DNA of 64,000 bases, from NCBI RefSeq assembly GCF_019739195.1, contig NZ_JAHHDS010000002.1, positions 1 through 64,000 of the forward strand, in the 5' to 3' direction. The stretch is from Microcella sp. (GTDB lineage: Bacteria; Actinomycetota; Actinomycetes; Actinomycetales; Microbacteriaceae). Position 1 is the stretch's first letter. Each line of letters opens with the position of its first letter. Shown here piece by piece: positions 1 to 64,000 of the stretch. The position numbers were made by a program, and so were the translations under genes. The notes below the pieces were generated by a model. It worked only from the letters and a program-made list of their open reading frames with translations. It had not been told where the DNA came from and made no database searches.

Positions 1-1
1 G

Positions 2-49
2 TGTTGAGTCTCATGACTTAAGCAACGGATGTCTCACGACATAGGCAAC
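2..49 (+). repeat. Tandemly duplicated IS481 end motif
   Basis: Two direct copies of the element's terminal motif lie head to tail at about 2-26 and 25-49. Shared core: GTCTCA, then GAC, then GCAAC at the 3' side. The inner copy (28-49) matches the right end even better than the outer one: the 22 bases 28-49 differ from the reverse complement of 1278-1299 at only three positions. These may be two transposase binding sites, or the scar of a nested end. Confidence 0.7.
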
Positions 50-72
50 ACTCTTCTGCGGCAGGCTCGCGA

Positions 73-1269
73 GTGTCTCGAGCCCACCTCATCGTCACCG
101 CGATCACCGTCCAAGGCCTCACTCAAGCCCAAGCAGCCCGCACCTACGGCTTGTCTCCGAGCCGCGTCAGCCGCATCATGGCCCGCTGGCGCCGAGAGGG
201 CGAGGCCGGACTCGAACAACGATCGCGACGGCCGAAGACCTCTCCCAACGCCACCCCTGCCGCCACGGTCGAGGTGATCGTGAACCTACGAGCGAACCTA
301 CAAACTCGAGGCCTGGATCACGGCCCCGCGACGATCGCCTGGCACCTTCAGCACCACCACGGCATCACCGTTTCCCGGGCCACCATCGCGCGCATCCTCA
401 GCCGCGAAGGTCTCGTGACTCCCGAACCAAAGAAACGACCGAAGTCCTCCTACATTCGCTTCCAAGCCGACCTGCCCAACGAGTGCTGGCAATCCGACTT
501 CACCCACTTTTCTCTCGCCGACGGCACCGGCACGGAGATCCTCACCTTCCTCGACGACTGCACACGACTGGCCATCTCAGTCACCGCCCACACTCGCGTG
601 ACCACACCCCACGTGCTGGCTGCCTTCCGGGCCGCGATCACCGAGCACGGCCCTCCGCAGGCAACCTTGACCGATAACGGCATGGTCTTCACCGTCCGCC
701 TGGCCGGCTGGGGGCGCCAGGGAGGCCGCAACGCTTTCGAAGCAGAACTCCACAGTCGCGGCATCGAGCAGCGCAACGGCTCCCCCTCGCACCCGCAAAC
801 GCAAGGCAAAGTCGAGCGGTTTCAGCAGACGCTGAAGAAATGGCTTCGAGCTCAACCGCCAGCCGAAACGCTGCAGCAGCTGCAAGAGCAACTCGATGAG
901 TTCGTCAGCTACTACAACCAGCACCGCCCTCACCGATCGCTCCCGCACCACTCAACCCCAGCAGCCCGCTACCGGGCACTACCGAAGGCGACACCCCGAG
1001 GAGCACAGCACCGGGTAGCTGACTCGCACGACCGCATCCGACATGACCGCGTCGACAAGAACGGCACCGTTTGCTTACGCGTACACAGCGGCATGCGACA
1101 CATCAGCCTGGGCCGACCGCACGTCGGCACCCGCGTGCTGATCCTCGCCCAAGACCTCAACGTCACCGTCATCAACGCCACCACAGGAGAAGTGATCCGC
1201 GAGCTCGTGATCGACCTCGAACGGAACTATCAGCCCCTAGAAAAGGCCAACGGCCGAACCCAAAAATAG
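73..1269 (+). CDS. IS481-family DDE transposase
   Basis: Transposase of 398 aa starting at GTG. The N-terminus carries a helix-turn-helix (about 12-45, with the SPSRVSRIMARWRREG stretch) and a second HTH-like segment (about 85-112). The integrase core follows: D142 in QSDFTHF, D201 in TDNG and E248 in GKVERF give a DDE triad, and the YYNQHRPHRSL motif near 288 is typical of IS481/IS3-type enzymes. The C-terminal tail of about 100 residues is a beta-rich extension common in longer IS481 members. The length is normal and no frameshift is seen, so the element may be active. Confidence 0.93.
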   Translation: MSRAHLIVTAITVQGLTQAQAARTYGLSPSRVSRIMARWRREGEAGLEQRSRRPKTSPNATPAATVEVIVNLRANLQTRGLDHGPATIAWHLQHHHGITVSRATIARILSREGLVTPEPKKRPKSSYIRFQADLPNECWQSDFTHFSLADGTGTEILTFLDDCTRLAISVTAHTRVTTPHVLAAFRAAITEHGPPQATLTDNGMVFTVRLAGWGRQGGRNAFEAELHSRGIEQRNGSPSHPQTQGKVERFQQTLKKWLRAQPPAETLQQLQEQLDEFVSYYNQHRPHRSLPHHSTPAARYRALPKATPRGAQHRVADSHDRIRHDRVDKNGTVCLRVHSGMRHISLGRPHVGTRVLILAQDLNVTVINATTGEVIRELVIDLERNYQPLEKANGRTQK

Positions 1270-1277
1270 GTTCGGCC

Positions 1278-1302
1278 GTTGCAGATGTCTTGAGACATCA
1301 CA
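1278..1302 (-). repeat. IS481 right inverted repeat
   Basis: Reverse complement begins TGTGATGTCTCAAGACAT and ends GCAAC. It pairs with the left end at 2-26 and with the inner copy at 28-49. It starts 8 bases after the transposase stop codon. Confidence 0.8.
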
Positions 1303-1336
1303 GCGAGTGGCAAGTTGGGATTTGTCCCTGGTGCTC

Positions 1337-1399
1337 CCCCAGACGCGGCGGAGCCGCGACTGGGGCCCCTCGCGCCGGGGGCCCACCTGCTCGCAGGTG
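1337..1399. other. Two hairpins between IS481 and the tRNA terminator
   Basis: The sequence around 1337-1364 folds into a 13-bp stem with one mismatch (CCCCAGACGCGGC against GCCGCGACTGGGG). A second stem, CACCTG/CAGGTG, is at 1384-1399. Neither is followed by a T-run. They could be transcription-blocking structures or remnants of a repeat. The function is not known. Confidence 0.4.
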
Positions 1400-1420
1400 C
1401 AACCTTGATTAGCCCGAGGA

Positions 1421-1460
1421 AATGTGAAAAGGCCGTCCTATTGGACGGCCTTTTCACATT
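1421..1460 (-). terminator. Rho-independent terminator of tRNA-Pro
   Basis: A perfect 18-bp inverted repeat (1421-1438 and 1443-1460) encloses a 4-base loop. The GC core GGCCGTCC/GGACGGCC is flanked by an A-run and a T-run. It lies 3 bases downstream of the tRNA 3' end on the minus strand. Confidence 0.9.
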
Positions 1461-1463
1461 TGG

Positions 1464-1537
<74 letters not shown>

Positions 1538-1598
1538 TGGCTGGCCCGGTCGTGCGTGGGCCGTAGGAGAGTCTAGTGCAGGTAGAGGGGAGCAGCGG

Positions 1599-2444
1599 TC
1601 AAGGCTGGGTGAGCAGGGTGAGAGCGCTGGGGTCATGGGCCGCGAGTACGCGCAGCGTCGGCTCGCTTGACGTCAGCTCGGTGATGCGGCGCGCCGTCTC
1701 GAGCTGGTCGGCACGGTCTCCGACGTCGGGCACGATGCCGCGCGACAGCAGCTCGGGGTCGTAGGTGACGTCGCCGACGAGCAGCAGGGGCGCAGCATCC
1801 GCTCGGCGAATCAGCAGACTCATCGAACCGGGGCTGTGCCCGGGGGTCGGCATAAGCACGAGGCTGCCGTCGTCGAAGAGGTCGAACTCGTCAGCGTCGG
1901 TGAAGGGCACCGGCGTGAGGGTGACGCCGGGGGGCGGGATGCGCGCGGCGAGCACCCCGTGCAGCTCGGGCGTCTTCTGCTCGAGCAGGGCGAGCTCGGC
2001 GGGGGCCACGTAGACGGGCACGTTGGTGAACGGCGCGAGGTTGCCGGCGTGGTCTTGGTGCAGGTGCGAAAGAGCCACGTGGGTGATGTCGCCGGCGGTG
2101 AAGCCGAGCGCGGCCAGCTGGGCGGTCAAGGTCTGCTCGGCGGGCACGCGAAAGCGGGCTTGGCGGCGGTAGACCCAGCCGAGCATCCCGCCCGGATAGT
2201 AGCCAGGGTCGGTGAGCGAGTCGGGGCTCTGCCCGGTGTCGAAGAGCACCGTGCCGCGCTCGTGCTCGATGACGAAGGCGAGCACGGGCAGCCAGGGGCT
2301 CCAGGTGCGGGCGGTGAGGGTCCACCACAGCATCGGAGTGCCCGTGCCCTCAATGTTCTTCGGGCGCACCTGCACCTCGCCGAGGGTGATGGCGTGCACG
2401 GCGCGCACGGGGCCGTGCGTCGTGGTCGAGGTGGCGCGGGTCAT
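1599..2444 (-). CDS. Metallo-beta-lactamase-fold hydrolase (AHL-lactonase-like)
   Basis: A 281-aa protein of the metallo-beta-lactamase superfamily. The zinc motif HLHQDH is at 127-132, with H203 (TPGHSPGS), D225 (VGDVTYD) and a last ligand H270 (AAHDP). This ligand set and the length resemble the N-acyl-homoserine-lactonase/glyoxalase-II-like branch rather than true beta-lactamases. There is no signal peptide, so it is probably cytosolic. The substrate cannot be read from sequence; a lactone or ester is plausible. It is the last gene of a minus-strand run that starts with the MFS exporter, 24 bp after the HEPN gene, and it ends close to tRNA-Pro. Confidence 0.85.
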   Translation of the reverse strand: MTRATSTTTHGPVRAVHAITLGEVQVRPKNIEGTGTPMLWWTLTARTWSPWLPVLAFVIEHERGTVLFDTGQSPDSLTDPGYYPGGMLGWVYRRQARFRVPAEQTLTAQLAALGFTAGDITHVALSHLHQDHAGNLAPFTNVPVYVAPAELALLEQKTPELHGVLAARIPPPGVTLTPVPFTDADEFDLFDDGSLVLMPTPGHSPGSMSLLIRRADAAPLLLVGDVTYDPELLSRGIVPDVGDRADQLETARRITELTSSEPTLRVLAAHDPSALTLLTQP

Positions 2445-2468
2445 CGGGCCAGTCTGCCCGAATGCGAT

Positions 2469-2930
2469 TCAGAAAGGAGAGAGGTGCGGCAGCACGAGCT
2501 GCGCTGCTTGCACGGCGTCTCGTGCTACTGCGATCGCGTCGGCGGCGTTCTCCATCGACGCTTGTGGGGCGCCAGCATCGGGGTACTCGTTGTCGTTGCG
2601 CAAGCGCCGAATGCGATCGACCTGGCGGCCGATTCGGTTTGGCGGGTCAAGTTGGGCACTCGCTGCGTCCGTGACCGCGATGTGACCGCCTCGATGGGTG
2701 GGTCTCAGCCCCTGCGCGAGCAAGAGGGCCACGAGGGCTTTGCGAGCCGCGTCGTAAGCGACGGCCACCGCCGCCACAGGGTCGCTCGACAGCGACGACT
2801 GCGCCGTCGCGATGTGGGTGTCGCACAGGTCGAGCGAGGCGAGCGCGAATTCGGGGTTCGGGGTGACCCTCTCGAGTTCACCTCGGTTCAGAAGCTGGTC
2901 TATGACTGCCGTGCCTTGCTGCCACGTCAT
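2469..2930 (-). CDS. HEPN-domain protein, putative partner of HTH-MNT protein
   Basis: A helical protein of about 153 aa. The ATG at 2930 is preferred over an upstream in-frame start because a GAGGGG ribosome site lies just before it. The segment with AYDAARKALVALLLAQGLR (about 59-77) followed by RIRRLRNDNEYPD (about 106-118) is the layout of HEPN proteins, with the second block where RNase-type HEPN proteins carry R-x4-H. Here the His is not present (R-N-D-N-E-Y), so RNase activity is doubtful. The start lies inside the 3' end of the upstream MNT gene (53-bp overlap), which suggests coupled translation and a two-gene module. Confidence 0.7.
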   Translation of the reverse strand: MTWQQGTAVIDQLLNRGELERVTPNPEFALASLDLCDTHIATAQSSLSSDPVAAVAVAYDAARKALVALLLAQGLRPTHRGGHIAVTDAASAQLDPPNRIGRQVDRIRRLRNDNEYPDAGAPQASMENAADAIAVARDAVQAAQLVLPHLSPF

Positions 2931-3516
2931 GTGCGCCCCTCGTGTCGACGGCCAAGTCGACCCATGGTCGCGCACGCACCGTCTCGACGAAGGGGTCATC
3001 CACAGCAGCCCAACGGTCCGGCGTCATCGTGGTGACGTTAACCTCGCGACGAAGGGCCTGCTCGACGCGGCGCGCAGCGTCGTATACCTCATCGAGGTCG
3101 GGTTCACCGACAACGAGCACGTCGATGTCTCGAGGGGGCGGCCCGGGTTCGCCGCTGCGTCGCGCAGCCCATGAACCGAAGATCGCGGCATAATCGATGC
3201 CCGGCACAGTCGCTAGCTCGCGAGCGATGACCGGTTGCGGCCCGTAGGTAAAAAGCGCAATCTCACGAAGGGCATCGCTCAACGGATGCGCGGGGTTCGG
3301 TCGATAGACAGCTCGCCGGCCCACCGACTCCGCGACGAGAAGCTCGGCGTCGGCCAATCGTGAGAGTTCGCGCGTCACCGTCGGCAGGCTTGTGCCGACC
3401 AACCGCGCGAGGTCACTGGCCGTTTCGCCGCGCTCGCTCAGTTCAAGCGCGGCAAGGATCTGCCCCTGTGTGTCGGAGCGCAGGAGCGGAAACAGCGCAG
3501 ACGGCTTTACTTTCAT
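2878..3516 (-). CDS. HTH-fused MNT nucleotidyltransferase (antitoxin-like)
   Basis: About 212 aa in two parts. Residues 10-75 form an ArsR/MarR-like winged helix (ASDLARLVGTSLPTVTRELSRL). Residues 105-160 form a minimal nucleotidyltransferase core with GSW at 114-116 and the metal-binding DID at 130-132. In HEPN-MNT modules the MNT protein counteracts the HEPN protein, in some cases by AMP transfer; the extra DNA-binding domain here suggests autoregulation. The start is uncertain: ATG 3516 or ATG 3525. Both lie in or next to a perfect palindrome, and neither has a clear ribosome site. The HEPN gene overlaps the 3' end. Confidence 0.78.
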   Translation of the reverse strand: MKVKPSALFPLLRSDTQGQILAALELSERGETASDLARLVGTSLPTVTRELSRLADAELLVAESVGRRAVYRPNPAHPLSDALREIALFTYGPQPVIARELATVPGIDYAAIFGSWAARRSGEPGPPPRDIDVLVVGEPDLDEVYDAARRVEQALRREVNVTTMTPDRWAAVDDPFVETVRARPWVDLAVDTRGAHDVAARHGSHRPASEPR

Positions 3517-3547
3517 AAAATGCATGCTAGCAAACGTTTTATGAAAG
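3510..3547. promoter_or_regulatory. Palindromic operator candidate of HTH-MNT gene
   Basis: Perfect 11-bp arms CTTTCATAAAA (3510-3520) and TTTTATGAAAG (3537-3547) are separated by 16 bases. The region is AT-rich in a GC-rich neighbourhood. It lies exactly between the MFS stop codon and the MNT start, and the ATG at 3516 falls inside the left arm. This fits autorepression by the winged-helix domain, which is an inference. Confidence 0.6.
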
Positions 3548-5083
3548 CTACTTGTTGGCCACCCCACGTGAGCGCCTCGGCCCGAACGTCGCCGTGATCG
3601 CCGCGGTCAGCGCGAGCACGACTGCCGCCACGAGTAGGGCCGTCGTCACACCGTCGAGGAAGGCCTGCTTGGCGGCGGCGATGACGGGCTCGGCGGCGGC
3701 TCCGAACTCGGCGACCCGGTCTGATTGAGCGAAAGCGATCGACGATTCGACGGCGGCGCCGATCGCGGGCGGCAGGCCCGCGATCGCATCCTGAACCCCC
3801 GATTTGTACGTGGCCGTCAAGATGCTGCCGAGCACCGCGATGCCAAGCGCGCTGCCGAATTCGCGGGCCGTGTCGTTGACGGCCGACGCCACGCCCTGCT
3901 TGCCCGGCGGCAGCGACTGGGTGATCGCCGTCGTCGACGGAGCCCCCGAGAGTGCCATGCCGATCGCGAAGAGCACGATTCCAGACCCGAAGACCGCGTA
4001 GTTCAGCTCGACCTCGAGCTGTGCGAAGACGACGAACGCGGCCGCGATGAGGATGAGGCCGACGGGGGCGACGCGACGATAGCCGAAGCGTTCGGCCAGG
4101 CGCGGCGAGAAGCGCGCGAGCGGAATCAGGATGAACGGCATCGGCAGCAGGCACGCCGCCGCCCACAGCGGGCTCAGCCCGGCCACGAACTGCAGGTACT
4201 GCAGCGCCGCGAAGAAGAAGCCAAAGGCGGCGAAGAACTGCACGGCGAGCGAGAGGCTGCCCATGCCGAAGCCGCGCACGGCGAACAGACGCGGGTCGAG
4301 CAGCGGGGCTGGGCTGCGCCACTCCCAGGCGACGAAGGCGGCAAGGGCGGCGAGCCCCGCTGCGAGCACGCCGAGGGCGAGCGGGTCGTCTCCCCCGCGC
4401 TCCGGAATCTCGATGATGCCGAACACGATTCCCCCGACGGCGAGCAGGCTCAGCACCGCGCCGAACCCGTCGAAGCGGGGTGGATGCTCGTCTCGCCCTC
4501 GGGGAACCACCAGTACGGTGCCCACGAAGCCTGTCGCCGCGAGCGCGACGTTGAGCCAGAAGAACGACGGCCACTCGAACCACTGCAGCAGCAGCGCGGC
4601 CACGAACACGCCGATCGCGGCTCCACCGCCCGCGACGCCCACCCAGACGCCGACGGCCTTGCCGCGCTGCTCGAGCGGAAACGTCGTCGTGATGACCGAG
4701 AGGGTCGTCGGCATGATCGCGGCCGCGCCGATGCCCATGACGGCGCGCAGGACGATGAGTGTGCTGGGGGTCTCAGCGAACGCCGCCGCGCCGGCCGCGA
4801 CGCCGAAGATCGCGAGGCCCACGAGCAGAATGCCCTTGCGGCCCAGCCTGTCGCCGATCGCGCCCGAAGCGAGCAGCAGGCCGGCGAAGATGACGGTGTA
4901 GGCGTCGACGATCCAGGTGAGCTCGGTCTGGCTCGCGCCCGTCGCGCGGGCGAGGCTCGGCAGGGCGACGTTGAGTCCGCTGACCGCGGAGACGACCGTC
5001 ATGAGCGAGATGCTCACGACGAGCAGTACGAGGCGCGTGCGGTGGGGGCTCAGCAGTGCGGGCTCGGGTGAGGTGGAGGTCAC
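3548..5083 (-). CDS. MFS drug exporter, DHA2 (EmrB/QacA) type
   Basis: A 511-aa integral membrane protein with about 14 hydrophobic segments, the usual number for the DHA2 branch of proton-coupled multidrug exporters. MFS motif A is visible as GAIGDRLGRKG (about 74-84), motif B as LIVLRAVMGIGAAAIMPTTLS, and a motif-C-like GGGAAIGVFVAALL in segment 5. The start is GTG, preceded by TAGCAT seven bases upstream, so a leaderless transcript is likely. It heads a minus-strand run with the MNT-HEPN pair and the hydrolase. The substrate is unknown. Confidence 0.9.
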   Translation of the reverse strand: MTSTSPEPALLSPHRTRLVLLVVSISLMTVVSAVSGLNVALPSLARATGASQTELTWIVDAYTVIFAGLLLASGAIGDRLGRKGILLVGLAIFGVAAGAAAFAETPSTLIVLRAVMGIGAAAIMPTTLSVITTTFPLEQRGKAVGVWVGVAGGGAAIGVFVAALLLQWFEWPSFFWLNVALAATGFVGTVLVVPRGRDEHPPRFDGFGAVLSLLAVGGIVFGIIEIPERGGDDPLALGVLAAGLAALAAFVAWEWRSPAPLLDPRLFAVRGFGMGSLSLAVQFFAAFGFFFAALQYLQFVAGLSPLWAAACLLPMPFILIPLARFSPRLAERFGYRRVAPVGLILIAAAFVVFAQLEVELNYAVFGSGIVLFAIGMALSGAPSTTAITQSLPPGKQGVASAVNDTAREFGSALGIAVLGSILTATYKSGVQDAIAGLPPAIGAAVESSIAFAQSDRVAEFGAAAEPVIAAAKQAFLDGVTTALLVAAVVLALTAAITATFGPRRSRGVANK

Positions 5084-5090
5084 GGTCGTG

Positions 5091-5126
5091 ATGCTACGCC
5101 CGCAGCGGCGGCGCGGCGCATATCGT
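5091..5126. promoter_or_regulatory. Divergent leaderless promoters (MFS and small membrane gene)
   Basis: Minus strand: -10 box TAGCAT (complement of 5091-5096), 7 bases before the MFS GTG. Plus strand: -10 box TATCGT (5121-5126), 7 bases before ATG 5134. Both spacings put the transcription start at or next to the start codon. No convincing -35 boxes were seen. Confidence 0.55.
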
Positions 5127-5133
5127 AGAGGGC

Positions 5134-5481
5134 ATGAGCGAGCATCCCTCTGACGAATCGCCTCGTGACCGCAGCGGGTCGGCCGGCGCGCGCGGAGCCT
5201 GGATGGCGAGTGGGCTCACGTTCTTCGTCGTCGGCGTCGCCTTCAGCCTGACGATGCCCGACAATTTCGCCATCGGCATCACCTTCTTAGCGCTCGGCGT
5301 CGTGTTCTTCTCGCTGTCGGCGACGCAGCGCGCGCCGGGTGAGGGGGCTGGCGGCGAGGGTGCTGAGGATGCTCCGCCTGAGGCGCCGGGGTCGGCAGGG
5401 TCGGCGGGGTCAGCGGGGTCGGCGGGGTCGGCGGGGTCACCGGAGTCGCCCGAGCCGCCGTCGGAGCCTTCGCCGCGCTAG
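5134..5481 (+). CDS. Small two-helix membrane protein with GSA repeat tail
   Basis: 115 aa, no recognised family. The short polar N-terminus (MSEHPSDESPRDRSG) is followed by two hydrophobic helices (about 23-41 and 46-63). The cytosolic-looking tail then has five Gly-Ser-Ala units and a Pro/Glu/Ser-rich end. The helical part resembles small conserved actinobacterial membrane proteins of unknown function. It has its own leaderless-type promoter, divergent from the MFS gene. Confidence 0.7.
   Translation: MSEHPSDESPRDRSGSAGARGAWMASGLTFFVVGVAFSLTMPDNFAIGITFLALGVVFFSLSATQRAPGEGAGGEGAEDAPPEAPGSAGSAGSAGSAGSAGSPESPEPPSEPSPR
5389..5442 (+). repeat. 9-bp tandem repeat coding for GSA units
   Basis: Five in-frame 9-bp units of the form GGG-TC(G/A)-GC(A/G) at 5389-5433, plus a sixth degenerate unit to 5442. 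The repeat is likely length-variable by slippage. Because the unit is a multiple of three, it would change linker length without breaking the gene. Confidence 0.8.
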
Positions 5482-5552
5482 CGACTCCTCCACACTCGAC
5501 CGGCTCTTCTTCTTCTCCGCCTTCTGGGCTGCTCGCGCCCGAATGTCGGTGG

Positions 5553-5568
5553 TCGAACGTATGTTCTA
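5553..5568. promoter_or_regulatory. LexA (SOS) box candidate
   Basis: The sequence TCGAACGTATGTTCTA differs at one position from the actinobacterial LexA palindrome TCGAAC-N4-GTTCGA. It lies 43 bases before the start of the DUF222/HNH gene. In M. tuberculosis, members of this 13E12/DUF222 repeat family are known LexA targets, which supports the reading. Confidence 0.65.
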
Positions 5569-7009
5569 TGCATCAGAACCGGCTCGCGAGACTCAGGAGG
5601 GGTGGCGACCATGACGTTGCTCAACGCTGCCCCAGCGGCGACGCCGACTACCGCCCTGCCATCGTCCATGGCGCGGGTGGCGCTGTCGATCGCACTGCCC
5701 GCCGCGCCGGCCGCCACGCCGGCTGCGGTGCTGTCTGCGGCTCTCTCTGCGGCGGTGGATGCTCTCGCCCTCGTTCCCCGCGAGCCCGACTCTTTCCGTC
5801 CCCTCGGTGACGACGTCTTGCTCGAGCTCACCCGTCTGGCCGCTGACGAAGTGCGCCTCGCGCAACTGCATGTGTCGCTTCTGGCGGGCGAGATCGCGCG
5901 GCGCTCGGCTCCTGAACTGGGGTCGCTCGGGTTGGCCCAGCGCACTGGGCACCGCACGCCCGATGAACTCGTGCGCGTCACGACCGGCACCCGCGTCGCG
6001 GATGCTCGCACCGCCGTGCGGGTCGGCTCAGCGCTCAGCGCACCAGTGGGCGGGTCTGGCGACGAAGCGAGTGACTCGCCCTCGCCGGTTGCAGTCGCGG
6101 TGCTTGAGGGGCGTGTGAGCGTCGCCGTCGCTGACGCCATCACGACCGGGCTCGGTTCGCCCTCACCCGCAGTGTCTGACGCCGTGCTCCACGAGGCCGC
6201 AGCGCGACTGCTCCCCCGCATCGACGGTCTCGACGCCGATCGGGCAGCTCGCGAAGCCCGGGCCGAGCGCGACCAGCTCGATGTCGACGGCATCGCCGAG
6301 CGCGAAAAGACGCGGCGCGAGCAGCGGTCGTTCCGCATCGGGCGGCGCGCCGACGGCATGGGCTACGCGCACTGGGTGCTCGACCCCGAGACGTTCGCGA
6401 TCGTGAGCGAGGTCTATGACCGCGTCACGTCGCCGAAGCGCGCTGTGCCGAGTTTCGACGGCGACGACAGTGACGATGGCACGCGAGCTGACTCTCATGC
6501 TGACGATCGACGTTCTGGGTCGACGTCTGCCGACCAGCGCGCGACCGATGCACGAGCGACAGATCAGCGATCGACCGAGCAACGCGCGAGCGACACGTTC
6601 GCCGAGTTACTGCGCCAGGGCGTCGCCGCCGACACCTCGCAGCTGCTGGGTGACGGGCCGGTCGGCGTGCGCGTCATCGTGGCTGGCCGCGCGCTCGACG
6701 AGCGAGGCGGGCGGGGCTACCTCGAAGGGCAGCCCGACGCCGTGTCGATTGAGACCGTCGAACGGCACGCCTGCAGCACCGGAACCGTGATCCTGACGGT
6801 CGACGGCGACCCCGAGAACGCGGGCCAGCCGCTCAATCTTGGTCGTGAGCGTCGACTCTTCAGTCGGAGCCAACGACTGGCCCTCGCCGCCCGCGACGGC
6901 GGATGCCGACGGCCCGGGTGCGAGAGACCACCCTCCTGGTGTGAGGTGGGCTTGCCCGGGTTTGACGGACATCGTGACAGCGACCTATTGGTCGCGGGAA
7001 GGTGTTCTC

Positions 7010-7291
7010 ATGGCTCGGGAGTTTTCGCAGGAGTTCAAGGATCAAGTCGTCGAGCTCTACCGGCGCGGTCGAACGTTCAAGGACCTCGCGAGGGAGTTCG
7101 ACCTGTCGGCCACGACCATCTCGAACTGGGTGAGAGTGGCCGACAAGAAATCTGCGCAGCCGCCACCCGGGGAGCCGCCGGAATCGGATAAGGCCAAAGT
7201 TGCCCGGCTCGAGCGGGAGCTCGCAGAACGCAATGAGGAGTTAGAGGTTCTGGGAAAAGCATTGGCCTTCTTCGCCAGGCGACACCGATAG
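7010..7291 (+). CDS. IS3-family OrfA (DNA-binding subunit)
   Basis: 93 aa. An HTH (about 5-45: QEFKDQVVELYRRGRTFKDL then SATTISNWVR) recognises the element ends. A leucine-zipper-like coiled coil follows (about 65-88, KVARLERELAERNEELEVLG). The ATG at 7010 is 39 bases inside the left inverted repeat. The 3' end overlaps the orfB frame and contains the slippery heptamer. OrfA alone typically acts as an inhibitor; fused to OrfB it forms the transposase. Confidence 0.92.
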   Translation: MAREFSQEFKDQVVELYRRGRTFKDLAREFDLSATTISNWVRVADKKSAQPPPGEPPESDKAKVARLERELAERNEELEVLGKALAFFARRHR

Positions 7292-8145
7292 AGATCTATC
7301 GGTGGATCGCGGCGGAGAAGGCAAGAGCTCCTTCTCGACGCGTCACGATGCTGTGTCGCGTGCTCGGGGTCTCCCGTTCGGGCTACTACGACTGGATCTC
7401 TCGCGGCCCGAGTCGGCATGATCTCGAGGATGCCGCCGCGCTGGAGAAGATCGAGGCGATTCACGCCGACTTTCCCTATTACGGAGCTCCGCGCATGCAT
7501 CAAGCTTTGCTGTTGCAGGGGATGCGGATCGGCCGGCATCGGGTGGCGAGATTGCTCCGTGAGAACGGCCTGCACGCGCGTCGCGGGCGCATCGGAACCC
7601 GCAAACGCTCTGTTCCAACGGTGAGACGGGTCGAGATCATCGACGTCGTGCAACGCCACTTCGTTGCCGCAGCAGCGAACCGGTTGTGGTTCACCGACCT
7701 CACGATGATTCGCACCGGGGAAGGGTGGCTGCACGCCGCCGTCGTGCTCGATGCGTTCAATCGGGAAGTGATCTCTTGGGCCACGGATTCGAAGGAGGCT
7801 CCCGGGACGGTCATGACCGCCTTGCGAGAGGCAATCAAGATCCGCCAACCATCGCCGGGATGCGTCATCCACTCGGACCGCGGATACCAGTTCACATCCC
7901 ACGACTGGATCAACCTCGCTGCTGAACACTCGATGACAGTCTCGATCGGGGAGCGAAAGGATCCACGCGACAACGCCGTGATGGAATCCTGGTTCGCTTC
8001 AATGAAGAACGAAGAGCTCTATCCCGTCGGGCAGCCCGCTACGCGGGCCAATGCGAGGGCGAGGCTATTCGGCTATATCTGGTCCTACAACAACCACAGG
8101 TTGCATTCCAGCCTTGGTTACAAGTCGCCGATCCACTACAACTGA
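7237..8145 (+). CDS. IS3-family OrfB (DDE transposase catalytic part)
   Basis: This reading frame is open from 7237 and is in the -1 frame relative to orfA; the first internal ATG is 7348. The catalytic triad, numbered from that ATG, is D117 (WFTDLT), D177 (HSDRGYQF) and E213 (AVMESWFASMKNE), a DD(35)E spacing. The HTH_21-type segment YYGAPRMHQALL precedes it, and YNNHRLHSSLGYKSP is near the end. It is most likely made mainly as an OrfAB fusion by programmed -1 frameshifting. Confidence 0.93.
   Translation, partial: GVRGSGKSIGLLRQATPIEIYRWIAAEKARAPSRRVTMLCRVLGVSRSGYYDWISRGPSRHDLEDAAALEKIEAIHADFPYYGAPRMHQALLLQGMRIGRHRVARLLRENGLHARRGRIGTRKRSVPTVRRVEIIDVVQRHFVAAAANRLWFTDLTMIRTGEGWLHAAVVLDAFNREVISWATDSKEAPGTVMTALREAIKIRQPSPGCVIHSDRGYQFTSHDWINLAAEHSMTVSIGERKDPRDNAVMESWFASMKNEELYPVGQPATRANARARLFGYIWSYNNHRLHSSLGYKSPIHYN
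7252..7304 (+). promoter_or_regulatory. Programmed -1 frameshift signal of the IS3 element
   Basis: The heptamer G GGA AAA (7252-7258) is in register with orfA. Slippage by -1 enters the orfB frame, which opens at 7237. A perfect 9-bp stem (7283-7291 and 7296-7304, loop AGAT) follows 24 bases later and contains the orfA stop codon. The spacing is longer than the usual 5-10 bases, so the stem may instead sequester the region around the orfA stop. Confidence 0.75.
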
Positions 8146-8520
8146 AGCTGCAAACGGCAACCGTCCGTCAAACCCGGGCAAGCCCAAGGCGCACCACATC
8201 GAGCATTGGCAGCGAGATCGCGGCCGTACCGACATTGCTGAAGGAATCTTGTTGTGCCGACATCACCACTTGCTCGCGCACCACAACGGGTGGGAGATCA
8301 CGCGGGCGGGGCCGCGCTACCTGCTGGTGCCGCCCGAAGCCGGGCTCGACGAGGCCCTCGACATGCCCAGCGCGAGTCGAGCACTCCACGACGCGCTGAG
8401 TGCGTGAGCCGGTGCGCGTGGCAAGGTGAGTGCGCGAGTAGGTGCGTGCGTGAGCGTGAGCGTCAGCGTGACCGTGCGAGTTCTCCCGCGAGGGCCGAGG
8501 TCTCGTGACAGGCTGAGCGT

Positions 8521-9153
8521 ATGACCCCCGCCGCGCTTTCCACCGTGCTCGTCACCGGATTCGAGCCCTTCGACGGCGCAGCCCACAACCCCAGCGGCGA
8601 CATCGCACGACGGCTGGCTGAGCTTGGGCATCCCGACTGCCAGCTCGTCGGCGAAGTGCTGCCCGTCTCGTTCGCGCACGCACCGGGCCTTCTCGCCGCG
8701 GCCATCGACGCCCACCGCCCCGACGTCGTCATCATGCTCGGGCTCGCCGAGAACCGCCGCGCCATCACGCCCGAACGCGTCGCGATCAACCTGGCCGACG
8801 CCCGCATCCCCGACAACGACGGCGACCAGCCCACGGATGCTCCCCTCGAGCCCCACGGACCCGCCGCCCGCTTCGCCCTCCTGCCCATCAAGCACATCGC
8901 CCTCGCGATCGCCGACGCGGGTATTCCGGCCGAGGTCTCGCTGTCGGCCGGCAGCTACGTGTGCAACGCCGTCATGTACGCCGCACTCGGCATCGCCGAG
9001 CAGCGCGAGGGCTCAGGTGGAACACCGATGCGGGCCGGGTTCATCCACGTGCCAGCGACCCCGCAACTGGGCGGCGACCCGCACTTCACACTCGACGAGC
9101 TCGAGCGGGGAATCCGCATCGCCATCACGACGATCCTCGACCACCGCGCGTGA
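8521..9153 (+). CDS. pcp: Pyroglutamyl-peptidase I
   Basis: 210 aa, peptidase family C15. It removes N-terminal pyroglutamate from peptides in the cytosol. The catalytic residues are visible: E85 in TPERVAINLADARIPDN, C148 in SAGSYVCNAV and H176 in GFIHVPATP. The E-to-C spacing of 63 equals that of the Bacillus enzyme. The N-terminal VLVTGFEPFDG block is diagnostic. The stop overlaps the GTG of the next Nudix gene (GTGA), so the two are translationally coupled. Confidence 0.95.
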   Translation: MTPAALSTVLVTGFEPFDGAAHNPSGDIARRLAELGHPDCQLVGEVLPVSFAHAPGLLAAAIDAHRPDVVIMLGLAENRRAITPERVAINLADARIPDNDGDQPTDAPLEPHGPAARFALLPIKHIALAIADAGIPAEVSLSAGSYVCNAVMYAALGIAEQREGSGGTPMRAGFIHVPATPQLGGDPHFTLDELERGIRIAITTILDHRA

Positions 9154-9608
9154 GCGGCGACGGCGGCGCGAGTGTTGGGGGCGAACAGCCGGTGATCAGG
9201 GTGTCGGCGGTGCTGGCCGTCGACGACGCCGGGCGACTGCTCGTCGTGCGCAAGCGCGGCACCCAGGTGTGGATGCAGCCCGGCGGCAAACCCGAACCCG
9301 GCGAGACGCCCGCCGAGACTCTCGCGCGCGAACTGCACGAAGAGCTCGGCGTGCACCTCGACTCCGTAGATCTCGAGTCCCTCGGCACCTTCACGACCGC
9401 CGCCGCCAACGAGGCGCGCACGACGCTCGTGGCCGATGTCTTCCGCGCCACGATCGAACATCCGGTCGTCGCCGATGCCGAAATTGACGCCGTCATGTGG
9501 ATGCACCCCGACGAGTTCGCGCACCACCAGATGGCCCCGCTCATCACGCAGCACATGCGCGCCCTGATGCCCGGGGGCGAAGACGACGCACAGCCCTTGC
9601 TACCGTGA
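9150..9608 (+). CDS. Nudix hydrolase
   Basis: About 152 aa. The Nudix box G-x5-E-x7-RELHEELG is intact (within GGKPEPGETPAETLARELHEELG, roughly residues 47-69), so a nucleoside-diphosphate-linked substrate is hydrolysed. The specificity is not readable. The start is either GTG 9150, overlapping the pcp stop, or GTG 9192, which has a GGGGG stretch 9 bases upstream. The stop overlaps the GTG of the antiporter gene by GTGA, giving a tight pcp-nudix-antiporter operon. Confidence 0.88.
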   Translation: MSGDGGASVGGEQPVIRVSAVLAVDDAGRLLVVRKRGTQVWMQPGGKPEPGETPAETLARELHEELGVHLDSVDLESLGTFTTAAANEARTTLVADVFRATIEHPVVADAEIDAVMWMHPDEFAHHQMAPLITQHMRALMPGGEDDAQPLLP

Positions 9609-11284
9609 ATGCTGTGGAAATCGAGCTCGACACGTTCGGCCTGACGGCTGCCATTCTCGCGATCGCGGGGGTCGTCGCCTTCCTCGCCCACCGAGCCAAG
9701 CAACCGCTCATCATCGCTTTCATCCTCGTCGGCATCATCGTCGGGCCGAATGTGCTCGGCATCATCGACGAAGCCGAACCACTCGAGCTACTCGCCGAGA
9801 TCGGTATCGCGATTCTGCTGTTTCTCGTCGGCCTGAAGCTCGACATCACCCTCGTGCGGTCGATCGGCAAGGTGGCTCTACTGACCGGACTCGGGCAGGT
9901 CGTGTTCACCGCCCTCATCGGCTGGGTCATCGCCCTCGCCTTCGGCATCGACCTCGTGCCTGCAATCTACGTCGCCGTGGCACTGACCTTCTCGTCGACG
10001 ATCATCATCGTCAAGCTGCTCACCGATAAGCGCGAGCTCGACGAGCTGCACGGCCGCATCGCTCTCGGCTTCTTGATCGTGCAAGACGTCGTCGTCATCG
10101 TCGCCATGATCGCGCTCACGAGCTTCGGCGGCGGTCGCGAAGGATCGATCGGCGAGCAAGTGCTGTTCCTCGTCGTCAGCGCCGTCGGCCTGCTCGGCGG
10201 CGTGTACGTCGTCGCTCGCTGGGTGCTGCCGCCGCTGCTCAAGCTGCTCGCCAGCAATCAAGAGCTGCTCATCGTCTGGAGCGTCGCCTGGGCCGTCGCC
10301 CTCGCCGCACTCACCGATGTGCTCGGCTTCTCGATCGAAGTCGGGGCGTTCCTCGCCGGGTTCGCGCTCGCGTCCACTCGCTATCGCGAGACCATCGCGG
10401 CCAGCTTGAGCGGTCTGCGCGACTTCTTGCTGCTGTTTTTCTTCATCACACTCGGCGCTCAGCTCGACTTCAGCGCCATCGGTGAGCAGATTCCGGCCGC
10501 GATCGTGTTCTCGATCTTCGTGCTCATCGGCAACCCGCTCATCGTGCTCATCATCATGGGGCTCATGGGCTACCCGAGCCGGGTCGGGTTTCTCGCCGGA
10601 CTCGCCGTGGCGCAGATCAGCGAGTTCAGCCTGATTCTCATCGCACTCGGTCGCGACCTCGACCAAGTCGGAGACGACATGGTCGGCTTGGTGACTCTCG
10701 TCGGGCTCATCACGATCACCGGTTCGACCTACCTGATTCTCTACTCGAAGCAGATCTACTCGTGGCTCGAGCCCGCCCTGCGCGTCTTCGAGCGCAAGAA
10801 GACCATCGTCGACGACGACTACGAGCCCGAGAAGCACGACGCGATCGTGTTCGGGTACGGCCGGTTCGGCAAGCAGCTCGTGACCGAACTCGTCGAAGAG
10901 GGATGCTCGGTGCTCGTCGTCGAATGGGACCCGTTCGCGCAAGTGCAGGTCGACAACGACGACCTCGCCGAACAGGTGACCGTGGTGTTCGGCGACGCGA
11001 GCAGCCCCGAGTTTCCCGATGCGCTGCCCATTCGTCACGCGCGCTGGATCATCAGCACCGTGCCTGACGCCGACACGAGCGTGGTGCTTGCCACCGCCCT
11101 GCGCCAGCACGGTGCGACGTGCCCGATCGCGGTCACCGCACACACCGATGCGGCCGGCGCCCGCTACGCCGATGCTGTCGCCGACGGCACCATCTCGGTC
11201 GTGCTGCACCCGTTCCGCGATGCGGCCGACGATGCGCTCGATGCACTCAAACGCCTCGAAGCACACGAACGCGACGACAACTAG
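9605..11284 (+). CDS. CPA2-family cation:proton antiporter with RCK/TrkA-N domain
   Basis: About 559 aa. The first 380 or so residues form 12-13 membrane helices of the KefB/CPA2 type (for example LLFLVGLKLDI and VGAFLAGFALASTRYRE). The C-terminal cytosolic part begins with a nucleotide-binding TrkA-N fold, HDAIVFGYGRFGKQL, with the GxGxxG dinucleotide motif. Likely K+ or Na+ efflux in exchange for protons, gated by nucleotide binding. The start is GTG 9605, overlapping the Nudix stop; GTG 9614 is an alternative. Confidence 0.92.
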   Translation: MNAVEIELDTFGLTAAILAIAGVVAFLAHRAKQPLIIAFILVGIIVGPNVLGIIDEAEPLELLAEIGIAILLFLVGLKLDITLVRSIGKVALLTGLGQVVFTALIGWVIALAFGIDLVPAIYVAVALTFSSTIIIVKLLTDKRELDELHGRIALGFLIVQDVVVIVAMIALTSFGGGREGSIGEQVLFLVVSAVGLLGGVYVVARWVLPPLLKLLASNQELLIVWSVAWAVALAALTDVLGFSIEVGAFLAGFALASTRYRETIAASLSGLRDFLLLFFFITLGAQLDFSAIGEQIPAAIVFSIFVLIGNPLIVLIIMGLMGYPSRVGFLAGLAVAQISEFSLILIALGRDLDQVGDDMVGLVTLVGLITITGSTYLILYSKQIYSWLEPALRVFERKKTIVDDDYEPEKHDAIVFGYGRFGKQLVTELVEEGCSVLVVEWDPFAQVQVDNDDLAEQVTVVFGDASSPEFPDALPIRHARWIISTVPDADTSVVLATALRQHGATCPIAVTAHTDAAGARYADAVADGTISVVLHPFRDAADDALDALKRLEAHERDDN

Positions 11285-11293
11285 TCGTCGAGC

Positions 11294-12310
11294 TCAACTG
11301 ACGAGCACCGCGCCGGCGACGGTCGCGAGGTAGGTGACAGGCAGGGCGAAACCTTCGAAGCCTATGCCCCGTGTCTCGCGCACGAGAAGACCGGCGGCGA
11401 GCACCGCTGTGATGAACAGCGTGCCGCCCAGTAGCACGAGGCTCGCAGGCCCGACCTGGCTGTAAAGCGTGCCCTCGAGGGTGAAGGCGTCGGCGACGGC
11501 GATCATGAGCGTGTCGAAGACGTTGCCCCCGATGATGCCGCCGACACCGAGCGTCAGCGCGCCGATGCGAATCGCGGCGAGCAGGGTGATCAACTCAGGC
11601 AACGACGAGATCGCCGTCGTGATGGTGAAGCCCGTAACAGCGCTCGGCCATCCGGTCGCCGCAATGAGGCCGAGCCCCGACTGGCCGATGACCCACCCGG
11701 TCACGCCGACGATGATGGCGAGCACGGCGAGCGTGGTCCACAGCCGCAGCGTCGATTCGGTGCTGGTGTCTTCACCGTCGTCGGTGCGCGTCTCGCGCGT
11801 ACGGCGCGGCTGCCACATGGGAGCATCGCGCACGCCGCGCAGAAGTCGCAGCCCGTAGAGGTAGAGCACCGGAATCAGCAGCGTGACGGGGTGAACCCAC
11901 CCGATAGCGAGCTGCGGTGTCGCATAGGCGATGACGGGCAGTGACAGCAGTGCCATGAGCAGCACCGCCTGCAGCATGTTGTCGAGCGAGGCCGCCGCGT
12001 GCTCGAGATTCGCGCGACGGTAGACGAGGTCGGCGATCGCGAGCCACACCGTCTGGATCGCGACCCCGCCGATCGGGTTGGCGAGGGCGAACTCCGCGTC
12101 GCCTTCCAACGCGCCGGTGATGGTGGTGAGGATGCCCGGCAGCGAGGTCACCGCTCCCAGGAGCAGAGCTCCGGCCAGTGCTTCGCCCAGCCCCGTGCGG
12201 TCGGCGAGGGCGTCGGCGGTGCGGGCGAGGCGGGTGCCGAAGATCACCAGCACGGCGATCGATGCGGCGAGCCCCAGCAGGCTCGGAACGAGGGGCCAGG
12301 TGGCATCCAT
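11294..12310 (-). CDS. CaCA-family Na+/Ca2+-type exchanger
   Basis: 338 aa, about 10 membrane helices. It has the two internal alpha repeats of the calcium/cation antiporter superfamily: GALLLGAVTSLPGILTT (about 47-63) and TITTAISSLPELITLL (about 229-244), each followed by the second repeat block (NPIGG and GGIIGGNVFDTL). A charged cytosolic loop (about 165-190) separates the halves. It starts 4 bases downstream of the Nudix gene, so the two are one unit. It converges with the CPA2 antiporter, leaving only 9 bases between stops. Confidence 0.88.
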   Translation of the reverse strand: MDATWPLVPSLLGLAASIAVLVIFGTRLARTADALADRTGLGEALAGALLLGAVTSLPGILTTITGALEGDAEFALANPIGGVAIQTVWLAIADLVYRRANLEHAAASLDNMLQAVLLMALLSLPVIAYATPQLAIGWVHPVTLLIPVLYLYGLRLLRGVRDAPMWQPRRTRETRTDDGEDTSTESTLRLWTTLAVLAIIVGVTGWVIGQSGLGLIAATGWPSAVTGFTITTAISSLPELITLLAAIRIGALTLGVGGIIGGNVFDTLMIAVADAFTLEGTLYSQVGPASLVLLGGTLFITAVLAAGLLVRETRGIGFEGFALPVTYLATVAGAVLVS

Positions 12311-12314
12311 CGAT

Positions 12315-12821
12315 CTAGCCTGTCACGAGCCTCGCCTTCAGCGCAGGCCACGAGTTCGAGAATCCGGGGTGCAGGGGCAGAGCATCCACTTCGTCGATCG
12401 GCACCCAGCGCAGCGCGACGCTTTCGGCATCGGCAACGATCGGGGCGAACAGCCGCTCGACCTTCACGGCGACGGTCGTGTACGACCAGAAGCCCAGATC
12501 GAGCTCGCTCTCGAACAGCGGCGTGACGTCGTCAGCGGGCACGCCAGCCTCTTCGTAGGCCTCACGCAGGGCGGCATCGTGCGCCGACTCGTGCTGCTTG
12601 CGGGCACCGCCGGGCAGCCCCCACGTGCCGCCGTGGTGCGACCAGACGGCGCGATGCTGCAGCAGGATGCCCGCCTCGGGGTGCCACGCCAGCAGGCCCG
12701 CCGCGCCGAAGCGGCCCCAGTAGCGCTGCCCGTTCGGGCCCTCGACCCACGCGTCGCCCGGGTCGCGCGCGGCGCCGGTAGGCAGCGGCGGCGGGGTGCT
12801 CGAGAGCGGATCGTGCGTCAT
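12315..12821 (-). CDS. Nudix hydrolase
   Basis: 168 aa. The box reads GGARKQHESAHDAALREAYEEAG (about 71-93), with the REAYEEAG core intact. It is preceded by a Gly/Trp-rich strand pattern (WSHHGGTWGLPGG) typical of MutT-like enzymes acting on nucleotides. The N-terminal 35 residues are Pro-rich. The possible -10 TAGCCT (complement of 12831-12836) lies 9 bases before the ATG. It is in an operon with the CaCA exchanger. Confidence 0.88.
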   Translation of the reverse strand: MTHDPLSSTPPPLPTGAARDPGDAWVEGPNGQRYWGRFGAAGLLAWHPEAGILLQHRAVWSHHGGTWGLPGGARKQHESAHDAALREAYEEAGVPADDVTPLFESELDLGFWSYTTVAVKVERLFAPIVADAESVALRWVPIDEVDALPLHPGFSNSWPALKARLVTG

Positions 12822-12854
12822 GGTGAGTTCAGGCTAAGCGAGGATGATGGGAGC

Positions 12855-13604
12855 ATGCCCGCAGCGCCCGACCGACCCGCGCTTGACCCGTACGCTCCCC
12901 CGCTGCCGGGCCGCGCGGTGATTCGCCAGCGCTGGAGCGACTTCGTGTTTCTGCACTGGCGCGTCGCCCCCGAGGTCGTCGCACCGTTCCTGCCGGCCGG
13001 CACTCGCCCCGACGTCTTCGACGGCAGCGCGTGGGTCGGGCTCATTCCGTTCGTGTTGAGCGACCACGCCTTTCTGCCGCTGCCACCCGTGCCAGGCCTC
13101 GGCACGTTCATCGAGATCAACGTGCGCACGTACTCGATCGACGAGGCCGGGCGCCGCGGCGTGGTCTTTCGCTCTCTCGACGCGGAACAACTGCCGTCGG
13201 TGCTCGCGGCCCGCGCACTCTTCGGGCTTCCGTATGAGTGGATGCACGCCGGCAAGCGAATCTCCGACGACACTGTCGAGTACCGCTCGCGCCGCCGCAC
13301 GGGCTCTCGTCCGACCACGCGCATCCACGCCAGGGTCGGCACCGAGCCCGTCGATTCCAAGATCAGCCGCTTTCTCACCGCCCGCTGGGGGTTTCACGAA
13401 CGGCACCTCGGGCGCACGATCTACGCGCGCAACACGCACGAGCCGTGGAGTCTTGTCGGCGCCGAGCTGCAGCACCTCGACGACCAGCTGCTCGCGGCCG
13501 CCGGATTTCCCGACCTCGCTGCGCGCGCACCCGACTCAGTACTGGCGACGCCGGCCGGGCATCCCGGAGTGATGACCGAGTTTGCGGCGGCGCGACGGGT
13601 CTAG
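12855..13604 (+). CDS. DUF2071 (YqjF-like) protein
   Basis: 249 aa, recognised by the N-terminal block [37 protein letters not shown] (split about 24-60) and the [17 protein letters not shown] strand, both typical of DUF2071/YqjF. No catalytic residues are established for the family and the function is unknown. AGGATG upstream of ATG 12855 may serve as ribosome site. The last codon and stop (CTAG) are shared with the stop of der on the other strand. Confidence 0.85.
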
Positions 13605-15154
13605 CGCTGGCGCTTCTCTCGCACTCGCATGTTCACCTGAATCGGGGTGCCCTCAAAGCCCCAGACCTCGCGCAGTCGCCGCGTGATGAAGCGGCGGTAC
13701 TGGGGGTCGAGGAACCCGGTCGTGAAGAGCACGAACGTCGGCGGACGCGTCGAGGCCTGCGTCGCGAACAGAATGCGCGGCTGCTTGCCGCTGCGCACCG
13801 GGTGCGGATGCGCGGCCGTCAGCTCGGCGACGAACGCGTTGAGCTTGCCGGTCGCGATGCGGGTATCCCACGACTCGAGCGCGACCTCGAGGGCCGGCAC
13901 GAGCTTCTCGAGGTGACGACCCGTGCGCGCCGAGATGTTGACCCGCGGCGCCCACGCCACGTGGTGCAGGTCTTGCTCGATCTCGCGCTCGAGGTAGCGG
14001 CGGCGCTCGTCATCGAGCAGATCCCACTTATTGAACGCCAAGACCAGCGCTCGACCCGACTCGAGCACCAGATCAATGATGCGCACATCCTGCTCGCTGA
14101 GCGGCTCGGTCACGTCGATGAGCACGACCGCGACCTCCGCCTTCTCGAGAGCGGCCGCCGTGCGCAGCGAGGCGTAGAAGTCGGCGCCCTGCTGCAGGTG
14201 CACGCGGCGACGAATACCGGCCGTGTCGACGAAGCGCCACACCTTGCCGCCAAGCTCGATCTGCTCGTCGATGGGGTCGCGCGTGGTGCCGGCGAGCTCG
14301 TTGACGACAACGCGCTCTTCGCGCGCCGCCTTGTTGAGCAGGCTCGACTTGCCGACGTTCGGGCGGCCGAGCAAGGCCACACGGCGCGGGCCGCCGAACT
14401 CCTGCTTCGCCACGGCCGAGACCTCGGGCAGCACGGTGAGCACGTGGTCGAGCAGGTCGGCGACGCCGCGGCCGTGCAGGGCCGACACGGGCCACGGTTG
14501 ACCTAGCCCGAGCGCCCACAGTGATGCGGCCTCGGCCTCTTGCCGCGCGTCGTCGACCTTGTTGCCAGCGACGATGACCGGCTTGTTCGAGCGCCGCAGC
14601 ATCGACACGACGAACTCGTCGGTCGCCGTGACACCCGTGATGGCGTCGACGACGAACAGCACGGCGTCGGCAAGCTCGACCGCGACCTCGGCCTGTGCGG
14701 CGACTGAGGCGTTGATGCCCTTCGCGTCGGGCTCCCAGCCGCCGGTGTCGACGAGGGTGAAGCGGCGGGTGTTCCACTCGGCCTTGTAGGTCACGCGGTC
14801 GCGGGTCACACCCGGAGTGTCTTCGACGACAGCCTCACGACGGCCGATGATGCGGTTGACGAGCGCGCTCTTGCCGACGTTGGGGCGGCCGACGATCGCG
14901 AGCACCGGCAGGGCCGGCATCGTGATGATGCCGTCGACGCCGAGCTCGGCGCCTTCGAGCAGCTCAAGGTCGTCGTCGTCGAGGTCGTAGTCGACGAGGC
15001 CGGCGCGCAGAGCATCCGCCCGCTTCGATGCCAGGTCGTCGTCGAGCTCGGCGAGTCGCGCGGCGACGGCCTCGGCCGCCTCGGCGCCTTCGAACTCGGG
15101 CTCGACGAACTCGGCGTCGCCAGTGGTCTCAGGGTGAACAGGGTTCTCAGTCAT
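13601..15154 (-). CDS. der: Ribosome-assembly GTPase Der (EngA)
   Basis: 517 aa, needed for 50S subunit maturation. Two tandem G domains are visible: P-loops GRPNVGKS at 89-96 and 263-270, switch-II DTGG (136-139) and DTAG (310-313), and base-recognition NKVD (198-201) and a later NKWD. A C-terminal KH-like domain ends with the basic MRVREKRQR. An acidic N-terminal extension of about 80 residues precedes the first G domain, as in many actinobacterial Der proteins. GGGAGGA lies just before the ATG. It is 59 bp downstream of cmk. Confidence 0.97.
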
Positions 15155-15213
15155 GGGATCCTCCCATTTGTTCCACCGCCCGCAGACGGCGTGTGTTTCG
15201 CACGAGAACCCGG

Positions 15214-15876
15214 TCAGGCCCCCGCACGCACGATGGTGATGAGCGCATCCACCGTCTGCTCGAAGTCGAGGTCGGTGGAATCGAGAGTGGTGACTCCCTC
15301 AGCGGCGTTCATGAAGTCGACCACGCGAGAGTCTTGGGCATCCCGCGAGGCCAGCTGCTGCGCGGTCGCCTCGGTCGACACGGCGCTCAGCTCGGCCGAC
15401 CTTCTCGCTATTCTAGCCTCTGGCGAGGCCGTCAGCAGTACACGCACGGCAGCCTCGGGCGCGACGACCGTCGTGATGTCGCGGCCCTCGATGATGACGC
15501 CCGCCGACGGATGCTCTGCCGCCAGCTCGCGGAACATCGCCGTCAGCGCGCTCCGCACCTCCGGCACCCGCGCGACCGCGCTCACGGCAGCGCTCACTCG
15601 GGGCTCACGAATGTCGGTCGTGATGTCTTCGCCTCCGACGCGCACGAAGTAGCGGTCGGGGTTCAGGCCCGTCGCGTAGTCGAAGTCGGCGACCTGCGCG
15701 GCGACGGCCACCGAGTCGTCGAGGTCGACGCCTTCGTCGAGGCAGTGCCAGGCGAGCGCCCGATAGGCCGCCCCCGTGTCGAGGTAGCCGAAGTCGAGGC
15801 GTCGGGCGGCCTCGCGGCTCACGCTCGACTTGCCGCTGCCGGCGGGGCCGTCGACGGCCACGATGATGTCGCTCAT
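15214..15876 (-). CDS. cmk: Cytidylate kinase
   Basis: 220 aa. It phosphorylates CMP/dCMP to the diphosphate. The P-loop DGPAGSGKS is at 9-17, with the [18 protein letters not shown]-binding block (about 32-46) and the [12 protein letters not shown] segment. The GGAGA ribosome site is correctly placed. It sits between tyrA and der in the conserved actinobacterial order. Confidence 0.97.
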
Positions 15877-15891
15877 GAGGTGGTTCTCCTT

Positions 15892-16980
15892 CTAGCTCGC
15901 GCCGGCGATGCGCCAGCCGCGTGATTGCAGTGCCTCGATGAGCGAGGCTTCAGCTTCGGGCACGACCGACACCTCGGCAAAGCCGATGGGCGCGCCCGGC
16001 GAGTGCTCGAGCCGCAGGTCTTCCATGTTGACGCCGAGCTCGCCGATCTCGGTGAGCAGCCGCGCCAACTGGCCCGGAGCGTCGTCAATCATGACGACGA
16101 GCTGCGCGAACCGGCGGTCGTCGCCGTGCTTACCCGGAATGCGCGCAACCCCCGCGTTGCCCGCGCCGATGAGGTCGGCGATGGCGCGACGCGCGCCCAG
16201 TGCTTCGGGGTCGGCGAGGGCGGCGAGCATCGCATCGAGATCGTCACGCATCGCGCTCAGGATGCTCGCGACCGGCGCGGCGTTCGCACTGAGAATCTGC
16301 ACCCACAGCCCGGGGTCGCTCGACGCGATGCGGGTGAGGTCGCGCACGCCCTGCCCGGCGAGACCGATGGCCTTGTTCGAGCCGTCGGTGAGCCGCGCCG
16401 CCATGGCGCTCGCGACCAGCTGCGGAACATGGCTGATGAGCGCGACCGAGCGATCGTGCTCGTCGACGGTCATCTCGATCGGCACGCCGCCGACATCGAG
16501 AATCAGATCTTCGATCGCGCCAGCACGGCGGTAGTTGATGGCGTCGTGGCCCGCGAGCACCCAGGGGCGTCCGACGAAGAGATCGGCGCGCGCCGAGATG
16601 GGCCCGCCGCGCTCGCGCCCGGCCATGGGGTGCGTGCCGAGGTAGCGGCTCACGTCGGCGCCGAGTTCGTGCAGCTCGGCGAGCACGCTGCCTTTGACGC
16701 TCGCGACGTCGGTGACGAGGGCATCCGGATGCTCTCCGAGCGCCCGCACGACCGACTCCGCCGTGACGTCCGGTGGTACCGCGACCACGATCAGCCCGGG
16801 TTCATCGCCGGGCTTCAGCGGGCGACCCGCGCCGTAGTCGACGGCGAGGCGCACGGCAGTCGGCGAGACATCGGCGAGCGTGGCCTCGGCACCCTTCTCG
16901 GCGAGGGCGAGGCCGATACTCGTGCCGAGGAGCCCGGCGCCGATGATGTGCACGTGCTCGGTGAGGCGGCGGTCGCTCAT
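15892..16980 (-). CDS. tyrA: Prephenate dehydrogenase
   Basis: 362 aa, tyrosine biosynthesis (NAD-dependent oxidative decarboxylation of prephenate). The Rossmann motif GAGLLG is at 15-20, the active-site region THPMAGRERGG is near 120, and LISHVPQLVA follows. The C-terminal 75 residues form an ACT-type regulatory domain (LVVMIDDAPGQLARLLTEIGELGVNMEDL), implying feedback control by an aromatic amino acid. The start overlaps the rluB stop by ATGA. Confidence 0.95.
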   Translation of the reverse strand: MSDRRLTEHVHIIGAGLLGTSIGLALAEKGAEATLADVSPTAVRLAVDYGAGRPLKPGDEPGLIVVAVPPDVTAESVVRALGEHPDALVTDVASVKGSVLAELHELGADVSRYLGTHPMAGRERGGPISARADLFVGRPWVLAGHDAINYRRAGAIEDLILDVGGVPIEMTVDEHDRSVALISHVPQLVASAMAARLTDGSNKAIGLAGQGVRDLTRIASSDPGLWVQILSANAAPVASILSAMRDDLDAMLAALADPEALGARRAIADLIGAGNAGVARIPGKHGDDRRFAQLVVMIDDAPGQLARLLTEIGELGVNMEDLRLEHSPGAPIGFAEVSVVPEAEASLIEALQSRGWRIAGAS

Positions 16981-17900
16981 GCGCGGGGCTTCCGGGGCGG
17001 GGCGGCAGACCGGACAGTGGGCGCAGGCCCATCAGTGTCGGGTGCTTCGCTGTGCTGCCGGGCGATCGTGAGCAGAGCGCCGCGTTCGGCATCCGTCAGT
17101 TCACGGGTCTGGCCGAGCGCGAGGCCGCCCAGATGCAGCGGACCGAACTGTCGGCGCACGAGCTCGACGACCGGGTGACCCACCTCGGCGAGCATGCGGC
17201 GCACGATTCGGTTGCGGCCCGAGTGCAGGGTCAGCTCGACCATCGAGTGGCCCTGGCTCGGCGCGCCGAGCAGCCGCGCCGCATCGGCGTTGATGGGGCC
17301 GTCGTCGAGCTCGATGCCCTCTTTCAGCTTGCGCAGCGTCTGCTGGTTCACCGAGCCGCGCACCTTCGCGATGTAGGTCTTCTCGACCCCGTAGCGCGGG
17401 TGCGAGAGCACGTTCGCGAGCGGGCCGTCGTTGGTGAGCAGCAGCAGTCCGCTCGTCTCGGCGTCGAGGCGGCCGACGTTGAACAGGCGCTCGTCGAACT
17501 GCGCGGCGACGGTGCTGAGGTCGGGCTTGCCGCCCTCGTCGGCCATCGAGCTGACGACTCCGGTCGGCTTGTTGAACATGATGTAGCGCTTCGTCGGGTC
17601 GAGCTGAATCGCGACGCCGTCGACGGCCACGAGATCGCTTTCGGGCTCGACGCGACTGCCCAGCTCGCTGACGACTTCGCCGTTGACGGTCACGCGCCCG
17701 GCGGCGATCAACTGCTCGCTGACGCGCCGGCTCGCGACGCCCGCTGCCGCGAGCACCTTCTGCAGCCGCTCGCTCGTCGGCGAGTCGCCCGCGCGCATGT
17801 ATTTTGAAGACTCAGCGCTGGCGGGGTCAGACCAGTCGATGACCACGTCGGGCACGAGGTCATGATCTTTGCGCCTATCTGATCTACCGCTACCGGACAT
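16977..17900 (-). CDS. rluB: 23S rRNA pseudouridine synthase, RluB/RsuA type
   Basis: About 307 aa. An S4 RNA-binding domain (SERLQKVLAAAGVASRR) follows a polar 40-residue N-terminus. The catalytic Asp is in GRLDAETSGLLLLTNDG, and GRNRIVRRMLAEVGHPV is the late family motif. The predicted product modifies helix 89/90 of 23S rRNA. The start ATG 17900 overlaps the end of scpB by 11 bases. It is preferred because the frame upstream of it belongs to the scpB region and lacks family similarity. Confidence 0.93.
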   Translation of the reverse strand: MSGSGRSDRRKDHDLVPDVVIDWSDPASAESSKYMRAGDSPTSERLQKVLAAAGVASRRVSEQLIAAGRVTVNGEVVSELGSRVEPESDLVAVDGVAIQLDPTKRYIMFNKPTGVVSSMADEGGKPDLSTVAAQFDERLFNVGRLDAETSGLLLLTNDGPLANVLSHPRYGVEKTYIAKVRGSVNQQTLRKLKEGIELDDGPINADAARLLGAPSQGHSMVELTLHSGRNRIVRRMLAEVGHPVVELVRRQFGPLHLGGLALGQTRELTDAERGALLTIARQHSEAPDTDGPAPTVRSAAPPRKPRA

Positions 17901-18522
17901 CGTCGAACCCTTCGCTGCCGTCGTCGAGCAGCGGCGAGATCTTCGGCAGCTCGTCGAGCGTGTTGATGCCGAGCTGCACGAGCAGCAGGTCGGTCGTCTC
18001 GTAGTGGATCGCTCCGGTCTCGCTGTCGGTGAACGCTTCAGTGATGAGTCCGCGGCCGAGCAACGTGCGCACGACCGAGTCGACGTTGACGGCGCGAATC
18101 GACGCGATCGCTCCCCTGCTGATCGGCTGCTTGTACGCGATGACGGCGAGCGTCTCGAGCGCCGCCTGCGAGAGCTTTGACGGATTCTGCGTGTGCACGA
18201 AGTCGCGCACCACCTCGTCGAGGTCGCTGCGCACGTAGATTCGCCAGCCTCCGCCGACCTCGCGCAGCTCGAAGCCGCGCTGGGGTCCACCGTTCTCACC
18301 GTCGAAGTCGGCGACGAGCTCGGCGATCGCTGCCCGCACCTCTTTGACGGGACGCCCGACGGCGCTCGCGAGCCCGACGACACTCTGGGGCTCGTCAACG
18401 ACCATGAAGATCGCTTCGAGCGCGCGCGTCACCTCGACGTGGTCGGGGATGCCCCGCGCCTCTCTATCAGCAGTCACTGCGCTTACGGCCGCCGACTCTT
18501 CGGTCGGCGTGCTACTGGCCAT
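17890..18522 (-). CDS. scpB: Segregation and condensation protein B
   Basis: 210 aa, two winged-helix domains. It forms the Smc-ScpA-ScpB condensin complex that compacts and separates replicated chromosomes. Family blocks seen: RALEAIFMVVDEP, LAVIAYKQPISRGAIASIRAVNVD and LLGRGLITE. It overlaps scpA by 11 bases and rluB by 11 bases, so the three genes are co-translated. Confidence 0.96.
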   Translation of the reverse strand: MASSTPTEESAAVSAVTADREARGIPDHVEVTRALEAIFMVVDEPQSVVGLASAVGRPVKEVRAAIAELVADFDGENGGPQRGFELREVGGGWRIYVRSDLDEVVRDFVHTQNPSKLSQAALETLAVIAYKQPISRGAIASIRAVNVDSVVRTLLGRGLITEAFTDSETGAIHYETTDLLLVQLGINTLDELPKISPLLDDGSEGFDDVR

Positions 18523-19405
18523 AGTCGGCTCCCAGGTTCACGAGGTTCTCGTCGTTCCAATTCTCGGCGGTCCAGCGCACGGTGAGCTCGCCGAGCGGCT
18601 CGAGCTGCTCGAAGCCCACGGCCGCGTTGCGATACAGCTCGAGCAGCGCGAGAAAGCGCGCGACGATGACGCCCTTGATCTCGGCTCCGGCGATGAGCTG
18701 GCGAAAGGTGAGCGGTTCGCCCTGCCGCAGCAGGGCGACGACGTGCGCGGCCTGTTCGCGGATCGAGACGAGCGGAGCGTGCAAGTGATCGAGGCCGACT
18801 GTCGGAATCTCGCGCGGCGTGAGAGCGAGCAGCGCCAGAGCCGCGAAGTCGTCGAGGCTCAGCGTCCACTTCAGTTCAGGTGTCGTCTCGCGGAACTGAT
18901 CTTCGAGCCGCACCGAGCGCACGTGCCGCCGCCCCTCGGCCTCAATGCCGCTCGCGAACCAGGCCGAGACCTCTTTGAACGCCCGGTACTGCAGCAGTCG
19001 AGCGAACAGTAGGTCGCGCGCTTCGAGCAGTGCGACGTCTTCGGCATCGACGAGCTCGCCCTGCGGCAGCAGACTCGCGATCTTGAGATCGAGCAGCGTC
19101 ACAGCGACGACGAGAAACTCACTCGCCTGATCGAGGCCGTCGCTGTCGTACCCGTCACCCGTGTCGAGAGCGCGCAGGTAGGAGAGGAACTCGTCGGTGA
19201 CGGCGCTCAAGCTCACTTCGGTGATGTCGAGCTCACGCTTGGTGATGAGGCTGAGCAGCAGGTCGAACGGGCCGTCGAAGTCGTCGAGGGTGACGCGGAA
19301 CCCTGCGGGAGCATCCGTCGGCACGTCGCTCGGCACGCTCGCGGGCGACAGCGTCGACGTCACGCCCGCTGCCCCACCCGCCGACCGCTCAGGCGACCTG
19401 GCCAC
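18512..19405 (-). CDS. scpA: Segregation and condensation protein A
   Basis: 297 aa, the kleisin subunit of bacterial condensin. The N-terminal Smc-binding part has FDGPFDLLLSLITKRELDITEVSL (about 43-66), then SEFLVVAVTLLDLKIASLLP. The C-terminal winged helix contains EIKGVIVARFLALLELYRN. The first 35 residues are a poorly conserved Ser/Pro-rich lead. It overlaps parA by 17 bases. Confidence 0.96.
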   Translation of the reverse strand: MARSPERSAGGAAGVTSTLSPASVPSDVPTDAPAGFRVTLDDFDGPFDLLLSLITKRELDITEVSLSAVTDEFLSYLRALDTGDGYDSDGLDQASEFLVVAVTLLDLKIASLLPQGELVDAEDVALLEARDLLFARLLQYRAFKEVSAWFASGIEAEGRRHVRSVRLEDQFRETTPELKWTLSLDDFAALALLALTPREIPTVGLDHLHAPLVSIREQAAHVVALLRQGEPLTFRQLIAGAEIKGVIVARFLALLELYRNAAVGFEQLEPLGELTVRWTAENWNDENLVNLGADYGQ

Positions 19406-20276
19406 GGGCGATCAGTTCTCGGGCGAGCTGGCGATAGGCGGCGGCCGCGGGGTGGTCGGGCGCAAACGTCGTGATGGGTGCGCCCGCGACCGTCGCGTCG
19501 GGAAACTTCACGGTGCGGCCGATGACCGTCTCGAGCACCTGCTCGCCAAAGGTCTCGACGACGCGCTCGAGCACCTCGCGCGAGTGCAGCGTGCGCGCGT
19601 CGTACATCGTGGCGAGAATGCCGTCGAGCTGAATGGCCGGGTTCAGGCGGTCGCGCACCTTGTCGATCGTCTCGACGAGCAGGGCGACTCCGCGCAGGGC
19701 GAAGTACTCGCACTCGAGCGGAATGAGCACGCCGTGCGCCGCCGTGAGCGCGTTGACCGTGAGCAGGCCGAGGCTCGGCTGGCAGTCAATGAGAATGACG
19801 TCGTAGTCGGGCACGACCGGCGCAAGCACGCGGGCCAGAATCTGCTCACGCGCGACCTCGTTGACGAGGTGCACCTCAGCCGCGCTCAGGTCGATGTTGG
19901 CGGGAATGAGGTGCAGGTTCTTCGTCGCCGTCTGCTGCACCGCGCGGCGCGCATCTTTCTCGCGGCCGAGCAGCAGATCGTAGATCGTGATGACGTCGTG
20001 GCTCGGCATGCCGAGACCCGCCGACAGCGCGCCCTGCGGGTCGAAGTCGATGACCAGCACCTTGCGGCCGTACTCGGCGAGCGCCGCACCCAGACTGATG
20101 GTGGTCGTCGTCTTGCCGACGCCGCCCTTCTGGTTGCACAGGGCGATGATGCGGGCCGGGCCGTGGCCTTTCAGCGGGGCCGGTTCGGGAAAGTCGCGCA
20201 AGGGGCGACCGGTCGGGCCGGGCATGAGCGCGTCGAAACCCGCGAGCTCTGCTCCGTCACCCCGATCGCCTGCCAT
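19389..20276 (-). CDS. ParA-family ATPase
   Basis: 295 aa. The deviant Walker A motif KGGVGKT is at 50-56, with FDPQGALSAGLG and the Walker B-type VILIDCQPSLGLLTVNAL. It is the second, scp-linked ParA of actinobacteria (position of Rv1708), not the parAB pair near oriC, and no parB follows. The N-terminus has about 40 extra residues. It is likely membrane- or nucleoid-associated positioning machinery working with ScpAB. The leaderless-type -10 TAGACT sits 8 bases before the ATG. Confidence 0.93.
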   Translation of the reverse strand: MAGDRGDGAELAGFDALMPGPTGRPLRDFPEPAPLKGHGPARIIALCNQKGGVGKTTTTISLGAALAEYGRKVLVIDFDPQGALSAGLGMPSHDVITIYDLLLGREKDARRAVQQTATKNLHLIPANIDLSAAEVHLVNEVAREQILARVLAPVVPDYDVILIDCQPSLGLLTVNALTAAHGVLIPLECEYFALRGVALLVETIDKVRDRLNPAIQLDGILATMYDARTLHSREVLERVVETFGEQVLETVIGRTVKFPDATVAGAPITTFAPDHPAAAAYRQLARELIARGQVA

Positions 20277-20284
20277 AGCGCCTC

Positions 20285-20290
20285 AGTCTA
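20285..20290 (-). promoter_or_regulatory. -10 box of parA (leaderless type)
   Basis: TAGACT on the minus strand, 8 bases upstream of the parA ATG. It lies in the 86-bp divergent gap shared with the first membrane paralogue. Confidence 0.5.
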
Positions 20291-20350
20291 GTGACCGTCG
20301 TGGCCTGCGCCGGGGCGCCTCGCGGGGCCCGGTGATGACTGCTGCCGTGG

Positions 20351-20356
20351 TTGACT
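20351..20356 (+). promoter_or_regulatory. TTGACT box, paralogue 1
   Basis: TTGACT lies 6 bases before ATG 20363, preceded by TGG (extended -10 TGn). The same box at the same place occurs before all five paralogues. A TTG here would also be an in-frame start; that is rejected because boxes 3 and 4 are out of frame. Confidence 0.55.
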
Positions 20357-20362
20357 GCTGAC

Positions 20363-21004
20363 ATGCGCGACCCCCTGTCGATGGCCGACGAGCGGCAGCT
20401 CGCCGAGTGGGCGTTCGGCCGCGCTCGCGATGCCGCAGATCGCGAGCGGGCCGAGGCCGCCCTGCGCGAACTCGCCCGACGGGCCGAGCCGGATCGCGCC
20501 GAGGGTCACGACGCCTCCCCCGAGCCCGACTCTGCCCCCCGCCACCGGGTGCTGCGCCTGGTGGTCGCCGTTGCCGGAGTCATGACGCTTGCCGCCATCG
20601 GCGTGATTTCCCTCGTGCTCTCGACCTCGAGCCCCGATGATTCACTCTCGATCTTCGCCCGCGATCCGAGCCCGCTGGAGCTCGACATGAGTGAGTTGGT
20701 GAGGCAGGGCGGACTCGGCGACGACGCGGAGGCGCGGATTCTCACGGACGGCGAGTTCGGCACCGTGATTGCCGTGCGGTACAGCGCCCTCTCGTCGCAC
20801 TCTTCGGGCACGGTGTGCGTGGCCATCGTCGAGTTCGCGGCCGTGAGCGACGCATCGTGCAAGCCGGTGCACCAGTTCACGCTCAGCGGACTCACCGCGA
20901 CTCTAGACGGCGTCACTGGGCTGATCTCCGTCGACTGGGGTCCGCAAGGCGACGCGCAGATCAGGGGGCCGGGCGACTTCGACGTGGGGCCTTCCGGCGG
21001 CTGA
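20363..21004 (+). CDS. One-pass membrane protein, paralogue 1 of 5 (short form)
   Basis: 213 aa; family not recognised. The cytosolic N-terminus carries DERQLAEWAFGRA (about 9-21), followed by an Ala/Arg/Glu-rich helix to about 45. A transmembrane helix spans 63-87. Outside comes SIFARDPSPLELD (97-108), then one Cys-pair domain (C152 in VCVAIVEF and C166) closing with DWGPQGD (191-197). It ends there, so it lacks the second Cys-pair domain of the other four. The orientation is opposite to parA. Export of the C-terminal part and a disulfide are inferences. Confidence 0.8.
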   Translation: MRDPLSMADERQLAEWAFGRARDAADRERAEAALRELARRAEPDRAEGHDASPEPDSAPRHRVLRLVVAVAGVMTLAAIGVISLVLSTSSPDDSLSIFARDPSPLELDMSELVRQGGLGDDAEARILTDGEFGTVIAVRYSALSSHSSGTVCVAIVEFAAVSDASCKPVHQFTLSGLTATLDGVTGLISVDWGPQGDAQIRGPGDFDVGPSGG

Positions 21005-21019
21005 TCGACGCGCTCGTGG

Positions 21020-21025
21020 TTGACT
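21020..21025 (+). promoter_or_regulatory. TTGACT box, paralogue 2
   Basis: TTGACT preceded by TGG, 6 bases before GTG 21032 and only 15 bases after the previous stop codon. This suggests separate initiation for each gene of the array. Confidence 0.55.
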
Positions 21026-21031
21026 GCCCTG

Positions 21032-22144
21032 GTGAGTGACGATCTCTCGGCAGTCGACGACGCGCAACTCGAGCGCTGGGCGTATGGTCGCGCGGGTGGA
21101 GACGACAACCGCGCGCAGGCCGCCCAGCTCGAACTCGCGCGACGCGCGGAGGCCACCCGCGCCGCGCAGGCCGAGGCTGAGCGCATCGAGGCTGAACGTG
21201 CGGAGGCTGCCCGACGCGCGGCAGAGCTGTCGGGCGACGACAAGACAGCGTCCGCGCATCCGCCCCTCACCGACAACGAACGTCGACACCGCAGACGGAT
21301 GCTCGCCACCGGCTGGGCCGGAGTCGCCGCCGCCGCGCTCGCGCTCGTCGGAGGCGTTGCCGTGCTGAGCCAGCCCGATCCTGACCCCCTCGCGATCTTC
21401 GAGCGGCCCGCAACCGAGCGCGACCTCCTGTGGGCGGAGCGGCTGCCAGCGAACGGTCTCGCGGGCGTCACGCTCGGCCCGCGTGTCGTCGACCTCGAGA
21501 ACGGCATGATCGCGATCGCCTTCCGCGCGGCAGCCGTGGCCGACGGCACGAGCACCGAGTGGGACCCGTACTGCCTGGTTGTCAGTGATCCAAAGAGACC
21601 GGACGAACTCTGGACAGTGGGAGGAGCATGCGTCTCTCCCGAGCAGTTCGCACGCCAAGGCCTCATCGCACCGTTGTCGGCGTCGGCGTCGGACGGCACG
21701 ATCGGTCCCGACTCCGCTCGCTGGGGTCCGATCGGGGCGCCTCGACTCGAGCAGGGAGTCGCGGTCGACTTCGCTGACCTCGTAGGCACCAGCGTCATCG
21801 ATCGCATGGTCTACACGGATCCGGAACCCGACACGAGCATCGTTGACGACCCGTCGCGCCTGCTGCTCGGGCCGACCACTCTGCTCGCAGGCGAAACTGC
21901 CGACTCGAACAGCTACGTCTTGGCATCGACCTACCTGCTGCGCAGCGAGACCGAGGGCGGCCAGCCCACATTCTGCGTGCGCGTCGGTGCCGACGACGGC
22001 ACCTCGTCGACCGCGTGCGCCCTGCTCAGCGCGGTGCGACAGGCTGGCATCGACGTGCCGATCAGCGCCGGGGGCAATACCTGGAACATTCGCATCGACC
22101 CCGACGGCCCGAACCGGCAAGACACGCTCGAACTGCTCAATTGA
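21032..22144 (+). CDS. One-pass membrane protein, paralogue 2 of 5
   Basis: 370 aa; family not recognised. [13 protein letters not shown] is at 9-21, followed by a long heptad-like Ala/Glu/Arg helix (28-68) likely to form a coiled coil. TM is at 91-113, then AIFERPATERD (121-131). Outer domain 1 has C181 and C200 and ends ARWGPIGA (229-236). Outer domain 2 has C315 (TFCVRVG) and C329 and ends IDPDGP. The stretch [20 protein letters not shown] through AIFER is almost identical to paralogue 5, so these two are the closest pair. Start GTG 21032 aligns with the start of paralogue 5. Confidence 0.8.
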   Translation: MSDDLSAVDDAQLERWAYGRAGGDDNRAQAAQLELARRAEATRAAQAEAERIEAERAEAARRAAELSGDDKTASAHPPLTDNERRHRRRMLATGWAGVAAAALALVGGVAVLSQPDPDPLAIFERPATERDLLWAERLPANGLAGVTLGPRVVDLENGMIAIAFRAAAVADGTSTEWDPYCLVVSDPKRPDELWTVGGACVSPEQFARQGLIAPLSASASDGTIGPDSARWGPIGAPRLEQGVAVDFADLVGTSVIDRMVYTDPEPDTSIVDDPSRLLLGPTTLLAGETADSNSYVLASTYLLRSETEGGQPTFCVRVGADDGTSSTACALLSAVRQAGIDVPISAGGNTWNIRIDPDGPNRQDTLELLN

Positions 22145-22148
22145 CCGT

Positions 22149-22169
22149 GCACTCCTCTGCGGGGAGTGC
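22149..22169 (+). other. Short hairpin between paralogues 2 and 3
   Basis: GCACTCC (22149-22155) pairs with GGAGTGC (22163-22169) around a 7-base loop. No T-run follows. It sits directly before the TTGACT box of paralogue 3 and could be a weak terminator or a regulatory structure. Confidence 0.4.
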
Positions 22170-22175
22170 TTGACT
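22170..22175 (+). promoter_or_regulatory. TTGACT box, paralogue 3
   Basis: TTGACT preceded by TGC, 7 bases before ATG 22183. The TTG is out of frame with this gene, which argues that the box is a DNA element and not a start codon. Confidence 0.55.
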
Positions 22176-22182
22176 GTGCGTC

Positions 22183-23355
22183 ATGAGCGAGGATCCCTCG
22201 ACCGCTGACCTTGCGGTGGTCGACGACGCGCAGCTCGCGGCGTGGGCCTACGGGCGCGCTTCGTCGGCCGACGAGATCGATCGCGCGCACCGCGCAGCGC
22301 TCGAGCTCGCTCGACGGGCTGAGCTCGCGGTTTCCAGCGCCGCCGCGCAGACCGCAGGCGCCCCGCGCGCCGCCGCTCGTGCTGCGGCCCCTCACGAAAC
22401 CGGCACACGCACCAACGCAGAGCCGATCGAGCATGAGGACGAGCCCGAAGCCGGCATCAGCATCCGCGGGCGCATCGCGATCGGCGCGGGAGTCGCGGTG
22501 CTGCTGATCGGCGCCGTCATCGCCAGTCAGGCGCTGCTCGCCCCGCGCCCGTCGACGGCGACCTCGCTCGAGATCTTCGACCGAGCGGAGACCGCCGACG
22601 AGCGCGCACTCATTGGACTCTTCGAACGTGCGGGCGAACGGGTCAGCCTCGGGCCGCGCGAACTGGGTGACGTCGGCTTCGGCACGATCGTCGCGTACCG
22701 CTCGCTCGTCAACTCTTCGGGCGTGCAAGAGCCGACGCTCGATCTCGTCTGCGTCGCCGCCGCCGAGTTCACGCAGCGCACGCAGAACACGACGATCTCG
22801 AACCCGACGTGCGTAGCGCGCGCGGTGTTCGAGCAGCGGGGCATCACGACGACCCTCTATGGCATCGGCGGACAGTATGACGTCGAGTGGGGGCCGCAAG
22901 GCAGCGCCGAGCTCGACGTACTCATCTCTGAGTCGCAGCGACTCGTCATGGAGCCGGGCTACGAGGCGATCTTCATCGATCGGCCGGCGTCCGAGCTCGA
23001 TGAGCAGTACGTCGCCGAGCAGCTGCTGCTCGAGAGCGCCGGAGTGAACATCACACAGTTCAGAACGCTCAATCCCGTCGAAGCCTTCCTCGTCGACAAC
23101 CCCGATTCGCGCAACGAGGTGCCACCCGACGCCGAATGGCTCGCCGCGTACACGGGCGAAGCACTCGACGGCTCGAACAAGCGTGCATGCCTGGCGATCG
23201 TCGCCGCCGGCGAGCAACTCGAGAACAGCTGCCGTCCGATCGAGGAGATGGCCTCGGGAACGATCACGCTGCAGTTTGAGCGCGGTGATTGGCGCATGCT
23301 CACCTCGTGGGATCCCAGCGGCGACATCTCTACGTTTGCCTCAAATTCGGAGTGA
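22183..23355 (+). CDS. One-pass membrane protein, paralogue 3 of 5
   Basis: 390 aa; family not recognised. DDAQLAAWAYGRA is at 14-26, followed by an Ala-rich helix and a Glu/Thr linker. TM is at 97-118 and the juxtamembrane motif SLEIFDRAETADERA at 128-142. Outer domain 1 has C190 (LVCVAAAEF) and C210 and closes with EWGPQGS (235-241). Outer domain 2 has C336 (ACLAIVAAG) and C350 and closes with SWDPSGD (375-381). ATG 22183 has no Shine-Dalgarno sequence, which fits leaderless expression from the TTGACT box. Confidence 0.8.
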   Translation: MSEDPSTADLAVVDDAQLAAWAYGRASSADEIDRAHRAALELARRAELAVSSAAAQTAGAPRAAARAAAPHETGTRTNAEPIEHEDEPEAGISIRGRIAIGAGVAVLLIGAVIASQALLAPRPSTATSLEIFDRAETADERALIGLFERAGERVSLGPRELGDVGFGTIVAYRSLVNSSGVQEPTLDLVCVAAAEFTQRTQNTTISNPTCVARAVFEQRGITTTLYGIGGQYDVEWGPQGSAELDVLISESQRLVMEPGYEAIFIDRPASELDEQYVAEQLLLESAGVNITQFRTLNPVEAFLVDNPDSRNEVPPDAEWLAAYTGEALDGSNKRACLAIVAAGEQLENSCRPIEEMASGTITLQFERGDWRMLTSWDPSGDISTFASNSE

Positions 23356-23405
23356 GTCGAGCCTGGTGGAGTGGGTGACCCCTGGCCCTTTCGGGTCGGT
23401 GAGGG

Positions 23406-23411
23406 TTGACT
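23406..23411 (+). promoter_or_regulatory. TTGACT box, paralogue 4
   Basis: TTGACT preceded by GGG, 7 bases before ATG 23419. This is the only one of the five without the TGn extension. Confidence 0.5.
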
Positions 23412-23418
23412 GGCGGCT

Positions 23419-24570
23419 ATGACATCGCCGTCCGAACCGGATGCTGAGCTCGACCATGTCGTCAGAAACCTGTTCGACGTCGAGCTCGAGCGCCTGGCGT
23501 TCGGCCGCGCTGAGACCGACGACGAGCAGCGGTGGGCGACCGCGGCGGCCGCCGAACTCGCGCGGCGCGAGGCCGATGGGCCCGCTCGCCGTGGCGACGC
23601 GGTCGAGATTGAGCCCCCTCGACCGGCACGAGTGCGCGACCAGCGTGCTTCGCGGGCGCGCGCGACGCCAACGGCCGCGGCTCGGTCGAGCAGCGAGCGC
23701 TCCCGCATCGACCGCGAGCGTGACGCCCGACCCTGGTGGCGGCAGTCGTGGGCGGTGATCGCCGCGAGCGTGCTAGCCATCATCGCCGCCACGAGCATCG
23801 CGCCCGCGCTGACGGAGACCCCGGTCGGAGCATCCTCTCTCGAGGTCTTCGCCCGCGAGGCGACCGCGCAGGAGCGCAACCTCGCCGCCCAGCTGCAGCG
23901 CGAGGGCCTGCGCCTGAGCGTGACGCCGCGCATCATCGCCGAGCGCGACGGCGACCAGGTGCTGGCCTACCGGTTCATCGTGACTTCGCCCGGCGAGCGC
24001 GCGCGCAACGAGGTCTGCGTGCTGCTGCTCGACGAGCGCGCGCTGGGGCTGCCGACCTGCGTCGACCGCCTGAGTTTCGTGAGCGACGGGATGCTCGCGA
24101 CGCTCTCAGGGCAGCAAAGGCTGTTCGTCGTGCAGTGGGGGCCGACCGGCGGGCCCAGCGTCTCGGTGCTACCGCCCGACGACCCGGCGCCGCGCTACCC
24201 CGAGTCGGATGCGGCCGAGGCCTTCTTCGCGGGCGAGCAGAGCGAGGCCGATCTCGCGTACTCCGAGGCGCTGCGGGCGCTGCACCCCGACGACCGGCTC
24301 ATCGTGCGCGTGCTCGCGACCACTCCGACGTGGGATGCCGTCGGCGCCCTCGTCGCCTGGGCCGACACGGGGCTCTGGTCGTACTGCGTGCACCTTTTTC
24401 AGCCTGATCTCGAGCTCGCGCCGCAGGTCGGCGCGAGCGTCACGTGCGCCGGTCTCGACGCCTTCGAGCGCGATGGCCTCGTCGCGCAAGCGCGCACGTC
24501 TGACGGCAGCCTGCTCATCGAGTGGCAACCCGACGACACCGTCATGGTGCAAGAGCTCGGCGGGCCCTGA
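23419..24570 (+). CDS. One-pass membrane protein, paralogue 4 of 5
   Basis: 383 aa; family not recognised and the most diverged copy. The N-terminal motif reads VELERLAFGRAETDDEQ (21-37), preceded by 20 extra residues. A basic Arg-rich stretch (70-109) leads into the TM (111-131). SLEVFAREATAQERNLAAQL is at 140-159. Outer domain 1 has C200 (EVCVLLLDE) and C214 and closes with QWGPTGG (239-245). Outer domain 2 has C323 (SYCVHLFQ) and C343 and closes with EWQPDD (368-373). Arg before and acidic residues after the helix support an N-in, C-out topology. Confidence 0.8.
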   Translation: MTSPSEPDAELDHVVRNLFDVELERLAFGRAETDDEQRWATAAAAELARREADGPARRGDAVEIEPPRPARVRDQRASRARATPTAAARSSSERSRIDRERDARPWWRQSWAVIAASVLAIIAATSIAPALTETPVGASSLEVFAREATAQERNLAAQLQREGLRLSVTPRIIAERDGDQVLAYRFIVTSPGERARNEVCVLLLDERALGLPTCVDRLSFVSDGMLATLSGQQRLFVVQWGPTGGPSVSVLPPDDPAPRYPESDAAEAFFAGEQSEADLAYSEALRALHPDDRLIVRVLATTPTWDAVGALVAWADTGLWSYCVHLFQPDLELAPQVGASVTCAGLDAFERDGLVAQARTSDGSLLIEWQPDDTVMVQELGGP

Positions 24571-24592
24571 GCACGCGCACGCGCGCCCGTGA

Positions 24593-24598
24593 TTGACT
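24593..24598 (+). promoter_or_regulatory. TTGACT box, paralogue 5
   Basis: TTGACT preceded by TGA, 6 bases before GTG 24605, in the 34-bp gap after paralogue 4. Confidence 0.55.
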
Positions 24599-24604
24599 GA
24601 CCGC

Positions 24605-25750
24605 GTGAGCGAGCATCTCTCGGGGGTCGATGACGCGCAGCTCGAGCGCTGGGCCTACGGGCGCGCAACGACTCCCGACGAGCAGTCGCGCGCCGCGTTC
24701 GCCGCCGCCGAGCTGCAGCGCAGAACTGGTGCCGAACGAGAGCGGGCGAAACTCGCCGAGGCCGAGCACGCCGCCGCCGACGCCCACGCCCGCGCCGTCG
24801 CGAACGGTGACGTGGACGACACCGCGAGCGAGCATCCAGAATTCCCGCTGACCGACGACGAACGCCGCCACCGGCGACGGATGCTCGCCACGGGTTGGGC
24901 CGGTGTCACCGCAGCCGCGCTCGCGCTCGTCGGAGGAGTCGCCGTGCTCAGCCAGGCCGACCCCGACCCGATGGCCATCTTCGAGCGCTCGGAGACGCAG
25001 CTCGACCGAAACTGGACGCAGAGGCTCGAGAGCTGGGGTTACGGGCCCCTCACGGCGGGCCCGCGCACGATCGAGGTAGGCGACGAGTACGTCGTCATCG
25101 CGACGCGCATCTCGACCGTTCCCGATGGTCGCAGCACAGCGTGGGACTCGTACTGTCTCCACGTCGCATCACCTGCATCGACCAACGACGGCTCATGGGG
25201 GCTCAGCACGGTGTGCTCCTACCCAGAGAAGTTCGAACGCGAAGGCCTCACACTGCCCGACCGCCCCTCCCGCACTGGGGGCGGCTTCGACACCGCTTTC
25301 TGGGGCCCCGGCGGCGAACCGCGCTTCTCTCGGAATGAGCCACTCTACGAAGAGACCGGCCTCGTCAGCAGCGTGCTCGATTGGATGTCGCTGCCCATGA
25401 GCGTCGACCCCGAGTCGCCCGGTGAGAACTTCATCGACGATCCAGAGCGACTACTGATGGGGCCCGCGGTCGTGCCCGTCATGTTCGAGGGTGACGCCGC
25501 CAGAGTGTTTCGCGACGTCGAGCTCGTGACGTCGGTTTTGCTGATCAGTGGTGAGCGGCCGGCCGACGGCCCCCTGCTGTGCGTGCATGTGGCGGTGGGC
25601 GACAGCGATCCGCGCATGCCCTGCACTGATCTCACCACTGCTCGCCGCGAGGGAGTCGAGGTTCCTTTCACGGTCGATGGCCGCACCCTGGTCGTCGCCA
25701 TTGCGCCAGACGGGCGCGACCGCAGTGACGCCGTGCGCCTGATCGGCTAG
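24605..25750 (+). CDS. One-pass membrane protein, paralogue 5 of 5
   Basis: 381 aa; family not recognised. [13 protein letters not shown] is at 9-21, a coiled-coil-prone Ala/Glu helix at 30-66, TM at 95-117 and [12 protein letters not shown] at 124-135. Outer domain 1 has C184 (SYCLHVAS) and C204 and closes with FWGPGGE (232-238). Outer domain 2 has C326 (LLCVHVAVG) and C340 and closes with IAPDGR. It pairs with paralogue 2 as the most recent duplication. Its stop overlaps the xerD stop on the other strand (CTAG), so the array is packed directly against the core gene. Confidence 0.8.
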
Positions 25751-26799
25751 AGCGCGCGCGGGTGGGCGGTCGCCCAGGCCTCGCGCACGGCATCGGCCGT
25801 CACGAGCGTGTAGAGCTGGGTCGTCGCGACCGACGCGTGGCCGAGAAGCTCTTGCACGACGCGCACGTCGGCTCCGCCCTCGAGCAGGTGAGTGGCGAAC
25901 GAGTGGCGCAGCGTGTGAGGCGAGAGCTCGGTGGTCAGGGATGCTCGGTGCGCAGCATCCCGAATCACCAACCACACGCTCTGCCGCGACAGGCGGGCGC
26001 CGCGCGCGCCTAAGAACAGTGCGGGAGTCGCCCGGCCCCGCGGTGAGAGCAGCGGACGCGAGCGCACGAGGTAGGCGTCGAGCGCCTCGCGGGCGTAGCG
26101 GCCGAGCGGCACGATGCGCTGCTTGCGGCCCTTACCGAAGAGCCGCACGGCATCGGCTGTCGCGCCGCCCTCGCCCATGATGTCGTCGACGTTGAGGTCG
26201 ACCGCCTCGCTCACCCGCGCGCCCGTCGCGTAGAGCAGTTCGAGCAGGGCCCGGTCGCGCAGGGCGATCGGGTCGTCGCCGCTGCAGGCGTCGAGCAGGC
26301 GCTCGACCTGGTCGATCGTGATGGCCTTCGGCAGGCGCTTCGGCTGCTTCGGCGGGCGCTGCTCGGCCGAGACGTCGCGCGGCGCCAGGCCCTCCTCGGC
26401 GAGAAACCGGTGCCAGCCGCGCACGCTCGACAGCATGCGCGCGGCGCTCGACGCACTGACACCGGCGCGGCCGTCGTCGGGCTCGCGCACCGCTGCGACG
26501 AAGGCCGAGACATCTGCCTCAGTGATGCTCGCCGGGTCATCGATGTCGCGCGCGGCCAGGTGCGCGAGGTAGCGCGCGAGGTCGCGGCGGTAGGCCGAGA
26601 CGGTGTGCGGCGAGCGTCCGCGCTCGAGCTGCACGTGCCGGAGGTACCGTTCGGCGGCCCCCGAGAGCGCGACAGGTACCTCGCGCTCGACCTCGTCGTT
26701 CGTTCTCGATGTCGCAACGCCCCGGTCGACGAGCCTGCCCACCGGCGTGTCGCGGCTCACCACCGGCGTGTCGCCGTCATCACCGGGGTGGGGCGACAC
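25747..26799 (-). CDS. xerD: Tyrosine recombinase XerD
   Basis: 350 aa, chromosome-dimer resolution at dif. The catalytic set is R195 (ATGARVSE), the Lys in GKGRKQR (near 223), H295 and R298 (SPHTLRHS), H321 ([11 protein letters not shown]) and Y330. Spacings from H295 onward equal those of E. coli XerD. The SAM-like core-binding domain is at about 45-140. An N-terminal extension of about 45 residues is unusual; a shorter start cannot be excluded. It lies 3 bp after the Nudix gene. Confidence 0.95.
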
Positions 26800-26802
26800 G
26801 GC

Positions 26803-29772
<2,970 letters not shown>

Positions 29773-29811
29773 GTGACCGCATGTGCGGTGCACTCCGCCC
29801 GAGACGATGCT

Positions 29812-29841
29812 CTCGACGCGACGAACGAGCAGGCGTACGCT
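29812..29841 (+). promoter_or_regulatory. Promoter of lipoprotein gene 2
   Basis: CTCGAC (29812-29817), an 18-base spacer and TACGCT (29836-29841), then 7 bases to ATG 29849. It is a duplicate of the promoter at 29253-29282, so the duplication unit included the promoter. Confidence 0.6.
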
Positions 29842-29848
29842 GACCGGC

Positions 29849-30313
29849 ATGAGCAGTCTTCGCGGTTCATTCCCTCGTCGGCGCGGTGTGATGAGCGCCC
29901 TTCTCGCGGGCGCTGCTGCGCTCGTTCTGGTCGGATGCTCGTCCGCCGCCTCCATCGCCACCGAGACCGTGCGCGGCGTGCCCTCGGGCGTCACCCTGAC
30001 GGACGATGAGCAGGGGGGCGAGCAGCCCGTCGCCGTCTGGACCGACAACCGCGAGACCCTCACGGTCGTCACCTGGGGTTCGTCCGGATGCCCGCCTGTA
30101 CCGACCGAGCTCGAACTCGAGTCGGCCATGCTGCTGAACCTGCGCTTCGCTCCGCCGACGGCGGAGGTGTGCACCGCCGACTTCGCGCCGACGAGCCACG
30201 TCTTCGCGACGCCCGACGGCATCAGCTTCAGCGCCGTGCAGCTCGCGATGGTGTTCGAGCAGCGCGAGGGCGACCCCGTCGAGGTGACGGTGCCGATTCG
30301 CGACAACGAGTAG
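29849..30313 (+). CDS. Putative lipoprotein, tandem copy 2
   Basis: 154 aa. Signal peptide with lipobox LVGC (C30). The conserved core TLTVVTWGSSGCP and VCTADFAPTSHVFATPDG matches copy 1 in order and spacing, including both Cys. ATG 29849 is chosen over an upstream in-frame ATG because of the promoter spacing and the signal peptide. It converges with recN with 39 bp between stops. Confidence 0.8.
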   Translation: MSSLRGSFPRRRGVMSALLAGAAALVLVGCSSAASIATETVRGVPSGVTLTDDEQGGEQPVAVWTDNRETLTVVTWGSSGCPPVPTELELESAMLLNLRFAPPTAEVCTADFAPTSHVFATPDGISFSAVQLAMVFEQREGDPVEVTVPIRDNE

Positions 30314-30352
30314 GCGATCGGGCGACAACGCGGCGCGTGCCGGGTTGACGCT

Positions 30353-32050
30353 CTAGCCGACGAGCTCGCGCGCCGTCTCGATCAGTTCACGCGCGTGCGT
30401 GAGACCGGTCTCGCTGTCGGGCAGACCGCTCAGCAGACGGGCCATCTCGGCGACGCGGTCGTCGCCGTCGAGCTGCCGAACGCTCGACGCCGTGACGGCA
30501 CCGTCGCTGTCTTTCACGACGCTCAAGTGGTTGGTGGCGAACGCCGCGACCTGCGCGAGATGCGTGACGACGATGACCTGCGCCGTCTGGGCGAGCCGTG
30601 CGAGTCGACGACCGATCTCGATCGCGCTCGCCCCGCCGACTCCGGCATCCACCTCGTCGAAGACGAACGTCGGCACAGGGTCTGTCGCCGCGATGACGAC
30701 CTCGAGCGCGAGCATGACGCGCGACAGCTCACCGCCCGAGGCACCGCGGCCGAGCGGGCGCGGCTCGGCGCCCGCGTGCGGCTGCAGCAGAATCGACACA
30801 ACATCGCGGCCGCTCGCGGTGTACTCGTCGCGCTGCGCGACCTCGACCGTGATGCGCGCCGCCCCCATCGCCAACGCGGCCAGCTCGCCCGTGACTCGCT
30901 CAGAGAGACGGATGCCCGCCACGCGCCGCAGATCGCTCAGCCGCTCGGCGAGGGCCATGACTCGGCCGCGGTCGGCGTCGACCTCGGCGCGTAGCGCGTC
31001 GATGCGGTCGCTGTCGTGGTCGAGCTCGAGCAGCCGCGTGCTGCCCGAGTCGAGATAGTCGATGACCTCGTCGAGCGTCGGGCCGTACTTGCGCATGAGC
31101 ACGCTCAGCTCTGCTCGGCGCTGCTGCACGGTCTCGAGCTCGCGACCGCCGTCGCTGTCGAGCGAGGCCAGGTACGACGACAGCTGCGTGGCGACCTCGC
31201 CCACGACGAAGCCAGCGTTGGCGAGGGCGTCGACAACCGGCTGCAGTTCGGCGTCGTGCGACGCAACCCTGTCGACGGCCCGGCGAGCGCTTTCGATGAG
31301 CGCGAGGGCGTCGCGGGCCTCGTCGAGGCTCTCGCTCGAGATCAGCTCGTGGGCCTGAGCCGCCGCGAGTCGCAGATCTTCGATGTTGGTCAGCCGATCG
31401 GCGCGCTCGGTGAGCTCGACGTCTTCGCCCGGACGCGGCGCCGCCGCCTCGATCTCGGTCATGGCGAGCCGCAGTTCGTCGGCCTCGCGGGCACGACGGT
31501 CGCGGTCGGCGACGAGCACGTCGAGCTCGCTCTGCGCGTCGTTGTAGCGCTGGAAGATCTCGCGGTAGTCGCCGAGCACCTGCTGCAGCTCGGGCCCGGC
31601 GAAGCGGTCGAGCGCCTCGCGCTGGGCCGTGGCCGATTTGAGCCGCACTTGGTCGCTCTGACCGTGCACCACGACGAGCTGCTGCCCGATCTCGTTGAGC
31701 ACGCCGATGGGCGTCGAGCGGCCGCCGACGACCGCGCGTGAGCGACCCTCTTGAGAGATCGACCGGCTGAGGATGAGGGCTCCGCCGTCGAGGTCTCCCC
31801 CGGCGTCGCGCACGCGGTCGGCGACGGGGCCACTCTCATCGACGTGCCAGTGACCCTCGACGAGCGCCTGGCCCGAGCCGGAGCGGATCGCCCCGGTGTC
31901 GGCGCGGTCGCCGAGCAGCAGACCGAGGGCCGTGACGACCATGGTCTTTCCGGCGCCGGTCTCACCCGTGAGCGCCGTGAAGCCCGGGCCGAGCGGCAGA
32001 CGCGCTTCGCCGATGACGCCGAGATTGCGAATGGAGATCTCTTCGATCAC
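30353..32050 (-). CDS. recN: DNA repair protein RecN
   Basis: 565 aa, SMC-like ATPase of double-strand-break repair. Walker A GETGAGKT is at 29-36, a central coiled-coil region follows (about 150-360), and the signature/Walker B region is RGASGGELSRVMLALE and TFVFDEVDAGVGG. GTG 32050 overlaps the nadK stop (GTGA). It is part of the tlyA-nadK-recN unit. No separate SOS box was seen before it. Confidence 0.95.
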   Translation of the reverse strand: MIEEISIRNLGVIGEARLPLGPGFTALTGETGAGKTMVVTALGLLLGDRADTGAIRSGSGQALVEGHWHVDESGPVADRVRDAGGDLDGGALILSRSISQEGRSRAVVGGRSTPIGVLNEIGQQLVVVHGQSDQVRLKSATAQREALDRFAGPELQQVLGDYREIFQRYNDAQSELDVLVADRDRRAREADELRLAMTEIEAAAPRPGEDVELTERADRLTNIEDLRLAAAQAHELISSESLDEARDALALIESARRAVDRVASHDAELQPVVDALANAGFVVGEVATQLSSYLASLDSDGGRELETVQQRRAELSVLMRKYGPTLDEVIDYLDSGSTRLLELDHDSDRIDALRAEVDADRGRVMALAERLSDLRRVAGIRLSERVTGELAALAMGAARITVEVAQRDEYTASGRDVVSILLQPHAGAEPRPLGRGASGGELSRVMLALEVVIAATDPVPTFVFDEVDAGVGGASAIEIGRRLARLAQTAQVIVVTHLAQVAAFATNHLSVVKDSDGAVTASSVRQLDGDDRVAEMARLLSGLPDSETGLTHARELIETARELVG

Positions 32051-32967
32051 GTGCCGCGAGCCTCCTCGTCGATCGGACCCCGCCAGCCGTGCACGGGCAG
32101 CGCGAACTTGTTCACCAGACGGTCGGTGAAGGGGCCGGGGTGCAGTCGCGCGAGGCGAACGGGGGTTGACGAACGCCGCGCGACGACACGTGCACCCGTC
32201 GGCAGATCGAAGGCCCGACGACCGTCGCACCACAGCACGCCGACGCCCTGCGTGCGGTCAAGCACCTCGACGGCGAGCGAACTGCCCGGACCGACGACGA
32301 TCGGGCGGGCGAAGAGTGCGTGAGCACTGAGCGGAACCAGCAGCAGAGCATCCAGACTCGGCCACACGACCGGCCCGCCCGCCGAGAAGGCGTACGCGGT
32401 CGATCCAGTCGGCGTCGACATCACGACACCGTCGCAGCCGAAGCTCGACAGTGGCCGGCCATCGACCTCGATGACGACCTCGAGCATGCGCTCGCGGCTG
32501 GCCTTCTCGACCGTGGCCTCGTTGAGCGCCCAGGTCTCATAGATCACCTCGGTGCCGAGCTTGACCCGCACCGAGAGCGTCATGCGCTCTTCGACCAGAT
32601 AGTCGCGATCGAGGGCGCGGGCGACGGCCGAAGACAGGTCGTCGCGCTCACTCTCGGCGAGAAAGCCCACGTGGCCGAGGTTGACGCCGAGCAAGGGCGC
32701 CGAGCACCCGCGCGCGAGTTCGGCGGCACGCAGAATCGTGCCGTCTCCGCCGAGCACGATGACAAGCTCGAGATCGCCGACCCCGATGTCGCGGCCGAGC
32801 ACGAGCAGTGCGCCATCACCCGCGGCAGCGCGCAAGTCGTCGAGCGACTCGGCATCGACGACCGGCACGACACCCGCTGCCCGCAGCAGGTTGACGACCT
32901 CGACGGCGGCCGCGAGCGACTCGTCGCGGCCCGTATGGGCGACGACGAGAAAGTGCCGTTCGGTCAC
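32047..32967 (-). CDS. nadK: NAD kinase
   Basis: 306 aa, phosphorylates NAD to NADP. The GGDGT motif is at 73-77, the NE motif is in ALNEATVEK, and STPTGSTAYAFSAGGPVV is the sugar/nucleotide-binding block. GTG 32967 is chosen because AGGAGG lies 7 bases before it. The start overlaps the end of tlyA. Confidence 0.96.
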   Translation of the reverse strand: MTERHFLVVAHTGRDESLAAAVEVVNLLRAAGVVPVVDAESLDDLRAAAGDGALLVLGRDIGVGDLELVIVLGGDGTILRAAELARGCSAPLLGVNLGHVGFLAESERDDLSSAVARALDRDYLVEERMTLSVRVKLGTEVIYETWALNEATVEKASRERMLEVVIEVDGRPLSSFGCDGVVMSTPTGSTAYAFSAGGPVVWPSLDALLLVPLSAHALFARPIVVGPGSSLAVEVLDRTQGVGVLWCDGRRAFDLPTGARVVARRSSTPVRLARLHPGPFTDRLVNKFALPVHGWRGPIDEEARGT

Positions 32968-33839
32968 GATGGATCCTCCTGGCTGCGGTCGATCGGGCGG
33001 GTGTCGTCGGCGGGTGCACCGGGCAGCGCGCTCGCAAGCGCGGTCGCACGGCCCCTCCATTCTGTCGGATGCACCCCGGCACCTGGCCGGAAGACGGCCA
33101 GATACTCATGATTGCCCGCACCGCCGACGATCGGGGAGGAGAGGAGCTCGCTCGCGTGCATCCCCAGATCAGAGGCTGCCCACAGCACCGCCATGATCGC
33201 ATCGTCGCGCAGGGCCGCGTCGCGCACGATTCCTTCGCGGATGCCCTTCCGGCCGGCCTCGAACTGCGGCTTGATCAGCACGACGAGCGGCACCTCGGTG
33301 CCGACAGTGGCGACGATGGCCGGCAGAACGAGCGTGAGCGAGATGAAGCTCAGGTCGGCGACCACGAGGTCGATCGGCTCGGCGGCCGATACTGCTCCCC
33401 CGCTCACCTCGGCAAGCCTTTCTGCCGTCAGCGCTCGAGCGTTCTCGCCCTCGACGACGATCACGCGCGGGTCGGCCCGCAGCGCAGGATCGAGTTGCCC
33501 GTGCCCGACATCGAGCGCGATCACGCGCCGCGCGCCGCGCTCGAGCAGCACTTGCGTGAAGCCGCCCGTCGAAGCGCCGAGGTCGAGTGCGTGAGCGCCA
33601 GCGACATCGAGCCCGGCCGCATCAAGTGCAGCCGCGAGCTTGAGGGCCGCCCGGCTGACGTAGCGGTCATCTCCGTCGACCTCTAGGCGAGCATCCGGTC
33701 GCACCGCATGCGAGGGCTTCACGACCGCTCGCCCGTCGACCGACACGCGCCCTTGCTCGATGGCCGTACGTGCTGCAGTGCGCGAACGGGCGAGGCCGCG
33801 CTCGACCAGGGCGAGATCGAGCCGCTGCGTGCCGCTCAC
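32964..33839 (-). CDS. tlyA: TlyA-type rRNA 2'-O-methyltransferase
   Basis: 291 aa. The N-terminal S4 domain (1-60, LDLALVERGLARSRTAARTAIEQG) is followed by a Rossmann methyltransferase with SAM motif LDLGASTGGFTQVLLERGA (about 87-105) and late VLIKPQFEAGR. In mycobacteria TlyA methylates C1409 of 16S and C1920 of 23S rRNA and confers capreomycin sensitivity. The start is GTG. A 48-bp gap separates it from the small upstream gene. Confidence 0.95.
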   Translation of the reverse strand: MSGTQRLDLALVERGLARSRTAARTAIEQGRVSVDGRAVVKPSHAVRPDARLEVDGDDRYVSRAALKLAAALDAAGLDVAGAHALDLGASTGGFTQVLLERGARRVIALDVGHGQLDPALRADPRVIVVEGENARALTAERLAEVSGGAVSAAEPIDLVVADLSFISLTLVLPAIVATVGTEVPLVVLIKPQFEAGRKGIREGIVRDAALRDDAIMAVLWAASDLGMHASELLSSPIVGGAGNHEYLAVFRPGAGVHPTEWRGRATALASALPGAPADDTRPIDRSQEDPS

Positions 33840-33887
33840 CAGACCGTCGCCGTCATCAGCGCATCGCCGCGAGCGTCGTCGCGTCGA

Positions 33888-34070
33888 TCACGCTGAGCGG
33901 GCGGCGTCGGCGTCGGTCGCCTCGAGGCGCGTACGCAGCTCGTCGTGCAGCTGCCGGTAGGCCTCGCTGCGCTCGGTGAGCGGACGCTCGTCGATGAGAG
34001 CCAGGCGCGAGAGCAGAGCCTCGTCGACCTCGGCGTGCACCGCCTCAGGGGCGTCATCGGTCATGGTCAC
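33888..34070 (-). CDS. Small conserved protein between HAD phosphatase and tlyA
   Basis: 60 aa (GTG 34070) or 58 aa (ATG 34064). The sequence VDEALLSRLALIDERPLTERSEAYRQLHDELRTRLE is helical and resembles the small protein found at the same place (Rv1693) in mycobacteria. The function is unknown. It overlaps the HAD stop by 4 bases (GTGA). Confidence 0.75.
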   Translation of the reverse strand: MTMTDDAPEAVHAEVDEALLSRLALIDERPLTERSEAYRQLHDELRTRLEATDADAARSA

Positions 34071-35089
34071 GACACTACCGCGAGGTGCATGAGCTGCTCA
34101 TCGACGTCGAGCCCGTAGATCTGCAGCCCCGAGGCGTAGATCGCGGCGGCACCCGCGCGCAGCAGATCGAGCTCGTCTGAGCCGGCGCGGGCCACGCGCA
34201 CGACGTGCTGCTTCATGCGCACGACCGCCTTGCCGACCTCGACCGTGCGAACCCCATCGGCATCCACGGTGCTCGTGACGGCCGGGTAGGGGGTGAAGAG
34301 CTCGCGCAGGTCGCCGAGAATGTAGTCGGGCTGCATCGTGGCCGGCGCCGCGAGCACCTGCTTCGCGCGGTCGATGCCCGTGAGTACCAGTGCCGTCTCG
34401 AGCCCTGCGCGCTTGCCGCCCATGATGTCAGTGTCGAGGCGATCGCCCACCACGAGGGGGTTCGTCGCTCCGAAGCGCTCAGTCGCGACCTCGAAGATCG
34501 CAGCCTCGGGCTTGCCCGCGAAGACAGGTAGTCGGCCGACGGCGAGGTGCACGGCCGACACGAGCGTGCCGTTGCCCGGCGCGATGCCGCGGGCCACGGG
34601 AATAGTCCAGTCGGTATTCGTCGCGACCCACGGAATGCCCGTGTGCAGCGCGAACGACGCCTCGGCCAGGTGCTCCCACCCGACATGCGGGGCGAAACCC
34701 TGAATCACGGCCGCGGGGTGGTCGTCGGCCGAGCGCGTGATGGCGAAACCTGCATTCTCGAGCTCGTCGACGAGCCCGTCTCCGCCGACGACCAGGATGC
34801 GCGCTCCGGGCTCGACGAGCGTGGCGAGCACGCGCACTGCGGCCTGGGGGCTCGTGACGACATCGGCCGCATCGACCGTCAGGCCGAGCTCGCGCAAGTG
34901 CTGCGCAACCTGCTCGTCGGTGCGCGAGGCGTTGTTGGTGATGTAGCCGACGCGCAGGTCGTTCGCCGCGCGCGTGATGCTCTCGACCGCGTGGTCGATC
35001 GCGCCCGGTCCGGTGTAGACGACACCGTCGAGGTCGAGCAGCAGAGCGTCTCGGCCGGTCAACGGCGTCGGGCGCGACCTACCGAGCAT
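34067..35089 (-). CDS. HAD-family sugar/nucleotide phosphatase (NagD-like)
   Basis: 340 aa. HAD motif I DLDGVVYTG has D19 and D21, followed by TNNASRT (motif II) and late VVGDRLDTDIMGGKRAG (motif IV). The C2 cap of the NagD/phosphoglycolate-phosphatase-like group lies between. The C-terminal 60 residues form an extra domain of unknown role. ATG 35089 lies inside the end of the TPR gene (11-bp overlap). Confidence 0.9.
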   Translation of the reverse strand: MLGRSRPTPLTGRDALLLDLDGVVYTGPGAIDHAVESITRAANDLRVGYITNNASRTDEQVAQHLRELGLTVDAADVVTSPQAAVRVLATLVEPGARILVVGGDGLVDELENAGFAITRSADDHPAAVIQGFAPHVGWEHLAEASFALHTGIPWVATNTDWTIPVARGIAPGNGTLVSAVHLAVGRLPVFAGKPEAAIFEVATERFGATNPLVVGDRLDTDIMGGKRAGLETALVLTGIDRAKQVLAAPATMQPDYILGDLRELFTPYPAVTSTVDADGVRTVEVGKAVVRMKQHVVRVARAGSDELDLLRAGAAAIYASGLQIYGLDVDEQLMHLAVVS

Positions 35090-36077
35090 CGGCGTTTCCC
35101 GAGTCGCCGCCCTCAGAGTCACTCGACTCCGCGCGATCGAGCACCTCGTCGTCGTCGAGCTCGACGATCTCGATTGTCTCGTCGCCGTCGACCGCGTCAA
35201 CTGCGGCCAGTGCATCCGCGGCGAGATCGGCGCGGCGGCCCCACTCGGCTGCCTCGTCGGCGCGTCCGAGCTCGTCGAGCACGACGGCATAGGCATCGAA
35301 CAGGGCGGGGCTGTAGCTGAAGGCCTTCGACGGGTCGAGCTGCGGAATCTCGAGCTCGTCGAGTGCCGCCTGCGTCTGACCGAGGTCGAGGCGCGCGCCC
35401 GACATCGCGATCGCGAGTTCAACTCTCGTGGGAACGGTGAGCTCGCGTCGATCGACCGACCGACCCAGCTCGAGTGCCTTTTCGGGGCGCCCGAGGCCGC
35501 GTTCGCAGTCGACCATCATGGGCAGCTGCTCGTTCGAGCCGGAGATGCGTCGGTAGGTGCGAAGCTCGCGCAGAGCGAGCGCGAAATCGCCGACGGCATA
35601 CGCGGTGATGGCCAACGACTCGCGGGTCACCGCAATGCGGCCGGCCCGTCGCGCGGCAGCCTGAGCGTGACGATGCGCGAGCGGCGTGTCGGTGTCGATG
35701 AGTGATGCCGCCATCACGAGGTGCTGCGCCACCCGATCGGCGTTCTCCTTCGCCAGCGTGCGCAGCTCGTTGCGCGCGATGCGGTCGAGCTCTTTGCCGG
35801 TGATCTCTTCGGGAATCGGCGGGTCGTCGTGACGAGGACGATCGTTGTCACCCTCGGGCCGGTTCGGACGATCGGGTCGGGATGCGCCCGCCGGCCGTGC
35901 ACCGCGGTACCCCGCGCCGGCACCCTGGGGCTTACCGGATCGCTGGGGCTGCCCGTCGCGCCGCGGCGCGCCATCACGCTTCGGGGCACCGTCGCGCTTC
36001 GGCGCACCATCACGTCTCGGGGCACCCTCACGGCGCGGGCGATCGTCGCCGGTCGAGCGATGCGGGCGATCAGCCAT
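35079..36077 (-). CDS. TPR-like protein with Arg/Gly-rich N-terminus
   Basis: 332 aa. Residues 1-85 are disordered and very basic with RRDGAPKRDGAP-type repeats, which may bind RNA. Residues 95-290 are helical repeats (FALALRELRTYRRISGSNEQLP and AFSYSPALFDAYAVVLDELGRADEA). The tail is acidic. It corresponds in position to Rv1691. GAGGAG lies before the ATG. The gene starts 40 bp downstream of the rrn terminator, so it probably has a separate promoter. Confidence 0.85.
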   Translation of the reverse strand: MADRPHRSTGDDRPRREGAPRRDGAPKRDGAPKRDGAPRRDGQPQRSGKPQGAGAGYRGARPAGASRPDRPNRPEGDNDRPRHDDPPIPEEITGKELDRIARNELRTLAKENADRVAQHLVMAASLIDTDTPLAHRHAQAAARRAGRIAVTRESLAITAYAVGDFALALRELRTYRRISGSNEQLPMMVDCERGLGRPEKALELGRSVDRRELTVPTRVELAIAMSGARLDLGQTQAALDELEIPQLDPSKAFSYSPALFDAYAVVLDELGRADEAAEWGRRADLAADALAAVDAVDGDETIEIVELDDDEVLDRAESSDSEGGDSGNADAR

Positions 36078-36117
36078 GGTGTGCTCCTCGAGCTCAAGAA
36101 TCGTTCGTTAACGCGAA

Positions 36118-36143
36118 ATGGCCACCCATTGCTGGGTGGCCAT
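36118..36143 (-). terminator. rrn: Terminator of the rrn operon
   Basis: A perfect 11-bp stem (36118-36128 and 36133-36143) with a 4-base loop, followed on the minus strand by TTTCGCGTT. It is placed about 12 bases after the 5S 3' end. Confidence 0.85.
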
Positions 36144-36155
36144 CTCACAAAGAAG

Positions 36156-36272
36156 TCCGGCGGTGTCCTACTCTCCCACGAGGTCACCCTCGCAGTACCA
36201 TCGGCGCAGAAGGTCTTAGCTTCCGGGTTCGGAATGTAACCGGGCGTTTCCCCTTCGCTATGGCCGCCGAAA
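36156..36272 (-). rRNA. rrf: 5S ribosomal RNA
   Basis: About 117 nt. The minus strand starts GTTTCGGCGGCCATAGCG and includes the conserved CCGAACCCGGAAGCTAAG and GGGAGAGTAGG blocks. The ends pair (GTCCGGCGG with CCGCCGAAAC on the plus strand). End positions may be off by a few bases. Confidence 0.93.
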
Positions 36273-36423
36273 CACTATTGATTTATCAGTAGTTTACGGA
36301 CAGTCATGCATAAGCACTGTGGATACAGTGATGCAGTTCTGTGCGTAGTTCTCGACCGTAAATCGAGAACCACAAAGTGGACGCGAGCAACAAACTCAGT
36401 TCTCTCAAAGAGAGGGGTGTTGT
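36273..36423 (-). other. 23S-5S spacer
   Basis: About 150 bp, AT-richer than the flanks. It contains hairpins at 36317-36330 (ACTGT/ACAGT) and 36348-36370 (GTTCTCGA/TCGAGAAC). These are probably RNase processing sites. No tRNA gene was seen. Confidence 0.6.
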
Positions 36424-41514
<5,091 letters not shown>

Positions 41515-42067
41515 AATGTTTGATTGCACGACGGCCCGAAGGCTGCCGGCACATCTAGTGTCACCACCGGACCGAGGTCTGAGTGGCGACGAGTTTGTCT
41601 GACTGAAGTTCGAATATCTACTGACATTCTTGTTTCAATCCAAAGGAATCTCATACGGTTGGTCGAAACCAACCGTCGAGGTTGTTTGGCATTGACTTAG
41701 TGCACGCTGTTGAGTTCTCAAGGATCGGGCGCTCCAGACCTTCGGCTTCTCAGCCGTCGCAACTGGGCAACTTCGCTAAACTATCTGCCCGCAGGTGCCG
41801 ATGCAAATCGGTGACCTCAGAGAACTGAGCCCGATCTGGGTGATCGACACTGGAGGGCAGAGTGTCATCCTACTTGGCGATGAGCGCACCAGCAAGTGGC
41901 TGCTCTGTCTTGGAGGATGTGTCCCGCTTGAGGTTGCGCCCCGCCTCTCGGCTGGCGGCACCTTTGGGGTGACGAGTTAGAACATTACGGTTCGTTCGGG
42001 TGCAGGGCAACTTTGACCGAATCCCGGGCGTGTCGCGCTGAAAACCGCGCCTCCGATCACGCTCGAC
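41515..42067 (-). other. rrn leader and promoter region
   Basis: About 550 bp without a convincing gene. It holds the rrn promoter (41982-42010), a perfect 8-bp hairpin at 41656-41675 (CGGTTGGT/ACCAACCG), and a TTGAGAACTCAACAGCGTGC-like stretch (complement around 41705-41724). That stretch is common upstream of actinobacterial 16S genes and may act in antitermination or processing. Short open frames here have no family similarity. Confidence 0.6.
41982..42010 (-). promoter_or_regulatory. rrn promoter
   Basis: Minus strand: -35 TTGCCC (complement of 42005-42010), a 17-base spacer, and -10 TAATGT (complement of 41982-41987). This predicts a start near 41975 and a leader of about 460 nt before 16S. 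Additional upstream promoters are possible. Confidence 0.6.
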
Positions 42068-43399
42068 TCACCGCAGAATCAGGCCGGCGAGGGTCTTCTT
42101 TCCGCGGCGCAGCACGGCCGCACGGCCCGCGAGCGCCGCGCCCTCGAGGGTCTGGTCGTCGGTCGACACCGCGACGTTGTTGAGCGAGACCCCGCCCTGC
42201 GCGATCGCGCGCCGCGCTTCGCCTGCGCTCGCGCAGAGCCCTGTGGCGACGAGAGCATGCACGACGGTGTCAGACTCGCCCAGTTCGGCCCGGGGCAGCT
42301 CGGCGATGACCGCGGCGAGGGTCTCAGCATCCAGTGCCGTGAGATCTCCCTGCCCGAAAAGGGCCTGCGATGCCGCGATCGCGGCGTCGACCGAAGCCGC
42401 GCCGTGCACGAAGCCCGTGACCTCGAGCGCCAGGCGCTTCTGCGCCGCGCGACGGAAGGGTTCGTCGCGCACGAGTTCGGCGTAGCGCTCGATCTCGGTC
42501 CGTGGCAGGAACGTGAAGACCTTGAGCCGGTCGATCACGTCGGCATCGTCGGTGTTGAGCCAGAACTGGTACATCGCGTAGGGGCTCGTCATCGCAGGGT
42601 CGAGCCAGATGGCATTGCCCTCGCTCTTGCCGAACTTGCGCCCATCGGCGTTCGTGACGAGCGGGGTGCCGATCGCGTGCACGGTCGCCCCCTCGGCTTT
42701 GCGCACGAGGTCGACGCCGCTCGTGAGATTGCCCCATTGGTCGCTGCCGCCGGTCTGCAGCACGCAGCCGTAGTCGAGGTGCAGGCGCCGAAAGTCGAGG
42801 CCCTGCAAGATCTGGTAGCTGAACTCGGTGTAGCTGATGCCCTCGTCGCTGTTGAGGCGCGCGCTCACGGCGTCTTTCTTGAGCATCGTGCCGACGCGGT
42901 AGTGCTTGCCGATGTCGCGCAAGAACTCGATCGCGCTCATCGGCGCCGTCCAGTCGAGGTTGTTGACGAGCTGCGCGGCATTCGACCCCTCGAAGGAGAG
43001 GAAGCGCGACACTTGGCGCTGCAGGTAGCCCACCCATTCCGCGACCACGGCCTCGTCGTTCAGGGTGCGCTCTGAGGTGGGCTTGGGGTCGCCGATGAGC
43101 CCGGTCGATCCGCCGACGAGCCCGAGGGGCCGATGCCCTGCGAGCTGCAGGCGGCGCATGAGCAGCAGCTGCACCAGGTTTCCGAGGTGCAGGCTCGGGG
43201 CGGTCGGGTCGAAACCGCAGTAGTAGGTGATCGGCGGGCCGTCGAGCAGCTCACGCAGAGCATCCGCGTCGGTCGAGACGTGCACGAGTCCGCGCCAGAC
43301 GATCTCGTCCCACATGCTCGCGAACGACGGGTCGTTCTGCGGGGGCGTGAGAGTCGCGGTGGCAGGGGTCTCGGTGTCAGAAGCGGGGCCGGCGGTCAC
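42068..43399 (-). CDS. tyrS: Tyrosyl-tRNA synthetase
   Basis: 443 aa, class I synthetase. HLGN (HIGH motif) is at 71-74 and KFGKS (KMSKS motif) at 255-259, with tyrosine-pocket residues in YYCGFDPTAPSLHLG and SYQILQGLDF. A C-terminal S4-type RNA-binding domain follows (about 385-440). GTG 43399 has TACGCT 6 bases upstream (leaderless), which supports the start with its 25-residue Thr/Pro-rich lead. Confidence 0.96.
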   Translation of the reverse strand: MTAGPASDTETPATATLTPPQNDPSFASMWDEIVWRGLVHVSTDADALRELLDGPPITYYCGFDPTAPSLHLGNLVQLLLMRRLQLAGHRPLGLVGGSTGLIGDPKPTSERTLNDEAVVAEWVGYLQRQVSRFLSFEGSNAAQLVNNLDWTAPMSAIEFLRDIGKHYRVGTMLKKDAVSARLNSDEGISYTEFSYQILQGLDFRRLHLDYGCVLQTGGSDQWGNLTSGVDLVRKAEGATVHAIGTPLVTNADGRKFGKSEGNAIWLDPAMTSPYAMYQFWLNTDDADVIDRLKVFTFLPRTEIERYAELVRDEPFRRAAQKRLALEVTGFVHGAASVDAAIAASQALFGQGDLTALDAETLAAVIAELPRAELGESDTVVHALVATGLCASAGEARRAIAQGGVSLNNVAVSTDDQTLEGAALAGRAAVLRRGKKTLAGLILR

Positions 43400-43405
43400 C
43401 GCGCC

Positions 43406-43411
43406 AGCGTA
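43406..43411 (-). promoter_or_regulatory. -10 box of tyrS (leaderless type)
   Basis: TACGCT on the minus strand, 6 bases before the tyrS GTG. It is divergent from the TATGCT box of the SatD-like gene 38 bp away. Confidence 0.55.
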
Positions 43412-43448
43412 TCAGCGGCGCGACTGCCGCTTCGCCGAATCAGCCTTG

Positions 43449-43454
43449 TATGCT
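43449..43454 (+). promoter_or_regulatory. -10 box of SatD-like gene
   Basis: TATGCT with a predicted start near 43461, giving a short leader with AGGTAGG before ATG 43471. Confidence 0.45.
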
Positions 43455-43470
43455 TGATGAGGTAGGAATC

Positions 43471-44154
43471 ATGCTGAGGGGGTTGATGGTGCAGACGATG
43501 TACGTGCTCATTGCCGACCAGGTCGGCAGCCGAGGCGACGTCGACCGGGTCGCCGGTGCACTCGACGAGTTGACCGAGAGATTCGGCACCACCTACGCTC
43601 TCGCGCCCGAGCGCACCGCCGGCGACGAGCTGCAAGCGCTCACCAATGATGCGGCGTGCGCCCTCGAATCTGCCCTGCACCTGCTGCGTTCGCCGCACTG
43701 GCGAGTGGGCATCGGAGCGGGGCTTGTGCGGCTGCCCCTGCCGACGAGCGTGCGCGAGGCGAGCGGACCCGCGTTCACCTCGGCTCGAGCGGCGGTCGAA
43801 CGCGCAACGACGCGCTCGACACGGTTCGCCGCCGTCGGCGCCGAACGCCTCGCGGACCCCGTGCACGACTGGGCGTCGCTCGTCGACCTGCTGCTCGCCC
43901 AGCGGACGCGTTGGAGCGCGCAGGGGTGGGAGCTGCATGACCTGCTCGAGCAGGGTCTGACGCAAGCCGAAGCGGCGACCCGACTCGGCATCACTCCGCA
44001 GGCCGCCAGCAAACGAGCGCGCGCGGCCGGACTTCGCATCGACGCGGATGCTCGCCGCGCGCTCCCCCGCCTCGTGACCGTGGTCGGCGGTACGGTGGAA
44101 GGCCCGGCGGCGACCGCTGCCACCGGGACCACGATCGACGAAGGAGCGTCATGA
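43471..44154 (+). CDS. SatD-like protein with C-terminal HTH
   Basis: About 227 aa. MYVLIADQVGSRGDVDRVAGAL near the N-terminus is the SatD family start. The middle holds conserved ALAPERTAGDELQAL and WRVGIGAGLV segments. A helix-turn-helix lies near the C-terminus (LTQAEAATRLGITPQAASKRARAAGLR). The biochemical function is unknown. Possible starts are 43471, 43486 or 43498; 43471 fits the promoter and ribosome site best. The stop overlaps the next start (ATGA). Confidence 0.75.
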   Translation: MLRGLMVQTMYVLIADQVGSRGDVDRVAGALDELTERFGTTYALAPERTAGDELQALTNDAACALESALHLLRSPHWRVGIGAGLVRLPLPTSVREASGPAFTSARAAVERATTRSTRFAAVGAERLADPVHDWASLVDLLLAQRTRWSAQGWELHDLLEQGLTQAEAATRLGITPQAASKRARAAGLRIDADARRALPRLVTVVGGTVEGPAATAATGTTIDEGAS

Positions 44155-44753
44155 GCCTGCTGCCACCGCTGCTGAACGACCTCATCGCGATGGCGTCGTG
44201 GAGCGCCGTGGCCGCGTTGCTGCTGCTCGTCGCGGTGCTCGCCCTGCTCGCCACGGCCACCGAGCGATCGTCGCTCGTTCTTCCGGCGATCGTCGTCGTC
44301 GGTATCGGCGCCTACGCCCTGCTGCTCGGGTTCGAGCCGACACCGCCCGGCGCTCTCGGGCCGCTCATCGCGCTCGGCCTCGCCCTCATCGGCATCGTCG
44401 CGGGCGGCCCGCTCGCGACCCTCGTGCTCGCGGCCGCCACTCGTGGTGGTGCCCCCGACGGCGACCACGGCGGCATCATCGTGCCCGTGGCCACCGGAGG
44501 CACCGCCCGCACCAAGCCCTCGACGCGCGAGGTGCTGCGCGGCGGCCTCACGATCGGCTATCTCGAGCGCGTCATCGTCGTCGCGGCCGTGCTCGTCGGC
44601 CGGTGGGAGCTGCTCGCCGGCCTCATCGCGATCAAGGGTCTCGGGCGGTTTCGCGACCTCGACGCCGGCGCAGCCACCGAGCGCTTTATCATCGGCACGC
44701 TCGTGAGCCTCACGTGGGCGGGGCTCTGCGGTGCACTCATCGTGTTGGCGTGA
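44151..44753 (+). CDS. Membrane partner of SatD-like protein
   Basis: 200 aa with about five membrane helices. The C-terminal block GYLERVIVVAAVLVGRWELLAGLIAIKGLGRFRDLD and ERFIIGTLVSLTWAGL resembles the end of the DUF3307-type membrane proteins that accompany SatD in other bacteria. The N-terminal half (helices at about 15-35, 43-60 and 70-96) is less conserved. Coupled to the SatD-like gene by ATGA, so the two likely act together. Confidence 0.75.
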   Translation: MSLLPPLLNDLIAMASWSAVAALLLLVAVLALLATATERSSLVLPAIVVVGIGAYALLLGFEPTPPGALGPLIALGLALIGIVAGGPLATLVLAAATRGGAPDGDHGGIIVPVATGGTARTKPSTREVLRGGLTIGYLERVIVVAAVLVGRWELLAGLIAIKGLGRFRDLDAGAATERFIIGTLVSLTWAGLCGALIVLA

Positions 44754-44769
44754 CCCGCGGGCGCATGAC

Positions 44770-48977
<4,208 letters not shown>

Positions 48978-48981
<4 letters not shown>

Positions 48982-49889
48982 GCGACGACCTCGGTACCGA
49001 TGCCGGCCTGCGTGAAGATCTCGAGCAAAATCGAGTGTGGAATGCGGCCGTCAATGATCGCCGCCTTGCCGACACCGCCCTCGACCGCGTCGAGGCAGGC
49101 TGTCATTTTCGGGATCATGCCCGACTCGAGGCTCGGCAGCAGGGCTCGCAGCTCGTCGGCCTCGATGCTCGACACGAGTGACGCGGTATCGGGCCAGTCG
49201 CGGTAGAGCCCGGCGACATCGGTGAGAATCACGAGCTTCTCGGCGCCGAGCGCCACGGCGAGCGCCGCGGCGGCCGAGTCGGCGTTCACGTTGAGGCTCT
49301 GGCCCGGGCTGTCGCCGTCGGGCGCGATCGACGAGACGACGGGGATGCGCCCCGCGTCGAGCTGCGCGAGCACGGCGGCGGGGTCGACCCCCACGACATC
49401 ACCCACGAGCCCCAGGTCGACCTCGACCCCGTCGATCACGACTCCCCGGCGGCGACCGCGGAAGAGCCCCGCGTCCTCCCCCGAGATCGCCGCGGCGAAC
49501 GGCCCGTGCTCATTGATGAGACTCACGAGCGAGCGGCTGATCTGGCCCGTGAGCACCATGCGCACGACATCCATCGCTTCGGGGCTCGTGACACGGTAGC
49601 CGCCGCGAAACTCGCTCTCGATACCAAACTTCTCGAGCATCGCCGAGATCTGCGGGCCCCCGCCGTGCACGACCACGGGGCGCAGACCGACCGTTCGCAG
49701 GTAGACCATGTCTTCGGCGAAGGCCCGCTGCAACTCATCGCTGACCATCGCGTTGCCACCGAACTTGATGACAACGACGCGGTCACGAAAGCGTTGCAGC
49801 CAGGGCAACGACTCGATGAGCGTTGCTGCCTTGACGGCCGCCTGTGCGTGGTCAGCCGTGATGGTCTCGGGGTCTCTCAGCTCGCTCAC
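48978..49889 (-). CDS. argB: Acetylglutamate kinase
   Basis: 303 aa, amino-acid kinase fold. VIKFGGNAM (nucleotide loop), [22 protein letters not shown] and the [25 protein letters not shown] blocks are present. The pathway-committing step is usually feedback-inhibited by arginine. The start is GTG, 6 bp after argJ. Confidence 0.96.
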
Positions 49890-49895
49890 GGTGCC

Positions 49896-51050
49896 TCAAC
49901 TCGAGTAGGCGCTGTTCTCGTGCACGTAGTCGTGCGTGAGGTCATTGGTGTAGATCTCGGCCTCGGCTTCACCGGCGTGCAACTCGATGAGCACGCGAAT
50001 GCCGCGGCCGCTCAGGTCGACCTCGGTGCGCGGGCGATCGGGCGCCCCGGCGTGGCACAGCCGCACCTCGTTGAACGAGACGTCGACCGCGTAGGGATCG
50101 AACGCGGCCTGCGTCGTGCCGATCGCGGCGAGCACCCGGCCCCAGTTGGGGTCGTTGCCGAACATCGCGGCCTTGAAGAGGTTGCTGCGGGCGACCGAGC
50201 GCGCGACCTCGACGGCGTCATCCTCCGTCACTGCGCCGGTCACCTGAATACGGATGTCGTGGCTCGCGCCCTCAGCATCGGTGATGAGCTTCTCTGAAAG
50301 GCTGTAGCAGACCGCGCGCAGCGACATCGTGAACCTGTCGAGGTCGGGGCGAATTCCGGATGCTCCGCTCGACAGCAGCGCCACCGTGTCGTTGGTCGAC
50401 ATGCAGCCGTCGGAGTCGATGCGGTCGAACGTCTTGGCGCTCACCTCGCGCAGTGCGGCGTCGAGCTCGGCCGAGGTGAGGTCGGCGTCGGTGGTGAGCA
50501 CCACGAGCATGGTCGCGAGACCGGGCGCGAGCATCCCGGCGCCCTTCGCCATGCCGCCGATCGTCCAGCCGTCTGACGACAACCATGACTCTTTCGGCAC
50601 CGAGTCAGTCGTCATGATCGCGAGGGCCGCGTCGGGTCCGCCCTCGGCGCTCAGCACCTGGCTGGCCACCGCGACTCCGTCGAGCAGTTTCTTCGTGTCA
50701 AGCGGCTCACCGATGAGCCCCGTCGAACACACGAGTACATCCCCCGCCGACACGTCGTCGAGCATGCCCGCGACAAACTCTGCCGTCTGATGCGTCACGA
50801 GAAAACCCTCGGGGCCCGTGAAGCAGTTGGCTCCACCCGAGTTGAGCACGATCGCGCTCACCTCGCCGTCGGCGATGACCTGCTGCGACCAGATGACGGG
50901 ATGAGCCTTGGCGCGATTGCTCGTGAAGACGGCAGCCGCGGCCTTCGACGGGCCCTGATTGACGACGAGGGCGAGGTCGCGATCGCCGCTCGACTTCAGG
51001 CCGCACGGCACGCCGGCGGCGACGAAGCCGAGGGGTCGAGTGACGCTCAC
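49896..51050 (-). CDS. argJ: Glutamate N-acetyltransferase / amino-acid acetyltransferase
   Basis: 384 aa. ArgJ recycles the acetyl group from acetylornithine and may also start the pathway. It self-cleaves at the Ala-Thr bond in [12 protein letters not shown], with the preceding KGAGMLAP motif, to form two chains. [12 protein letters not shown] and the [15 protein letters not shown] block are conserved. GTG 51050 overlaps the argC stop. Confidence 0.95.
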
Positions 51051-52093
51051 GGGGCGACCCCGTTCACGGGCAGGCCGAGCGCTTCGGGCAGGCCGAGCGC
51101 GAGGTTGAGCGACTGCACGGCGGCGCCGGCGGTGCCCTTCACGAGGTTGTCGAGCGCGACCACGATCACCACGCGCTGCACCTCGACGTCGACCGCGAGA
51201 CCGATGAGCGCGGTGTTCGCGCCCACGACCGATGACGTCGACGGAAACTGCCCCTCGGGCAGCACGTGCACGAAGGGCTCGGCGTCGTAGGTCGACACCC
51301 AGGCGTCGCGCACGATCGCCGCATCGACGCCCGGTGCCAGGCGCGCCGTGACCGTCGCGAGAATGCCGCGCGACATTGGCACGAGCACGGGAGTGAACGA
51401 GATGCTCGGGCGCTCGGCACCCGCCCACCGCACGTTCTGCAGAATCTCGGGAATGTGCCGGTGCACTCCCCCGACGGCGTAGGGCGTCGCCGCGCCCAGC
51501 ACCTCGCTGGCGAGCAGGTCGGTGCGCAACGAGCGCCCGGCCCCGCTCGGGCCGACGGCAAGCGCGGCGGTGAGGTCTTGACCCTCGATGATGCCGCTCT
51601 GGATGCCCGGGGCGAGCCCCAGCGTCACCGCGGTGACATTGCACCCCGGCACCGCAATGCGGCGCGTGCCCGAGAGGTGCGAGCGCTGGCGACTGCCGTC
51701 GGCGTGCACGAGCTCGGGCAGGCCGTACGTCCACGCGCCGTGGTGCTCGCCTCCGTAGAAACGCGCCCAGTCGTCGGCGCTCTCGAGTCGGTGGTCTGCG
51801 CCGCAGTCGAGCACGAGGGTCTCGGGCGATAGCTGGGCCGCGATCTCGCCCGAGGCGCCGTGCGGTAGCGCGAGCACGACGATGTCGTGGCCCGCGAGCG
51901 CCTCGACCGTGGTCTCGACGAAGGTCAGATGGTCGAGCGACCGCAGATGCGGGTGCACGTCAATGAGCGTCGAGCCAGCGTTCGAGTGGGCGGTGACCGT
52001 GCGAATCTCGAGCTGCGGGTGGTGCGCCATGAGGCGCAGCACCTCGCCCCCCGCGTAGCCGCTCGCGCCCGCCACCGCCACGGAATAGGTCAT
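51047..52093 (-). CDS. argC: N-acetyl-gamma-glutamyl-phosphate reductase
   Basis: 348 aa. The Rossmann motif [13 protein letters not shown] is at about 9-21 and the catalytic Cys is in AVPGCNVTA. It is the first gene of argCJBDFH-mpg. No argG or argR lies between argF and argH, unlike in M. tuberculosis. Confidence 0.96.
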
Positions 52094-52110
52094 GTGCTTA
52101 ACCTTTGCAG

Positions 52111-52116
52111 AGAATA
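52111..52116 (-). promoter_or_regulatory. -10 box of the arginine operon
   Basis: TATTCT on the minus strand, 17 bases before the argC ATG, predicting a leader of about 10 nt. A clear -35 box and a clear ARG operator were not found. Confidence 0.4.
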
Positions 52117-52177
52117 CGATGAGGTTTCGACACGGGCACGCCCACGGCGGCCCATCCCCGACACAAGGAGCACCGGC

Positions 52178-52747
52178 ATGGACGACCTCAGCGGCCTCAT
52201 CAACCTGATTCCGATCGGCGACATCGCGAAGAAGATCGGCGTCGACGAGAACGTCGCCCGCGCCGCCGTCGCCGTCGCCGTGCCCGCCATCGTCGGCGGT
52301 CTCGCCGCGAACGCGAAAGACGACAAGGGTGCGCAGTCGCTCGAGAAGGCCCTCGGCCACCACAAAGGTCGCGCCCCGAAGAAGCTCGACGACATCGACG
52401 AGAAAGACGGCGAGAAGATCGTCTCGAACGTCTTCGGCGCCAAGAAGAACGACGTCGTGAAAGCCGCCGCGTCGAAGGCCGAGGTCAAGGCGGGTTCGAA
52501 GGCAGACGGGCCCGACATTGGCGCGATCGTTGCGCAGGTCTTGCCGATTGTCGCGCCGATCGTGCTCGCCTTCGTCGCCAACCAGTTCATGGGCAACAAG
52601 GCCGAGGCAGCCCCGGAGCCCGCCGCGGCACCCGCCTCGAGCGGCAACCCGCTCGCCGACATGCTCGGCGGGCTCATCTCGAGCCCTCAGGGTCAAGAGA
52701 TGATCACGGGCGCCCTCGGCGGCCTGCTCGGCGCCGGCCGTAAGTAG
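52178..52747 (+). CDS. DUF937 protein
   Basis: 189 aa. The N-terminus [46 protein letters not shown] (split) and the later KIVSNVFG and [23 protein letters not shown] segments are typical of DUF937 (YidB-like) proteins. Helical and Ala/Gly-rich; the function is unknown. AAGGAG is well placed before ATG 52178. It is divergent from argC. Confidence 0.88.
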
Positions 52748-52765
52748 GCGGCGCCTCGTACTGGT

Positions 52766-52805
52766 TGCGACAGCTCGCAGGTTTTCGGACGTGCGAGCTG
52801 TCGCA
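52766..52805. repeat. Perfect 14-bp inverted repeat between convergent genes
   Basis: Arms TGCGACAGCTCGCA (52766-52779) and TGCGAGCTGTCGCA (52792-52805) enclose a 12-base loop. It lies between the DUF937 gene and the end of pheT. No T-run follows on either side. It could be a bidirectional terminator or a dispersed palindromic repeat. Confidence 0.7.
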
Positions 52806-52860
52806 CCTAGTGAGAGAGGACGACGGAGTGGGCAGCGCTTGCCGCGCAGACCCCCACGTC

Positions 52861-55356
52861 TCAGGCGCGAAGCGTCGCGCCGAGCCTCTCGCTCGCGAGT
52901 GCGAGACCCGCGAGCTTGGCCTCTGTTGCTTCTGCGGCCGTGAGCGTGCGGTCGTCGGCCCTGAACCGCAGCGCCAGCGTGATCGACTTCGTGCCGGACT
53001 CGAGACCTGTGCCCCGGTAGTCGTCGACGATCGTCGCTGACTCGAGCAGCTCACCGGCGCCCTCGACGACCGTATCGCGCACCGCTCCCGCGGGCACCGA
53101 CTCGTCGACGACAACCGAGAGATCTTGCGTCGCGGCAGGGTACCCCGCGATGCGGCCCGCGATGATCTCGCTCGTTCCGGCTGCGGTGAGCGCGTCGAGG
53201 TCGAGCTCGAGCACGGCGACCCGTCGCGGAAGATCACGCTCAACGGCAATGGCGGGCAGCAGCTCGCCGGCCACGCCCACGGGCGTCTCGCCGACCCAGA
53301 GCGCGGCGGTACGGCCGGGGTGCAGTGCCGGGTGCTCGCCCCGCTCGACACGCAGCGTTACTCCGGCGACGGAGGCGACGGCATGCGCAGCCTCGAGTGC
53401 ATCCGCGATGCCCCGCGGTTCGGCGGACTGACCGATGCCCTTGGGCCGACGATCGCCGATCATGATCGCCGCGAGATAGCGCGGCTGATCGGGGATGCTC
53501 GCCGCGAGCTCGGCGAGCACCTGGTCGCTCGGGCGCGCGCCTCCGGGCGGCACTTCCGCGGTGCCGTACTGCCGACCCGCCTCGGGGTGGAAGACGGCAC
53601 CCAGCTCGAACAGCGCGACATCGGTGAGGCCGCGCGACACGTTGCGGTGAGCGATGCGCGTGAGGCCGGGAAGCAGGCTGCGGCGCAGGCGAGCCGACTC
53701 GGAGTCGATGGCGTTCGCGAGCACCATGCTGGCCGCATCCGCACCATCGATGAGGGCGTTCTCGGCGGCCGAGACGAAGGGGTACGCGAGAACCTCGGTG
53801 AGTCCTGCGGCGGCGAGGGCATCAGCGACGGCTCGACGCACGCGCTGGGGCCGGGTCAGACCCCGCCCGGGCGGCGCGATCGGCAGCACGGCCGGAATGC
53901 GGTCATAACCGACGATGCGCGCGACCTCCTCGGCGAGCGAGGGCGCATCGACAAGGTCGGGGCGCCAGCTCGGCGGCGTGATGAGCCAGCCGTCGGTCTC
54001 GACGGCGAGTGTGCACCCGATCACCTCGAGCGACTCGGTGATCTCGTCGAGCGAGTAGTCGACGCCGACCAGTGCGTCGACGTAGCCCTCGGCGAGGTGG
54101 ATCGGTGCGGGCTTCGGAGCGTCGATCCAGAGCGAGCCGAGTGGATCAGCCGTGCCGCGCGCGAGCTCGACGAGCAGGTCGACGACGCGCTGCGCCGCAG
54201 GCTCGGCCACGAGCGGGTCGACGCCGCGCACGAACCGCCGCGAAGCCTCGCTCGGCAGCTTGTGCCTGCGCGAGGTGCGCGCGATCGAGACGGCCTCGAA
54301 GTGCGCCGCCTCGATCAGCACGTCGACCGAGGTCGACGAGATCTCTGTGCTCGCCCCGCCCATGACGCCCGCGAGCCCGATGGGGCCCGAGTCGTCGGTG
54401 ATGAGCAGGTCTTCGGGGTGCAGCGTGCGGGTCTGACCGTCAAGCGTCACGACCTTCTCGCCCTTGCTCGCCCGGCGCACCGTGATGCCGCCGCTGAGCG
54501 TCGAAAGGTCGTAGGCGTGAATCGGCTGGCCGAGTTCGAGCATCACGTAGTTGGTGATGTCGACGACGAGCGAGATCGAGCGGATGCCGGCGAGCGACAG
54601 GCGGGAGATCATCCACGACGGTGTCGGTCGTTCGGTATCGATGCCGCGCACGACGCGCGTCACGAAGGCATCGCACCCCGGAACGCCGTGAATCGGCGCG
54701 TCATCGCGCACCGCGACGTCGAAACCCGAGCCCTGCCCAGGGCTGACCGCGAGCGCGGGGTCGCGGAAAGGCACGCCCGTCGCGTGCGAGTACTCGCGAG
54801 CGACACCGCGGATCGATAGCGCATAGCCGCGGTCGGGCGTCACGTTGATCTCGACGGCGAGGTCGTCAAGACCCAGCAACGCGATCGCATCAGTGCCGAC
54901 CTCGGGGTCGAGGCCCAAGGTCGCGAGCCTCAGAATGCCGTCGTGCTCGTCGCCGAGACCGAGCTCTCGCGCGCTCGCGATCATGCCGTCGGAGACGTGG
55001 CCGTAGGTCTTTCGGGCGGAGATCGGAAAGGGCCCGGGCAGCACGGCCCCGGGCAGCGAGACGACGACCTTATCGCCGACCGCGAAATTGCTCGCGCCGC
55101 ACACGATGCCGCGCGACTCGTTCGGCCCCGTGAGCACCTGGCACCACCGGATGGTCTTGCCGTTCGACTGCGGCTCGTCAACGAACTCAAGTACCTGGCC
55201 CACGACGATCGGTCCGGTGAGCGCGACGCCGTGAATCTCTTCTTCTTCGAGCCCGACGCGCACGAGTGCGGCGTGCACCGCCTCGGCATCGGCAGCGGGG
55301 TCGCCGCTCGACGGCACGTCGACAAACTCGCGAAGCCATGACAGAGGAATACGCAT
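52861..55356 (-). CDS. pheT: Phenylalanyl-tRNA synthetase beta subunit
   Basis: 831 aa. Domains in order: tRNA-binding OB fold (about 40-150), B3/B4 editing domain (about 220-385), B5, the class-II-like core, and the C-terminal ferredoxin-fold anticodon-binding domain (from about 735, [24 protein letters not shown]). It pairs with PheS as an alpha2-beta2 enzyme. The ATG shares one base with the pheS stop (TGATG). Confidence 0.97.
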
Positions 55357-56396
55357 CAGACCACCAACCCGAACTGCTGCGAGAAGCGCACGTCACCCTC
55401 GACCATGTCACGCATGTCGCTCACCCCGTTGCGGAACATGAGCGTGCGCTCGATGCCCATGCCGAAGGCGAAGCCCTGGTAGACCTCGGGGTCGATGCCC
55501 GCCGAGCGCAGCACGTTGGGGTTGACCATGCCGCAGCCGCCCCACTCGATCCAGCGCGGCCCGTCGCGGAAGGTCGGGTGCCATACATCGAGCTCGGCGC
55601 TGGGCTCGGTGAAGGGAAAGTACGAGGGTCGCAGGCGAATGCGAGCGCCCTCGCCGAACAGCGCGCGGGCAAGATGCTCGAGCACGCCGCGCAAGTGGGC
55701 CATCGTCAGGCCCTTATCGATCGCGATGCCCTCCATCTGGTGGAAGACGGGGGTGTGCGTCGCGTCGAGCTCGTCGGTGCGGTAGACGCGCCCCGGGGCC
55801 ACGATGTAGAGCGGCACCCCGCGCGAGAGCATCGAGCGCGACTGCACGGGGCTCGTGTGCGTGCGCAGAATCAGGTGACGGTCGTCAGGCTCGATGAAGA
55901 AGGTGTCTTGCATCGCGCGCGCCGGGTGGTCGGGCGCGAAGTTGAGCGCGTCGAAGTTGAACCAGTCGTTCTCGAGCTCGGGCCCTTCGTCGACCTCCCA
56001 GCCCATCGCGACGAAGATGTCGCTCATGTCTTCCATGAGCGTCGTGAGCGGATGGCGCGCACCGGCGATGCGCAGGGGCGGGATGCCCGTGACATCGATC
56101 GCCTCGGCCGCGAGCCGCGCCTGCTCTTCTGCTTCAGCCAGCTCGGCCTCGCGTGCGGCGATGGCCTGCGCGACGCGTCCGCGTGCCTGACCGACGAGCT
56201 TGCCGAGAGCCGCCTTCTGGTCGGCCGGCACATCGCGCAGCGTCGCGTTGAGACTCGCCAGCGGAGACGACTCGCCCGCGTGGGCCGACTTGGCGGCTTT
56301 CAGCGCGGCGACATCGGCGGCGGCGGCGATCGCCGCGAGTGCGGCATCGACGGCCGAGTCGACGACGGATTCGGAGATCTCGAGAGGGTCAGGCAC
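55356..56396 (-). CDS. pheS: Phenylalanyl-tRNA synthetase alpha subunit
   Basis: 346 aa, the catalytic class-II subunit. Motif 2 is in HTHTSPVQSRSM...RVYRTDELDATHTPVFHQ, and motif 3 is GFAFGMGIERTLM. The N-terminal coiled coil lies at about 15-100. GTG 56396 is chosen: TAAGCT stands 8 bases upstream and the frame before it belongs to the end of gluD. Confidence 0.97.
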   Translation of the reverse strand: MPDPLEISESVVDSAVDAALAAIAAAADVAALKAAKSAHAGESSPLASLNATLRDVPADQKAALGKLVGQARGRVAQAIAAREAELAEAEEQARLAAEAIDVTGIPPLRIAGARHPLTTLMEDMSDIFVAMGWEVDEGPELENDWFNFDALNFAPDHPARAMQDTFFIEPDDRHLILRTHTSPVQSRSMLSRGVPLYIVAPGRVYRTDELDATHTPVFHQMEGIAIDKGLTMAHLRGVLEHLARALFGEGARIRLRPSYFPFTEPSAELDVWHPTFRDGPRWIEWGGCGMVNPNVLRSAGIDPEVYQGFAFGMGIERTLMFRNGVSDMRDMVEGDVRFSQQFGLVV

Positions 56397-56404
56397 AGCG
56401 GTAA

Positions 56405-56410
56405 AGCTTA
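56405..56410 (-). promoter_or_regulatory. -10 box of pheS, built on the gluD stop codon
   Basis: Minus strand TAAGCT, 8 bases before the pheS GTG. Its first three bases are the TAA stop codon of gluD. Confidence 0.55.
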
Positions 56411-57334
56411 GTCTGGCCGCCGTGGGGGTCTGTCGCGCTCGAGCACGGGAAGAGTGATGGCGCGGGTGCCTTCCGCTCCGAGCGCGGCCGCAGGACCCGT
56501 CGGAGTCAGCTTGCCCGCCTTCGGCCCGCTCCGCTTGGCGACCGCCCGGGCGATCCATGACAAGGTCAGGTTCAGGGCGAGGTAGATCGCAAGTCCGATG
56601 ATGAAGAGTGTGAAGACGTACCTGTTGCCGAGAGCCTTCTGCATGTTCTGAATCGTGCGCGACAGCTCGTCATACGCCACGACGTAGGCGAGCGACGTAT
56701 CTTTCAGCAGCACGACCATCTGCGCGAGAATGATGGGGAGCATCTGCCGGAATGCCTGAGGGAACTCGATGATCATGCGAGTTCTCGTCGCCGTGAGTCC
56801 GATGACGAAACCCGCTTCACGTTGCCCCTTGGGCAGCGACAGGATTCCGGCCCTGAGCGCTTCACCGATGATCGCGCCGTTGTAGACGCCGAGACCGATG
56901 ACGCCGGCCCAGTAGGCACCGGTGGAGAACACCAGGAACACGAAGAAGATCATGAGCAGCACAGGCATGCCGCGGAAGAACTCGAGCAGGATCGCTGCAG
57001 GAACCCGAATCCACCTGCTCGTCGCCGTGCGCGCGAACGAGAAGCCGATGCCGACCGCGATCGCCAGGATCGCCGCAGCGCCCGCCATCAGAAGAGTCGC
57101 ACCGACTCCGGCAGCGAAGCGTTCCCAGACCAGGGGGTTGGCCAGTACATCCCATCGAGAAGGGTCGAACAATCCGGGCGTCACGGCATCGTTGGCAGAG
57201 ATGCGGGGAGCGGCGAGAGTCGCGATCACCCACCAGAACAGCGCCGCGATCAGGATGATGCCGACGATCGATCCGATCAGCGACCTGCGGCGGGCCTTCG
57301 GGCCGGGCGCGTCGTAGAGAACACCGAGGCTCAT
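56408..57334 (-). CDS. gluD: Glutamate-type ABC transporter permease
   Basis: 308 aa. It has membrane helices near 22-42, 75-100, 112-160, 190-210 and 240-262, and the permease EAA-like loop GQREAGFVIGLTATRTRMIIEFPQAFRQMLP. It is the second permease of the polar amino-acid uptake family, longer at both ends than GluC. ATGA overlap with gluC. Confidence 0.9.
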   Translation of the reverse strand: MSLGVLYDAPGPKARRRSLIGSIVGIILIAALFWWVIATLAAPRISANDAVTPGLFDPSRWDVLANPLVWERFAAGVGATLLMAGAAAILAIAVGIGFSFARTATSRWIRVPAAILLEFFRGMPVLLMIFFVFLVFSTGAYWAGVIGLGVYNGAIIGEALRAGILSLPKGQREAGFVIGLTATRTRMIIEFPQAFRQMLPIILAQMVVLLKDTSLAYVVAYDELSRTIQNMQKALGNRYVFTLFIIGLAIYLALNLTLSWIARAVAKRSGPKAGKLTPTGPAAALGAEGTRAITLPVLERDRPPRRPD

Positions 57335-58005
57335 CGCAGCACCCGCACCTTCTTCTCGATGTATCCGGCGATCTGCCCGAGCGGAATGGTGATCAGCAAG
57401 TAGAGCGCTGCGGCGAACAGCAGCATCAGCAGAACCTTGTCGCCGTGATCCCGCGTCGCTCGCTGCACTCCGGAGAAGAGCTCATTGACGAAAAAGATGC
57501 CCGCGACCGAGGTGTTCTTGGTCAGCGCGATGAAGACATTGATGAGCGGCGGCACCACCATGCGGCCCGCTTGGGGAAGGATGACGAGCGTGAGCGTCGC
57601 GCCGAACCCCATGCCGATGCTGCGAGCCGCTTCGGCTTGACCGATCGGCACGCCGTTGATGCCCGAGCGCACAGCCTCGGCGACGAACGGAGACGTGTAG
57701 AGCGTGAGGCCGAGAATGGCCAGCAGCAGATAGCCGACCTTGGGATCCGGCCCCACCGATACTCCCAGGATGGGCAGGACGAACGCGCAGAAGAACAGGA
57801 CCAGCAGCAGGGGCACATTGCGCAACGCCTCGGTGTAGACGACGGCGAAGACTCGCAGCGACGGCAACGGCGAGATGCGCATCGCCGCGATGATGACACC
57901 GAGAATGAAGGCGCCGAGGCCCGACACCACGAGCAGCAGGATCGTCAACCCGAAGCCCTCGAGATACAACGGCATGACGTCGATCAGCGAATCGATGACG
58001 CTCAC
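57331..58005 (-). CDS. gluC: Glutamate-type ABC transporter permease
   Basis: 224 aa with five to six helices. EAA loop GQAEAARSIGMGFGATLTLVILPQAGRMVVPP contacts the ATPase. GTG 58005 is chosen because AGGAGA lies just upstream. A strong stem-loop separates it from gluB. Confidence 0.92.
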   Translation of the reverse strand: MSVIDSLIDVMPLYLEGFGLTILLLVVSGLGAFILGVIIAAMRISPLPSLRVFAVVYTEALRNVPLLLVLFFCAFVLPILGVSVGPDPKVGYLLLAILGLTLYTSPFVAEAVRSGINGVPIGQAEAARSIGMGFGATLTLVILPQAGRMVVPPLINVFIALTKNTSVAGIFFVNELFSGVQRATRDHGDKVLLMLLFAAALYLLITIPLGQIAGYIEKKVRVLR

Positions 58006-58038
58006 GGCTCTCCTCTCTTGCTGATCACAGAAGGTGGG

Positions 58039-58071
58039 GCGTCGGCCCACCCAGGACGGGCGGGCCGACGC
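58039..58071 (-). promoter_or_regulatory. Intercistronic stem-loop between gluB and gluC
   Basis: A perfect 10-bp GC-rich stem (58039-58048 and 58062-58071), with further CCC/GGG pairing in the 13-base loop. It lies in the 77-bp gap after the binding-protein gene. Such structures often stabilise the upstream mRNA or partly terminate transcription, so that binding protein exceeds permease. No T-run is present. Confidence 0.65.
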
Positions 58072-58082
58072 CGATACGACGC

Positions 58083-58949
58083 TTAGTAGCGGTCGACCGC
58101 CGGGGGCTCCGGCAGGTCGAGCACCACGCCCGCGGTCGAGGTCCACGCATCGGCCCATCGGCCGTCGGCGTACGCCTCTTCGAGGACGTCGTTGATCCAG
58201 CTGCGGAACACGTCATCGTCGCGGGTGAGGCCGATGCCGTAGGGCTCAGAGGTGAACGCGTTGTTCACGACCTCGAACTCGCCCGGGTTCTGGTCGGCGA
58301 GTCCGGCAAGAATCACGTTGTCAGTCGTCACGGCAACGACCGCTCCGTTGCGCAGCGGCTCGAGGCAGTTCGAGTACGTGTCGGTCGTGATGAGGTTGGG
58401 GCCGTACTCTGCGATGTTCTGCTCTGAGGTGGAACCCGCGACCGAGCAGACGTTCTTGCCTGCGACGTCTTCCGGGCCGGTGATGCCCTCCGGGTTTCCT
58501 TCGAGCACCAGGATGTCCTGGCCCGCGAGGTAGTACGGACCGGCAAACGAAATGACTTCCTTGCGCGTGTCGTTGATCGTGTAAGTCGCGATCACGATGT
58601 CGACGGTGCCGTTCTCGATGAACGGCTCGCGGTTGGCAGACACGGTCTCGACCCACTCGATGTTGTCTGCAGCGATGCCGAGCTCGCTCGCGATGATCTT
58701 GCCAATCTCCACATCGAAGCCGACGGGCTCACCGTCAAGGCCCTGCAGGCCGAAGAGCGGCTGGTCGAACTTCGTGCCGATGGTGATCGTGCCAGCCTCG
58801 GCGAGGGCAGCCATGGTCGAACCGGCCTCGAACTCAGGTGCTTCGGCGACCGGCTCAGCCGGCTCGGTGGCGCCGCCGGCGCACGCGCTCAGGCCCAGTA
58901 GTCCGACGGCCGCCAGAGCGGCAGCGGCGATTCCTCTGTTGAGTCCCAT
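58083..58949 (-). CDS. gluB: Glutamate-type ABC substrate-binding lipoprotein
   Basis: 288 aa, SBP family 3. Signal peptide with lipobox LSAC (C23). Blocks GTKFDQPLFGLQGLDGEPVGFDVEIGKIIASELG, VDIVIATYTINDTRKEVISFAGPYYLAGQ and EPYGIGLTRDD are typical of GluB/GlnH for acidic amino acids. Two further Cys in the mature part (NVCSVAG and NCLEPL) are likely a disulfide. AAGGAG lies before the ATG, 36 bp after gluA. Confidence 0.92.
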   Translation of the reverse strand: MGLNRGIAAAALAAVGLLGLSACAGGATEPAEPVAEAPEFEAGSTMAALAEAGTITIGTKFDQPLFGLQGLDGEPVGFDVEIGKIIASELGIAADNIEWVETVSANREPFIENGTVDIVIATYTINDTRKEVISFAGPYYLAGQDILVLEGNPEGITGPEDVAGKNVCSVAGSTSEQNIAEYGPNLITTDTYSNCLEPLRNGAVVAVTTDNVILAGLADQNPGEFEVVNNAFTSEPYGIGLTRDDDVFRSWINDVLEEAYADGRWADAWTSTAGVVLDLPEPPAVDRY

Positions 58950-58985
58950 ATCTGTCTACTCCTTGCTGTGGTGCTCCCCCGCCGG

Positions 58986-59726
58986 TCAGCGGGAGAGGAT
59001 TTTCGAGAGGAAGTCCTTCGCTCTCGGGGTCTGCGGGTTGTCGAAGAAGGCATCCGGCTCGGCCTCTTCGACGATCTCGCCCTCGGCCATGAAGAGAATC
59101 CGCTCTCCTGCACTGCGGGCGAAGCCCATCTCGTGCGTGACGACGACCATGGTCATGCCGTCGCGGGCGAGCGACGTCATGACGTCGAGCACCTCGTTGA
59201 TCATCTCCGGGTCGAGCGCCGAGGTCGGCTCGTCGAAAAGCATGACTTTGGGGTTCATCGCGAGTGCCCGGGCGATCGCTACCCGCTGCTGCTGGCCACC
59301 CGACAACTGAGCGGGCAGTTTCTGAGCCTGGTTGGCCACGCCCACGCGATCGAGCAGCTCCATGGCCTTGGTGTTCGCCTCTGCCTTCGGAACACCGCGC
59401 ACACGGCGCGGACCGAGCGTGACGTTCTCGAGCACGGTCTTGTGCGCGAAGAGATTGAACGACTGGAACACCATGCCGACATCGGCACGCAAGGCTGCAA
59501 GGTCTTTGCCCTCTTCCGGCAATCTCTTGCCGTCGATCGTGATGCTGCCGCTGTCGATCGTCTCCAGTCGGTTGATCGCGCGGCACAGGGTCGACTTGCC
59601 CGACCCGCTCGGTCCGATCACAACGACGACTTCACCTCGGTGAATCGTCGCGGTGATGTCTTTAAGCACATGGAGTTCTCCGAAGTGCTTGTTGACGTGG
59701 TCGATCACGACCAGCGGTTCAGACAT
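58986..59726 (-). CDS. gluA: Glutamate-type ABC transporter ATPase
   Basis: 246 aa. Walker [10 protein letters not shown] (about 37-45), signature [15 protein letters not shown], Walker [15 protein letters not shown], and the switch His in [15 protein letters not shown] 59726 is preferred over ATG 59735 because GAAGGG then has normal spacing. First gene of gluABCD. Confidence 0.95.
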
Positions 59727-59892
59727 GGTCGCCATCCCTTCGAGCTCGGCCGCTCACCGGTGCCGGTCTCCGGAGGCCTGACCGGCGGCTGCGTTCGCGC
59801 GGACAGCACGAATCGCGCATGACGGTCATGGAGCACATCGACATCGGTGGCACGCCATCACGCTAAGTCGCGGGGTAGTCCCCCACGCGCGC

Positions 59893-59909
59893 CTTGAGGG
59901 TTTCTTGAG
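59893..59909. promoter_or_regulatory. 11-bp spaced direct repeat upstream of gluA
   Basis: CTTGAG occurs at 59893-59898 and 59904-59909 (CTCAAG twice on the minus strand), an exact 11-bp period, as in binding sites of OmpR/PhoB-type regulators. It lies between the TAXI gene stop and gluA, about 167 bases before the gluA start. The gap 59736-59923 holds no gene. Confidence 0.4.
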
Positions 59910-59923
59910 CGTGCAGCTCGCGC

Positions 59924-60880
59924 TCAGCGCCTCGACTCGCTGTAGTACTCCACGGCACCGGCGTGCAACGACACCGGGTCGGTGAAGATGGCTTCCCGGC
60001 GGTCGAGCAAGGCTGCGGCCGGAACCTCTGCCGCGATGACGGAACGCGACTCGAACAGCGCTGTGAGCACCTCGCGCACGAGCTCGTCCGAAGCGCTTTG
60101 CGCGACCATGAGGTAATTGGGCACGGTCATCGTCGCCGTGGCCTGGGTTCGCCCGTACGCCCCGATGGGGAACTCGGCGAGCCGGTAGACGCCGCCGTGC
60201 GCTGCATTCGCCCGCTCGACCGTGGCCGCGTCGATCGAGAGCAGGCGGGTGGGAGCCTCCCCGAACAGCTCTGCGAGGCCCGGAGTCGGAAGCCCTCCGA
60301 CCCAGAAGAACCCCTCGATGTCACCGTCGCGCAGAGCGTCGATCGACTCGGCGAGCCCCATCGCCCGGTCATCGATCGCTGCCGGGTCGACTCCGGCCGC
60401 GATGATCACCCGCTCGGCGACGATGCTCACGCCCGAGCTGGGAGCCCCCAGCGAGACAGCACGACCCGCGAAGTCCCCGATCTGCATGATGTCTGAGTCT
60501 GATCGCACCACGACGTGCACATACTCGTCGTAGAGCCGAGCCACAGCTTGCACGGCGAGGGGTTCGGCAAACCCCCCGTTGCCGGCGACCGCATCAGCGG
60601 CCACATCGCTCTGCGCGAACCCGAAAAGCGCACGCCCGTCGCTCACGCGCTGCAGGTTGTCGACCGAACCGTTCGTCTCATCGACAGTGACCACCGTGTC
60701 GAGCCTGCTGGAGAGCACATCGGCCAGCTGCTCGCCGAAGGCGTAGTAGACCCCCGTGACCCCGCCGCCCGCGATGGAGAACCGCTCTGCCGGGGCCGCC
60801 GGCCCGCATGCCACCAGGGTCAGCCCCGCCATGATCAGGCCGAGGGCCGCAGTGACGCTGCGTCGCGAACGCGGCGTCAT
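59924..60880 (-). CDS. TAXI-family solute-binding lipoprotein
   Basis: 318 aa. Signal peptide with lipobox LVAC (C25), then the TAXI family start FSIAGGGVTGVYYAFGEQLADVL. VDETNGSVDNLQRVSDGRALFGFAQSD and RAVSLGAPSSGVSIVAERVI are family blocks. TAXI proteins normally feed TRAP permeases, but none is present. With the kinase gene overlapping its 5' end (ATGA), it more likely serves as a ligand-sensing partner. A Thermus TAXI protein binds glutamate/glutamine, which fits the neighbouring importer. Confidence 0.88.
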   Translation of the reverse strand: MTPRSRRSVTAALGLIMAGLTLVACGPAAPAERFSIAGGGVTGVYYAFGEQLADVLSSRLDTVVTVDETNGSVDNLQRVSDGRALFGFAQSDVAADAVAGNGGFAEPLAVQAVARLYDEYVHVVVRSDSDIMQIGDFAGRAVSLGAPSSGVSIVAERVIIAAGVDPAAIDDRAMGLAESIDALRDGDIEGFFWVGGLPTPGLAELFGEAPTRLLSIDAATVERANAAHGGVYRLAEFPIGAYGRTQATATMTVPNYLMVAQSASDELVREVLTALFESRSVIAAEVPAAALLDRREAIFTDPVSLHAGAVEYYSESRR

Positions 60881-62253
60881 GAGGGCCCCGCATTCGCCAG
60901 GCGCAGGTGGACCGCGAGCCCTCCGCCGTCGGGCGACTCGACGCGGAGCCCTCCGCCGATCGACTGCAGCAGGTCGGTGGCGATCGCCAACCCCAGGCCC
61001 GAGCCCGGGGTGCTGCGATTGCGCGGACTTCGCCAGAACCGTTCGGTGAGGTGAGCGAGTTCATCGGCCCCGACTCCGGGGCCGTGATCGCGCACCACGA
61101 TCTCCGCGCCATCGGTCGAGTCGGTCACCGCGAGCATGACACGCGTGCCCGACGGGGAGAATTTCACAGCGTTGTCGATCACCGCATCCAGTGCGCTCTC
61201 GAGAATCGTGCGGTCGGTCTGGGTCAGCACTCCCCCCTCGCCGTCGACGACGAGCGAGATGCCCGCTGTCGACGCGGACTGACGCCATGCCTCAGCCCTG
61301 TCGCTCACGACCTCCGCGACATTGACGATCTCTTCGGCCGCGCCGCGCTCACCACTCCTGGCGAGATTGAGAAGAGTGTCAAGAATGCGGGTCATCCGGC
61401 GACCCTCCTCGCGCGTCTCTTCGACGTCTCGGTTCCACTCGTCATCAAGCCCTGTCGCGAGGTACTCCACCCGCACGAGCAAGGCGTTGAGCGGGTTGCG
61501 CAGCTCGTGCGATGCGTTGAGTGCGAACTCCTGCTGACGCGTCATCATCCTCTCGATGTGCTCGGCCATGCTGTTGAAGATCACGATCATGCTGCGCAGC
61601 TCAGGGGGTCCGGTCTCGTCGGCGATGCGCGCTTCCACGTCACCGCGTTCGATCGCTTCCATGGCAGCATCGACGCGTCGGATAGGCCGCAAGACCCAGG
61701 TGGCGAGGCGGAACACCACGATCAGCCCGATGGATGTGGCCAGCACCGCACCACCCAGCAGGAGGGCCCACTGCTCGAGGATCGTCTCTCGCGCGACGTC
61801 GATGCTCGCCGTGACGACGACTGCCCCGATGGGGTCGCCGTTCTCGAGCACCGGCTCGACCATGACCGAGTCGGTGAGCGCCCACGGCAGCGCCGGCTCG
61901 GGCAGCTCGCTCCTGCGCCCGGCGAGAGCGAGCTGAATCTGCGCTGTCGTATTCTCATCGAGCACGACTGTTTCGTCGCCGCCAGAGGCCCATAGTGAGC
62001 CGGACCGGTCGATGACCAGCACCCGCGTGCCGTAGAGCTCGTAGTAGCGCTCGGCTTCACTAGCGACGAGATCGGGGCTTCCCGATCGCAAGGCCTGCCG
62101 TGCGCTCGTGACGAAGTAGGCAACATCGCCCAGCAGCTCAGAGAAGTGCTCCTGCTGGATGCTGCGCGCGGCACTCCACGCGTACGCACCGCCCAGAACC
62201 AGCAGCACCGCGACGAGCGGAACGAGGAACACGGTGACCAGTCGGCGGCGCAC
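60877..62253 (-). CDS. Sensor histidine kinase
   Basis: 458 aa. TM1 is at 5-27, an extracytoplasmic sensor loop at about 28-160, and TM2 at 165-188. HAMP is at about 187-240, HisKA has H249 in NASHELRNPLNALL, and HATPase has N-box DAVIDNAVKFSPSG, G1 DHGPGVG and G2 GSGLGLAIA. It resembles the GluK kinase that lies beside gluABCD in Streptomyces. It follows the response-regulator gene with a 2-bp gap and is coupled to the TAXI gene. Confidence 0.92.
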   Translation of the reverse strand: MRRRLVTVFLVPLVAVLLVLGGAYAWSAARSIQQEHFSELLGDVAYFVTSARQALRSGSPDLVASEAERYYELYGTRVLVIDRSGSLWASGGDETVVLDENTTAQIQLALAGRRSELPEPALPWALTDSVMVEPVLENGDPIGAVVVTASIDVARETILEQWALLLGGAVLATSIGLIVVFRLATWVLRPIRRVDAAMEAIERGDVEARIADETGPPELRSMIVIFNSMAEHIERMMTRQQEFALNASHELRNPLNALLVRVEYLATGLDDEWNRDVEETREEGRRMTRILDTLLNLARSGERGAAEEIVNVAEVVSDRAEAWRQSASTAGISLVVDGEGGVLTQTDRTILESALDAVIDNAVKFSPSGTRVMLAVTDSTDGAEIVVRDHGPGVGADELAHLTERFWRSPRNRSTPGSGLGLAIATDLLQSIGGGLRVESPDGGGLAVHLRLANAGPS

Positions 62254-62255
62254 GG

Positions 62256-62927
62256 CTACCTCCCCGCGAATCGATAGCCGATGCCGCGCACCGTCTCGAT
62301 CAAGTCGCCTCGCCCGGTCTTGCGCCGAATGGAGCCGACGTGCACCTCGAGCGAACGACTGAAGGCGTGCCAGTCGGTCTGCCAGACCTCGCGGATGATG
62401 CGCTCACGCGGCACGACAACCCCGGGATACCGAGCGAGTACGGCAAGGATGTCGAACTCGGTGCGCGTCAGCTCAACCGGGTGTCCGTCGACGATCAACT
62501 GGCGAGCCGACAGATCGATCCGCGTTCCCGACACGTCGATGACCTGCTCCTGAACCGGTTCCGCCACGAGCGACCGCGACCGCCGCGTGACCGCCTCGAT
62601 GCGTGCCACCAGCTCGAGCACGTTGTAGGGCTTGACGACGAAGTCGTCCGCGCCGGCTCGCAGGCCCCGGATGCGCTCCTGAACATGACTGCGGGCGGTG
62701 GCGATGATGATCGGCACTCCTGACCGCTCGCGGATTCGACGACAGAGCTCGATGCCGTCCATGTCGGGCAGACCGAGATCGAGAAGCACAACCTCGGTGT
62801 CAGTGCCGAGGGCCTCGAGCGCCTGAGCGGCATCCGCGGCGCTGACCGTGTCGTAGCCGGCCTTGCGCAGAAACGCGCGCAGCGCATCCATGAGTCGATC
62901 GTCGTCCTCGACGATCAGAACGGCCAT
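62256..62927 (-). CDS. OmpR-family response regulator
   Basis: 223 aa from ATG 62927 (an upstream in-frame GTG at 62939 would add four residues). Receiver: acidic pocket EDDD (7-10), phospho-acceptor D50 in VVLLDLGLPDMDG, and Lys in FVVKPYN. C-terminal winged helix: LTRTEFDILAVLARYPGVVVPRERII and SLEVHVGSIRRKTGRGDLIETVRGIGYRF. Probable regulator of the glu importer with the next kinase. Confidence 0.94.
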   Translation of the reverse strand: MAVLIVEDDDRLMDALRAFLRKAGYDTVSAADAAQALEALGTDTEVVLLDLGLPDMDGIELCRRIRERSGVPIIIATARSHVQERIRGLRAGADDFVVKPYNVLELVARIEAVTRRSRSLVAEPVQEQVIDVSGTRIDLSARQLIVDGHPVELTRTEFDILAVLARYPGVVVPRERIIREVWQTDWHAFSRSLEVHVGSIRRKTGRGDLIETVRGIGYRFAGR

Positions 62928-63111
62928 GCGACCGCCCACGGGATGACCCGGTCGCAGAGCGCACCGTGAAGACCGGTGTCGGCACTGACGTCGGCGGACA
63001 CCCCCTGCTTTCTGGCGCGGTGCACATCGCCGAGGCTAGCAGTCGCACCGCGGCCGCTCTCGTGCGCGCCAAAATGCCCGAGCAGCTGTCGAGCGCTGCC
63101 TCTCAGTGCGC

Positions 63112-63912
63112 CTACGCCCGCTGGGCGAAGGCGCTCTCGTAGAGGCACACCGCGGCGGCGGTAGCGAGGTTGAGCGACTCGGCCTTGCCGTAAATCGGCA
63201 CGATCACCGCTCGGTCGGCGAGGTCGAGCTGCTCGCGAGTGAGCCCACGAGCCTCGTTGCCGAACAGCCACGCCGTGGGCCCATCGAGGTGGCCGTCTGA
63301 CCGCACTGCGAGCAGGTCGTCGCCCGAGATGTCGGCCGCAAGAATACGGCTGCCTGCCTCGCGCAGCTTCTGCAGGGTCGGCTCGAGAGCCACACCCACG
63401 ACGACGGGCACGTGGAAAAGCGACCCGGTCGTCGCCCGCACGACCTTCGGGTTGAAGACGTCGACGCTCGTGCCGCTGAGGATGACGGCGTCAGCACCTG
63501 CCGCATCCGCGACGCGGATGATCGTGCCCGCGTTGCCCGGGTCGCGCACTTCTTCGAGCACGGCGACGAGGCGCGGGCGACGGCTTAGCAGCTCGTCGAG
63601 GGAAAGGGGAAACTGGCGGCAGACCGCGACGACACCCTGCGGCGTCACGGTGTCGGCGATGGTCTCGAGCACGGCATCCGTCACCTGCTCGACACGGCAT
63701 CCGGCGTCGGCCGCCGCGCGCCCGATACCGACGTAGCGGTCGAGAGCGGCTTGCGTGGCGAAGATCTCGACAATGAGCTCCGGGCGGTACTGCAGTGCTT
63801 CGGCGACGGCCTGCGGGCCTTCGAGCAAGAACAGGCCGGTCTCGGCGCGCTGGTTCTTCTTGGCCAGCTTCGCGGCGGCGCGCACGCGCGGCGAGCGCGG
63901 GTTGTCGATCAC
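63112..63912 (-). CDS. SpoU/TrmH-family rRNA 2'-O-methyltransferase
   Basis: 266 aa. SPOUT knot motifs: DPGNAGTIIRVADAAGADAVIL, WLFGNEARGL and IPIYGKAESLNLATAAAVCLYE. The N-terminal RNA-binding part resembles L30e. The position next to pheST corresponds to tsnR (Rv1644). GTG 63912 has TAGCAT six bases upstream, giving a leaderless transcript. Confidence 0.92.
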   Translation of the reverse strand: MIDNPRSPRVRAAAKLAKKNQRAETGLFLLEGPQAVAEALQYRPELIVEIFATQAALDRYVGIGRAAADAGCRVEQVTDAVLETIADTVTPQGVVAVCRQFPLSLDELLSRRPRLVAVLEEVRDPGNAGTIIRVADAAGADAVILSGTSVDVFNPKVVRATTGSLFHVPVVVGVALEPTLQKLREAGSRILAADISGDDLLAVRSDGHLDGPTAWLFGNEARGLTREQLDLADRAVIVPIYGKAESLNLATAAAVCLYESAFAQRA

Positions 63913-63918
63913 AGCGTC

Positions 63919-63924
63919 ATGCTA
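63919..63924 (-). promoter_or_regulatory. -10 box of the SpoU methyltransferase gene
   Basis: TAGCAT on the minus strand, 6 bases before GTG 63912; transcription would start at the start codon. Upstream, 63926-63932 and 63954-63960 form a weak 7-bp inverted repeat. Nothing else is recognisable to the window end. Confidence 0.55.
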
Positions 63925-64000
63925 GCGAGACGAGTGTGAACGCCAGGTGAACCCGTCTCGGCGCGCCCGCGCCGCATGCGCGTGAACGTCGACGCGGCGC

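Follow-up and report, generated by a model that had tools for sequence, protein, structure and literature searches.

Membrane-bound ECF anti-sigma factors, both class I (such as RskA/RseA) and class II (CnrY), carry N-terminal cytosolic helices, one transmembrane (TM) helix and a C-terminal extracytoplasmic domain. In class II (CnrY-like) proteins, two helices bind sigma2 and sigma4. The gene of the cognate ECF sigma factor is usually, though not obligatorily, found near that of a class I anti-sigma factor, and the position directly behind an ECF sigma gene is the usual place of a membrane-bound sigma regulator. Staphylococcal tandem lipoproteins and T7SSb immunity arrays are sets of tandem paralogues at a fixed locus, with variable copy number and mosaic divergence. 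For class I anti-sigma factors, an excerpt of PMC7406223 gives a four-helix N-terminal domain with an average of 101 residues.

Here we describe an array of five genes in the window (the whole stretch of 64,000 nucleotides that was analysed). Its proteins are laid out like ECF anti-sigma factors, but no sigma gene adjoins the array and no sequence match to them exceeded a cut-off. Whereas the class I domain has four helices, the heads of the array proteins are predicted to have two main ones. The array is like the staphylococcal and T7SSb arrays in its tandem paralogues, variable copy number and mosaic divergence, and differs from them in fold, anchor and phylum, and in that a conserved cytosolic head appears to be shuffled too.

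Five tandem paralogues between parA and xerD

To the left of the array lie parA, scpA and scpB and to its right xerD, the array being divergent from parA and convergent with xerD. In a scan of the neighbours, the XerD product scored 334.3 bits against a TIGR02225 cut-off of 329.6, ScpB passed TIGR00281, and ScpA and the ParA-type ATPase exceeded their Pfam cut-offs. A sequence-only reading had proposed five tandem paralogues between xerD and parA, and these were confirmed on the plus strand at 20363-25750. The features are listed below, with D1 and D2 denoting the first and second copies of the ectodomain and the methods used given in brackets.

19389..20276, minus strand: parA, left flank, outside the array (over the Pfam cut-off as a ParA-type ATPase)
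20347..20357, plus strand: promoter-like element GTGnTTGACTG, before gene A
20363..21004, plus strand: gene A, 213 aa; head, one TM (aa ~63-81), D1 only (ORF, alignment, hydrophobicity, AlphaFold)
21016..21026, plus strand: promoter-like element GTGnTTGACTG, before gene B
21032..22144, plus strand: gene B, 370 aa; head, TM (aa ~90-108), D1, D2 (ORF, alignment, hydrophobicity)
22166..22176, plus strand: promoter-like element GTGnTTGACTG, before gene C
22183..23355, plus strand: gene C, 390 aa; head, TM (aa ~95-113), D1, D2 (ORF, alignment, hydrophobicity)
23402..23412, plus strand: promoter-like element AGGnTTGACTG (without the TG), before gene D
23419..24570, plus strand: gene D, 383 aa; head, TM (aa ~109-127), D1, D2 (ORF, alignment, hydrophobicity)
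24589..24599, plus strand: promoter-like element GTGnTTGACTG, before gene E
24605..25750, plus strand: gene E, 381 aa; head, TM (aa ~93-111), D1, D2 (ORF, alignment, hydrophobicity, AlphaFold)
25747..26799, minus strand: xerD, right flank, outside the array (TIGR02225 passed)

The genes probably start at ATG 20363, GTG 21032, ATG 22183, ATG 23419 and GTG 24605. These starts are preferred because the end of a conserved TTGACT lies 6-7 bases upstream of each codon; the alternative TTG codons at 20351, 21020 and 24593 belong to the conserved upstream element, forming its first bases. Pairwise identity among the five proteins is 27-48%. Compared with a relative (genome G005), gene D is the least diverged copy of the array and gene E the most diverged.

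Shared layout and absence of a named family

All five proteins consist of a two-helix cytosolic head, a linker, one TM helix and then an ectodomain, present once in gene A and twice in genes B-E. The shared architecture proposed for them (head motif, charged linker, one TM, IF(D/E/A)R, Cys pair and WGPxG) was found in every one, and a hydrophobicity script placed a single hydrophobic stretch in each, in agreement with the proposed one-pass topology. The five-protein alignment has 32 invariant columns, among them (P0001 numbering) L17, A21, G23-R24-A25, F102 and R104 of IF(D/E/A)R, C156, C170 and W196-G197-P198-x-G200. WGPxG had also been taken to close the domain; this holds for D1, but in B-E a diverged D2 follows it. 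Comparison with hhalign revealed that D1 and D2 are homologous (probability 96.2, E 2.3e-9). In the AlphaFold models of proteins A and E (mean pLDDT 81.5 and 79.3), the main cytosolic helices are predicted at residues 10-18 and 24-49 in A and at 10-18 and 24-68 in E, with an extra short head helix at 2-5 or 4-7. A fold search with the ectodomain gave weak cystatin, PepSY-like (YpmB) and NTF2-like rows, which share a helix packed on a curved antiparallel sheet and lie below the level that means kinship; no match to known structures was convincing.

The sequence-only reading had recognised no named family, and matches to Pfam, NCBIfam and PHROG models all fell short of their cut-offs. The CU044_5270 family (NCBIfam NF038083) gave a weak partial match in gene A, from head to TM, but at 19.8 bits this is far under the curated cut-off of 100, and B-E gave no row. 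The same model reached E<=0.01 in one of 66 family members and scored 18.9 and 21.6 bits in two of the sigma-linked relatives described below. Matches to DUF3040 (PF11239; B 14.2 bits, E 13 bits, gathering score 24.7 bits) cover the surroundings of the TM only. All five genes encode a head with L..A.GR, one TM, IF.R, a Cys pair and W.P.G, the features by which we delimit the family. On sequence grounds, the array proteins are an undescribed actinomycete family, absent from the Pfam and NCBIfam copies searched, from which we built a 66-row (genus) and a 40-row profile. No description of it was found among the titles and abstract openings that a few queries of the open-access literature returned. 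A mobile origin of the array was rejected, protein E being without a match in the phage and plasmid records searched.

Occupation of the parA-xerD interval in the genus

A profile of the five array proteins matched the array genes of its own genome, by construction, at E values of 4.4e-61 (A, in two pieces) to 1.6e-161, the next-best place there reaching 0.0079. Other genomes of the genus, which had no part in building the profile, gave matches down to 1.4e-122. With the window's own genome included, 25 of 26 genus genomes matched at E 0.01 and 22 at 1e-10; outside the genus one of 34 genomes reached E 0.01, weakly. Strong matches were absent from G001, G003, G020 and G025. The parA contig stops at the locus in both G003 and G025, and G020 has no parA over threshold.

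The interval is closed, with parA and xerD on one stretch, in 19 genomes, 18 of which hold family genes there. Genes of the relatives were called with our own codon-score script, which set some starts wrongly (the first gene of L050 and of L058) and left part of the G018 array uncalled; by these calls an occupied closed interval holds one to five family genes, and copy number overall is 0-5. The family genes of G004 are fragments only. The array of G006, split across two contigs, seems to have at least six, and additional non-family genes lie inside the intervals of G016, G007, G009 and G011. The interval of G001 is empty, at 68 bp; since one genome of the genus has an empty interval, the array is dispensable.

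As had been claimed, xerD and parA are close neighbours in most genomes searched of the taxonomic family. Among 20 long xerD-parA intervals of other genera, chosen by eye and not strictly the longest (G072, G075 and G091, for example, were left out), no listed ORF was better than E 0.76 with the five-row profile. The idea of a lineage-specific insertion is borne out for the array at parA-xerD, seen there in one genus only. It does not extend to the protein family, because homologues of the same layout occur elsewhere in other genera.

In DNA of ~70% GC with many overlapping ORFs, and with several relatives in fragmented assemblies, spurious GC-rich ORFs or misassembly might be suspected. Such an artefact is scarcely credible given homology across independent genomes, single-contig ones included, at the same place and with the same upstream element, and given two fairly confident models (A and E).

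Relatives in other genera and beside sigma factor genes

At E 0.001 the 66-row genus profile matched at least 94 of 199 genomes of the taxonomic family, including four from the genus. At 1e-10 it matched at least 17 of 195 non-genus genomes, most matches running from the head or the linker through to D1; many weaker matches cover the TM stretch only. Class-wide, the 40-row profile matched at least 20 of 394 genomes at 1e-6, namely the window's own, 13 more of the same taxonomic family, a single one from another family of the order, and five from a further family, f35. The counts outside the genus are lower bounds, since at most 10 (66-row) or 7 (40-row) candidates per genome were scored. ORFs of other genera have the same layout, for example LRRIAFGRTSTDDEAAAAEQAQRELARA before the TM and then a Cys-pair domain with W behind, and by eye their neighbours differ between loci.

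In f35, four of the five ectodomain relatives have an ECF-type sigma ORF directly upstream. The upstream sigma factors of L196 and L201 are above the SigE-family cut-off (TIGR02983), that of L199 is under it (131.0 against 141.55 bits) and over the general ECF cut-off, and the upstream ORF of L198 has Pfam sigma-70 regions 2 and 4; by eye, the fifth relative, L202, has no sigma gene beside it. These neighbours, together with the predicted two-helix cytosolic head, single TM and ectodomain, would suit true anti-sigma factors, in which each head binds an ECF sigma factor in the manner of the short two-helix class II (CnrY), and one of 66 members matches the NCBIfam 'antisigma' model NF052375, weakly (0.0025). 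Against this stand the lack of a sigma gene next to the array and the region before the TM of the sigma-linked relatives, where the head motif was not seen by eye. A search of the head profile against PDB chain sequences returned no anti-sigma factor either, its best row (0.074) being a ribonuclease. The number of Sigma70-ECF matches, a count that includes long-frame matches resembling primary sigma, is unrelated to array size (four genes and five matches in G023, none and nine in G001). We consider this reading very doubtful; its stricter form, one dedicated sigma factor per paralogue, was rejected because the sigma counts speak against it.

In L204, L205, L206 with L214, and L208, all from the window's taxonomic family, the ectodomain stands behind a short leader and a lipobox-like cysteine, with no head. 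Read by pattern, from the lipobox, these are putative lipoproteins. Since headless lipoprotein-like relatives exist, the ectodomain can presumably work without an inside signal.

Uneven divergence along the array

The array was compared with that of G005, a single genome pair in which the G005 assembly is fragmented. The flanking genes are close (parA 98% identical, dS 0.24; xerD 92%, dS 0.30), and head identity is 80-91% in each of the five orthologue pairs. Identity of the ectodomain copies ranges from 29 to 96%. Gene D is 90% identical (dS 0.32) and gene A 61% overall (dS 0.77); D1 of gene B is at 64% (dS 0.77). In gene C, D1 is at 95% (dS 0.30) and D2 at 57% (dS 0.76), and in gene E, D1 is at 49% and D2 at 29% (dS 1.30). 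Third-position identity drops in the same segments, in gene C from ~0.8 to ~0.6 at the D1-D2 border. The array, the empty site and this uneven divergence are plain sequence facts.

The ectodomains thus vary far more than the heads and flanking genes, in line with the variable ectodomains suggested by the sequence-only reading. Its further proposal of duplication under selection needs to be modified, as the variation looks largely like replacement of segments and not simply diversifying selection. Silent sites diverge along with the others, and in none of the segments measured does dN reach dS; replacement by diverged DNA therefore fits these data better than amino-acid selection. Diversifying selection was not found by dN/dS in these segments. 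Gene conversion of the linker-TM stretch between B and E was likewise unsupported: overall, 121 of 150 bases are equal between B and E of the window and 111 of 150 between window E and G005 E, but third positions contradict this (30 of 50 and 35 of 50, respectively).

Weakly conserved outside parts might also be expected of structural or accessory envelope proteins, such as a cell-wall or division scaffold, that do no sensing and drift, weakly constrained, in a recombination-prone array next to xerD, and 3 of 66 members gave weak NCBIfam SepX/GlpR rows (best 0.0012). However, the excess of dS over dN implies that the genes are under constraint, and most genus genes retain the head motifs and the upstream element; we hold this alternative to be decidedly improbable. 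The array could instead be a surface protection or immunity set, in which anchored ectodomains neutralise foreign proteins (for example secreted hydrolases, bacteriocins or phage tail proteins) and the head is an anchor or assembly tag. Conservation of the heads in all five pairs goes beyond the needs of a mere anchor, PADLOC gave only weak PD-T4-6 rows (in 5, 1 and 1 of 66 members, best 5.9e-4), protein E matched nothing in the phage and plasmid records searched, and the fold matches are under kinship level. A protection set is unlikely, though at a level that still gives it serious weight and makes it the chief alternative.

Proposed re-pairing of heads and ectodomains

In best-hit tables, A-type heads (with a stretch like VTDRELAEAALRELARR) are joined to an A-type ectodomain in G000 and G005, a B-type in G015, G022 and G011, and a C-type in G007 and G009; a gene-E-type D1 occurs with two unlike kinds of D2. 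The window's clade has 13 loci with 30 family genes, of which 28 entered the trees (28 D1, 25 D2 and 28 head sequences); two genes lacking the WGP pattern were excluded, as were the other 45 of the 75 genes of the genus. Clades for the AU test were chosen post hoc, after the similarity table, and G005, G015, G007 and G011 are fragmented assemblies. Monophyly of the seven A-head genes is rejected with the D1 data (p 1e-30), and that of the six C-ectodomain genes with the head data (p 0.0023); the D1 tree groups these six at 91/92, not starred. The D2 data reject the pair of G000.5 and G015.4 (p 2.25e-6), which D1 supports at 99/84. For a clade of the five B-ectodomain genes, the head data gave no clear rejection (p 0.071); a single clade of the four E genes is compatible with the D2 data (p 0.108), as is the pair of G005.5 and G015.4 from the D2 tree with the D1 data (p 0.225). 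With the five well assembled genomes (13 rows), D1 still rejects the A-head clade (p 8.8e-34), and the 46-column head alignment rejects nothing (p 0.127, 0.126).

The head, D1 and D2 trees conflict in part, a pattern that suggests recombination has re-paired the modules. Exchange is well supported between D1 and the A heads and more weakly elsewhere. That the locus is a recombining receptor repertoire of the whole genus, with all three modules exchanged independently between tandem copies and species, so that a fixed set of head outputs is joined to ever new outer recognition domains under mostly one unusual promoter class, is in our judgement distinctly unlikely.

A promoter-like element upstream of the family genes

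The genus set holds 75 family genes, 51 of them free of an overlapping or close (10 bases) preceding family gene and 24 coupled to one. TTGACT lies right before the start of 41 of the 51 separate genes and of one coupled gene. Two of the ten separate genes lacking it have a one-base variant at an alternative start; the remaining exceptions are mostly truncated, fragmentary or uncertain in their start, and L056 has two mismatches. The consensus around 36 non-redundant sites, cGTGnTTGACTG, in which site selection fixed the hexamer and left the preceding GTG free, shows no -35 signal.

For comparison, 389 predicted starts were taken from 464 kb of the window's own genome, window included. The usual TAnnnT was found 5-8 bases upstream of 62 starts, against 2 and 3 in the controls, and in two of the 62 a TG stood one base ahead of it. 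TTGACT preceded seven starts, five of them those of the array, and TG stood ahead in five of the seven; the two others are if anything an overcount, since one of the 20 stretches sampled was picked for a known match. In several members of the genus the element also occurs outside the array, before genes for an ABC transporter ATPase (TTGACTC in L127), a VIT1 protein, an EmrB-like MFS transporter and a flavin oxidoreductase, one of each having been scanned and the others named by eye. A regulator site confined to the array was rejected, the element preceding other genes too. In whole genomes, TTGACTG followed by a start is modestly above a reversed control in many cases (15 against 8 in the window's genome), so single matches elsewhere may be chance. 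TGnTTGACTG looks like a separate, unusual leaderless promoter-like class.

Proposed function and significance

With the head constrained inside the cell, the outer modules variable and a single TM between them, we read the array, tentatively and as plausible rather than probable, as a set of receptors or sensors that span the membrane once and have exchangeable ectodomains. The ectodomain, as one or two copies of one fold, would bind an extracytoplasmic ligand, candidates being a cell-wall fragment, peptide, enzyme or foreign protein. In the cytosol, the conserved two-helix head would relay to, or recruit, a cytosolic partner common to members with the same head. We infer that recombination within the tandem array would re-pair heads and ectodomains and alter copy number. 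The f35 ectodomain relatives behind ECF sigma genes, the common upstream element, the contrast between head and ectodomain, the doubled ectodomain, the conflict between module trees and the variable copy number support the receptor reading; counting against it, parA, scpA, scpB and xerD beside the array are not signalling partners, headless relatives exist and the interval of G001 is empty.

The upstream element marks a promoter-like class that is open to direct testing. Independently of any mosaic reading, the array proteins represent an undescribed family, missing from the Pfam and NCBIfam copies searched, that also occurs outside the genus (E 1e-10 or better in at least 17 of 195 non-genus genomes of the taxonomic family). 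If the mosaic reading is true, the locus would be a compact, fixed-site system by which an actinobacterial genus diversifies surface recognition while keeping the inner coupling constant, and it would be a simple setting in which to study the forces behind surface diversification.

A promoter-like element upstream of the array genes

The motif TGnTTGACT(G), which differs from TAnnnT, the usual element of the genome, stands just before the start codons of the five array genes (the gene D copy without the TG) and looks like a leaderless promoter-like element.

Promoter-like elements of the array (window positions)
20347-20357, + strand, element of gene A
21016-21026, + strand, element of gene B
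22166-22176, + strand, element of gene C
23402-23412, + strand, element of gene D
24589-24599, + strand, element of gene E

Outside the array, several members of the genus have the motif 5' of genes for ABC ATPases, VIT1 proteins, MFS transporters and flavin oxidoreductases (one gene of each kind scanned, the others named by eye). The loci beyond the window are L127, L144, L148, L237, L241, L244-L246, L249, L252-L254, L257, L260-L269, L273, L274 and L276-L278.

Family members in the genus and beyond

In one genus member, G001, the parA-xerD site is empty, with 68 bp between 5584 and 5652 (L085, G001:C5). The interval of G004 (L054, G004:C1, about 1543444-1544570) holds a sole family copy split into two frames. 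Additional family genes lie outside this locus in G016 (L045, upstream element retained), G018 (L046, element present with one base altered) and G015 (L095, a fragment only).

In another actinomycete family, an ECF-type sigma gene lies immediately upstream of an ectodomain relative (L196, L198, L199, L201). The array-type ectodomain is also carried by short lipoprotein-like proteins lacking the cytosolic head (L204, L205, L206, L208). In one other genus, the family member adjoins a bile acid:sodium symporter-type gene at L193 (by scan) and L192 (named by eye), and at L213 a short gene that gave no NCBIfam row on scan.

An element before very short frames

The sequence TTGACTGGGAGCGTG was found repeatedly, in five genus members. 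At the three loci examined (L270, L271, L272) it precedes open frames of 15-38 codons, which makes it a possible marker of a non-coding gene, such as one for a small RNA.
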